In this document: positions 1 through 37,352 of the stretch, piece by piece | Position numbering within the stretch: the stretch's first letter is position 1 | How the letters are laid out: every line of letters starts with the position of its first letter | DNA from: Steroidobacteraceae bacterium | GTDB lineage: Bacteria > Pseudomonadota > Gammaproteobacteria > Steroidobacterales > Steroidobacteraceae | Reading direction: 5' to 3' | DNA: 37,352 nt | NCBI GenBank assembly: GCA_019683695.1 | Contig: JADGHX010000028.1 | Coordinates: 1-37,352, forward strand | Translations under genes and position numbers: made by a program | The notes under the pieces: generated by a model | What the model was told of the DNA's origin: nothing | Database searches by the model: none | What the model saw: the letters and a program-made list of their open reading frames with translations, nothing else

Positions 1-6
1 GCGCGG

Positions 7-271
7 CGATAGCAATTGCCCGATGCGCAGGGCGGGGCTCGCACCATGTGCCTGCGACGTGCACCTTCCGCCCGCGCCGGCACATACGCGAATCCGTGCA
101 CGCGGCAGCGCGCGCCTCTTCACTCGGAGGCCGAACGAAGCTGCTGCACCCGATCCCGCGCAGCACCATCGACCAACCGCACATCCCCTTCGCCAAACCT
201 CATCTGCATCCATGGAGGCACTGCGCCCATCGGGCCCCGTCGCCTCGGGCGACGTCGCCACTGCGGTTGAA
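7..271. repeat. Long direct repeat, copy 1
   Basis: This stretch is repeated, diverged, at 480-767. Both copies begin with CGATAG(C/T)AATTGCCCGATGCG, share blocks such as TGCCTGCGACGTGC and GGCAGCGCGCGCCTCT, and end in CACTGCGGTTGAA. Bases 172-235 are identical to 668-731 (64 bp). No reading frame is conserved well enough to call a gene. The copy lies at the window edge, so the full repeat may extend leftwards. It may belong to a dispersed intergenic repeat family or be an old duplication; the sequence alone does not decide. Confidence 0.8.
175..268. repeat. 94-bp repeat core with inverted ends, copy 1
   Basis: The best-conserved part of the repeat begins with AACCGCA and ends with its exact reverse complement TGCGGTT. 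It has the same length (94 bp) as the second copy at 671-764. The inverted termini suggest a folded RNA or a small mobile repeat, but no transposase is nearby. Confidence 0.6.
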
Positions 272-479
272 GAACGAAGATGAAAGAACGAAAAGAAGAA
301 GAATCGCGGAAGAACGGAAGGGAGGAAGAGAGGATCGCAAGGTCGCGGAGAATGAGGCCGGGCGGCACGCGCTGCCCGCGGGATATGCGTCGCTCGTTTC
401 CGCGGGAACGAGCGCTTGAAGCCTGCGTTTCTGCCCGGGCCGGCGCACGCCCGGGTCGCCTGTCCGGATGACGGCGCAT
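272..479. other. Spacer between repeat copies, purine tract and hairpins
   Basis: No gene is supported. A purine-dominated tract covers about 271-356. A near-perfect palindrome follows at 391-414, with CGCTCGTT and AACGAGCG arms around a GC-rich centre. A second stem has arms CCCGGGC (434-440) and GCCCGGG (449-455). No T-run follows either stem, so terminator function is not supported. Confidence 0.5.
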
Positions 480-767
480 CGATAGTAATTGCCCGATGCG
501 GCGAACGGTGCTCGCACCCAGTGCCCACCGCGGCGTACACCTTGTGCCTGCGACGTGCCCCTTCAGCCCGCGCCGGCACACGCCTCAAAAAGTGCATGCG
601 GCAGCGCGCGCCTCTGCACGCGGGAGATGAACCAAACTGCTGGGACTGATCTCGCGCAACGCCATCAACCAACCGCACATCCCCTTCGCCAAACCTCATC
701 TGCATCCATGGAGGCACTGCGCCCATCGGGCTCCGTCGCCGCCGGCGAGGTCGCCACTGCGGTTGAA
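480..767. repeat. Long direct repeat, copy 2
   Basis: Second copy of the element at 7-271, offset by 496 bp in the conserved core. Its left half is about 24 bp longer than copy 1 and more diverged, while the right 100 bp are nearly identical. Confidence 0.8.
671..764. repeat. 94-bp repeat core with inverted ends, copy 2
   Basis: AACCGCA and TGCGGTT bound a 94-bp unit, as in copy 1 at 175-268. The two units differ at only a few positions, all after base 731. The same boundaries and length in both copies argue that the core is a selected or mobile unit rather than random similarity. Confidence 0.6.
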
Positions 768-969
768 ATCGCGGTTGATGATCTCACGCTGCCGACGCCG
801 CGCGTCACGTCGCGCACCAGCAACGCGAGTTTTCAGCCGGCCATGCCGACAGTTGATCCTGAGCCGCGCTGCTCTGTGGCAGAGATCGCCTCCGAACACA
901 CCTATCCCCGCGTGGTGCGTCTGCAGTTCTCGGCCTGCGGCCTGATTGCAAGCAAAGGCCACCGCGCAC
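768..969. other. Intergenic, nothing recognised
   Basis: About 200 bp between the second repeat and the LysR gene stop. Reading frames cross it on both strands, but none resembles a known family. No promoter, terminator or RNA gene was recognised. Confidence 0.5.
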
Positions 970-1896
970 TCATCGCAGCCTCTCAACGCCCGCCGGCTTT
1001 TCAAGATACGGCGCCAGAATCTCGGCCACCCACGCCATGAAGACCTGCACGCGTCGTGACAGATTCCGGCGGTGCGCGTACACGAATGCGACCGGCATTG
1101 GCTCCGCCCTCAGCTCCGGCAGGACTTCGACCAGCTCGCCCCGCTCGATCAGGGGCTGAAGGCCGACCGCCGGGGCCTGAATGATGCCGAGTCCGGCAAG
1201 GCAGGCGGCCCGGTACGCGCCGGCGCTACTCACCGTGACCGGGCCGTTCATGGGGACCGTGCGGTACTTCGTGCCGTCGAAGTACTCGAATCCCGGGCAC
1301 TTCCCGCCGAGCGTCGTCACGTAGTGCACGAGGAGATGCGACTTCAGATCCTCCAGAGTGCGAGGCACTCCGCGCTCCTCGATGTAGCCGGGGCTCACGC
1401 AGTTGAGAAGCCGGAACCGCCCCAGCGGCCGCGCCACGAGGCTCGAATCCTCCACCGCGCCCACGCGCAGCACGCAATCGAAGCCTTCCCGGATCACGTC
1501 CACCTTCCGATCCGTGCTGCTGATCTCGATCTCGAGCAGCGGATGCTCGCGCAGGAATCCACGCAGCTTCGGAATGACGTGCTCCTGCGCGATGCCACTC
1601 GGCATATCCACGCGCAGCCGCCCACGAAGCGATTGAGAGCGGCTCTGAAACATCGACTGCACCTCGTCCACCTGCGCGAGCAGATCCTTGCAGCGCTCGT
1701 AGAACACGCGGCCGTCTTGGGTGAGCTGCACCTTGCGCGTCGTCCTGTTCAGCAGGCGAGTGCCGACATGCTCCTCCAGCTGGCGCACCGCCATGGAGGC
1801 GCTCGCCTTCTGCAACCCCATCGCCTCCGCGGCACGCGTGAAGCTTGCGAGCTCGGCGACGCGCACGAAGATCTGCATGCATTCGAGTCGGCTCAT
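970..1896 (-). CDS. LysR-family transcriptional regulator
   Basis: A 308-residue LysR-type regulator, the usual length for the family. The N-terminal 60 residues form the winged helix-turn-helix (SFTRAAEAMGLQKASASMAV followed by RQLEEHVGTRLLNRTTR). The rest is a periplasmic-binding-protein-like effector domain beginning near residue 90 (RGRLRVDMPSGIAQ). It reads divergently from the short-chain dehydrogenase at 2012, the classic arrangement in which a LysR protein controls its neighbour. A 19-bp palindrome at 1912-1930 lies 16 bp before its start and is a likely binding site. The ribosome site before the ATG is weak. The family call is secure; the effector is unknown. Confidence 0.93.
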   Translation of the reverse strand: MSRLECMQIFVRVAELASFTRAAEAMGLQKASASMAVRQLEEHVGTRLLNRTTRKVQLTQDGRVFYERCKDLLAQVDEVQSMFQSRSQSLRGRLRVDMPSGIAQEHVIPKLRGFLREHPLLEIEISSTDRKVDVIREGFDCVLRVGAVEDSSLVARPLGRFRLLNCVSPGYIEERGVPRTLEDLKSHLLVHYVTTLGGKCPGFEYFDGTKYRTVPMNGPVTVSSAGAYRAACLAGLGIIQAPAVGLQPLIERGELVEVLPELRAEPMPVAFVYAHRRNLSRRVQVFMAWVAEILAPYLEKPAGVERLR

Positions 1897-1911
1897 GAGG
1901 CACCGGAAGAT

Positions 1912-1930
1912 TGTTCAGAGAAATTGAACA
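1912..1930. promoter_or_regulatory. Palindromic LysR operator candidate
   Basis: TGTTCA-gagaaat-TGAACA is a perfect 6-bp inverted repeat with a 7-bp centre. It contains the T-N11-A arrangement typical of LysR-type binding sites and sits in the divergent region between the LysR gene and the dehydrogenase. The role is inferred from position and symmetry. Confidence 0.6.
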
Positions 1931-1950
1931 CTATGGTCGCACGCGACTCG

Positions 1951-1979
1951 TTTATCGCAAATCCCGCCGTCCCTAATCT
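1951..1979 (+). promoter_or_regulatory. Possible promoter for the dehydrogenase
   Basis: TTTATC (1951-1956) and TAATCT (1974-1979) are separated by 17 bp, about 30 bp before the ATG at 2012. The -35 match is poor, as expected for an activator-dependent promoter. Confidence 0.3.
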
Positions 1980-2011
1980 GCGCCTGACCCATTCTTCACG
2001 AGGGACGAATC

Positions 2012-2776
2012 ATGAATGCCCATCAACGTATCGCGATCATCACCGGCGGAAGCCGCGGCCTCGGGCGTAACGCCGCCTTCAAGCTTGCGGAGGCCAGCAC
2101 CGATGTGGTGATCACCTATCGCAGCAACCGCGCGGAGGCAGACAACGTCGTCGCGCAGATCCGGGAACGTGGCCGACGTGCAGCAGCTCTTCAGCTGGAT
2201 GTCTCGAACGTGTCCACATTCGATTCATTCGCCGCCGAGCTGCGAGCGACCCTGGCGCAGCACTGGGAACGCGATCGTTTCGACTTTCTCGTGAACAACG
2301 CAGGCGTGGGCGTCCGCGCGCCCTTTGCGGAGATCACGGAAGCGCAGTTCGACGAGCTCATGAACACTCATCTGAAGGGCGTGTTCTTTCTGACGCAGAA
2401 GCTTCTGCCGCTGATCGCGGATGGCGGGCGGATACTCAACGTCTCCAGTGGCCTGGCGCGCTTCACGCTACCGGGCTATTCCGCGTATGCGGCGATGAAG
2501 GGCGGCATCGAAGTGCTCACGCGATACCTCGCGAAGGAGCTGGGCTCCCGGCGCATCTCAGCGAACGTGCTCGCGCCGGGCGCCATCGAGACCGATTTCA
2601 GCGGTGGCGCCCTGCGCAACAGCGCGCAACTCAAGGCGTTCGTTGCCTCTCAGACCGCGCTCGGGCGCACGGGACTGCCGGACGACATCGGCGGCGTCAT
2701 CGCCGCGCTGCTGGCGCCCGAGACAGGGTGGATCAACGGCCAGCGTATCGAGGCCTCGGGCGGGATGTTCTTGTAG
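2012..2776 (+). CDS. Short-chain dehydrogenase/reductase (SDR)
   Basis: A 254-residue classical SDR, an NAD(P)-dependent oxidoreductase with a Rossmann fold. The cofactor loop TGGSRGLG is at residues 11-18 and NNAG at 95-98. The catalytic Ser lies in NVSSG (about 145) and the catalytic pair is Y159xxxK163. Length and motifs are typical of 3-oxoacyl-ACP-reductase-like members, but the substrate cannot be read from sequence. AGGGA lies 6 bp before the ATG. The gene is divergent from the LysR regulator at 970-1896, its probable controller, and is followed after 84 bp by a secreted-protein gene on the same strand. Confidence 0.92.
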   Translation: MNAHQRIAIITGGSRGLGRNAAFKLAEASTDVVITYRSNRAEADNVVAQIRERGRRAAALQLDVSNVSTFDSFAAELRATLAQHWERDRFDFLVNNAGVGVRAPFAEITEAQFDELMNTHLKGVFFLTQKLLPLIADGGRILNVSSGLARFTLPGYSAYAAMKGGIEVLTRYLAKELGSRRISANVLAPGAIETDFSGGALRNSAQLKAFVASQTALGRTGLPDDIGGVIAALLAPETGWINGQRIEASGGMFL

Positions 2777-2860
2777 TGTTCCGGCGGGCGCCATGCCCCT
2801 GCGTGTCGAGTCCTGCTACTCTGCGGCCGGTCTCACACGACAGTCAGGGGGGCAGAAAAC

Positions 2861-3856
2861 ATGAACACCAGGAAAGCATGGGCGCTCGCCGCACTTCTCA
2901 CGTTGCCGATGCTCGCCATCACGGCACAGGCATCCGACCCGGCGCCCGCATGTGACCGCAATTGTCTCAACAGTTATGTCGACCGGTATATCGACGCGAT
3001 GGTGGCACACAAGCTCAGCGATGACCTCTTCGCCCGCGAGCTGAAGTTCACCGAAAACGGCATCCGCTTGCCTTTCGGTACAGAGGGCGCCTGGCACCTT
3101 GCCACGGCACGCGGCAGCTACAGCTTCTATGTACCCGATGTCGAAACCCAGCAGGTCGCCTTCCTGGGCACGCTGAAGGAGCGCGGCCGCAATCCCACGG
3201 ATCAGCGGACGGTGGGTTTCTCGCTGCGGCTGAAGATTCGCGGCGGCCTGATCACGGAAGTCGAGCAGCTCGTCTCCCGGCCGCCCATCAACCTGTTCGG
3301 CCCTGCCAACGCCAGCAGCTCGCCCTTCGGTAACACCGGGGACAACGTGGAAAAGATGAAGGCGCCTCATCCACGCTTCACCGCCGACATTCCCGAGAAC
3401 GAGCGCGCCACGCGCGAAGAGCTGATCCGCACGGCCAACTACTACTTCACCGGCCTGCAACAGAACGACGGAAAGGGCTACTACCCGTTCACCGACGACT
3501 GCGTGCGTTTCGAGAACGGCGTGGACGTGCTGGCGAACGTTCTGGATCCCATCACCCAGACCCGCGGCCGCATGAGCTGCAAGCGGCAGTTCGAGGTGGC
3601 CCTGAGAGGCGTCGTCTCCCGAGTGCGGGACCGCCGCTTCGTCGCCGTGGATCGCCAGAAGGGCATCGTGTTCGCCTTCGCGTTCTTCGACCACGAGAAC
3701 ATCAACTGGACCTGGCAGCTCGCCGAGCTCTTCAGGATCGAGAAGGGCAAGATCGCCCGCATCGAAGCCATCTTCCACCAGGCGCCGTATGGCATCCCTT
3801 CGGGCTGGAGCACCTATGAGCAGTCGATCTCCGATGCGCCTCAGGACGTGCGGTAA
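2861..3856 (+). CDS. Secreted DUF8021-like protein, first paralog
   Basis: A 331-residue protein with a clear signal peptide (MNTRKAWALAALLTLPMLAI, cleavage probably near AQAS). The mature start is CDRNCLNSYVDRYIDAMVAH, a two-cysteine motif shared with the next gene, which is a paralog. The pattern recalls the family that Pfam names DUF8021 (from memory); its helical start and following strands suggest an NTF2-like fold (inference). A second similar half may begin near residue 190 (ATREELIRTANYYFTGLQQN). No catalytic residues are recognised. The start is preceded by TCAGGGGG. It is probably exported and co-transcribed with its neighbours. Confidence 0.8.
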   Translation: MNTRKAWALAALLTLPMLAITAQASDPAPACDRNCLNSYVDRYIDAMVAHKLSDDLFARELKFTENGIRLPFGTEGAWHLATARGSYSFYVPDVETQQVAFLGTLKERGRNPTDQRTVGFSLRLKIRGGLITEVEQLVSRPPINLFGPANASSSPFGNTGDNVEKMKAPHPRFTADIPENERATREELIRTANYYFTGLQQNDGKGYYPFTDDCVRFENGVDVLANVLDPITQTRGRMSCKRQFEVALRGVVSRVRDRRFVAVDRQKGIVFAFAFFDHENINWTWQLAELFRIEKGKIARIEAIFHQAPYGIPSGWSTYEQSISDAPQDVR

Positions 3857-3982
3857 CCCGGCGTAACGCGGCGACGAATCCGCATGCGGCGGGTGCGACC
3901 GCCGAGTGGCATCACGGCAGAGCCGAAGTGCGATCCCTGCGGCGGATTCTGTACTCTTTCCGGAAAACGCTCAGGGGGATGC

Positions 3983-4888
3983 ATGTCTCAGCCTCATGCG
4001 CTCAAGGCAAGAATCGCTGCCGTCTCGTTTGCCACAGCACTGCTGCTGGGCTTCTTCCACACGCCCGCCGCCGCGGAGAACTGCGATCGCGCATGCCTCA
4101 GCGGCCTGCTCACGCAGTACATCGATGCCGTCGTGGCGCGCGACCCCTCGCGGTTACCCCTCGCCGAGAATGTGCGTTTCACGGAGGACTCCGAGGCGCT
4201 GAAGCTCGGCGAAGGGCTTTGGCAAGCCACGCTAACCAAGGGCACATTCCGTCAGGACTATCTGGACACCCGGAAGCAGATAGCCGCCACGCACGTGCAA
4301 CTGCTCGAGGGCAAGAACCAGGTGCTCTTGTCCGCGCTGCTGCACGTGAAGGACCGGAAGATCGCCGGGATCGAAACGTTGGTGCAGCGGGTGACCCCCG
4401 AGTCCCGCCTTCAGCCGAAGGAGCTCGGCAAGCCGATCCGCGGCATGAACGATCCCGTGCCCGCGAACAAGAAGCAGTCCCGCGAGTCGATGATCAAGAC
4501 CGCCCTCACCTATACCGAAGGGCTGCGCATCGGCAACTTCACCGACGCCGGAACACCTTTTGCGCCCGAAGCCTACCGTGTCGAGAACGGCGTCATCATG
4601 GCCGGCGAGGGATGTGGGCGCGACGATTGTGGCCTGTACTCGCAGAACATCATGGTGCATCCCGGCATCATCGCCAGTGTTGCCGCGGTGGATGAGGAAA
4701 ACGGCGTCGTGCTGCTGTGGATGAACTTCGGGCACACCGGTTCCTCGTACGGCGAAGGCAACTCGCTCGTAACGTTCGAAGCCTTCAAGGTCTGGGGCGG
4801 GCAGATTCACGCGATCAACGCGTTCTTCCGCGGCCTGCCGATCTCGACCGCGCGGTTCTGGCCGTCCGCAGACCCGGTATACAAGTAA
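3983..4888 (+). CDS. Secreted DUF8021-like protein, second paralog
   Basis: A 301-residue paralog of the gene at 2861-3856. The ATG at 3983 was chosen because TCAGGGGG lies just upstream and the protein then opens with a signal peptide ([17 protein letters not shown], cleaving after AAA). The mature start [20 protein letters not shown] aligns directly with CDRNCLNSYVDRYIDAMVAH of the first copy. FTED and the repeated LIRTA/MIKTA segment also correspond. A longer in-frame start at 3884 would place the signal peptide internally and is rejected. A GC-GRDDC cysteine pair near residue 210 is specific to this copy. Function unknown. Confidence 0.8.
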
Positions 4889-4913
4889 CCGCATTCACCA
4901 GGGGGAGCGTTCC

Positions 4914-6374
4914 ATGACACTGAGCAAGACGCGCACGGCGTGGACCACGGCTGCAATCGCCTGCGTTGCCCTCTGCGTGAGTGACGGCAGCCAGGCTCAA
5001 CAAGTAGCGGACCCTGGCTTCAAGAGCGTGGGCCGCGGCGCGCCGCTCACACCGCCCTTGCCGCCCATGTCGATGCCACCTTACGGCACGCCGATTTCAA
5101 AGGCTCAGGCCGAGCAGATCGCGAAGGAAGTTGCGCAGTTCCCGTTCGTCGGGCCCATGAAGCTCCCGGTGCCGACCGGCGGCAACTCGCCCCCCAAGGT
5201 GCTGGAGATCGGGTCTGCGTGGAACGGCGCGGCGCCGCCGGGCGTGGAGCCCTTGCCCGTGGACATCTTCACGTCGACGGATTTCTACAAGGATCGCGAG
5301 CTCTGGAAAGACAAGCGCTACTTCCGCTGCAACAGCCCGGAGGGGCTGGAGATGCAGCGTGGCGCCATTTTCACCCCCACCATCGGTGACGACCCGCCGC
5401 GCACCGCCGCCTGGGGCTATTGCGACCGGGATTATCCGCGCGAAGCCATCGTCAGCCCCTATCCCTTCAAGACCGCGCAGGAGCACTACGAAGCGTTGCT
5501 CGCCGAGACGCGCAAACGCGGCGGGCCGACGGTGCACACCTACAAGACGGTGCCCGGCGAGCTCAGCGGCCGGTATGCGCCCGGCCCGATTTTCGAGAAC
5601 TGGTATTCGCTGATGCTGTCCGTGCAGTTCCCCACCGTGCTCTCGTTGCTGACACCGGAATATCAGAAGCGCATGGTGCAGGACGCGTATCACCAGGGAA
5701 ACACCAACGCGCCGCAGTGGCCGTCCCAGTACTGCTGGCCTGAAGGCTTCATGCGGCGCTGGTACGCGTTCGCAATTCAGTTCCCGCAAACGTTCATCGT
5801 CACGCCCACCCTCGTGCAGATGATGGGGGGCGTGGCCGACAACTTCGTCACGAACATCTACATCGGCCGGCAGTTCCGCATGGATGGCGCCGTGCCGCGG
5901 CTCGGGGCGGACGTGCCGCGCTGGTACGGTGAAACGATCGGCTTCTGGGATCACGACGTCCTCATCACGTGGACCTCAAACATCCGCGGCTGGGCCGCGC
6001 ACGGCGCGTTCGAGTTCTCGAACAAGATGCAGACGATCGAGATCTACACGCCCATCCGCGATGCCAAGGGTGAGGTGAAGGCGCTGAACCACGAGGCCGT
6101 GTTCTACGATCCGGAAGCGCTGGTCCAGCCGATCCGCATGATCCGGAACTACGCGCGGCTCGGCGGCTTCGAAACGGGAGACCCGATCGAGTACATCCGC
6201 TGCATTCCGACGATCTATCCCGTGAAGGGTCGCGCGACTCACGTCACCGCGGGCGAGACCATCGAATACGAGGTGCCCGACATGTTCGGCCGCCCCTGGG
6301 CGCAGATGTGGGAGAAGTACTTCGAGCAGGGGATGGAGCGGCCGCAGGAAGAGGATATTTTCAGCTTCGATTGA
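4914..6374 (+). CDS. Large secreted protein of unknown function
   Basis: A 486-residue protein with a signal peptide (residues 1-28, ending SDGSQAQQ) and a proline-rich segment after it ([16 protein letters not shown]). It starts 25 bp after the second DUF8021-like gene with AGGGGGAG before the ATG, so the three exported proteins look like one operon. The C-terminal half ([20 protein letters not shown], then the IEIYTPI and [12 protein letters not shown] segments) faintly recalls the exported WEGDTLVVDT-type proteins of proteobacteria that live on steroids or aromatics. That comparison is from memory and weak. No catalytic motif is recognised and no other domain can be assigned. Confidence 0.75.
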
Positions 6375-6425
6375 CGGCCCGTACGGTTTCAGCGAGGCAC
6401 GGCCCGGGGCACGTGTACCGGATCG

Positions 6426-6839
6426 TCAGACACCGCCTTTGCAGCACTCCAGGGCGGGTTCGTCCGTTCCGTAGGTGGTGCTCTCGCCCACGGTCAGGAA
6501 CGTCTCCCATTTCACGCCTTGCGGGTCCGCGATCCAACTCTTCTCGCTCCTGGCGTAGCAACAGGTTGTCGCGCCCTCCTCGAGCACTGGGGCGTCGGCG
6601 CGCTTCAGACGCGAATACACCTCGGCAAGCTCCGCCCGATCTTCCACCTGAATGCCGAGGTGCCGGAGACCCGTGTCCCCACACCGCTTGCTGATTGCGA
6701 AGTTCACTCGCGGATCCTCAAGCATCCACTTCGCGTAATCGGACTTCACGACCGTGGGTTCCGTCGCAAAGAGCGTGCTGTAGAAGCGGATCGAGGCGGC
6801 GATGTCTGCCACGCTCACGTGCACATGCAGGCGTTTCAT
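6426..6839 (-). CDS. arsI: ArsI/CadI-family C-As lyase (VOC dioxygenase)
   Basis: A 137-residue vicinal-oxygen-chelate protein. ArsI enzymes are Fe(II)-dependent dioxygenases that cleave the carbon-arsenic bond of trivalent methyl- and aromatic arsenicals; close relatives are annotated as CadI. The signature is the vicinal cysteine pair in TTCCYARSEKSW (C93, C94). Likely metal ligands are H5 or H7, H60 and E112 (WETF), and a second pair (C132, C133) lies near the C-terminus. The ATG at 6839 starts MKRLHVHVSV, the normal family start. It is the last gene of the arsR-arsN2-arsI run, 13 bp after arsN2, and ends 51 bp from the convergent secreted-protein gene. Confidence 0.9.
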   Translation of the reverse strand: MKRLHVHVSVADIAASIRFYSTLFATEPTVVKSDYAKWMLEDPRVNFAISKRCGDTGLRHLGIQVEDRAELAEVYSRLKRADAPVLEEGATTCCYARSEKSWIADPQGVKWETFLTVGESTTYGTDEPALECCKGGV

Positions 6840-6852
6840 TGGACGTCCCTCT

Positions 6853-7287
6853 TCAGAGTTGCTTGACCATGAATGCAGAGCTCGCCGGACAGATGTCGGC
6901 GAACTCGCGCGTCGAGCGGATCTCCATCGGCGCACTGTCCCGCGCGGCGGGCACGTAGCCGCGACGAGCGAAGAAGCTTTCCGCAGTTGTCGTAAGCAGG
7001 TAGATGCATCGCGCCCCCATGGAACGCGCGTACTGTTCGGCCCGTTCTGCGAGTGCGCTACCCAGGCCTCTGGAACGATGCTCTTCGGACACAACGAGAG
7101 AGCGAAGCAACGCCACAGAACCGTGCAGCTCGACACCCGCGATGCCAAACGGTTGCGCGGACGGGCCGGCGTAGAAGAAGTGCTCCATGTGCGCATCCGT
7201 CAGATCTGAACTGGGGAGCGCTGCAGACTCCAGCAGCCTCACAGCCGCGGCTCGCAGAGGACATTTCGTGATCGCTATCGGTGTCAT
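6853..7287 (-). CDS. arsN2: ArsN2-type GNAT acetyltransferase
   Basis: A 144-residue GNAT acetyltransferase of the type called arsenic resistance N-acetyltransferase ArsN2. The acetyl-CoA segment is seen in ALLRSLVVSEEHRSRGLGSA (about residues 59-78). The family-typical stretch IYLLTTTAESFFARRGYVPA and the C-terminal STREFADICPASS follow. Relatives of ArsN1 acetylate the amino group of arsinothricin-like organoarsenicals; the ArsN2 substrate is less certain. It lies between arsR (5 bp) and arsI (13 bp), so the three genes form one transcript. Confidence 0.87.
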   Translation of the reverse strand: MTPIAITKCPLRAAAVRLLESAALPSSDLTDAHMEHFFYAGPSAQPFGIAGVELHGSVALLRSLVVSEEHRSRGLGSALAERAEQYARSMGARCIYLLTTTAESFFARRGYVPAARDSAPMEIRSTREFADICPASSAFMVKQL

Positions 7288-7292
7288 GCCGC

Positions 7293-7652
7293 TCAGACCG
7301 CCTTCGTGGTTCGCTTGCGCGACCTCTTCTGCGCGCTGCGCGGACCGCAGTCACTGGCGCAAGTGGCATTTCCTGTGCAGCAGTTCTCGGTGAGGTAACC
7401 GATGAGTGCATTCATCGCTCGGAAATCTGCCGAGTAGATGAGCTCGCGACTGCGGCGCTGCTGCGTAACCAGTCCTGCGCGGTGAAGATTCTGCAAATGA
7501 AATGTGAGCGAAGACGGCGGCAGCTTCAAACGACTCGCAATCGTACCGGCATTGAGACCCTCCGGGCCCGCCTCGACCAGCAAGCGATAGACGCCGAGAC
7601 GGTGCTCGTGGGCCAGTGCAGACAACGCCGCGACAGCCTGGTTCGAGTTCAT
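7293..7652 (-). CDS. arsR: ArsR-family arsenic-responsive repressor
   Basis: A 119-residue ArsR/SmtB repressor. The winged helix covers about residues 15-75, with recognition helix PPSSLTFHLQNLHRAGLV. The As(III) site is at the C-terminus: C91 and C92, then C98 (CCTGNATC), plus C102. The CC-x5-C spacing matches the Acidithiobacillus-type ArsR site (known family pattern) rather than the helix-located site of plasmid R773. The ATG at 7652 was chosen over 7676 because TTGGAGAG precedes it. It heads the ars operon behind a strong promoter at 7682-7710 and should repress its own operon until arsenic binds. Confidence 0.92.
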   Translation of the reverse strand: MNSNQAVAALSALAHEHRLGVYRLLVEAGPEGLNAGTIASRLKLPPSSLTFHLQNLHRAGLVTQQRRSRELIYSADFRAMNALIGYLTENCCTGNATCASDCGPRSAQKRSRKRTTKAV

Positions 7653-7667
7653 CTCTCCAATTCCACG

Positions 7668-7710
7668 TTTCGACAACTATCAAAATATGCGAGGCGCGGG
7701 CATCCGTCAA
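7668..7710 (-). promoter_or_regulatory. ars operon promoter and possible ArsR operator
   Basis: On the minus strand, TTGACG (7705-7710) and TATTTT (7682-7687) are exactly 17 bp apart, a good sigma-70 promoter. Just downstream, TTTTGA-tagttg-TCGAAA (7685-7668) is an imperfect inverted repeat overlapping the -10 element and the expected transcript start. That is a fitting position for ArsR repression (inference). Confidence 0.65.
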
Positions 7711-7919
7711 GGGAGAACAAACCAAGGTGGCAGCCATGAGCACGGGGTCCGCGAGCAGAGTCCGCCTGCGTGTCGCACGCTTCCGGCCGATCAGTTCGCG
7801 CCGCAGCTGCTCTCGCGAACTTCACCCGCGCGGTGACCAAGGTGCAATAGATTCGGCCGCGCGCTCCTGCTCTGATGCATCCGCCCGAGGGTGTGTGACG
7901 ACAAGCTGAGGAGCTCGAC

Positions 7920-8540
7920 ATGAGCAGCAGTCAGGCGCGCAGCGAAGTGATGAGGCTCGAGGTCGTGGTGATCCCTGTTTCAGACGTCGAACGCGCCAAG
8001 CGCTTCTACGCCCGGCTCGGCTGGCGGCTCGATGCCGATCTTGCGGTCGGGCCGGAGTTCCGGGGCATCCAGTTCACGCCGCCCGGCTCCTCGTGCTCGA
8101 TCCAGCTCGGAAAAGGTCTCACCTCGGCGCGGCCGGGCCCTACATCCGGACTGTATCTCGTCGTCTCCGATATCGAGGCAGCGCGAGCACAGCTCCTGGA
8201 GCGTGGTGCCCGGGTGAGCGAGGTGTTCCATCATGGCGTCGGCGAAGCGCCCTCGAACGGCCCGGATCCGGCCCGGCGCAGCTACTGCTCCTACGCCACG
8301 CTGAGTGATCCCGATGGCAACCGCTGGCTTCTGCAAGAGGTGACAGAGCGCCTGCCCGGGCGCATTGGCGCAGCCGACACGAGCTTTGCGTCGTCGGCTG
8401 AGCTCGCAGCGGCGCTCCGACGGGCCGAAGCTGCGCACGGCGAGCACGAAAAGCGCACCGGCGAGCGCGATGCGAACTGGCCGGCGTGGTATGCCGAGTA
8501 CATGGTGCGCGAGCAAGCCGGCAGGCCGCTGCCGGTGTGA
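7920..8540 (+). CDS. VOC-family (glyoxalase/bleomycin-resistance-like) protein
   Basis: A 206-residue single VOC domain, beginning VVVIPVSDVERAKRFYARLG and closing with LSDPDGNRWLLQEV near residue 140. It has an extended C-terminal tail containing EHEKRTGERDANWPAWYAEY. VOC proteins use a metal or bind small molecules; this tail is common in a large uncharacterised subgroup, so no substrate is assigned. GAGGAG precedes the ATG. It is divergent from arsR across a 267-bp gap, but nothing else ties it to arsenic. It ends 17 bp from a convergent gene. Confidence 0.85.
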   Translation: MSSSQARSEVMRLEVVVIPVSDVERAKRFYARLGWRLDADLAVGPEFRGIQFTPPGSSCSIQLGKGLTSARPGPTSGLYLVVSDIEAARAQLLERGARVSEVFHHGVGEAPSNGPDPARRSYCSYATLSDPDGNRWLLQEVTERLPGRIGAADTSFASSAELAAALRRAEAAHGEHEKRTGERDANWPAWYAEYMVREQAGRPLPV

Positions 8541-8557
8541 GCGCCGATGCGAGGCTG

Positions 8558-8923
8558 CTAGTGCTCGTCCTCAGCGGGCAGCAGCGTTGCGTCCCGCCAG
8601 AACAGATCGGCGATGAGGACGCTCTCCGCATCGAGCTCGATTTCATCGAACGGAAGCTCCTGGATCAGCTCCAGTTGCACAGCGCTTCCCGTGCATGACT
8701 GCAGCTCACTGGCCCACGCCTGCGTGTTCGCGAGCCACGTGGGATAGATGTCATCGTTGTCGTGAGTCGGTTGGACGGCAACGATGACGCGAAGCTCCTG
8801 CGCGTTCCTGAAACCCCACAACCGCCGGACCGCGGGCTGTGCGTCATACCATGAAGCAAGCGCCAGCGATTCGGCCGTGAAACCGCTCGCCGCGGGGACA
8901 GACGGATCGAGGCTGAGTTTCAT
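8558..8923 (-). CDS. Hypothetical protein
   Basis: A 121-residue acidic protein starting MKLSLDPSVPAASGF. The ATG at 8923 is preferred because the upstream extension to 9058 is arginine-rich and unlike a protein. No domain is recognised. Tryptophans (ASWYDAQPAVRRLWGFRN) and an acidic second half (PFDEIELDAESVLIADLFW) suggest a compact cytosolic protein. There is no signal peptide or membrane segment. It stands alone on its strand between two plus-strand genes. Confidence 0.65.
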   Translation of the reverse strand: MKLSLDPSVPAASGFTAESLALASWYDAQPAVRRLWGFRNAQELRVIVAVQPTHDNDDIYPTWLANTQAWASELQSCTGSAVQLELIQELPFDEIELDAESVLIADLFWRDATLLPAEDEH

Positions 8924-9198
8924 AAGCGCTCCGGTAGATGCTTGACGCGAGTCGATGCTCGCGTGAACTGAGCTATACCGCGTCTTGCCTGCAACGGATG
9001 GCGCGATGGTATAGGCACGCCACATCACAGGACAGTGGCGCATGGTTGGCCGACGCATGTGTCATTCCCGGTACACGCGCCGCCAGGCCTCTGCGCGGGC
9101 GACGCTACCGCTGCGGTGGGCGGCGCCGCTCAAGGCCGACGATGCAACGTTCCGCTCGGGGTGCGATCTTTCGCGCGAAGCGTTGAGGAGAGCGGACC

Positions 9199-9825
9199 GT
9201 GAACAATCAGAACCGACCCATCGCGCGAGGGTTCAGGGGCCGACGTACCGACCCGGCGAACCGCGCGCGCGTTCCGCCCGGCCAGCACGTCACGCAAGAC
9301 TTTCCCGTGCTCTCCGCCGGCCCGACACCGCATGTGCCGCTCACCGAATGGACGTTCTCGATGCACGCCGGTAACACGCCGCTCGGGAAGTGGACCTGGG
9401 CGGAGTTTCAGGATCTGCCTCACACGCACATCACGGTCGACATTCATTGCGTCACCAAGTGGAGCAAGCTCGACACCGTGTGGGAAGGTGTGACGATCGA
9501 CGCCTTGCTCGAAGCGGCCGGTCTCACCGCGCCGCCCACGGCGCACGTGATGGCACACTGCGACGGCGGATACTCCACGAACCTGCCGACAGCCGACCTC
9601 GTCGGCGGCCGCGGCATGATCGCGACTCGCTTCGCCGATGCACCGCTGGCCGCCGCTCACGGCGGACCCGCGCGCCTGCTCGTGCCGCATCTCTACTTCT
9701 GGAAGAGCGCCAAGTGGGTGCGGAGTTTCGAATTCATCACGGCGGAGCGGCCCGGCTTCTGGGAAAGCCTCGGGTATCACATTTATGGCGATCCCTGGCG
9801 GGAGCAGCGCTACAGTGGCGACTAG
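9199..9825 (+). CDS. Sulfite-oxidase-like molybdopterin oxidoreductase
   Basis: A 208-residue protein of the sulfite oxidase/MsrP molybdopterin fold. The probable molybdenum-ligand cysteine is C84 in VDIHCVTKWSKLD. The family landmarks RVPPGQHVTQDFPVLSAGPT, HCDGGYSTNLP and PARLLVPHLYFWKSAKW are present. It lacks the twin-arginine signal of MsrP, so it is probably cytoplasmic. The GTG start has GAGGAG 8 bp upstream. Its stop overlaps the start of a flavin reductase, its likely electron partner, and a small four-cysteine protein follows. This trio recurs in other bacteria (from memory). The physiological substrate is unknown. Confidence 0.9.
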   Translation: MNNQNRPIARGFRGRRTDPANRARVPPGQHVTQDFPVLSAGPTPHVPLTEWTFSMHAGNTPLGKWTWAEFQDLPHTHITVDIHCVTKWSKLDTVWEGVTIDALLEAAGLTAPPTAHVMAHCDGGYSTNLPTADLVGGRGMIATRFADAPLAAAHGGPARLLVPHLYFWKSAKWVRSFEFITAERPGFWESLGYHIYGDPWREQRYSGD

Positions 9826-10573
9826 CGCACCCCCGCTCGGGCGCCGTCTCGATTGGCAGACGGTGCGTGTCGAGTCGACCGAGCCGCTGGGCCGCCGCGC
9901 AAGACTGCTGAAACTCGGCGTCACCGACTGGCCCGGACACCTGCCCGGCCAACACGCCGACGTGCGGCTCACCGCCGACGACGGGTACGAGGCGCAGCGT
10001 AGCTATTCGATCGCCTCGGCGGCCCATGAGCCGGGAGTTTCACTCGCCGTGGAGCACGTCGAAGGCGGCGAGGTATCGCCGTATCTCACGACCGAGATTC
10101 GGCCGGGCGATGCGTTCGAGCTGCGTGGCCCGATCGGCGGCTACTTCGTCTGGGAAGCCGCGAACGGCGGCCCGTTGTATCTGTGCGCAGGCGGCTCGGG
10201 CATCGCGCCCTTCAAGGCGGTTCTCGAGCACCGCGAACGCTTCGCGCGCGGTGTACCTACCACGGTGCTTTATGCCGTGCGCTCGCCCGAGCACGCGATG
10301 TTCGCGGAGCGCATCAACGCGCTGGCCACCAGCGACCCCGCCTTGCAGATCGTGTGGACGTATACCCGCGCCGCGCCCAAGTCGTGGCGAGGCTACGCGC
10401 GGCGCGTCGACGCGGCGATGCTCCGCGAGACCGCGCCGAGACCGGATGCCCGGCCATTGATCTATGTATGTGGCCCGACCCCGTTCGTCGAGCTCGTCGC
10501 ATCGACCCTGGTCGAGCTCGGCTATGCACCCGAGAGCATCCGGACGGAGCGCTTCGGCCCCTCGGGAGAGTGA
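9815..10573 (+). CDS. FAD/NAD(P)-binding ferredoxin-reductase-type oxidoreductase
   Basis: A 252-residue flavin reductase without an iron-sulfur domain. The FAD motif RSYS lies near residue 62. The pyridine-nucleotide loop YLCAGGSGIAPF is near 121-132, VCGPTPFVE lies near 220, and the chain ends in TERFGPSGE. It should pass electrons from NAD(P)H to its partner, here most likely the sulfite-oxidase-like protein whose gene it overlaps. The start is uncertain: GTG at 9815 has GGGAG 10 bp upstream and is chosen, while ATG at 9785 would add ten residues and lengthen the overlap. Confidence 0.88.
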   Translation: MATSAPPLGRRLDWQTVRVESTEPLGRRARLLKLGVTDWPGHLPGQHADVRLTADDGYEAQRSYSIASAAHEPGVSLAVEHVEGGEVSPYLTTEIRPGDAFELRGPIGGYFVWEAANGGPLYLCAGGSGIAPFKAVLEHRERFARGVPTTVLYAVRSPEHAMFAERINALATSDPALQIVWTYTRAAPKSWRGYARRVDAAMLRETAPRPDARPLIYVCGPTPFVELVASTLVELGYAPESIRTERFGPSGE

Positions 10574-10590
10574 ACTTTCCGGAGAGCGAT

Positions 10591-10857
10591 ATGGATACGC
10601 TGGACGCAAACGAACTCGACGGCAATGCCGCGGCCGGCCTTCTCGCCTCGGTGTTCGTGCTCGATGCCACGCGGGCACGGATCGTCTGCGCGGCCTGCGG
10701 GCATGACGCCGCGCTGGCCGAGCAGCGCGCCTTCGCGCTGGAGCTCGGCGCCGTGCTCCGCTGCCCCAACTGCGCGGACATCACCGTCCGCATCGCCTCG
10801 ACCCGGCACGGCGTCTTCATCGATATGCGCGGTGCACAGGTCGTGCATTTCGTTTGA
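10591..10857 (+). CDS. Small four-cysteine protein (DUF6510-like)
   Basis: An 88-residue protein with two CxxC pairs (CAACGHD near residue 31 and CPNCAD near 53), forming a probable zinc ribbon. The opening LDANELDGNAAAGLLASVF matches the family called DUF6510, which accompanies sulfite-oxidase-like and flavin-reductase genes (from memory). It starts 17 bp after the reductase with GGAGAG upstream, so it belongs to the same transcript. A role in maturation or electron transfer is possible but unproven. Confidence 0.75.
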   Translation: MDTLDANELDGNAAAGLLASVFVLDATRARIVCAACGHDAALAEQRAFALELGAVLRCPNCADITVRIASTRHGVFIDMRGAQVVHFV

Positions 10858-10884
10858 TGACGCCCCTAACGTGGAGAAATGGTC

Positions 10885-12093
10885 ATGAATGAAGATGCAC
10901 AGCTGGCAGGCGGTGACCGAGCCGCGCTACGTCCGTTTCACGTGAATGTTCCTGAAGCGGAACTCACGGAACTGCGCAGACGTGTCAATGCCGCGCGGTT
11001 CCCCGATCCGGAAACGGTCAAGGACTTCTCGCAAGGCGTGCCCTCCGCAACGCTTCAGAAGCTCGCCCGCTACTGGGGCACGGAATACGACTGGCGCAAG
11101 GTGGAGGCGCGACTGAACGCCTACCCGCAGTTCCTCACCGAGATCGATGGCGTGGACATTCACTTCATCCATGCCCGTTCGCAGCACGAGGACGCTTTGC
11201 CGATCATCGTCTCGCATGGATGGCCGGGCTCCATCATCGAGCAACTGAAGATCATCGAGCCTCTGACCAACCCGACGGCGCATGGCGGAAGCGCAGCCGA
11301 CGCATTCCATGTGGTGATTCCGTCGATGCCGGGCTACGGCTTTTCGGGGAAGCCCACCACCACCGGTTGGGGTCCCGAGCGCATCGCACGTGCGTGGGAC
11401 ATGCTGATGAAGCGCCTCGGGTATACACGCTACGTGGCGCAGGGCGGCGATTGGGGTGCGGTCGTCGTCGACCAGATGGGCGTGCAGGCGCCGCAAGGAT
11501 TGCTCGCCATTCACACGAACATGCCTGGTGTCATTCCACCCGCCATCGACGCCGCGGCGCTCGCCGGCGCGCCGATGCCCGACGGCCTTTCCACGGATGA
11601 GCAGCACGCCTACGAGCAACTGGCAGCGTTCTACAAGAATGTCTACTACGCGTTCTTCATGGGGACGCGGCCGGAGACGCTTGCCGGGCTTGCGGATTCT
11701 CCGATCGGGCTTGCCGCACTCATGATCGACCACGACGCGCGCAGCCTCGAGTTGATCGCGCGCTCGTTCGACGGAATTGCGGAAGGCCTTACACGCGACG
11801 ATGTGCTCGACAACATCACGCTGTTCTGGCTGACGAACACAGGGGTTTCTGCCGCTCGGCTGTACTGGGAGAACACGCTCGGATTCTTCTCGCCGAAGGG
11901 TGTCAAGATCCCGGTCGCCGCGAGCGCCTTCCCGGACGAGCTCTTTCAGGCGCCGAAGAGCTGGACGGAACAGGCGTACCCGCATCTCATCCACTACAAC
12001 AAGCTCGAGAAGGGCGGGCACTTCGCCGCCTGGGAACAGCCGGAGCTGTTGTCAGAAGAGGTGCGCACAAGCTTCAGAGCGCTGCATAGCTAG
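10885..12093 (+). CDS. Epoxide hydrolase (alpha/beta-hydrolase)
   Basis: A 402-residue epoxide hydrolase with the EHN N-terminal domain (HVNVPEAELTELRRRVNAAR onward) followed by an alpha/beta-hydrolase fold. The oxyanion motif HGWPGS is near residue 111. The nucleophile is D189 in QGGDWGAVVVD and the catalytic histidine is H379 in GGHFAAWEQPE. Such enzymes open epoxides to diols through an aspartyl ester. ATG 10885 is chosen because GGAG then sits 8 bp upstream; the ATG at 10879 would leave only 2 bp. It follows the DUF6510-like gene by 27 bp, and how it relates to the redox trio is unclear. Confidence 0.92.
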   Translation: MNEDAQLAGGDRAALRPFHVNVPEAELTELRRRVNAARFPDPETVKDFSQGVPSATLQKLARYWGTEYDWRKVEARLNAYPQFLTEIDGVDIHFIHARSQHEDALPIIVSHGWPGSIIEQLKIIEPLTNPTAHGGSAADAFHVVIPSMPGYGFSGKPTTTGWGPERIARAWDMLMKRLGYTRYVAQGGDWGAVVVDQMGVQAPQGLLAIHTNMPGVIPPAIDAAALAGAPMPDGLSTDEQHAYEQLAAFYKNVYYAFFMGTRPETLAGLADSPIGLAALMIDHDARSLELIARSFDGIAEGLTRDDVLDNITLFWLTNTGVSAARLYWENTLGFFSPKGVKIPVAASAFPDELFQAPKSWTEQAYPHLIHYNKLEKGGHFAAWEQPELLSEEVRTSFRALHS

Positions 12094-12145
12094 CCGCGCA
12101 AACGCCGGCTGATACTGAACTGTGACCGTCCCGTCGCTGATTCGT

Positions 12146-12173
12146 AACCGCGGGGTCGCTAATCTCCGCGGTT
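12146..12173. promoter_or_regulatory. Inverted repeat abutting the cysB start
   Basis: AACCGCGG (12146-12153) and CCGCGGTT (12166-12173) are perfect 8-bp arms with a 12-bp spacer ending 3 bp before the ATG of the CysB gene. TAATCT (12160-12165) inside it could be a -10 element, which would give an almost leaderless transcript. It could be an autoregulatory operator or a translation-blocking hairpin. Confidence 0.5.
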
Positions 12174-12176
12174 GCT

Positions 12177-13229
12177 ATGAAGCTCGTACAACTGCGCTTT
12201 CTGGCGGCGGTCGCACAGAACGGTCTCAACATCACGCTGGCTGCGAACAAGCTCTCCACCACACAGCCCGCCGTCAGCAAGCAATTGCGACTGCTGGAAG
12301 ACGAGCTGGGTTTCAACATCTTCGTGCGCAGCGGACGCGCGCTAACCAGAATCACGCCGCCTGGAGAGCGCGTCGTCCAGTGTGCCCTGCGTATCGTTCG
12401 CGAGGCACAGAACATCAAAGGGATCGCGGCCGAGCACAAGAACGAGGGCCGCGGCACATTGTCGATCGGCACGACACATACGCAGGCGCGGTATGTGCTG
12501 CCGCCCGTGATTCGAGAGTTCCGCATCCGCTACCCCGACGTCCAGTTCCATCTGCATCAGGGCACTTCGGAGCAGATTGCGGAGATGGCTCAGTCGGCTT
12601 GCATCGATCTGGCCATCGCGACGGGCGCCCGCGATCTTTTCAGCCAGTTCGTGCTTCTGCCCTGTTATCGCTGGCATCGCCGAATCATCGTTCCGGCCGG
12701 ACACCCCCTCGAGCGCGTGGAGCACATCACGCTGAAGCATCTCGCGAAGTATCCGATCGTGACGTATGTGTTCAGCTTCAGCGGGCCTTCTTCCCTGCAC
12801 GACGCCTTTGCCGCGGAAGGGCTGAGACCGAACATCGCGCTCACGGCCCGCGATGCCGACGTCATCAAGACATACGTGCGGCTCGGCCTCGGGGTGGGGA
12901 TCATCGCGGAGATGGCGCTCGATGCGGAGAGCGACTCGGACCTCCTCTCGATCGACGCGTCACATCTGTTTCCCATGCTGACGACCTGGATCGGCTTCGC
13001 CCGGGGCATGCTCCTGCGTCGCTACATGCACGAGTTCATCTCGCTGCTGGCGCCGCATCTGGATCGGAGTCTCGTGGATCGCGCCGCCCAGCTGCGAACG
13101 CAGTCCGAAGTGGACGCGCTGTTCTCGAGCATCTCATTGCCAACATGGATCAGGACCGTCGCAGGGCTTCCGCAACGGGGAGCCGCGCACTGCGAATCGC
13201 CGGCGCAAGCCCACCCAGCGCCGCGATGA
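12177..13229 (+). CDS. cysB: CysB-type LysR regulator of sulfur metabolism
   Basis: A 350-residue LysR regulator close to enteric CysB throughout: MKLVQLRFLAAVAQNGLNIT, the TTHTQARYVLPPVI segment, LPCYRWHRRIIV, and ARDADVIKTYVRLGLGVGII. CysB activates sulfate-assimilation genes in response to N-acetylserine and sulfur limitation. The threonine/glutamine sulfate site (TTHTQ) is kept, and a Ser replaces Thr in FSFSGPSS. CysB-like sequence ends near residue 322 (ALFSSISLP); the last 28 residues are extra and come from 80 bp overlapping the convergent ABC permease gene, so the original stop seems lost. Its position after the sulfite-oxidase-like cluster fits a sulfur role. Confidence 0.88.
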   Translation: MKLVQLRFLAAVAQNGLNITLAANKLSTTQPAVSKQLRLLEDELGFNIFVRSGRALTRITPPGERVVQCALRIVREAQNIKGIAAEHKNEGRGTLSIGTTHTQARYVLPPVIREFRIRYPDVQFHLHQGTSEQIAEMAQSACIDLAIATGARDLFSQFVLLPCYRWHRRIIVPAGHPLERVEHITLKHLAKYPIVTYVFSFSGPSSLHDAFAAEGLRPNIALTARDADVIKTYVRLGLGVGIIAEMALDAESDSDLLSIDASHLFPMLTTWIGFARGMLLRRYMHEFISLLAPHLDRSLVDRAAQLRTQSEVDALFSSISLPTWIRTVAGLPQRGAAHCESPAQAHPAPR

Positions 13230-14331
13230 GCATCGCCCATGCGACGCCCAGCGCGACAAGCTGTGGGGAGATCGAAAGCGTGAACACCGCGTTGAAGATC
13301 GCCTGCCACCTGCCGTCGAACAGGACACGCGCAATCCCTGCGCCGATCAGCGCGCCGATCACAGACAAGGCAACTGCCTCTAGTATCACTGAGACAGCGA
13401 CCGCAACACCGCCGTATCCGATGGCCCGCAACGCCGCGATCTCCCGGGCGCGCGAGTCGACGGATCCATGCAGGATCTTCACTGAGCCGAATAGCGCACC
13501 CAGCGCCATGATCATGCCGACGAGGTAGGCGACTGACGTGAAGAACGACGAGTACCGACGCGCGACTCGTCGATAGTAGTCGGACTGCCTTTCCGCGGTG
13601 AGGCTCAGGGCCGGATTGCTCGTGAGCCAGCTCTTGAAGGCATCGAACGAGTCCGGGCTGTCGAGGCCGATGAGCACGCTGCTGAAGTTCGTGGTGCGCA
13701 TCACGGCAGACATTACCGTCGGCGCATCGCCCACCAGCTCCGCTTCCATGATGCTGCCGCCCGCGGAGAACGACCCCACGATGGGCCACTCCCCGTCCGG
13801 CATGATGATCGTGTCGCCGACTTCGAGCCCGAAGACTTTGGCCGCACCGCGTCCGACGATGACCTCGTGCATGCCGGGCCGGAACAGCCGGCCCTCCGTG
13901 ATCCGGAACTCCGGCCGCATCGCGAGGCTGTTGCGCCCGAGCCCGCGAATGAACAGCGATCCGGAGGCGAAACCTTCGACCGGCGGCAGGATTCCCAGCA
14001 CTTCCGCTTCGATCACCGGTTTCCCGTCTGCGAACCGCGCCATGTACGGAGCGCCCTCCAGTACGGCGAGCGCTTCACGCGAGATATGGCTGGCTTCTTC
14101 GGGTCGCCCGCCCGGGCCGGGATACGCGTCCTTGGAAAAGACGATCGCACGCGATGGGCTACCCGCGACCTCCGAGGCTTGCAACAGACCCACGGTGACG
14201 GAAAGCAGCGAGACCAGTACGCCGACAACGCACGCCATGCAGACCACGATCACGAGCGACGAGCCCATGCGCTGTGGCAGCGTCATCAGACTCAGCCGGG
14301 TGGCGACCAGCATCTCGACCAGCGGCTTCAT
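13150..14331 (-). CDS. ABC transporter permease, FtsX/MacB-like, second of pair
   Basis: A 393-residue permease with one N-terminal membrane segment (SSLVIVVCMACVVGVLVSLL), a periplasmic domain and three C-terminal segments, ending in the FtsX-type tail ARLPVAEALRRS. SVDSRAREIAALRAIGYGG is the cytoplasmic coupling region typical of FtsX permeases. The start ATG at 14331 overlaps the stop of the upstream permease (ATGA), which rules out the longer frame to 14559. No ABC ATPase gene is adjacent. The 3' end overlaps cysB by 80 bp tail-to-tail. Substrate unknown; lipoprotein, peptide or macrolide export systems use this type. Confidence 0.87.
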   Translation of the reverse strand: MKPLVEMLVATRLSLMTLPQRMGSSLVIVVCMACVVGVLVSLLSVTVGLLQASEVAGSPSRAIVFSKDAYPGPGGRPEEASHISREALAVLEGAPYMARFADGKPVIEAEVLGILPPVEGFASGSLFIRGLGRNSLAMRPEFRITEGRLFRPGMHEVIVGRGAAKVFGLEVGDTIIMPDGEWPIVGSFSAGGSIMEAELVGDAPTVMSAVMRTTNFSSVLIGLDSPDSFDAFKSWLTSNPALSLTAERQSDYYRRVARRYSSFFTSVAYLVGMIMALGALFGSVKILHGSVDSRAREIAALRAIGYGGVAVAVSVILEAVALSVIGALIGAGIARVLFDGRWQAIFNAVFTLSISPQLVALGVAWAMLIAALGGLAPAIRSARLPVAEALRRS

Positions 14332-15494
14332 CGCGCCAACCCGGCCAGCTGGTTCACGACGCTCATGCGCCTGACTCTTATCAGTGGGACCACTGCGCTT
14401 GCCACCGCGAGCAACGCAGCGAATGCCAAAGCCCAGAGCAACACGCTGCGGGAGATGGTCGGCGCCGGGAGATACGCGAAATCTCCGGGCAGAAACTTCA
14501 GAGGCCAGCCAGCGAGCTGCCACGCCAGGAATGTTCCGAGAATCGCACCCGCAAGGCACGGAATCGCAACTTCCGCGAGAATGAGTCCCATGACGTGGCG
14601 GCTCTGAAAGCCGATCGCGCTCAGCACCGCGAGCTGAGGCGCGCGCTCGCGAACGGACTGGGCGATTCCGTTCGCGATCAGCAGCAGGATCATGAACAGG
14701 CCTGCTGCCCCGACGATCGATGTGGCGAGCGCGCGGTTGCCGCTCGAGTTCGCCATGTTCTGGCTGGCGTGCCGCTGCGAAATGCTGAAGGTGGGCGTTC
14801 CGGAATTGGCGAACAGCCGGTCGATCTGACGGCTCACTTCCAGCGCGCGGCTCGCGTCACTGACAAGCACCTGGAACATGACGTCGCGCCCCTGGCTCTG
14901 CGGCGGGCGCGCCTGATCGATGTAGTTGAAGTTCCCGATCAGGAACCCGTCCGAATCCGGCACATCCGGAACGATGTCGATCACCCGAAACGGAAATGCC
15001 GATGTGCCGTCGGCGCGCAGGCCGGGCCGTCTCGCGTTGACGATGAACGTGTCTCCGGGCCTGAGATTCCACCGGGCCGCCGCTCTCTCGCTGACGTACA
15101 GCCCGTCCGGCGCCGAGAACAAACGCTGCCAGTGATCGGGCTGCAGCCGAAACTGCGGTGTCGCTTCGCTGCCGCGGTTGTCCACCGTGATCACGGTGAC
15201 GGCGTTTCGCGGATCCGTGTGATAGCCGTTCAGGATGAACATCACGGACGTCGCCGACACCCCGTCGATGCGCTCGATGGCTTCGCGCATGCCGACTTGC
15301 AGGCGCGCGGACTGGAACCGCGGATAAACCGAAAGGATGTCTTCCGGTGCGCTGTCGATGTACGCCTGAAGGGTTGCGTTGACGCCGAGCATCAGCCCGA
15401 AGAGTGCGAACGCAACCGTCACCGTCAACCAGGTCAGCACCGCTTCCACGGGCTTGTGCCAAAGCGCGCTCCAGACGAGCGGGGCGTACTTCAC
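14328..15494 (-). CDS. ABC transporter permease, FtsX/MacB-like, first of pair
   Basis: A 388-residue FtsX/MacB-like permease. The first membrane segment is near residues 18-40 (AVLTWLTVTVAFALFGLML), a large periplasmic domain follows, and three segments occupy the last 130 residues. SVRERAPQLAVLSAIGFQSR is the cytoplasmic loop that contacts the ATPase in this family. The gene is translationally coupled to the next permease through an ATGA overlap, suggesting a heterodimeric permease. No ATPase gene lies within several kilobases on either side, so the energising subunit must be encoded elsewhere or be missing. Confidence 0.87.
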   Translation of the reverse strand: MKYAPLVWSALWHKPVEAVLTWLTVTVAFALFGLMLGVNATLQAYIDSAPEDILSVYPRFQSARLQVGMREAIERIDGVSATSVMFILNGYHTDPRNAVTVITVDNRGSEATPQFRLQPDHWQRLFSAPDGLYVSERAAARWNLRPGDTFIVNARRPGLRADGTSAFPFRVIDIVPDVPDSDGFLIGNFNYIDQARPPQSQGRDVMFQVLVSDASRALEVSRQIDRLFANSGTPTFSISQRHASQNMANSSGNRALATSIVGAAGLFMILLLIANGIAQSVRERAPQLAVLSAIGFQSRHVMGLILAEVAIPCLAGAILGTFLAWQLAGWPLKFLPGDFAYLPAPTISRSVLLWALAFAALLAVASAVVPLIRVRRMSVVNQLAGLAR

Positions 15495-15642
15495 GCGATG
15501 CTCCAGCCTCCTCCCTGATGAGGCGGCGGATCATAGCAGCTGCTATTTGGCGAGGACGCAAAGGGTTTCGCGTGATTCCACTCGGCGGCGTACTCTTCGG
15601 CCGATTCGATCGGAATTATTCGCGGTACACGATAAGACTTTT

Positions 15643-15671
15643 GCGCGATTCGCAATGACGACGAATCGCGC
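15643..15671. other. Hairpin-forming inverted repeat
   Basis: GCGCGATTCG (15643-15652) and CGAATCGCGC (15662-15671) are perfect 10-bp arms with a 9-base loop in the gap between the secreted protein and the first permease. No T-run follows on the minus strand. It may be a bidirectional transcription barrier or a mobile-repeat remnant. Confidence 0.4.
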
Positions 15672-15698
15672 GGGACTGCGCAGCTCGGGGAGAGAGAT

Positions 15699-15739
15699 CC
15701 GCGCGGTCGAGCGAGTTGTCCTTCGCTCGTACCGCGCGG
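15699..15739 (-). terminator. Strong hairpin after the secreted-protein gene
   Basis: The arms at 15699-15714 and 15723-15739 pair over 16 bp with one bulged base around an 8-base loop. The stem begins 18 bp after the stop codon of the gene at 15758-16267. There is no U-run, so it may be an RNA-stabilising stem rather than an intrinsic terminator. Confidence 0.5.
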
Positions 15740-15757
15740 CATGCGGCAATCGCCAGA

Positions 15758-16267
15758 CTACTTCTTCGCGGGCGCGTCCAGCGGATAGTAGACCGAGAGC
15801 GGCTCACGCGTGACGTCGATTTCGATGAACGTCTCGTCCCAGTGGTTGACCGTCAGCTCCCAGCGTCTGCGCTCGCCCCGAACGTAATCCTCGATGTCCG
15901 GGAACAGCTTGCGGATGACCTCCGCGCGCGTCATGCCGAGCTTGGGTGTCTTCTCTTCCGGTGGCGAGATGTTGATGATCGCGAAATCCCAGGGCTGGCC
16001 CGGCGAGTGATTGCCGGCGGCGTAGAGTGTGCTGCTGATCGTCACGCCCTTCTGGATCTGGAAGTCCATGATGGGGCGGTGATACTTCTTGTAGAGCGCG
16101 AGCCACTCGTCCTGTTTTCCCGGCGGCGTCTTGTAATAGGACACGCTGACGCGATTCGTGCCGATTTGTCGGCCACTCATCGCCTGCGCGTGCACGCCGT
16201 CGCCGCTGAAGGCTCCCATCATCACGCCCACGAGGCCCAGCGCCAGAACGCGTAGTGTCGTTTTCAT
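15758..16267 (-). CDS. Small secreted protein of unknown function
   Basis: A 169-residue protein with an N-terminal signal peptide (MKTTLRVLALGLVGVMMGAF, cleavage near VHAQA). ATG 16267 is chosen because the longer frame to 16303 would put extra residues before the signal. The body opens VSVSYYKTPPGKQDEWLALY, reminiscent of exported dimeric alpha/beta-barrel-like proteins, but no family is recognised with confidence. It lies 148 bp after the TonB-dependent receptor on the same strand, so it may share the receptor's function in the envelope. Confidence 0.72.
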   Translation of the reverse strand: MKTTLRVLALGLVGVMMGAFSGDGVHAQAMSGRQIGTNRVSVSYYKTPPGKQDEWLALYKKYHRPIMDFQIQKGVTISSTLYAAGNHSPGQPWDFAIINISPPEEKTPKLGMTRAEVIRKLFPDIEDYVRGERRRWELTVNHWDETFIEIDVTREPLSVYYPLDAPAKK

Positions 16268-16320
16268 GCTTTCTCCATCCCAATTCATCAAGAGCCAAGG
16301 CAAATCGGCTTCGTGCGCCC

Positions 16321-16347
16321 GATGACGAACAGGGCTCTGTCGTCATC
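16321..16347 (-). terminator. Hairpin after the TonB-receptor gene
   Basis: GATGACGAACAG (16321-16332) pairs with CTGTCGTCATC (16337-16347) across a GGCT loop with one bulge, about 68 bp past the receptor stop. No strong U-run follows. It may attenuate read-through into the secreted-protein gene. Confidence 0.45.
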
Positions 16348-16415
16348 GCACGCACGAACCTGGCACGAATACGCAGCGCCGATTGCCAGCGAGTTCACCC
16401 ACTCCTGGTTCTCTC

Positions 16416-19355
16416 TCACAACGAGACCCGGACAGCCGCGTAAAACGTACGGCCGAGAATGTCATACGTGCTCGGCTCCGTCACACCCGCGGTGCCGTTG
16501 ACGACGGGGGGATCCTTGTCAAAGAGATTGTTGATGCCCGCATTGATCAGAATCTTTTCACTCGGAGTCCAGTCCGCGAACAAGTCGAACACGCTATGGG
16601 ACTTCGTGTCCGGCGTGGTCGAGCTCGGATTGCTCACCTTGGCGAGCGCACGCAGATGGCCGATGTAGCGCCAGCGCACGCCCGCGCTCAGAGCGGCCTT
16701 CGTGTACTCGACGGACGTGACCGCCTTCCAGTTCGGCAGCGACCCGAAACCGCCGTTCGTGGGGCTGCCGACGGTGTTGCTGTAATCCGCGAACGGCGCT
16801 CCAGGCTGATTCTGAACATCGAACGCGAGCAGGTGGTTCACAAGCGAGCTGAACGTGAGATCGCCACTGTCCGCTGAAAGGCCGAATGCATCGAGACCCA
16901 CTCGCCACTGCGTCTGCAGGTCGATGCCGCGCGTCTTGTACGCGCCCAGGTTCTGAGTCTGCTGCAGCACCTGCGTGAGCACGCCCGTCGTCGGATCGCG
17001 CGTGAGCAGGGAGCAGTAGACGTTGTTCACGTCGTAGCCCGGGTTGGACCCATCGAGGTTGTAGCACTTGTTGAGCGACTGCCCGCCCGTGATGACGCCG
17101 ACGACATCCTTGATGGAGATGTCGTAGTAGTCGACCGAGAGCGACAGCCCGCGCAGCAGTTCGTGCTCCGACGGAGCCGTGAGAACGGCGCCGATCGTAT
17201 AGGTATCCGCCGACTCGGGCGTGAGCAATGTGTTGCCCACGTTGGTTGACGGGATTTCGTTCTGCGCGTTGACGAAGTTTCCAATGAGATCCGCCGGTAC
17301 GCCCTGCGCCACGCAGAGCGCCTGGATCTGTGCGGCGTTCGCCCCTGAGCGAGCCCGGCTGTTCGCCGCGCACGGGTCGCCGCCTCCTGCGGTAATCTCG
17401 CCGATTCCCGCGAAGCCGGCGGTCGGCGCCGTGAACAGCTCACCGACGTTCGGGGCGCGAACCGCACGCTGGTAACCCCCACGCAAGCGGAACGACGGCA
17501 ACACAGCCCAGTTCAGGTCCGCCTTGTACGTATCGACACCGCCTGCGAGGTTGTATTGCGAATGCCGATACGCAACGTCGAGATCGAGCGACTCGATCGC
17601 GGGACGGTCCGCGAGCAATGGAACCAGAAGCTCGACATAGCCTTCGTGGACGCGCGTGGAACCGCTGCTGGCTCCCGCGCGATTCACGCCAACGATGGTG
17701 CCCTGGGAAATGTCGCTGTCCGGCGCGTAGTCGAACCGGTCCGCCCTGAAATCAGCACCAACGGCGAAGCGGACCTCGCCCGCCGGCAGGTCCGTGATAC
17801 GGCCCTGCACGTTTGCCTCCACCACGTCCTGCGTCAGCCGTGTCGTCTGCATCGGCGTGCGCACCAGATAGCTTCGGCAAGCGTCTGACAGCGTGGTGAG
17901 GCCAAAAGGATTGTAGCCCCCGCTGCAGAGGCTATCGCCACCATCCGGCGCATTGAGCAACGTCTTTAATGACGCGGCCACCACGGAGCCAGGGTTCCGC
18001 TGGTTGACGTCGACCGTGCCGCGCGTCGCGTACACCTCCCATGTGCCATCGAGCGGCGCAACGGGCCCGGAGAGTCCCGCTGTGATCTGGTAAAGGTTGA
18101 ACCGCCTGTCAAATACACGCGGACCGGCTTCGTAGAAGCGCTTTTCGAGCGTGAACGGCGCATTCGGATCCGGGCGCGACGCAAGCAGGATTGCGAGGTC
18201 CTCCGGAATGAACGGATTCGTCACCGGGATCGTGAGCGAGGTATTCCCCGCCTCGGCAATGGTCGTCGACTTGTAGCTGACGAAGTGCCCTTGCACGAAC
18301 GCGGTCACGGAGTCCGACACATCGTAAAGGCCGCGGGCGAACAGCGTGTATCGATCGAGCGGCGTCTGCACGATGCTCGAGATGTTCGTGTAGGCAATGC
18401 TCGTGCCGTTCGCATCCGGGCGCAGCCCGAGTCCGCCCTGGAAGTTCGCCAGTCCATTGCTGGCGCCGAACAGCGTGCCATCGGGATTGAAGCTGATGAA
18501 GGTCGAGGGCGGCGGTGCCGCGACCCCATAGGCGCCGAATACCTGATCGAGCGCCGCCTGACTGGGAAGATTCGCGCCGGGGTTGTAAACGCCCTGCCAG
18601 GTCCGGAAATCCCCCGCGCCCGCATAGTTCCGATAAAACGGCAGGTCCAGATAGCCGATCGGATCGCGGGTCGTGTATGACAGGGACACCACCGCGTTGC
18701 CACGACTCTCGGAAAAATTGCCGCCGGCTGTGATGGAGTACTCCTGCGATGGGCCGCCGTAGTGCTGCGGGGTGCTGAACTCAGCGTCGATCTGCACGCC
18801 CTCGAAGTGCTTCTTCGTGCGGAAATTCACCACACCCGCCATGGCGTCCGATCCATAGACCGCCGAGGCACCTCCCGTGATGACCTCGACGCTCTCGATA
18901 ATGGCCTTCGGGATCGTGTTGATGTCGACCACGTTCTGCGTGTCGGAGGGTTGCAGCCGTCGGCCGTCCAGCAGAACAAGGTTGCGCGAGGGGCCCAGGC
19001 CACGCAGATTCAGGCTCGCCTGGCCGGTAGCGAAGAAGCCGGTCGTCGTCGGGCCGCTACCCACGGTGAACTGCGGGAACATCGACAGCGCGCTTTCGAG
19101 CGTCGTGGCGCCGGTTGACGCAAGCACGTCGCCGGACACGGTCGCGATCGGGCTGCTCGCAGTGTAGTCACGCTGAACGATGCGAGTGCCCGTCACAGTG
19201 ACCTCTGCAGGCGTCTCTTCATCGGAAGCGGTCTGCGCGCTCACGATGCCGGTACTCGCGAGGAATGCGGCGGCGACTGCACAGGTCATCGCACCCGGCC
19301 GCGCCATCCTCCCGAAGCTCGATGACTGCCTGTGTTCTGTTGTGTCGTCGTACAT
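16416..19355 (-). CDS. TonB-dependent outer-membrane receptor
   Basis: A 979-residue TonB-dependent receptor. A signal sequence is followed by a TonB-box-like segment (AEVTVTGTRIVQRDY). The plug domain includes LNLRGLGPSRNLVLLDGRRL and EVITGGASAVYGSDAMAGVV. The rest is a long beta-barrel with receptor landmarks RGGYQRAVRAPNVGELF and GINNLFDKDPP. The ATG at 19355 is chosen over 19418 because GGAG lies 8 bp upstream. The chain ends in leucine rather than the usual aromatic residue. Large receptors of this type import siderophores, glycans or other bulky nutrients; the ligand is unknown. It is divergent from hutI across 558 bp. Confidence 0.94.
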   Translation of the reverse strand: MYDDTTEHRQSSSFGRMARPGAMTCAVAAAFLASTGIVSAQTASDEETPAEVTVTGTRIVQRDYTASSPIATVSGDVLASTGATTLESALSMFPQFTVGSGPTTTGFFATGQASLNLRGLGPSRNLVLLDGRRLQPSDTQNVVDINTIPKAIIESVEVITGGASAVYGSDAMAGVVNFRTKKHFEGVQIDAEFSTPQHYGGPSQEYSITAGGNFSESRGNAVVSLSYTTRDPIGYLDLPFYRNYAGAGDFRTWQGVYNPGANLPSQAALDQVFGAYGVAAPPPSTFISFNPDGTLFGASNGLANFQGGLGLRPDANGTSIAYTNISSIVQTPLDRYTLFARGLYDVSDSVTAFVQGHFVSYKSTTIAEAGNTSLTIPVTNPFIPEDLAILLASRPDPNAPFTLEKRFYEAGPRVFDRRFNLYQITAGLSGPVAPLDGTWEVYATRGTVDVNQRNPGSVVAASLKTLLNAPDGGDSLCSGGYNPFGLTTLSDACRSYLVRTPMQTTRLTQDVVEANVQGRITDLPAGEVRFAVGADFRADRFDYAPDSDISQGTIVGVNRAGASSGSTRVHEGYVELLVPLLADRPAIESLDLDVAYRHSQYNLAGGVDTYKADLNWAVLPSFRLRGGYQRAVRAPNVGELFTAPTAGFAGIGEITAGGGDPCAANSRARSGANAAQIQALCVAQGVPADLIGNFVNAQNEIPSTNVGNTLLTPESADTYTIGAVLTAPSEHELLRGLSLSVDYYDISIKDVVGVITGGQSLNKCYNLDGSNPGYDVNNVYCSLLTRDPTTGVLTQVLQQTQNLGAYKTRGIDLQTQWRVGLDAFGLSADSGDLTFSSLVNHLLAFDVQNQPGAPFADYSNTVGSPTNGGFGSLPNWKAVTSVEYTKAALSAGVRWRYIGHLRALAKVSNPSSTTPDTKSHSVFDLFADWTPSEKILINAGINNLFDKDPPVVNGTAGVTEPSTYDILGRTFYAAVRVSL

Positions 19356-19872
19356 TCCGGTCTCCACAATTGACTTGCATGGTGCGAGGTTGCGCGAGAA
19401 TCGAGTACGCAAAGTCACGCGCAGCCGGCTGCGCGCCGTCCCTGAATACGGGCACAGCGTCAGTCTTTTCGCGTCCGGTGCGGGCGTGACTCGAACGAGT
19501 CGATTCAGTGCAACCTGCTCTGAGGTTGAAGCGTCTGCAGGCGAACGAAGGGCCGACTCCAGGGTCGGCGTGTCGACCTTTGCAGCGTGCGCGGAATCAT
19601 AGCGTCACTGCCGCATGTCTCGTCATTTCATGTCTTCATGTCAGTAGACATTGCGGTTATATCCGACCGGGCTCCGACCTTGCTGCCCGGATCAAATCGA
19701 ACACGCGTCGCGCGAAACACGGCACTCTCCGAACGCGCTAACCGCAACGCGGCTGCTCGATGGTGCTCAGCGTGAGCGTGTTCGGCACCGATCGGAAATC
19801 GGCCGCGGGAGGAAGGTGCGGCAGCTGAGCCGGCGCCGCCCATGGGCTGAGCGGTTGCATCCGACTCTTATT
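19356..19872. other. Long divergent intergenic region with CATGTC repeats
   Basis: About 520 bp between the receptor start and the hutI operator; no gene is recognised. CATGTC occurs three times (19614, 19629, 19637), followed by GACAT at 19647, so TGTC-AGTA-GACA (19639-19650) is a small palindrome. These could be regulator sites. Runs of GC-rich self-complementary sequence lie nearer the receptor. Confidence 0.4.
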
Positions 19873-19882
19873 TGCCTATACA
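19873..19882. promoter_or_regulatory. Predicted HutC operator before hutI
   Basis: TGCCTATACA lies 31 bp before the hutI ATG. It differs by one base from TGCCTAGACA before hutF and resembles the TGTATAGACA-type half-palindromes bound by HutC in pseudomonads (established family knowledge; match by eye). Confidence 0.6.
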
Positions 19883-19913
19883 TTACCCGCCAGCGGTCCA
19901 CCCCAGGGCCAAC

Positions 19914-21149
19914 ATGGCACAGACGCATCCTCCGCGGCCGACTCGCCTCTGGCGCAACGCGCGTCTCGCTACGCTCGCCAAGACACGCGCTGGTCTCGGC
20001 ATCGTCGAGCAAGGCGCAATCCTCGTCGGTGGTGAGCGCATCCTCTACGCCGGCTCCGAAGCGCAAATGCCCGCGCCCGGCGATGTCGGTGGCGACATCG
20101 AGGTCATCGATTGCGAAGGGCGCTGGATCACACCCGGCCTCATCGACTGCCATACGCATCTCGTCCACGCCGGTGATCGTGCGAAAGAATTCGAGATGCG
20201 GCTGCGCGGCGCCACGTATGAAGAAATCGCGCACGCAGGCGGCGGCATTCTCTCCACGGTGCGCCACACGCGCGCGGCGCAGCCCGAAGAGTTGCTGCGC
20301 CAATCGTTGCGGCGACTGGATGCGCTCATTGCAGAAGGCGTGACCACGCTCGAGATCAAGTCCGGCTACGGCCTGGATCTCGACACCGAGCGCAAGATGC
20401 TGCGCGTGGCGCGCGAGCTCGCCAGGCAACGACCGGTCACCGTTTGCACGACCTTTCTCGGTGCTCATGCGTTACCGCCTGAGGCCGGCGGCGACAAGGA
20501 TGCGTACATCGACGAGGTCACCCGGACCATGCTTCCCGCGCTCGCGCACGAAGGACTCATCGATGCGGTGGACGCCTTTTGCGAGCACGTCGCCTTTTCG
20601 CCCGCGCAAGTCTCTCGGGTGTTTTCAGCTGCCGCCGCTGTCGGCCTGCCCGTAAAGCTGCATGCCGATCAGCTTTCGAACCTGAACGGCGCCGCGCTCG
20701 CCGCGAGCTACGGCGCCCTCTCGGCGGACCATCTGGAGCATGCGGACGAGGCGGGCGTGCGGGCGATGGCTGCTTCGGGCACCGTCGCGGTCCTGCTGCC
20801 CGGCGCCTTCTATTTCCTGCGCGAGAAGACCGTTCCGCCGATCTCTCTGCTGAGACGCCACGCGGTGCCCATCGCCCTCGCAACCGACTGCAACCCCGGC
20901 ACCTCACCGCTCACGTCACTGCTGCTTGCCATGAACATGGCGGCCACTGTTTTTCGCCTGACCGTCGAGGAATGCATTGCGGGCGTCACGCGCGAAGCCG
21001 CGCGCGCACTCGGCATGGCGGACCGATGCGGCACGCTCGAGGCCGGAAAACTGGCAGATCTGGCGATCTGGAACATCGACGACCCGGCCGAGCTCGTCTA
21101 TCGCATCGGCTTCAACCCACTCTTTGCTCGCATCTGGAGAGGCCGATGA
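19914..21149 (+). CDS. hutI: Imidazolonepropionase HutI
   Basis: A 411-residue amidohydrolase that opens imidazolonepropionate to N-formimino-glutamate, the third step of histidine degradation. The metal motif [12 protein letters not shown] is near residue 78. [39 protein letters not shown] and [10 protein letters not shown] are all diagnostic. ATG 19914 was chosen: it is preceded by CAGGG and gives the usual family length, whereas the extension to 19872 is unlike a protein. It is the first gene of hutI-hutH-hutG-hutU and overlaps hutH by ATGA. An operator-like site lies 31 bp upstream. Confidence 0.96.
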
Positions 21150-22687
21150 CCGTGATCACCTTGAAGCCGGGTGACGCCACGCTGGCCGACTGGCGCTCCA
21201 TCTATCGGGGCGCTGTCCCGAAGCTCGATGCGAGCTGCCGCCCCGCCGTCGAGCGCAGCGCCGCCGCAGTCGCGCGCATCGTGGCGCAAGGCAAGCCGGT
21301 GTATGGCATCAACACAGGCTTCGGCAAGCTTGCGAGCGTTCGCATCGACGCTGCCGATCTCGCCCGGCTGCAACGGAACATCGTTCTGTCCCACGCCGCC
21401 GGAGTCGGTGAGCCGCTGCCAATCGGCATCACACGTCTGATGATGGCGCTGAAGCTGGCGAGTCTTGCACAAGGCGCCTCGGGCATTCGGCCGGCGACAC
21501 TCGACTTTCTGGAAACGATGCTGGCGCACGAGATCATTCCCGTCGTGCCGTCGCAGGGCTCGGTCGGCGCCTCCGGCGATCTCGCTCCGCTTGCGCACAT
21601 GGCGGCTGCGATGATCGGCGTCGGCGATGTGGAGACGCCGCAGGGTCGCATGCCGGCGCGGCAGGGTCTCGCGCTCGCAGGGCTCGAACCGCTCGTGCTG
21701 GCGCCGAAGGAAGGGCTCGCCCTGCTCAACGGCACACAGTTCTCGACGGCCGTGGCGCTCGCCGCCTTGTTCGAAGCGGAAGTCGTCTTTCAGACCGCGC
21801 TGGTCGTCGGCGCGCTGACAACCGACGCCTATCGAGGCACGGACGCCCCGTTCGACCCCCGCATACACGTGCTGCGCAAGCATCAAGGTCAGATCGAAGC
21901 CGCCGATGCCCTGCGCAATCTGATGGCCGGCAGCGCACTGCGCGCCTCACACCTCGAGAACGACGACCGCGTGCAGGACCCATACTGTTTGCGATGCCAG
22001 CCACAGGTGATGGGTGCCTGCCTCGACCTGCTGCGCACCGCGGCGCGCTTTCTCGGCACCGAAGCCAACGGCGTCTCGGACAATCCGCTCGTGATGGCCG
22101 AGGACGGCGCCGCACTCTCCGGCGGCAACTTCCACGCCGAGCCCGTCGCCTTCGCCGCAGACATGATCGCGATCGCGCTGTGCGAGATCGGCTCGATTGC
22201 CGAGCGGCGCATCGCCATGCTGATCGATCCGGCATTGTCGGCGCTGCCGGCCTTCCTGACGCCCAATCCGGGCCTGAATTCGGGGTTCATGATTCCGCAG
22301 GTGACCGCCGCCGCGCTCGTTTCCGAGAACAAGCAGAAGGCGTTTCCGGCAAGCGTGGACTCCATTCCGACTTCCGCGAACCAGGAAGATCACGTCTCGA
22401 TGTCGGCGCATGGTGCGAGACGATTGCTGCCGATGCTTGAAAACACCGCCGCAGTGGTCGCGATCGAGCTGCTCGCGGCTGCGCAGGCATGCGACTTCCA
22501 TGCGCCGATGCGCTCGAGCGTGCCACTCGAGGCGGTGCGCGCCACGGTGCGTGAGCGGGTGCCAAAACTGGAAGACGATCGATACATGCATCCCGATCTC
22601 GAAGCTGCCATCGCGCTCGTTCGCAGCGGCGCAATCACCGCGGTGGTGGGTATCCGGCTGCCCGAGATCACCGGAGCAGAAGCATGA
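21146..22687 (+). CDS. hutH: Histidine ammonia-lyase HutH
   Basis: A 513-residue histidine ammonia-lyase, which removes ammonia from histidine to give urocanate. The MIO cofactor forms from A142-S143-G144 in [14 protein letters not shown], at the same position as the Pseudomonas enzyme. YGINTGFG (near residue 53), the tyrosine/asparagine motifs around [14 protein letters not shown], and [20 protein letters not shown] are intact. The start is fixed by the ATGA overlap with hutI; a much longer open frame upstream is an overlap artefact. The 3' end overlaps hutG by ATGA as well, so the three genes are translationally coupled. Confidence 0.97.
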
Positions 22688-23505
22688 CCGCGACGCCTCA
22701 GTGGCTGCGCGTTCATCGAGGCTCGGCGCCGCTGGTGCTCAGCATGCCGCACGCCGGCACGGACCTGCGCGGCCTTGAAGGCCGGCTCATCTCGCCTTGG
22801 CTTGCGCGAAAGGATACGGACTGGCACGTGCCGGAGCTGTACGATTTCGCGGCGGAACTCGACGCAACCATCGTGCGCACGGACATCTCGCGCACGGTCA
22901 TCGACGTCAACCGCGACCCGACCGGCCAGTCGCTCTACCCCGGCCAGAACACGACCGCGCTCTGCCCGACGACAACGTTCGATGGTGAGCCGCTGTATCA
23001 CGTGGGCCGCGAGCCGTCCGAAGCCGAAATTGCGGAGCGCCGCGCACTCTATTTCGACCCGTACCACGACACGTTGCGAGCGGAGGCGGCGCGATTGCTG
23101 AAGCAGCATCCGCGCGTCGTCATTTACGATTGCCACTCGATCCGCTCCGCCGTGCCGCGCCTGTTCGAAGGTCTCCTGCCCCACTTCAACATCGGCACAA
23201 ACGACGGCCGCTCTTGCGCCCCAACGCTGACGCGCGGCGTCAATGCGCTCTGCAAGCAATCGGGATTCAGCGTCGTCGTGAACGGGCGTTTCAAGGGCGG
23301 ATACATCACGCGCAGCCTGGGCGCGCCCGAGGCGCACGTGCACGCGATTCAGATGGAGCTTGCCATGCGCAGCTACCTGCACGAACCGCCGAACGTGGTC
23401 GGCGAGGCAGACTGGCCTCCGCCCTACGATCCACAGCATGCAGCGCAAATGCGCAACGTCCTGCGCGTGGTCCTGGAGCACTGCATCGGATTCGCGCGCA
23501 ACTAG
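22684..23505 (+). CDS. hutG: N-formylglutamate deformylase HutG
   Basis: A 273-residue N-formylglutamate amidohydrolase, hydrolysing formylglutamate to glutamate and formate in the last step of the five-enzyme histidine route. Metal-site landmarks are [10 protein letters not shown] (near residue 20), [36 protein letters not shown] and [13 protein letters not shown]. The gene overlaps hutH by ATGA. A deformylase rather than an arginase-like formiminoglutamase means HutF is required, and hutF is present at 26215. A 123-bp gap separates it from hutU. Confidence 0.94.
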
Positions 23506-23628
23506 TTCGACGGAGAGAGATCGTCTCGTGATGATCTTCGTCCGACCCGTACAGCTTGTGGCAGGCGTGGACACGGCTCGGCCGGCCTGCGCTGTGGCCC
23601 TTCATATGACTCACTGACAGGTACCGCC

Positions 23629-25290
23629 ATGACCCGACTCGATACTTCCCGCGTCGTGCGGGCTCCGCGAGGCACCGTTCTCTCCGCCCGCAGCTGGCAG
23701 ACCGAGGCGCCGCTGCGCATGCTGATGAACAACCTCGACCCCGAAGTGGCGGAGCGACCCGCCGAGCTCGTCGTGTACGGCGGCATCGGCCGCGCGGCTC
23801 GCGATTGGGAGAGCTTTGATCGCATCGTTGCCACGCTGAAGCGCCTCGAAGGCGATCAGACGCTGCTCGTCCAGTCCGGCAAGCCCGTCGGTGTGTTCCG
23901 CACGCACGCCGATGCGCCGCGCGTGCTGATCGCGAACTCGAATCTCGTGCCCCGCTGGGCGACGTGGGAGCACTTCAACGAGCTCGATCGCAAGGGCCTC
24001 ATGATGTTCGGCCAGATGACCGCGGGCTCGTGGATCTACATCGGCTCACAAGGCATCGTCCAGGGCACCTACGAAACCTTCGTCGAGATGGGCCGCCGGC
24101 ACTATGGCGGCAACCTCAACGGCAAGTGGATTCTCACTGCAGGGCTCGGCGGAATGGGCGGCGCGCAGCCGCTCGCGGCGACCATGGCGGGAGCGAGCTG
24201 TCTCGCAATCGAGTGCAGACAGTCGAGCATCGACTTTCGGTTGCGCACGGGGTACGTCGATGTGTGCGCGGCAAACCTCGACGAGGCGCTGGCACGCATC
24301 GAATCCGCAAAATCGAGCGGCAAGCCGATCTCGGTGGCGTTGCTCGGCAATGCCGCCGAAGTGCTGCCCGAGCTCGTGAGGCGCGGTGTGCGGCCGGACG
24401 CGGTGACGGACCAGACCTCTGCCCACGATCCGGTGAATGGCTATCTGCCGCTCGGCTGGACGGTGGAACGCTGGGAATCGGAGAGGAAAACCAACCCCGA
24501 TGCCGTGGCAGAGGCCGCGAAGCGCTCGATGGCCGTGCACGTGCGCGCGATGCTCGAGTTCCACAAGCTTGGCATCCCGACGTTCGACTACGGCAACAAC
24601 ATCCGTCAGGTCGCGTTCGATCAGGGTGTGAAGGACGCATTCGATTTCCCGGGCTTCGTCCCGGCGTACATCCGGCCCCTGTTCTGCCGCGGCGTCGGGC
24701 CCTTCCGCTGGGCCGCACTGTCCGGCGATCCGGAGGACATCCGCAAGACCGACGAGAAGGTCAAGGAGCTGATGCCCGACGACAAGCATCTGCACAACTG
24801 GCTCGACATGGCGGGCCGGCGCATCAGGTTCCAGGGGCTACCGGCGCGCATCTGCTGGGTGGGGCTGGGCGACCGGCATCGGCTCGGTCTCGCCTTCAAC
24901 GAGATGGTCGCCTCCGGCGAGCTCAAGGCACCCGTGGTCATCGGTCGCGATCATCTCGACTCGGGCTCGGTCGCCTCGCCGAATCGCGAAACCGAGGCGA
25001 TGCGCGATGGCTCCGACGCCGTGTCGGACTGGCCGTTGCTGAATGCGCTTCTGAATACCGCATCCGGCGCGACGTGGGTGTCGCTGCACCATGGCGGCGG
25101 CGTCGGCATGGGTTTCTCGCAGCATGCCGGCATGGTCATCGTGTGCGACGGCACGCGTGAGGCGAGCAACCGCATCGCCCGCGTGCTGTGGAACGACCCG
25201 GCGAGCGGTGTCATGCGCCACGCCGACGCGGGCTATGAGCTTGCGATCGAGCATGCGCGCAAGATGCAGCTCGACCTGCCGAGTCTCTGA
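23629..25290 (+). CDS. hutU: Urocanate hydratase HutU
   Basis: A 553-residue urocanase, which hydrates urocanate to imidazolonepropionate using tightly bound NAD. The signature [10 protein letters not shown] contains C409, corresponding to the active-site Cys410 of the Pseudomonas enzyme. The NAD loop [17 protein letters not shown] and [20 protein letters not shown] are intact. It is the last gene of the plus-strand hut run, 123 bp after hutG. A GC-rich hairpin follows 13 bp after the stop, and hutC converges on it from the other side. Confidence 0.97.
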
Positions 25291-25302
25291 AGCGAGACGA
25301 CC

Positions 25303-25334
25303 GCGCCGTGCCACGGGGCGGAGCAGCACGGCGC
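25303..25334. terminator. Hairpin between hutU and hutC
   Basis: GCGCCGTGC (25303-25311) pairs perfectly with GCACGGCGC (25326-25334), 13 bp past the hutU stop in the convergent gap with hutC. There is no U-run, so terminator activity is inferred from place and stability. Confidence 0.5.
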
Positions 25335-25429
25335 AATGATCAGAGCACCTGCGCCGGATGACTTTCGATCCGCGGCCGATCAGGATGTCGGCGCTGCTAA
25401 CCGAGGCGCGTGGCCAGCTCGCCGCGGAA

Positions 25430-26167
25430 TCAGGTTGACACGGCATTTCCGGGCTGGCGCGCGGCGCTCGGCGGCGAGAAGCTCGCCACCAGCTCGTGCA
25501 ACTCGCCCGGGTATGCAAGCCGAACGAAGGTGATGAGCGTGGACTCCGCCGATCGTGTCGTTCGCTCGATGGTGAGCACCGCGCTCTTCGGCCGCACCTT
25601 CAGCGCCGCCGCCGTTTCGGGGCCCGCCTCAGCGGCACGGATGCGATGCTCGGCGAGTGCCCAGGGCACCGAGCGCAACAGCCACGTGCCCGGCGGCATC
25701 TCGGCGAAGGTCTCCTTCGCCACCTGCGGGACGGCTTCGAGATTGATCAGCCGCTGCTCGAGACAGAACGGTTTCGGCCCGGCCCAGTGCAGGCATTCGA
25801 CCTCGAGCACCGGAACCGATTTTCCGAACCCGAGCAGCGCATTGTCTTCGCGTGTGCTGCGCCGGCGGACCCTGCGCCGGATCTCGAAGCTGTAGGGCTG
25901 GCCGAGCGCCGCCACTTCCGTCTTGATATCGGGAATGGTGAGCACGGCCGACTGGGAATGCGGCCGGCTCACGAAGCTTCCGAGTTTGCGACGGCGTTCG
26001 ATCATCCGCGCGTTCGCGAGCTGCGTGAGCACCTTGCTCACGGTCATGCGCGAGCACTTGTATTGCTTCATGAGCTCGTGCTCGACGGGGATTTTTCGTC
26101 CGGGGGGCCATTCCCCCGAGAGAATCCGATTCTGGATGTCCGTCAGGATGCGCTGGTGCAGCGACAT
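25430..26167 (-). CDS. hutC: Histidine utilization repressor HutC (GntR family)
   Basis: A 245-residue GntR/HutC repressor. The winged helix is at residues 1-70 (SLHQRILTDIQNRILSGEWP, then ELMKQYKCSRMTVSKVLTQL). A UTRA ligand domain follows, expected to bind urocanate as inducer. ATG 26167 was chosen because AAGGA precedes it and MSLHQRIL is a normal family start. An alternative TTG at 26218 overlaps the hutF stop (TTGA) and would add 17 residues. It is downstream of hutF on the same strand, so the repressor is probably co-transcribed with a gene it controls. Confidence 0.93.
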   Translation of the reverse strand: MSLHQRILTDIQNRILSGEWPPGRKIPVEHELMKQYKCSRMTVSKVLTQLANARMIERRRKLGSFVSRPHSQSAVLTIPDIKTEVAALGQPYSFEIRRRVRRRSTREDNALLGFGKSVPVLEVECLHWAGPKPFCLEQRLINLEAVPQVAKETFAEMPPGTWLLRSVPWALAEHRIRAAEAGPETAAALKVRPKSAVLTIERTTRSAESTLITFVRLAYPGELHELVASFSPPSAARQPGNAVST

Positions 26168-26214
26168 CGATTCCTTGCCCCCGGTGGGCCCGGCCGTTCG
26201 GGCCGCTGGTGTAC

Positions 26215-27570
26215 TCAACTGTGCAATTCCTTCATGGCTCGGATGAACTCACGGGCGACGCGCTCGCGCGCGATGTGCCGGCCCTGCGACACGACTTTCG
26301 CGCCGGCGACCCAGACGCAATCGACGACATCGCCCGCGCTTGCGAAGATCCACGCATCAAGGAGCGCATCCGCCGCGTGACAGGCAAGCGCAGGATGGTG
26401 CTCGTTCAGGCTGACGAAGTCTGCGGGCTCGCCTTCGGCGATTGCGCCGCCACCTGCACCGAGCGCCCGAGCGCCTCCCGCAAGCGCGATTTCCATGATA
26501 GCGCGGCCCGTCGAGTGTGGTTCCTTCCTCACGACATTGCGCATGCGTGCGGTGAGACGTTGCGAGTACTCGAGCAGGGAAAGCTCCGCGACCAGGCTGA
26601 TGTGGACGTTGGAGTCCGTTCCGATTCCGAAACATCCCTGCCGTTCGAGCAGGCTCGCGATGGGAAACACGCCATCGCCCAGGTTGGCTTCGGTGACCGG
26701 ACAGAGCCCGACGACGGCACCGGATCGGGCGACACGCTGCGCTTCCTGAGGCGTTACATGCGTCGCGTGGACAAGGCACCAGCTCGTACCCACTGGTGCG
26801 TGATCGAGCAGCCACTCGACGGGCCGTCGCCCGGACCAGGCGAGGCATTCCTCCACTTCGCGCACCTGCTCAGCCACGTGGATATGCACGGGTGCCGTGC
26901 CCGCAAGGGCTGCGACGGATGACAGCTCTTGCGGTGTGACCGCACGCAAACTGTGTGGGGCCACGCCGACGACCGCCGTCGGCAACCGCGCAGCGAGACT
27001 TTGGCAGCGCTGAAGCAGAGCCTCGTAGCTTTCCAACGTGCTCAGAAAACGGCGCTGAGTCGTCTTCGGAGGTGCTCCACCGAACGTCGAATGCGCATAG
27101 AACACCGGCAGCAGTGTAAGCCCGATGCCGCTCGTCTCCGCGGCCGCAAAGAGCCGCGCCGACATCTCACCGGGATCTGAATAGGGTGCGCCGGTGGGAT
27201 CGTGGTGCAGGTAATGGAACTCACCCACACGGGCAAAGCCGCACTCGAGCATCTCGACATAGGCTTGCGCCGCCACCGCCTCGAACTGATCCGGATTCAT
27301 GCGATGCGCGAGGCGATACATCGCGTCGCGCCAGCTCCAGAAGTTGTCGGCGGAATCGCCGCTCACCTCGGCGAAGCCGGCCATGGCCCGCTGAAAGGCA
27401 TGGCTGTGCAGGTTGCCGAGCGCAGGAACGACAATGGCGTGGCGTTCGTCCCCCGCTTGCGGTGGCGCGCCGACCTGCACACTCGCGATGCGGCCGGACT
27501 GCACGCGCAGCCTCACCGCATCGCGCCAGCCTTCGCGCGTCAGCATCTGACTGGCATGGATGTACGTCAC
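26215..27570 (-). CDS. hutF: Formimidoylglutamate deiminase HutF
   Basis: A 451-residue amidohydrolase that deaminates N-formimino-glutamate to N-formyl-glutamate and ammonia, feeding HutG. The metal motif GNLHSHAFQRAMAG is near residue 52, and GVAPHSLRAV, IHVAEQVREVEECL, LVHATHVTPQE and FGIGTDSNVHIS complete the active site. The start is GTG, with a weak ribosome site. It heads a two-gene minus-strand unit with hutC. The operator-like TGCCTAGACA lies about 52 bp upstream, and its presence shows that this organism uses the five-step pathway. Confidence 0.95.
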   Translation of the reverse strand: MTYIHASQMLTREGWRDAVRLRVQSGRIASVQVGAPPQAGDERHAIVVPALGNLHSHAFQRAMAGFAEVSGDSADNFWSWRDAMYRLAHRMNPDQFEAVAAQAYVEMLECGFARVGEFHYLHHDPTGAPYSDPGEMSARLFAAAETSGIGLTLLPVFYAHSTFGGAPPKTTQRRFLSTLESYEALLQRCQSLAARLPTAVVGVAPHSLRAVTPQELSSVAALAGTAPVHIHVAEQVREVEECLAWSGRRPVEWLLDHAPVGTSWCLVHATHVTPQEAQRVARSGAVVGLCPVTEANLGDGVFPIASLLERQGCFGIGTDSNVHISLVAELSLLEYSQRLTARMRNVVRKEPHSTGRAIMEIALAGGARALGAGGGAIAEGEPADFVSLNEHHPALACHAADALLDAWIFASAGDVVDCVWVAGAKVVSQGRHIARERVAREFIRAMKELHS

Positions 27571-27621
27571 GGTCGTCGTTTCCGCGGCGGGAAGGGCTGG
27601 CGTGCAGCCTCTCCGGATATA

Positions 27622-27631
27622 TGCCTAGACA
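27622..27631. promoter_or_regulatory. Predicted HutC operator before hutF
   Basis: TGCCTAGACA, one mismatch from the site before hutI, sits 52-61 bp upstream of the hutF GTG and is nearly palindromic. A shared site at both hut transcription units supports joint control by HutC. Confidence 0.6.
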
Positions 27632-27956
27632 ATATCAGTTTCACCGGCCTGATGGCCAGCAGCGGGCTGCCAAACCGACTTCGCTTTCGCCTTCGTCACG
27701 AGCTGCAGTGTCGGCCACACGTCCGGCGAGAGCGTCTCCCGCAACTCGGCCGTCTGCGCGACCGTCTGCATCGGCCGCGTCCACCGCACCTTACATCCGA
27801 AGGCGGAACTGATTCGGTCAGGACACTCCGGACATCAACCACCCGTCACGCCGTCGGAGTTGCGCTGCGACCGGTGCGTGAGCTAAAGCCATCACTGGCA
27901 GGCGTTGTGCTCGGCACAGATGATGCCCACGAGGGCGGCATGCATCAGTCGACCCG
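27632..27956. other. Intergenic, nothing firm
   Basis: About 325 bp between the hutF operator and the acetyltransferase stop. A minus-strand frame of roughly 46 codons (from an ATG near 27770, ending at the TAG overlapping the hutF operator) reads somewhat protein-like. It has no ribosome site or known relative and was not called. Confidence 0.4.
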
Positions 27957-28457
27957 TCATGCGCCCTCGCTGGCGTCGAACAATTGGTACATGACCAACG
28001 CGTCAACGAAGCCGAGCCGAGGGTGCCGGAACGCCTTGGGTAATCGGCCGACGATCTGAAAGCCCAACTTCTGCCATAGCCGAATGGCGCCCTCATTCGT
28101 GCTGATCACGAAATTGAACTGCATCGCGCGAAAGCCTTGCGAGCGAGCTTGCTCCAGGGAGTGCTGACACATGGCAGTGGCGACGCCGCGGCCTTGCGCG
28201 GACTGGGCCGTCATGTATCCACAGTTGGCCACGTGGCTGCCGCCGCCGCGCTGGTTGGCACGAAGGTAATAGGTTCCGACAATGGATCCGGCGTCTTCGG
28301 CGACGAAGACCTGGTGATCGCTGGAAAACCAATAGGCCAGCCCATCCGCCTTCGAGAGATCGCTCGGCAGCGCGTAGGTGGCGCCCTCGCGGATGACGGG
28401 CTCGATGATCGACCACACGGCGTCTCGATCGAGCGATGTGGCAGGACGTATTTTCAT
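27957..28457 (-). CDS. GNAT-family N-acetyltransferase
   Basis: A 166-residue GNAT acetyltransferase transferring acetyl from acetyl-CoA to an unknown amine. The fold is seen from the start (MKIRPATSLDRDAVWSIIEP). The central strand is IVGTYYLRANQRGGGSHVAN, the acetyl-CoA loop is QSAQGRGVATAM, and NEGAIRLWQKLGFQIVGRLP is the typical closing motif. It stands alone between the hut locus and a gene-poor stretch; no neighbour suggests the substrate. Confidence 0.9.
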   Translation of the reverse strand: MKIRPATSLDRDAVWSIIEPVIREGATYALPSDLSKADGLAYWFSSDHQVFVAEDAGSIVGTYYLRANQRGGGSHVANCGYMTAQSAQGRGVATAMCQHSLEQARSQGFRAMQFNFVISTNEGAIRLWQKLGFQIVGRLPKAFRHPRLGFVDALVMYQLFDASEGA

Positions 28458-28946
28458 TCATGACCTTTCGGGAATCAGAAGCCGTCCGGGAGATGCAACC
28501 CAGGACTGTCGACGAGCACCAAATGTTTCACGTGATCGATGGATGACGACGACATGGAACGATCGCGTCGGAGCCTTGGGTAACGGATGCAGCTGTCCTT
28601 CAGTGCCTCCTGAGTGGGTAAAAACAGTAGCATTTGCGGGTAAGTGGCGCTTTTGCCCGGCATCGACCGGGCTTCCTCTCGACGACTGAACCCGTTCGGG
28701 TAGTGGCCGGGCGGCGAAATCGTGACAGCGTGTGCCGGCTCGCCGTGCGCGGCCGATCAGGTAGGATCAAGGTGAGTCAAAAGGGGGCAGATTGCTCGAC
28801 GGGCACTGCTGATCACGTGACTCCGTTGCAGCGGAGCTCGGTTGTTGATGAAGGTCGCTCATCCGCACTACATCACGCCTTGAGAATCTCCCAATCGGCT
28901 AGCAGTTTCATCGCTGCCTGCGAAGCCGGACAAGTTGACAACGCAA
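28458..28946. other. Intergenic region with small hairpins, no gene
   Basis: About 490 bp without a convincing gene. GCCCGG (28655-28660) and CCGGGC (28667-28672) form a 6-bp stem. A wider stem pairs GGGTAAAA (near 28617) with TTTTGCCC (28651-28658), allowing one G-U pair. The purine run AAAAGGGGGCAGA is near 28780. No tRNA-like fold or promoter was recognised. Confidence 0.4.
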
Positions 28947-31142
28947 TCAAGATGAGACGACGCGCCCGTCCGCGGTGAGACGAATCGCGGCGGCAATGGC
29001 CGATGGCAGACCCTTTGGAGACTCAATGACGCGCACGCGCTGCTTGCCCATTGCGGCTGTGACAACGGGCAGCCCCGGGTGACCGCGGGCGATCAACACA
29101 TCGCCCGTACAGTGGGGCGCGAGCAAGGAGAGCAGATCGCGCAAGCCTTCAACGGAAGGCACCGGGGCGCGGCGATCTGCCGGGGGGCTCCAGTCCGCGA
29201 TGGCAAACAGATCGAATCGATCCAGCGGCAGCCCGGTCGATGCGAGGTCCCTTCCGTCCGTGTCCAGAAGGATTGCCTCCGATGACTGGTCGATGAGTAC
29301 CGCGCGCGTATCCGGGAGTATCGGACCGCGCTTCGCGCGAATGCAGTGGGCTCCCACATATACGCCTTCCGCGCTCACCGTCCCGGCCCGTATCCCGAGA
29401 CGGGAAAGCAGCTCAGCGCTTTCGCGCACGATGCTCGGTTGATTGCCGCTGCTTAGCACCAGCGCCGAGGGAATGCGCCCATCACCGGGAACCAGCTTTC
29501 GTAGCAGTTCCGCATGGAAATGTGGCAACGCCAGCGTACTGAGCTGCAGCTGCGCATTGACCTCACAGATTGCCGCGCCGGTTTCGCGCCACGAACGCGC
29601 GATGTCCGGAATGAGCAGATCGACTCCGGCGAGGTCGAGCCTCAACGCGTGAGCCGCGCGCTCGCAGAGCGTCGCGTTGTCCGGATGCATGCGATCGAAC
29701 ACCGGCACGGGAATGCCGCCCATCGAGATGTTCGCCGCCCGCCGTAATCGCACGAAGCGCCCCGCTTCGGGCACGGAATCGGCGGTCAGGCCCGCAAGCG
29801 CCAGCAGCTCGAGCGCCTCTTCGTCGAGCACGAGCCGTGCGAGCAGGGACCAGTCGTCATCACCGCGCCGCGGATCGCGATTCTCTGCAGCAACCAGCTC
29901 CCGCACAGATCTCGTTCCATCCCCCGTGACGCCACCCGGTATACGTTCCGTCGCGCCTACGGCCCTGCCGCGGAAAATGTACACGCGATAATTGCGACCC
30001 CCGACGTGCTTTTCCACTAGCAGGTCCTCCGCGTACTTGCGCGCGGGCTCGAACGCAGCGCGCAGCTCCGCCTCAGAAGCGAGACTGGCCGAGACCCCCA
30101 CGCCGCCATCCTGATTGAGCGGCTTCACCACCACCGGATAGCCGAGAGCGGCCGCCGCCTCGATCGCGGTATCGAGGCTCTTCACGACGCGATGTTCAGG
30201 AACGGGCAGGCCCGCCTGTCGCAGCAAGGCACCCGCCACAGCCTTGTTCCGCGCCGCCTTGCACGAAATGATCGAGGTGGACTGGGTGAACGTGCTGTCC
30301 ATCCATCTGCCCCGGCTTCCCCAGCCATACTGGAAGACGCCACCCGGCAGCGGCAGCCACGGAATGCCCAGGCCGTGCGCGGCGGAGAGGAGATAGCGGT
30401 TGTTGTATCCGCGCGTGGCGTACCGGCTCATGCGCTCCAGCAGAGGCTTGAGGCGCCCGCGGTCGATCGGAGCAAACTCGTCCGTCCCCATTCGGAGCCG
30501 GTTCAGCCATTCAACGAGCCATGCCAGGGCTTCCGCCAGCGCGGGCGGCGCAATCGCAGGCAGCGCGAGCAGCCAGTGCCTGATCGTCGTGGGCATCAGG
30601 CGCGCTCCGTACGCCGGAGTGCGCGTCAGCCCTGCGGACTCGATGGGCGGTGCCCCATCCGTCGAGAGCGCGTTTGTGCGGGAGGTTCGATACACCGTCA
30701 CGCTGCGCTGACTGGGCAGGGGAACGACACGCGCTTCCCCCATATCCGGCATGCCAGAGGCTTGCATCAGGCACCGGACTGCGCGCGCCATGCACGCCAC
30801 CACCTTCGCTGACGGCCGATTGATCGAGTTCGTGGCTAGGCTGTCGTGCGACGCGCGTTCCGCGCGCGCAGAGCCACCCAGGCACTCCTCGATGGCGATC
30901 AGCGCACGGCATGCGGCTTCCGCCCACCCGGCAGAATCAGTTATCGCGATGCGCGCCTCCACGCTTGGCGCACTCAGCCCATGCAGATACCCGGGTACGT
31001 GCCGCATGTCGCGCAAGATGAGCGCGCGCACGGCGCTCGTTCGCGCAGGTAGCGGCCTGCCGTTGCTTGCGCGCCGCGAGTGCGCGGGCCGCTTGCTTCC
31101 GGCGCCAGGCCCAGCAGCGCGTACAGGCGTTGTTTTCTGCAT
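28947..31142 (-). CDS. Cyanophycin-synthetase-like ATP-grasp protein with degenerate Mur domain
   Basis: A 731-residue protein with the domain order of cyanophycin synthetase (CphA). There is a poorly conserved N-terminal domain, an ATP-grasp domain (about residues 245-520) and a shortened Mur-ligase-like C-terminus (about 550-731). The ATP-grasp part is convincing: TSIISCKAARNKAVAGALLR, GYPVVVKPLNQDGGVGVSAS, VEKHVGGRNYRVYIFRGRAV, GDGTRSVRELV, ENRDPRRG and the magnesium-site EVNAQ. The Mur P-loop expected as GTNGKTTT is replaced by SSGNQPSIV (near residue 560), so ATP binding there should be lost. The substrate-side motif after EVNA also differs from CphA. It likely ligates an amino acid or peptide, but the product is unknown. 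The first ~35 residues are arginine-rich and the start may be later. Confidence 0.8.
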   Translation of the reverse strand: MQKTTPVRAAGPGAGSKRPAHSRRASNGRPLPARTSAVRALILRDMRHVPGYLHGLSAPSVEARIAITDSAGWAEAACRALIAIEECLGGSARAERASHDSLATNSINRPSAKVVACMARAVRCLMQASGMPDMGEARVVPLPSQRSVTVYRTSRTNALSTDGAPPIESAGLTRTPAYGARLMPTTIRHWLLALPAIAPPALAEALAWLVEWLNRLRMGTDEFAPIDRGRLKPLLERMSRYATRGYNNRYLLSAAHGLGIPWLPLPGGVFQYGWGSRGRWMDSTFTQSTSIISCKAARNKAVAGALLRQAGLPVPEHRVVKSLDTAIEAAAALGYPVVVKPLNQDGGVGVSASLASEAELRAAFEPARKYAEDLLVEKHVGGRNYRVYIFRGRAVGATERIPGGVTGDGTRSVRELVAAENRDPRRGDDDWSLLARLVLDEEALELLALAGLTADSVPEAGRFVRLRRAANISMGGIPVPVFDRMHPDNATLCERAAHALRLDLAGVDLLIPDIARSWRETGAAICEVNAQLQLSTLALPHFHAELLRKLVPGDGRIPSALVLSSGNQPSIVRESAELLSRLGIRAGTVSAEGVYVGAHCIRAKRGPILPDTRAVLIDQSSEAILLDTDGRDLASTGLPLDRFDLFAIADWSPPADRRAPVPSVEGLRDLLSLLAPHCTGDVLIARGHPGLPVVTAAMGKQRVRVIESPKGLPSAIAAAIRLTADGRVVSS

Positions 31143-31276
31143 GTTCTGATCCGCTCAGCCGGTCCTGCACTCAGCCCAGGAAGTGCGCCTGCAAGACTGG
31201 TGAGATCCGCTACATTCGATCCGCCTACCCCCGGTGCCTTCGAAGGCGAGCTCCAGCAGGTCTTCAAGCCGCGCCT

Positions 31277-31762
31277 TCAGATCGCGACCGCCGAGCGGAT
31301 CTTTGCCCACGCACGCGCAAAGTACCTGCTGTCGATCCACGACCCCCCCAAATCCAGCGCCGCCGCCGGATTGTCGGATCGGCAGCCAGAGAGCTCGAGG
31401 TAACGATAGAAGTGACTGACGGATTTCCGCAGTCGCTGCATCAGAGCACTTCGACGCCCCTGTGCGACACGCATCCGCAGGTACGCCTGCAACTCCTCGG
31501 TACGCGCAGTGATCAGCGTTCGGCTGTACGTACGATGCATCCACGCGTCAAACGCCAAAAGATCTTCCAGATATCCCCGACGAAGCCTCCAGGAAAGACG
31601 CTCCTCGACGCACCTCACATCAAGAAAACGCTCGATGAGATCCGTCGACAGTCCCTCCCAGAGATCCACAATGCGCGCCTGCTGGCGAGATGCTGATTCA
31701 GCGTTCGTGCACATCGCCAGCAATACCCGCCCCGGCACATTCCCGCTGACTGCGTGCATCAT
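31277..31762 (-). CDS. Stand-alone Xer-type core-binding domain protein
   Basis: A 161-residue protein matching only the N-terminal SAM-like (core-binding) domain of XerC/XerD tyrosine recombinases. The segments are LIERFLDVRCVEERLSWRL, GYLEDLLAFDAWMH, TEELQAYLRMRVAQGRRSAL and LRKSVSHFYRYLELSG with DNPAA. The catalytic domain with its R, H-x-x-R and Y residues is absent, and no such sequence follows in another frame. ATG 31762 is chosen because GGGAG lies 8 bp upstream; a TTG at 31777 is possible. It may be a truncated recombinase or a DNA-binding partner. The CphA-like gene follows after 134 bp on the same strand. Confidence 0.72.
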   Translation of the reverse strand: MMHAVSGNVPGRVLLAMCTNAESASRQQARIVDLWEGLSTDLIERFLDVRCVEERLSWRLRRGYLEDLLAFDAWMHRTYSRTLITARTEELQAYLRMRVAQGRRSALMQRLRKSVSHFYRYLELSGCRSDNPAAALDLGGSWIDSRYFARAWAKIRSAVAI

Positions 31763-32055
31763 CAACTCGTCTCCCAATCCATCAGCCCGCGTTCACGATG
31801 CGGGAGGCTGAACGATACGGCGCCGCGCGTGACGCAAGATGCAGATGCGTACAGCCTGAACGCATTTGCGAAGAATCTCTCCTGGTTGGCGGCTTCGCTG
31901 GTCCCGTGTGTCGTCTCGAAAACGTGTCCACGATGGATCAGAGTCGATCGCGCGCAGGAATTCACGCCATAAACTGCCGCCCGACGCGGCCGGGCAGTCC
32001 TCGGGACTATCCGGTCTGCAGCGTTCCACCTCTGACTCTCACGGTTGCGGCAGCC

Positions 32056-34974
32056 ATGCGCATGAAGAGCTACTCCGGGACGACACGTACCTCGTCGAAC
32101 GGCCTGCGCCAGATCCAGATCGGCACAGGTCTCACGTTATCGGCGGTCTGCGGGCTTGCTCTGAACTCGGTGCTGGGTGATGCAATAGGAAATGCGCTCA
32201 CGTTCTCCGCCATGATGTGCGTTGCTGTGCTTACGAGATGGCCGGTTACGGTGCTTGCCGGCGCGGTCGTCTCGGTAGCTGCGCTGACGTTCGACAGCGG
32301 GTACGCCCAGGTGACCGGCGCCATGGTCGCACTGCTCTCGGGCCACCTGTTGCGTTGGGGCCTGCGTCCGGAAATCGTAACCGCTGGGCAGGTGTGCGTG
32401 GCGGTCGCGCAAGGCGCTTTGCTCGCTCGAACGCGTGACTTCTCTTTGGTTCAGGTTGCCGCGACCGCGGGTTTCTCGTCTTGTGTGGCCGTAGTCTGCG
32501 CAACGCTCGTTCTGGTTCTCACAAGACGGCGGGCAGCAGGATTTCCCATGCGCGCGCGTGTACGGTGGGATCACCATGCATTCGTCTATGTCGTTGGCAG
32601 CGCCTTGATCGGCGCGACCAGCTTGATGGCCCCGGAGCTGTTCTCTGGAGCTTTTTCTGGCGTACCCGGACAGACACCCGTCGCTCTGCCCGCCTGCATC
32701 CTGATGCTGGCCGCTATTTCCGCCAGCACCGCTCTGAGCCTTCATTTGCGAGGGGCGATCTCGCAGCTCTCGCCAATCTGTGGTCTGCGTGCCGCCGATG
32801 ACCCGGCGTCTGCCTCGCGTGCCATTCGCGCGGTGCCAGCCGAAGTACTGCATTTCGCCAGTAGGTTGCGGCGCAAGTATCGGCGGACTCACTCGGCTCT
32901 GATTCGCACTTCACAAAGCTTGCAAGAGTTGCTCGAGGAGCGTTCCAGACTCGCCGGAGAGCTGGAGCACACGCGGCAATTGCTCCAAACCCGCTCCGCG
33001 CAGCTTCGCCGGATGGCGCGCACTCACGAGCACGTGCGCGCCAGGTATAACGCACTCATGCACCAGTGCGAGGACGTAACGCTGTTTGCAAACGACAAGG
33101 GCAACATCGAGGCCGTGAGCCGTTCGGTCCTGCCGGTGCTCGGCTTCCAGCCTGCCGAACTCGCGCGCAAACCCGTGAAGCAGTTGATTCCTGCACACTG
33201 CGTTCTGGAGCATCCGTTCGACGTGGTTTCCAAAGGCGTAGCCTGCACGGACGGGCCAGCCGCAAATGCCGAAGTGCGCGACGCGAAAGGCCGGACCATG
33301 ACGCTTACCGTGCGGGTCCACGCCTTCTGCGTCAGCGAGGCCGTGCACTACGCAATTCACCTGCGCAAGCCAAGCCCCATGCAGGCGGCGTCTGCCGCGC
33401 CAGAACGCGCTACCTCGATCGCGCCCTCGGCGCACCGATCGCGTGACCTCTTCATTGCCACGATGAGCCACGAGCTTCGTACTCCGCTGCATGGTCTCAT
33501 CGCGACACTCGACATGATGCGAGCCGACCAGAGCTGCCCACCGCAGTTTCAGCAACGGCTCTCCATTGCGCGGCTCTCTGCACGGGCGCTCCTGCGAATC
33601 GCGAACGACATTCTGGACCTGACGCGCATCGATTCCGGACACTTCTCGCTCGAGCAGCGCCCGTTCAGCCTCCAGCGCCTCATCGCAGAGGTGATCGAGG
33701 AATCGCGCGCCCGTGCGGAGTCGTTGGGCCTGACGCTGCAGCATCATGCAGGGGCTCTGCCGGCCTCCTGCACGGGAGATCCGGCGCGCATCAAGCAGAT
33801 TCTTTCGAACCTGCTCTCGAATGCGCTTCAACATACCCAGTCCGGCGGCATTACGCTGAAGGTGGATCACACGGGCACCCAGTGCACAATTGATGTCATC
33901 GACACGGGCAGCGGAATCCCGAAGGACAAGTGGCAGGTGATCTTCGACCCATTCGTGCAAGTGAGTTCCGGTCGTAAGCGCCGCGCGAGCGGAACGGGGC
34001 TGGGGCTCGCCATCAGCCGGCGGCTCGCTGAAGCCATGGGAGGGTCGCTCACGCTGGTGAGCTCCAGCCCGGCGGGGTCCACCTTCCGGCTCAATGTGCC
34101 GCTGCCCGGGAGCGACGAGGCCGCGCCGAACGATCAAAGCCTGCGCGTCTTCAACAATCCACGCGGCCGCGTGCTGGTGGTCGAAGACAATGCGGCGAAC
34201 CGTTACGTCACCGAGGCGCTGCTTTCGAATCTCGAATGCCCGGTCACGCTCGTCGAGTCCGGCGAAGACGCGCTGGAACTGCTGCAGACGGCCGACTTCG
34301 ACCTCATCCTCATGGACTGCCAGATGCCCGGCCTCGATGGGTGTGAGACAACGCGACGCATACGTCGCATGCTCACAAGGCGCATTCCGATCATTGCCAT
34401 GACGGCGGATGCGCTCCCCAACCACCGTCAGGCCTGCCTCGAAGCCGGTATGGACGACTTCCTCCCCAAGCCGTTCGGCAGGCAGGCGCTTCACGAGATG
34501 CTGTGCAAGTGGTTGGCGCCGCAAAGCGCCGCGGCATCGGTCAGCACGGAACTGGCCGCAAGAGTCGCCTCGCTGCCTGTGCTGGACGACTGCGTCTTCC
34601 AAGAACTGTGGGCTGGCCTGCAGTGGCGCATCGAGCCGCTGCGAAACATCCGCTCGTCGCTCGCACAATCTGCCCGGAAGACCGTAAAGCTGCTGCAAAA
34701 GGCCGCTTCGCTGGACGAGGCAGGCCGAAAGGCATTGCAACGGCAGCTACACACACTTGTCGGCAGCGCTGGAATGGTCGGCGCGAAGCAAGTCGAGTTC
34801 GTCTCGCGCACGTTGCAAGGCATTGTTCGCGCGGGCGCACAGCAAGCGGTCGAGGCTGAACTGGCGTTGCTCACAGAGGCGATACGGCACTTCGAGATCG
34901 AGATCGATCACCGCATCGAACATCCTCCCACATATCGGGAAACGGCAACGGTTTCGCATAGCTGCGTGAGCTGA
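32056..34974 (+). CDS. Membrane hybrid sensor histidine kinase with receiver and HPt
   Basis: About 972 residues. The N-terminal 240 hold six to eight hydrophobic segments of a MASE-like sensor. A coiled coil (about 285-335) and a PAS domain (about 335-440) follow. HisKA carries H472 in ATMSHELRTPLHG. HATPase has NLLSNALQHT, DTGSGIP and GTGLGLAISR. The receiver has VVEDN, the phospho-acceptor D754 in MDCQMPGLDG, and the lysine of KPF. HPt has H899 in HTLVGSAGMVGA, with Val where Lys is usual. This is a full phosphorelay in one chain; the output regulator may be the receiver protein at 36122. The start is uncertain (ATG 32056 or 32062, weak ribosome site). The 3' end overlaps the opposite-strand gene by 104 bp. 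Confidence 0.93.
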   Translation: MRMKSYSGTTRTSSNGLRQIQIGTGLTLSAVCGLALNSVLGDAIGNALTFSAMMCVAVLTRWPVTVLAGAVVSVAALTFDSGYAQVTGAMVALLSGHLLRWGLRPEIVTAGQVCVAVAQGALLARTRDFSLVQVAATAGFSSCVAVVCATLVLVLTRRRAAGFPMRARVRWDHHAFVYVVGSALIGATSLMAPELFSGAFSGVPGQTPVALPACILMLAAISASTALSLHLRGAISQLSPICGLRAADDPASASRAIRAVPAEVLHFASRLRRKYRRTHSALIRTSQSLQELLEERSRLAGELEHTRQLLQTRSAQLRRMARTHEHVRARYNALMHQCEDVTLFANDKGNIEAVSRSVLPVLGFQPAELARKPVKQLIPAHCVLEHPFDVVSKGVACTDGPAANAEVRDAKGRTMTLTVRVHAFCVSEAVHYAIHLRKPSPMQAASAAPERATSIAPSAHRSRDLFIATMSHELRTPLHGLIATLDMMRADQSCPPQFQQRLSIARLSARALLRIANDILDLTRIDSGHFSLEQRPFSLQRLIAEVIEESRARAESLGLTLQHHAGALPASCTGDPARIKQILSNLLSNALQHTQSGGITLKVDHTGTQCTIDVIDTGSGIPKDKWQVIFDPFVQVSSGRKRRASGTGLGLAISRRLAEAMGGSLTLVSSSPAGSTFRLNVPLPGSDEAAPNDQSLRVFNNPRGRVLVVEDNAANRYVTEALLSNLECPVTLVESGEDALELLQTADFDLILMDCQMPGLDGCETTRRIRRMLTRRIPIIAMTADALPNHRQACLEAGMDDFLPKPFGRQALHEMLCKWLAPQSAAASVSTELAARVASLPVLDDCVFQELWAGLQWRIEPLRNIRSSLAQSARKTVKLLQKAASLDEAGRKALQRQLHTLVGSAGMVGAKQVEFVSRTLQGIVRAGAQQAVEAELALLTEAIRHFEIEIDHRIEHPPTYRETATVSHSCVS

Positions 34975-35335
34975 GTGGACGCTCGTCGGCCCGGCAGAGT
35001 GTCCAACGCCCCTGTGCGTTGAGCGACCAGGCGCCCGCCGCCTCGGCCGATCCATCCGACCCGATAAAGACGAGTTCGAGAATGGCATCGCCGGTCGCAC
35101 TTTCGGCGCACGCGGCGCGGCCGCTCACGCACCAGAATCGCGCACCATCGGTCCATGCACGCCACACGGTGCCGGTACGGCCGGCTGCAGCGCGGGCAAT
35201 TGCAGGCGGCAACTCCTCGGAGCTGTGCACGGCGCATGCGTTCTCCGGCACATAACGGGTCTGCCGCGCAAAGCCTTCCATCAACAAACCCAGAGCATGC
35301 TCGCAACAGGACTCGCGACTCTCGACTTTCCTCAT
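34871..35335 (-). CDS. Hypothetical cysteine-containing protein
   Basis: A 154-residue protein starting MRKVESRESCCEHALGLLME. A central segment rich in Trp and Cys (GTVWRAWTDGARFWCVSGRA) and LVFIGSDGSAEAAGAWSLNA read as real coding sequence, with high GC in third positions. No family is recognised and no signal or membrane segment is seen. Its last ~35 codons lie over the end of the histidine kinase on the other strand, so one of the two genes probably has a shifted stop. In-frame extension upstream to 35653 looks non-coding. Confidence 0.55.
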   Translation of the reverse strand: MRKVESRESCCEHALGLLMEGFARQTRYVPENACAVHSSEELPPAIARAAAGRTGTVWRAWTDGARFWCVSGRAACAESATGDAILELVFIGSDGSAEAAGAWSLNAQGRWTLCRADERPLSSRSYAKPLPFPDMWEDVRCGDRSRSRSAVSPL

Positions 35336-35717
35336 CGGCACTCTCGCATCAAACACTCGCTCGTTCTGACGGGAGCGCAATTTTTCGATCCGACAAGTAT
35401 TGCCGGGATACGCAATTTCCGAATTGACGTGAGACATCTGTCGAAACGCGGGGCACTCACCGCAAGTGCATGCAAGCACATGCACGAAAGCCCTATGCGA
35501 ATCTGCGAACCACGTCGGCTCGCCACGCCGGAATGCTCCAATTCGGATGCATTCCCGTCTGCAACGCATTCGTGTCGGATACGCTCCATTCGTGAACGCG
35601 TACTCACACGACACGAACAACCGAATGCCTACCCACGCCGCATGCGCGGTCATTCAACGTGCGAGCGAGCCACGCCCGCAGCCGTTGGCATCCGCCGAAC
35701 AGGAACACTTGCGGTGC
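35336..35717. other. Repeat-rich intergenic region
   Basis: No firm gene in about 380 bp. GTGCATG (35466-35472) and CATGCAC (35479-35485) are 7-bp arms with a 6-bp loop. TTCGTGTCG (35569-35577) and CGACACGAA (35609-35617) are 9-bp arms 31 bp apart. ATTCG recurs several times between them. It lies upstream of the hypothetical gene at 34871-35335 and may hold its promoter. Confidence 0.45.
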
Positions 35718-35801
35718 ATGGCAGGGATTCTCCTTGGCGCTGTGGTTGGCCTCGTGATATGGCTCGCGATCCTGTTCGCCGTTGCGTTTCTGAGTCGTTA
35801 A
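35718..35801 (+). CDS. Possible very small membrane protein
   Basis: A 27-residue ORF (MAGILLGAVVGLVIWLAILF then AVAFLSR) that is almost entirely one transmembrane helix with a basic end, a shape typical of bacterial small membrane proteins. No ribosome site is evident. An in-frame ATG at 35625 would give 58 residues. It is convergent with the small ORF at 35828. Existence as a gene is uncertain. Confidence 0.3.
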   Translation: MAGILLGAVVGLVIWLAILFAVAFLSR

Positions 35802-35827
35802 CCGACCGCTGCACGGCGCCGCACGCC

Positions 35828-36055
35828 TCAACCGTTGGAGCAGGGGTGCGCTCGGCTGCCAACTATTCGTGAGCGCGGCTCATCAGTCGACTGCGCGTGT
35901 TCAGCGGGGCGGCGCGTCCGCGCCGGCGATGATGGTGGGGCCGCTCTCCGGGCCACCGCCCCAGCGCCCAACACGACTCCGCTGCCCAATGCGAGCACCA
36001 GCAGCCCCCCGACAACGAGAGGCATCACGGAGCGCCGGAAGAGACTCTTCAGCAT
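35828..36055 (-). CDS. Possible small membrane protein
   Basis: A 75-residue ORF with a basic start (MLKSLFRRS), one hydrophobic segment (VMPLVVGGLLVLALGSGVVL) and a polar Arg/Pro/Ser-rich tail of low complexity. It begins 66 bp after the response-regulator gene on the same strand, so it could be co-transcribed. The ribosome site is weak and no family is recognised. Confidence 0.35.
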   Translation of the reverse strand: MLKSLFRRSVMPLVVGGLLVLALGSGVVLGAGAVARRAAPPSSPARTRRPAEHAQSTDEPRSRIVGSRAHPCSNG

Positions 36056-36121
36056 GTTCGACTGCGGCCGACGCGCTCAGATCGCCGAAGCATCGCCGCC
36101 TCGGGGCCGGCAGAGAGCGGC

Positions 36122-36706
36122 CTACGCGCGAACGCTCAGCCGTGAGAGCAGGGCGGGCGCCACCTCCGCATCGAACGGGTTCGCATGAGCGCGAAAGATG
36201 CTTCCATTGGTGAGGCCGGCGCTTTCCTGCCGAAGCTGAAGATAGTCCAGCCGCGTGCGCAGAGCGGCAACGACACGAGCACGCAGATCTTCCCCTCGCA
36301 CGGGTTTGATGAGCACGTCGCTCGCTCCGCTCCTCAGGATGTCCGCCACCACGCACATGGCATCGACGCGTGTAATCACGAGAATGGGCACGTAGCGCCA
36401 CGTCGGGCTCGCCTTCAGGCGCTCGCAGAGCTGGCGGCCATTCATCCCATCGAGCAGGAAATCGCACAGAATGACGTCTGGATCAATCTCGTGCATGCGC
36501 CGAAGCGCATCTTCGGCCGAAGTGGCTAAAACGATCTGGTAGCGCTCGTCCGCTACGAGACACGCCAGAGCGAGCCGCGTAGCCGCATCATCCTCGATGA
36601 TGAGAATCGTAACGGGCTTCGGCGGAACACAGCCGCTGCGGGCCCGTTGCACCGGGTGCATCGTGGAATCGCCGCCTCCCGCAGGAAGACTCGTGATGCG
36701 AACCAT
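36122..36706 (-). CDS. Receiver-domain response regulator
   Basis: A 194-residue protein with one CheY-like receiver domain (about residues 30-150). The acidic pair is in ILIIEDDAATRLAL, the phospho-acceptor Asp in DVILCDFLLDGMNG, the switch Thr in VITRVD, and the conserved Lys in LIKPVRGEDL. No DNA-binding or enzymatic output domain follows; the last 40 residues are unassigned. GAGGAG sits 7 bp before the ATG. It may be a phosphorelay partner of the hybrid kinase at 32056, about 1.2 kb away (inference). Confidence 0.9.
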   Translation of the reverse strand: MVRITSLPAGGGDSTMHPVQRARSGCVPPKPVTILIIEDDAATRLALACLVADERYQIVLATSAEDALRRMHEIDPDVILCDFLLDGMNGRQLCERLKASPTWRYVPILVITRVDAMCVVADILRSGASDVLIKPVRGEDLRARVVAALRTRLDYLQLRQESAGLTNGSIFRAHANPFDAEVAPALLSRLSVRA

Positions 36707-36876
36707 GGGCGCTCCTCATCAGCCGAACCGCCGAGTCACAAGGCGTACTCTAGGCCGCGCCGCCTCTCGATCAATGGCTCCCGGCCGCGATCCCATCCAC
36801 CTTGGAGGCAATTGCCGGCACGCCCCGCGGCACCGCACGCGTCTACTGACAAACCCGACGGGTTTACGCCACGTTC
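36707..36876. other. Intergenic, nothing recognised
   Basis: About 170 bp between the response regulator start and the HlyD remnant. It should contain the regulator promoter, but no clear -35/-10 pair was found by eye. Confidence 0.4.
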
Positions 36877-37125
36877 CTAGTGGCGCGACTCGCGGAATGC
36901 CCGATCTGCGATCTTCGTGACTGGACGCACGAGGTAGTCGAGCACAGTGCGCTTGCCCGTGATGATGTCTACCTCGGCCTTCATGCCTGGAAGGATGGTG
37001 AGCGTCTTGCCGTTCTTCTTCAGCTCTGCAGCCCCCGTCTTCACCGTGACGACGTACACGTCCAGGTTTCCCGCCGCGGCCTGAGGATTGCCTCCCGCTT
37101 CGGGGTTGCGGATCACATCGGCACT
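36877..37125 (-). pseudogene. HlyD-family membrane-fusion protein, C-terminal remnant
   Basis: The frame encodes the end of a type I secretion periplasmic adaptor: VSADVIRNPEAGGNP, then ILPGMKAEVDIITGKRTVLD and YLVRPVTKIADRAFRE. This is the strongly conserved C-terminus of HlyD/LapC-type proteins. Only about 80 of the usual ~400-450 residues remain. The open frame continues to 37266, but that part is not HlyD-like and runs into an ABC ATPase piece. The gene is therefore a 5'-truncated remnant, probably fused by deletion. Confidence 0.75.
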
Positions 37126-37229
37126 GACCTTGAACAACAAGATGCTCGACGCATTGCTGCTTCGCTCAGAAAGCATCACCACAGCGCGAAGTGTCGCGCG
37201 CGCGAGGCGCTGCAAGCGGCCAACCATGC

Positions 37230-37352
37230 CGCCCGGGGCTCGTGGGCTCATCCAGCACCAGCACACTTGGCTTGCGCGCCAGCGCGCGCGATGCAGATGG
37301 ACTGACGCTGACCGCCCGAGAGGCCTTCGCCCCGCTCGGCCAGCTTGAGGTC
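37230..37352 (-). pseudogene. Type I secretion ABC ATPase fragment, frameshifted
   Basis: Read from the right edge, the minus strand gives LAERGEGLSGGQRQSICIAR (ABC signature). After a shift in the GCGCGCGC run near 37281-37290, another frame gives LARKPSVLVLDEPTS (Walker B). Together these match LapB/HlyB-type transporters, but the frame is broken and the sequence after DEPTS no longer resembles an ATPase; it leads into the HlyD remnant. The 5' part of the gene lies outside the window, so whether it is intact upstream is unknown. Confidence 0.72.

Follow-up and report, generated by a model that had tools for sequence, protein, structure and literature searches.

The ligase gene at 28947-31142 (-) of the window, by which we mean the whole 37,352-nucleotide stretch of contig JADGHX010000028.1 from a Steroidobacteraceae bacterium, belongs to a family of CphA-like proteins that have lost the Mur site and in which the ATP-grasp site appears intact. 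We favor the view, with moderate confidence, that these proteins probably are single-site ATP-grasp amide ligases of small-molecule biosynthesis, in which the dead Mur domain would act as a scaffold. The small-molecule role is suggested because about half of the relatives adjoin either methyltransferase genes or genes for a hotdog protein and a P450. The features of the window ligase to which we refer below are:

28947..31142 (-), CphA-like single-site ligase, 731 aa as called; an alternative start at M46 (31007) is plausible
30492..31022 (-), N-like domain, residues ~41-217, with a low-confidence stretch at 146-184; HxxEH absent
29523..30413 (-), ATP-grasp (G) domain, residues ~244-540; ATP/Mg residues K300, K340, R386, D508, E527 and N529 present
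29541..29564 (-), EVNAQLQL, residues 527-534; the family usually has EVNAQP and CphA1 has EVNA(G/A)PGFR
28962..29486 (-), pseudo-Mur domain, residues ~553-727; Mur core fold without the P-loop, the catalytic D/H pair or the C-terminal lid
29436..29453 (-), place of the lost P-loop, SSGNQP, residues 564-569, opposite GTNGKT

The ORF is intact, with an ATG start and 731 codons for amino acids; its frame is open for 735 codons (to 31154) and GC content by codon position is of the coding type. Residues 1-36 have pLDDT values below 50 in our AlphaFold2 model, and M46 (31007) looks closer to the starts of homologues than does the called ATG. The model, which was built with 31 family sequences, reached a pLDDT of 83.3 and a pTM of 0.82, and it matched both CphA1 (7wae; Z 29.9, rmsd 4.9, 599 aligned) and CphA2 (7ta5; Z 25.0, rmsd 4.2, 561 aligned) over its whole length. 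At the sequence level, phmmer aligned residues 231-684 with CphA1 7lgm (from A. baylyi, by its title) at an E-value of 3.7e-69, and ranked the solved relatives in the order CphA1 enzymes, CphA2 (8fxh, 7ta5), and GshF. With PRK14016, the NCBIfam cyanophycin synthetase model, the match extended over positions 159-571 of 871 and scored 311.7 bits, far short of the cut-off of 877; the other NCBIfam cyanophycin synthetase score, 275.1 against 850, was also below its cut-off. Pfam assigned only generic ATP-grasp domains. The motifs ENRDPRRG and EVNAQLQLST occur in the ORF exactly as a preliminary description of this DNA had quoted them, and the Mur-like half, put there at about 180 residues, spans residues ~553-731.

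In the phmmer alignment to 7lgm, ITGTNGKTTC of CphA1 lies opposite VLSSGNQPSIV of the window ligase, which bears out the P-loop replacement proposed earlier, and the flanks can indeed still be aligned, with GTVSAEGVYVGAHC pairing with GQTSTDAVYIDGNV of CphA1. The C-terminal domain of the model has an alternating alpha/beta structure, with pLDDT above 90 in most blocks. Given the whole-length fold matches to CphA1 and CphA2 together with the loss of the P-loop, the Mur core fold is therefore retained and its chemistry is not. The loss is shared by the relatives, as not one of the 41 family ORFs contains the GxxGK[ST] motif, two of them (L067, L098) having been read in part; the column of K499 (TeCphA1 numbering, used for all columns below) contains Lys in L071 and L077, with no P-loop motif around either. 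Our controls were the 46 P-loop-bearing ORFs among 55 reference ORFs, the other nine being set aside, so that the P-loop score of these controls (46/46) holds by construction and is no independent control. The D585/H586 pair of the M domain is absent throughout the 34 aligned family rows, 20 of which are gapped at D585, and present in 45 of the 46 CphA1-like controls; mutation of both the D and the H in SuCphA1 inactivates the M domain (PMC9262961). Furthermore, Mur_ligase_M was not among the 12 Pfam families matched by the 31 scanned members at E-values up to 0.01. The Mur lid is also missing from the window ligase: the model can be aligned up to residue 710 of TeCphA1, in which the lid comprises residues 724-876 (PMC9427784), and the NCBIfam match ends at position 571 of 871. 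A working nucleotide site in the C-terminal domain of the window ligase was considered and rejected, the place of the P-loop having neither Lys nor Thr and the D/H pair being absent.

To delimit the family, a family-specific alignment was scanned against the GTDB genome collection (84,980 species), which gave 38 loci. One of these, L093, was rejected as a member, being an ordinary P-loop-bearing CphA; the others, three loci from further genome searches and the window make up the 41 anchors of this study. Some anchors share an assembly (L064 and L069; L068 and L094; L073, L086 and L097), and L059 and L089 seem to come from a single species. The plasmid collection contained no match to more than 80% of the query in 127 records. 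Most carriers are Pseudomonadota, but the initial label of a proteobacterial ligase is too narrow, as the family also occurs in MAGs of Chlorobiaceae (seven) and Cyanobacteriota (one). Among 47 re-read ligase ORFs, a P-loop was seen only in L093 and L096_11590, both of which fall outside the family clade. In the full-length tree (69 rows), the family forms a clade of 36 rows with an SH-aLRT support of 98, and lies outside a 25-row clade (98) that contains CphA1, the P-loop-less neighbors L054-L057 and a CapA fusion, L058. The family clade was recovered in the G-domain tree (67 rows) with a support of 97. Both trees contain hand-chosen reference ORFs (26 of 55 in the full-length tree and 23 of 55 in the G-domain tree), and partial or duplicate rows (L067, L080, L089, L095 and L098) were dropped from them. 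The proposed lineage of single-active-site, CphA-like ligases is thus real, in that the P-loop loss is common to the relatives and these form a supported clade outside CphA1. For the same two reasons, we reject a sequencing error within an ordinary CphA1 as the origin of the altered P-loop. A search for a published description of the family found none in titles and abstract openings, most subscription journals lying outside its range.

Other CphA-like proteins without a P-loop are found near the family or on the CphA1 side of the trees. A five-row clade (L042, L044, L052, L073:4244-6031 (-) and L094:4626-6743), made up of CphA-like ligases with no recognizable P-loop, adjoins the family in the full-length tree with a support of 100. 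The paralogues L054-L057, from four genomes of the same class, resemble the family in being CphA-like without an M-domain P-loop; unlike the family, they are placed on the CphA1 side by both trees and are encoded near P-loop-bearing CphA1 genes, and two of them have EVNAGPGLLMHL. They appear to represent a separate P-loop loss on that side. Also on the CphA1 side is L058:5371-8385, on a Microvirga ossetica plasmid, in which a P-loop-less CphA-like ligase is part of a chain annotated as a CapA family protein.

The window ligase is 40-57% identical to the family rows in the G domain, 10-27% in the N-like domain and 14-28% in the pseudo-Mur domain, and 61% identical to L068, which is outside the family-row count, over 226 G-domain columns. 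Judged by these identities, the ATP-grasp domain is the conserved part of the family proteins. We counted residues at individual columns in 34 of the 41 anchors, leaving out L067, which has a broken frame, and L068, L073, L089, L094, L097 and L098; the roles of G-domain residues are those given for TeCphA1 in PMC9427784. K220, K261, R309, R323, N394, D431, E450 and N452 are retained in every lettered row of the 34. Of these, R323 and N394 contact the beta-carboxylate of the substrate aspartate in TeCphA1, and the alpha-carboxylate of the same aspartate is held by R458 (PMC9427784). The R458 column has Arg in all 46 controls and in only one of the 34 family rows (L099, across an alignment gap), with a gap in one further row; the window ligase has no Arg there. 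The altered substrate pocket that had been suspected is thus seen in nearly the whole family in the form of the missing aspartate-holding Arg. At H267, none of the 32 lettered family rows has His, compared to 42 of 46 controls, and since this residue is needed in CphA1, the G domain of the family may work differently. E215, which holds the arginine of the polymer in TeCphA1 (PMC9427784), is likewise replaced in all 32 lettered family rows, with K295 in the window ligase, and is a weak criterion for CphA1 because only 28 of the 46 controls have Glu. Position 454 is Gln in 30 of 34 family rows, so that the usual motif EVNAQP takes the place of EVNA(G/A)PGFR. The EVNAQLQL of the window ligase is a deviation within the family, and this copy may be drifting, because its L532 breaks a Pro conserved in 33 of 34 family rows. 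HxxEH, which belongs to the primer-making motif in the N domain of CphA1, occurred among the scanned cluster members only at residue 478 of L087, outside the N domain.

In sum, the fold order of CphA1 (N-like, ATP-grasp, Mur-core) is shared by the family, and the 46 CphA1-like rows are 30-47% identical to the window ligase in the G domain. In contrast to CphA1, the family has a dead M site, no lid, no R458 or H267, and no retained E215, and forms a separate clade. GshF and N-acetylglutaminylglutamine synthetase have homologous ATP-grasp domains and gave only partial matches below the cut-off; the fold match to GshF (3ln6) covers window residues 98-554, with the pseudo-Mur domain outside. GshF also has no counterpart of His267, Glu215 or Arg458 of CphA1 (PMC9427784).

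We examined the gene neighborhoods of the relatives, counting upstream genes at the 36 anchors with at least 900 bases upstream and downstream genes at 35 anchors (L034 was admitted by hand). A SAM methyltransferase gene lies upstream of the ligase at 13 of 36 anchors, with a dehydrogenase gene between the two in L072 and L077. L033 also has an upstream methyltransferase and is outside the 36, as a long open frame leaves less than 900 bases, and L071 and L078 have methyltransferase fragments only. Downstream, a ~154-aa protein followed by a P450 was found at 8 of 35 anchors. This protein was modeled as a hotdog fold (pLDDT 87.4), for which SAV606 is the best fold match by E-value and is practically tied with FabZ. 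The eight P450-type ligases form one clade in the full-length tree (86); in the G-domain tree L096 falls outside this clade and the remaining seven are supported at 99. No anchor has both contexts by the counting rules used, and 19 of the 41, the window included, have neither, some of them with short flanks or a methyltransferase fragment. AMP-binding enzymes are encoded on the same strand at four loci. In the P450-type genome G325, a methyltransferase related to that of L068 lies ~5.5 kb from the ligase, and its cluster (L102) includes TauD, glycosyltransferase, phosphodiesterase and AMP-binding genes, of which the scanned AMP-binding gene is just below the Pfam cut-off. A gene similar to phosphodiesterases/nucleotide pyrophosphatases recurs near the family ligases of L088, L092 and L097, which form a group, and also in the cluster of G325 (L102:986-2593). 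Isonitrile-type pathways combine a hotdog enzyme with TauD and AMP-binding enzymes. We do not claim such a pathway here, because TauD was limited to L102, apart from a weak match in L096, and because the hotdog fold fails to separate SAV606 from FabZ.

Further arrangements were seen in two Comamonadaceae MAGs. In L064:1-6027, a Mur ligase (365 aa) and an ATP-grasp-methyltransferase fusion (905 aa), whose ATP-grasp part is CphA-like, precede the family ligase, and an AMP-binding enzyme follows. In L067:7080-8693, the family ligase is split into several frames, and its methyltransferase and AMP-binding neighbors are intact.

The window ligase itself has none of these partners. Its neighbors are hut genes and a GNAT gene to one side and, to the other, a hybrid histidine kinase and a truncated recombinase ORF. 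The truncated ORF, an integrase-like fragment directly upstream of the ligase (31277-31777 (-), 166 aa), matches tyrosine recombinases in their N-terminal SAM-like domain alone (Pfam E 8.6e-5). In the full-length tree, the window ligase groups with L084 and L059 (89), beside methyltransferase-carrying members from Thauera and Idiomarinaceae (93). No methyltransferase, hotdog or P450 partner gene is present in the window, and a search of its genome (97.65% complete, 312 contigs) gave no match to two methyltransferase types (those of L068 and L033) or to the hotdog protein, with a positive control for the L068-type methyltransferase query only. That query gave matches in G097 and G325, only weak ones in G112 and none in G572, the last two genomes having the other methyltransferase type; the L068-type search therefore works. 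The only P450 match in the window's genome is distant (28%). The same genome has no second CphA, with only short generic ATP-grasp matches besides the window ligase, and no cyanophycinase. The window ligase is an orphan member of the family, as its own genome has no methyltransferase, hotdog, second CphA or cyanophycinase match and only the 28% P450 match. A cyanophycin cycle in the host was rejected on the absence of a cyanophycinase and a second CphA from this genome.

The closest alternative would be an enzyme of the CphA2 type. CphA2 is a cyanobacterial enzyme that recycles beta-Asp-Arg (PMC10206079, PMC9262961), and a protein of this kind would polymerize beta-aspartyl dipeptides, beta-Asp-Arg or a variant, using the ATP-grasp site alone. 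The anatomy is alike: CphA2 (7ta5, 8fxh) has a single ATP-grasp site and an M domain without P-loop or lid (PMC9427784), and it is similar in length and fold to the window ligase, as the match to 7ta5 over the whole length (Z 25.0) indicates. A tree that groups CphA2 with the family was not rejected by the AU test (p 0.624) and was even slightly likelier than the unconstrained one, in a comparison based on the G-domain tree with a 231-residue fragment of 8fxh. Moreover, 8fxh has Lys in place of H267, so that the loss of this His in the family is no argument against CphA2-like work. However, the unconstrained G-domain tree places the same 231-residue fragment on the CphA1 side, and the phmmer match of CphA2 to the window ligase is limited to the G domain. 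No cyanophycinase that could supply dipeptides was found in any of the four carrier genomes tested by a search that gave matches in 5 of 14 control genomes, and the window's genome has only the short ATP-grasp matches noted above besides this ligase. The methyltransferase, P450, hotdog and AMP-binding neighbors of the relatives are also ill-suited to a storage polymer. P-loop-bearing CphA-like genes are present in G325 (L053) and at the L096 locus, so that in those two carriers the family ligase may have some connection with a cyanophycin-like polymer. On balance, we regard the CphA2 reading as unlikely for the family. Of the unknown peptide or polymer that the preliminary description had proposed as product, the polymer is not indicated, and about half of the relatives' neighborhoods point to small-molecule biosynthesis.

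Pairing of an ATP-grasp enzyme with a methyltransferase also occurs in graspetides, and the family ligases could in principle modify a ribosomal precursor peptide. This is very improbable, given that the whole-length fold is that of CphA, that the graspetide ligase PsnB ranked only 48th, and that clustering of neighbor ORFs of at least 70 aa yielded no conserved small precursor gene. Slightly less probable still is that the window ligase is a decayed CphA1 or a functionless sequencing artefact. The orphan copy adjoins a truncated tyrosine-recombinase ORF, and one position of a conserved motif is occupied by an unusual residue, all of which would be consistent with decay, but the 735 open codons with coding-type GC by codon position, the retained ATP/Mg residues, and a P-loop loss that is common to relatives in a clade outside CphA1 all argue against it.

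Under the single-site amide ligase reading that we favor, the ATP-grasp domain would convert a carboxylate into an activated acyl-phosphate for attack by an amine, as the conserved residues and the chemistry of ATP-grasp ligases suggest. The amine substrate is probably not gripped by an alpha-carboxylate, as aspartate is in CphA1, because R458 is missing in nearly all of the family. The Mur-derived domain, having lost its nucleotide-binding and catalytic residues, would probably be a structural or substrate-guiding scaffold. From the neighborhoods, we infer that the ligase of about half of the relatives probably works with a methyltransferase, or with a hotdog protein and a P450, to give a small peptide-like product; the window copy appears to stand alone, its partners being absent from the search of its genome. 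More speculatively, these genes might belong to an undescribed, NRPS-independent pathway for peptide natural products that comes in two forms, ligase with methyltransferase and ligase with hotdog protein and P450. In this tentative scheme, which we consider possible and rather doubtful, the hotdog enzyme may produce an acyl building block of an unusual kind, such as a beta-amino one, and the pseudo-Mur domain might dock partner enzymes or intermediates. If the family does act in small-molecule biosynthesis, the scaffold of cyanophycin synthetase would have become a one-site small-molecule ligase, in addition to its storage role in CphA2, and the three-gene ligase-hotdog-P450 cassette, as in L069, would be a compact target in which to look for a new product.
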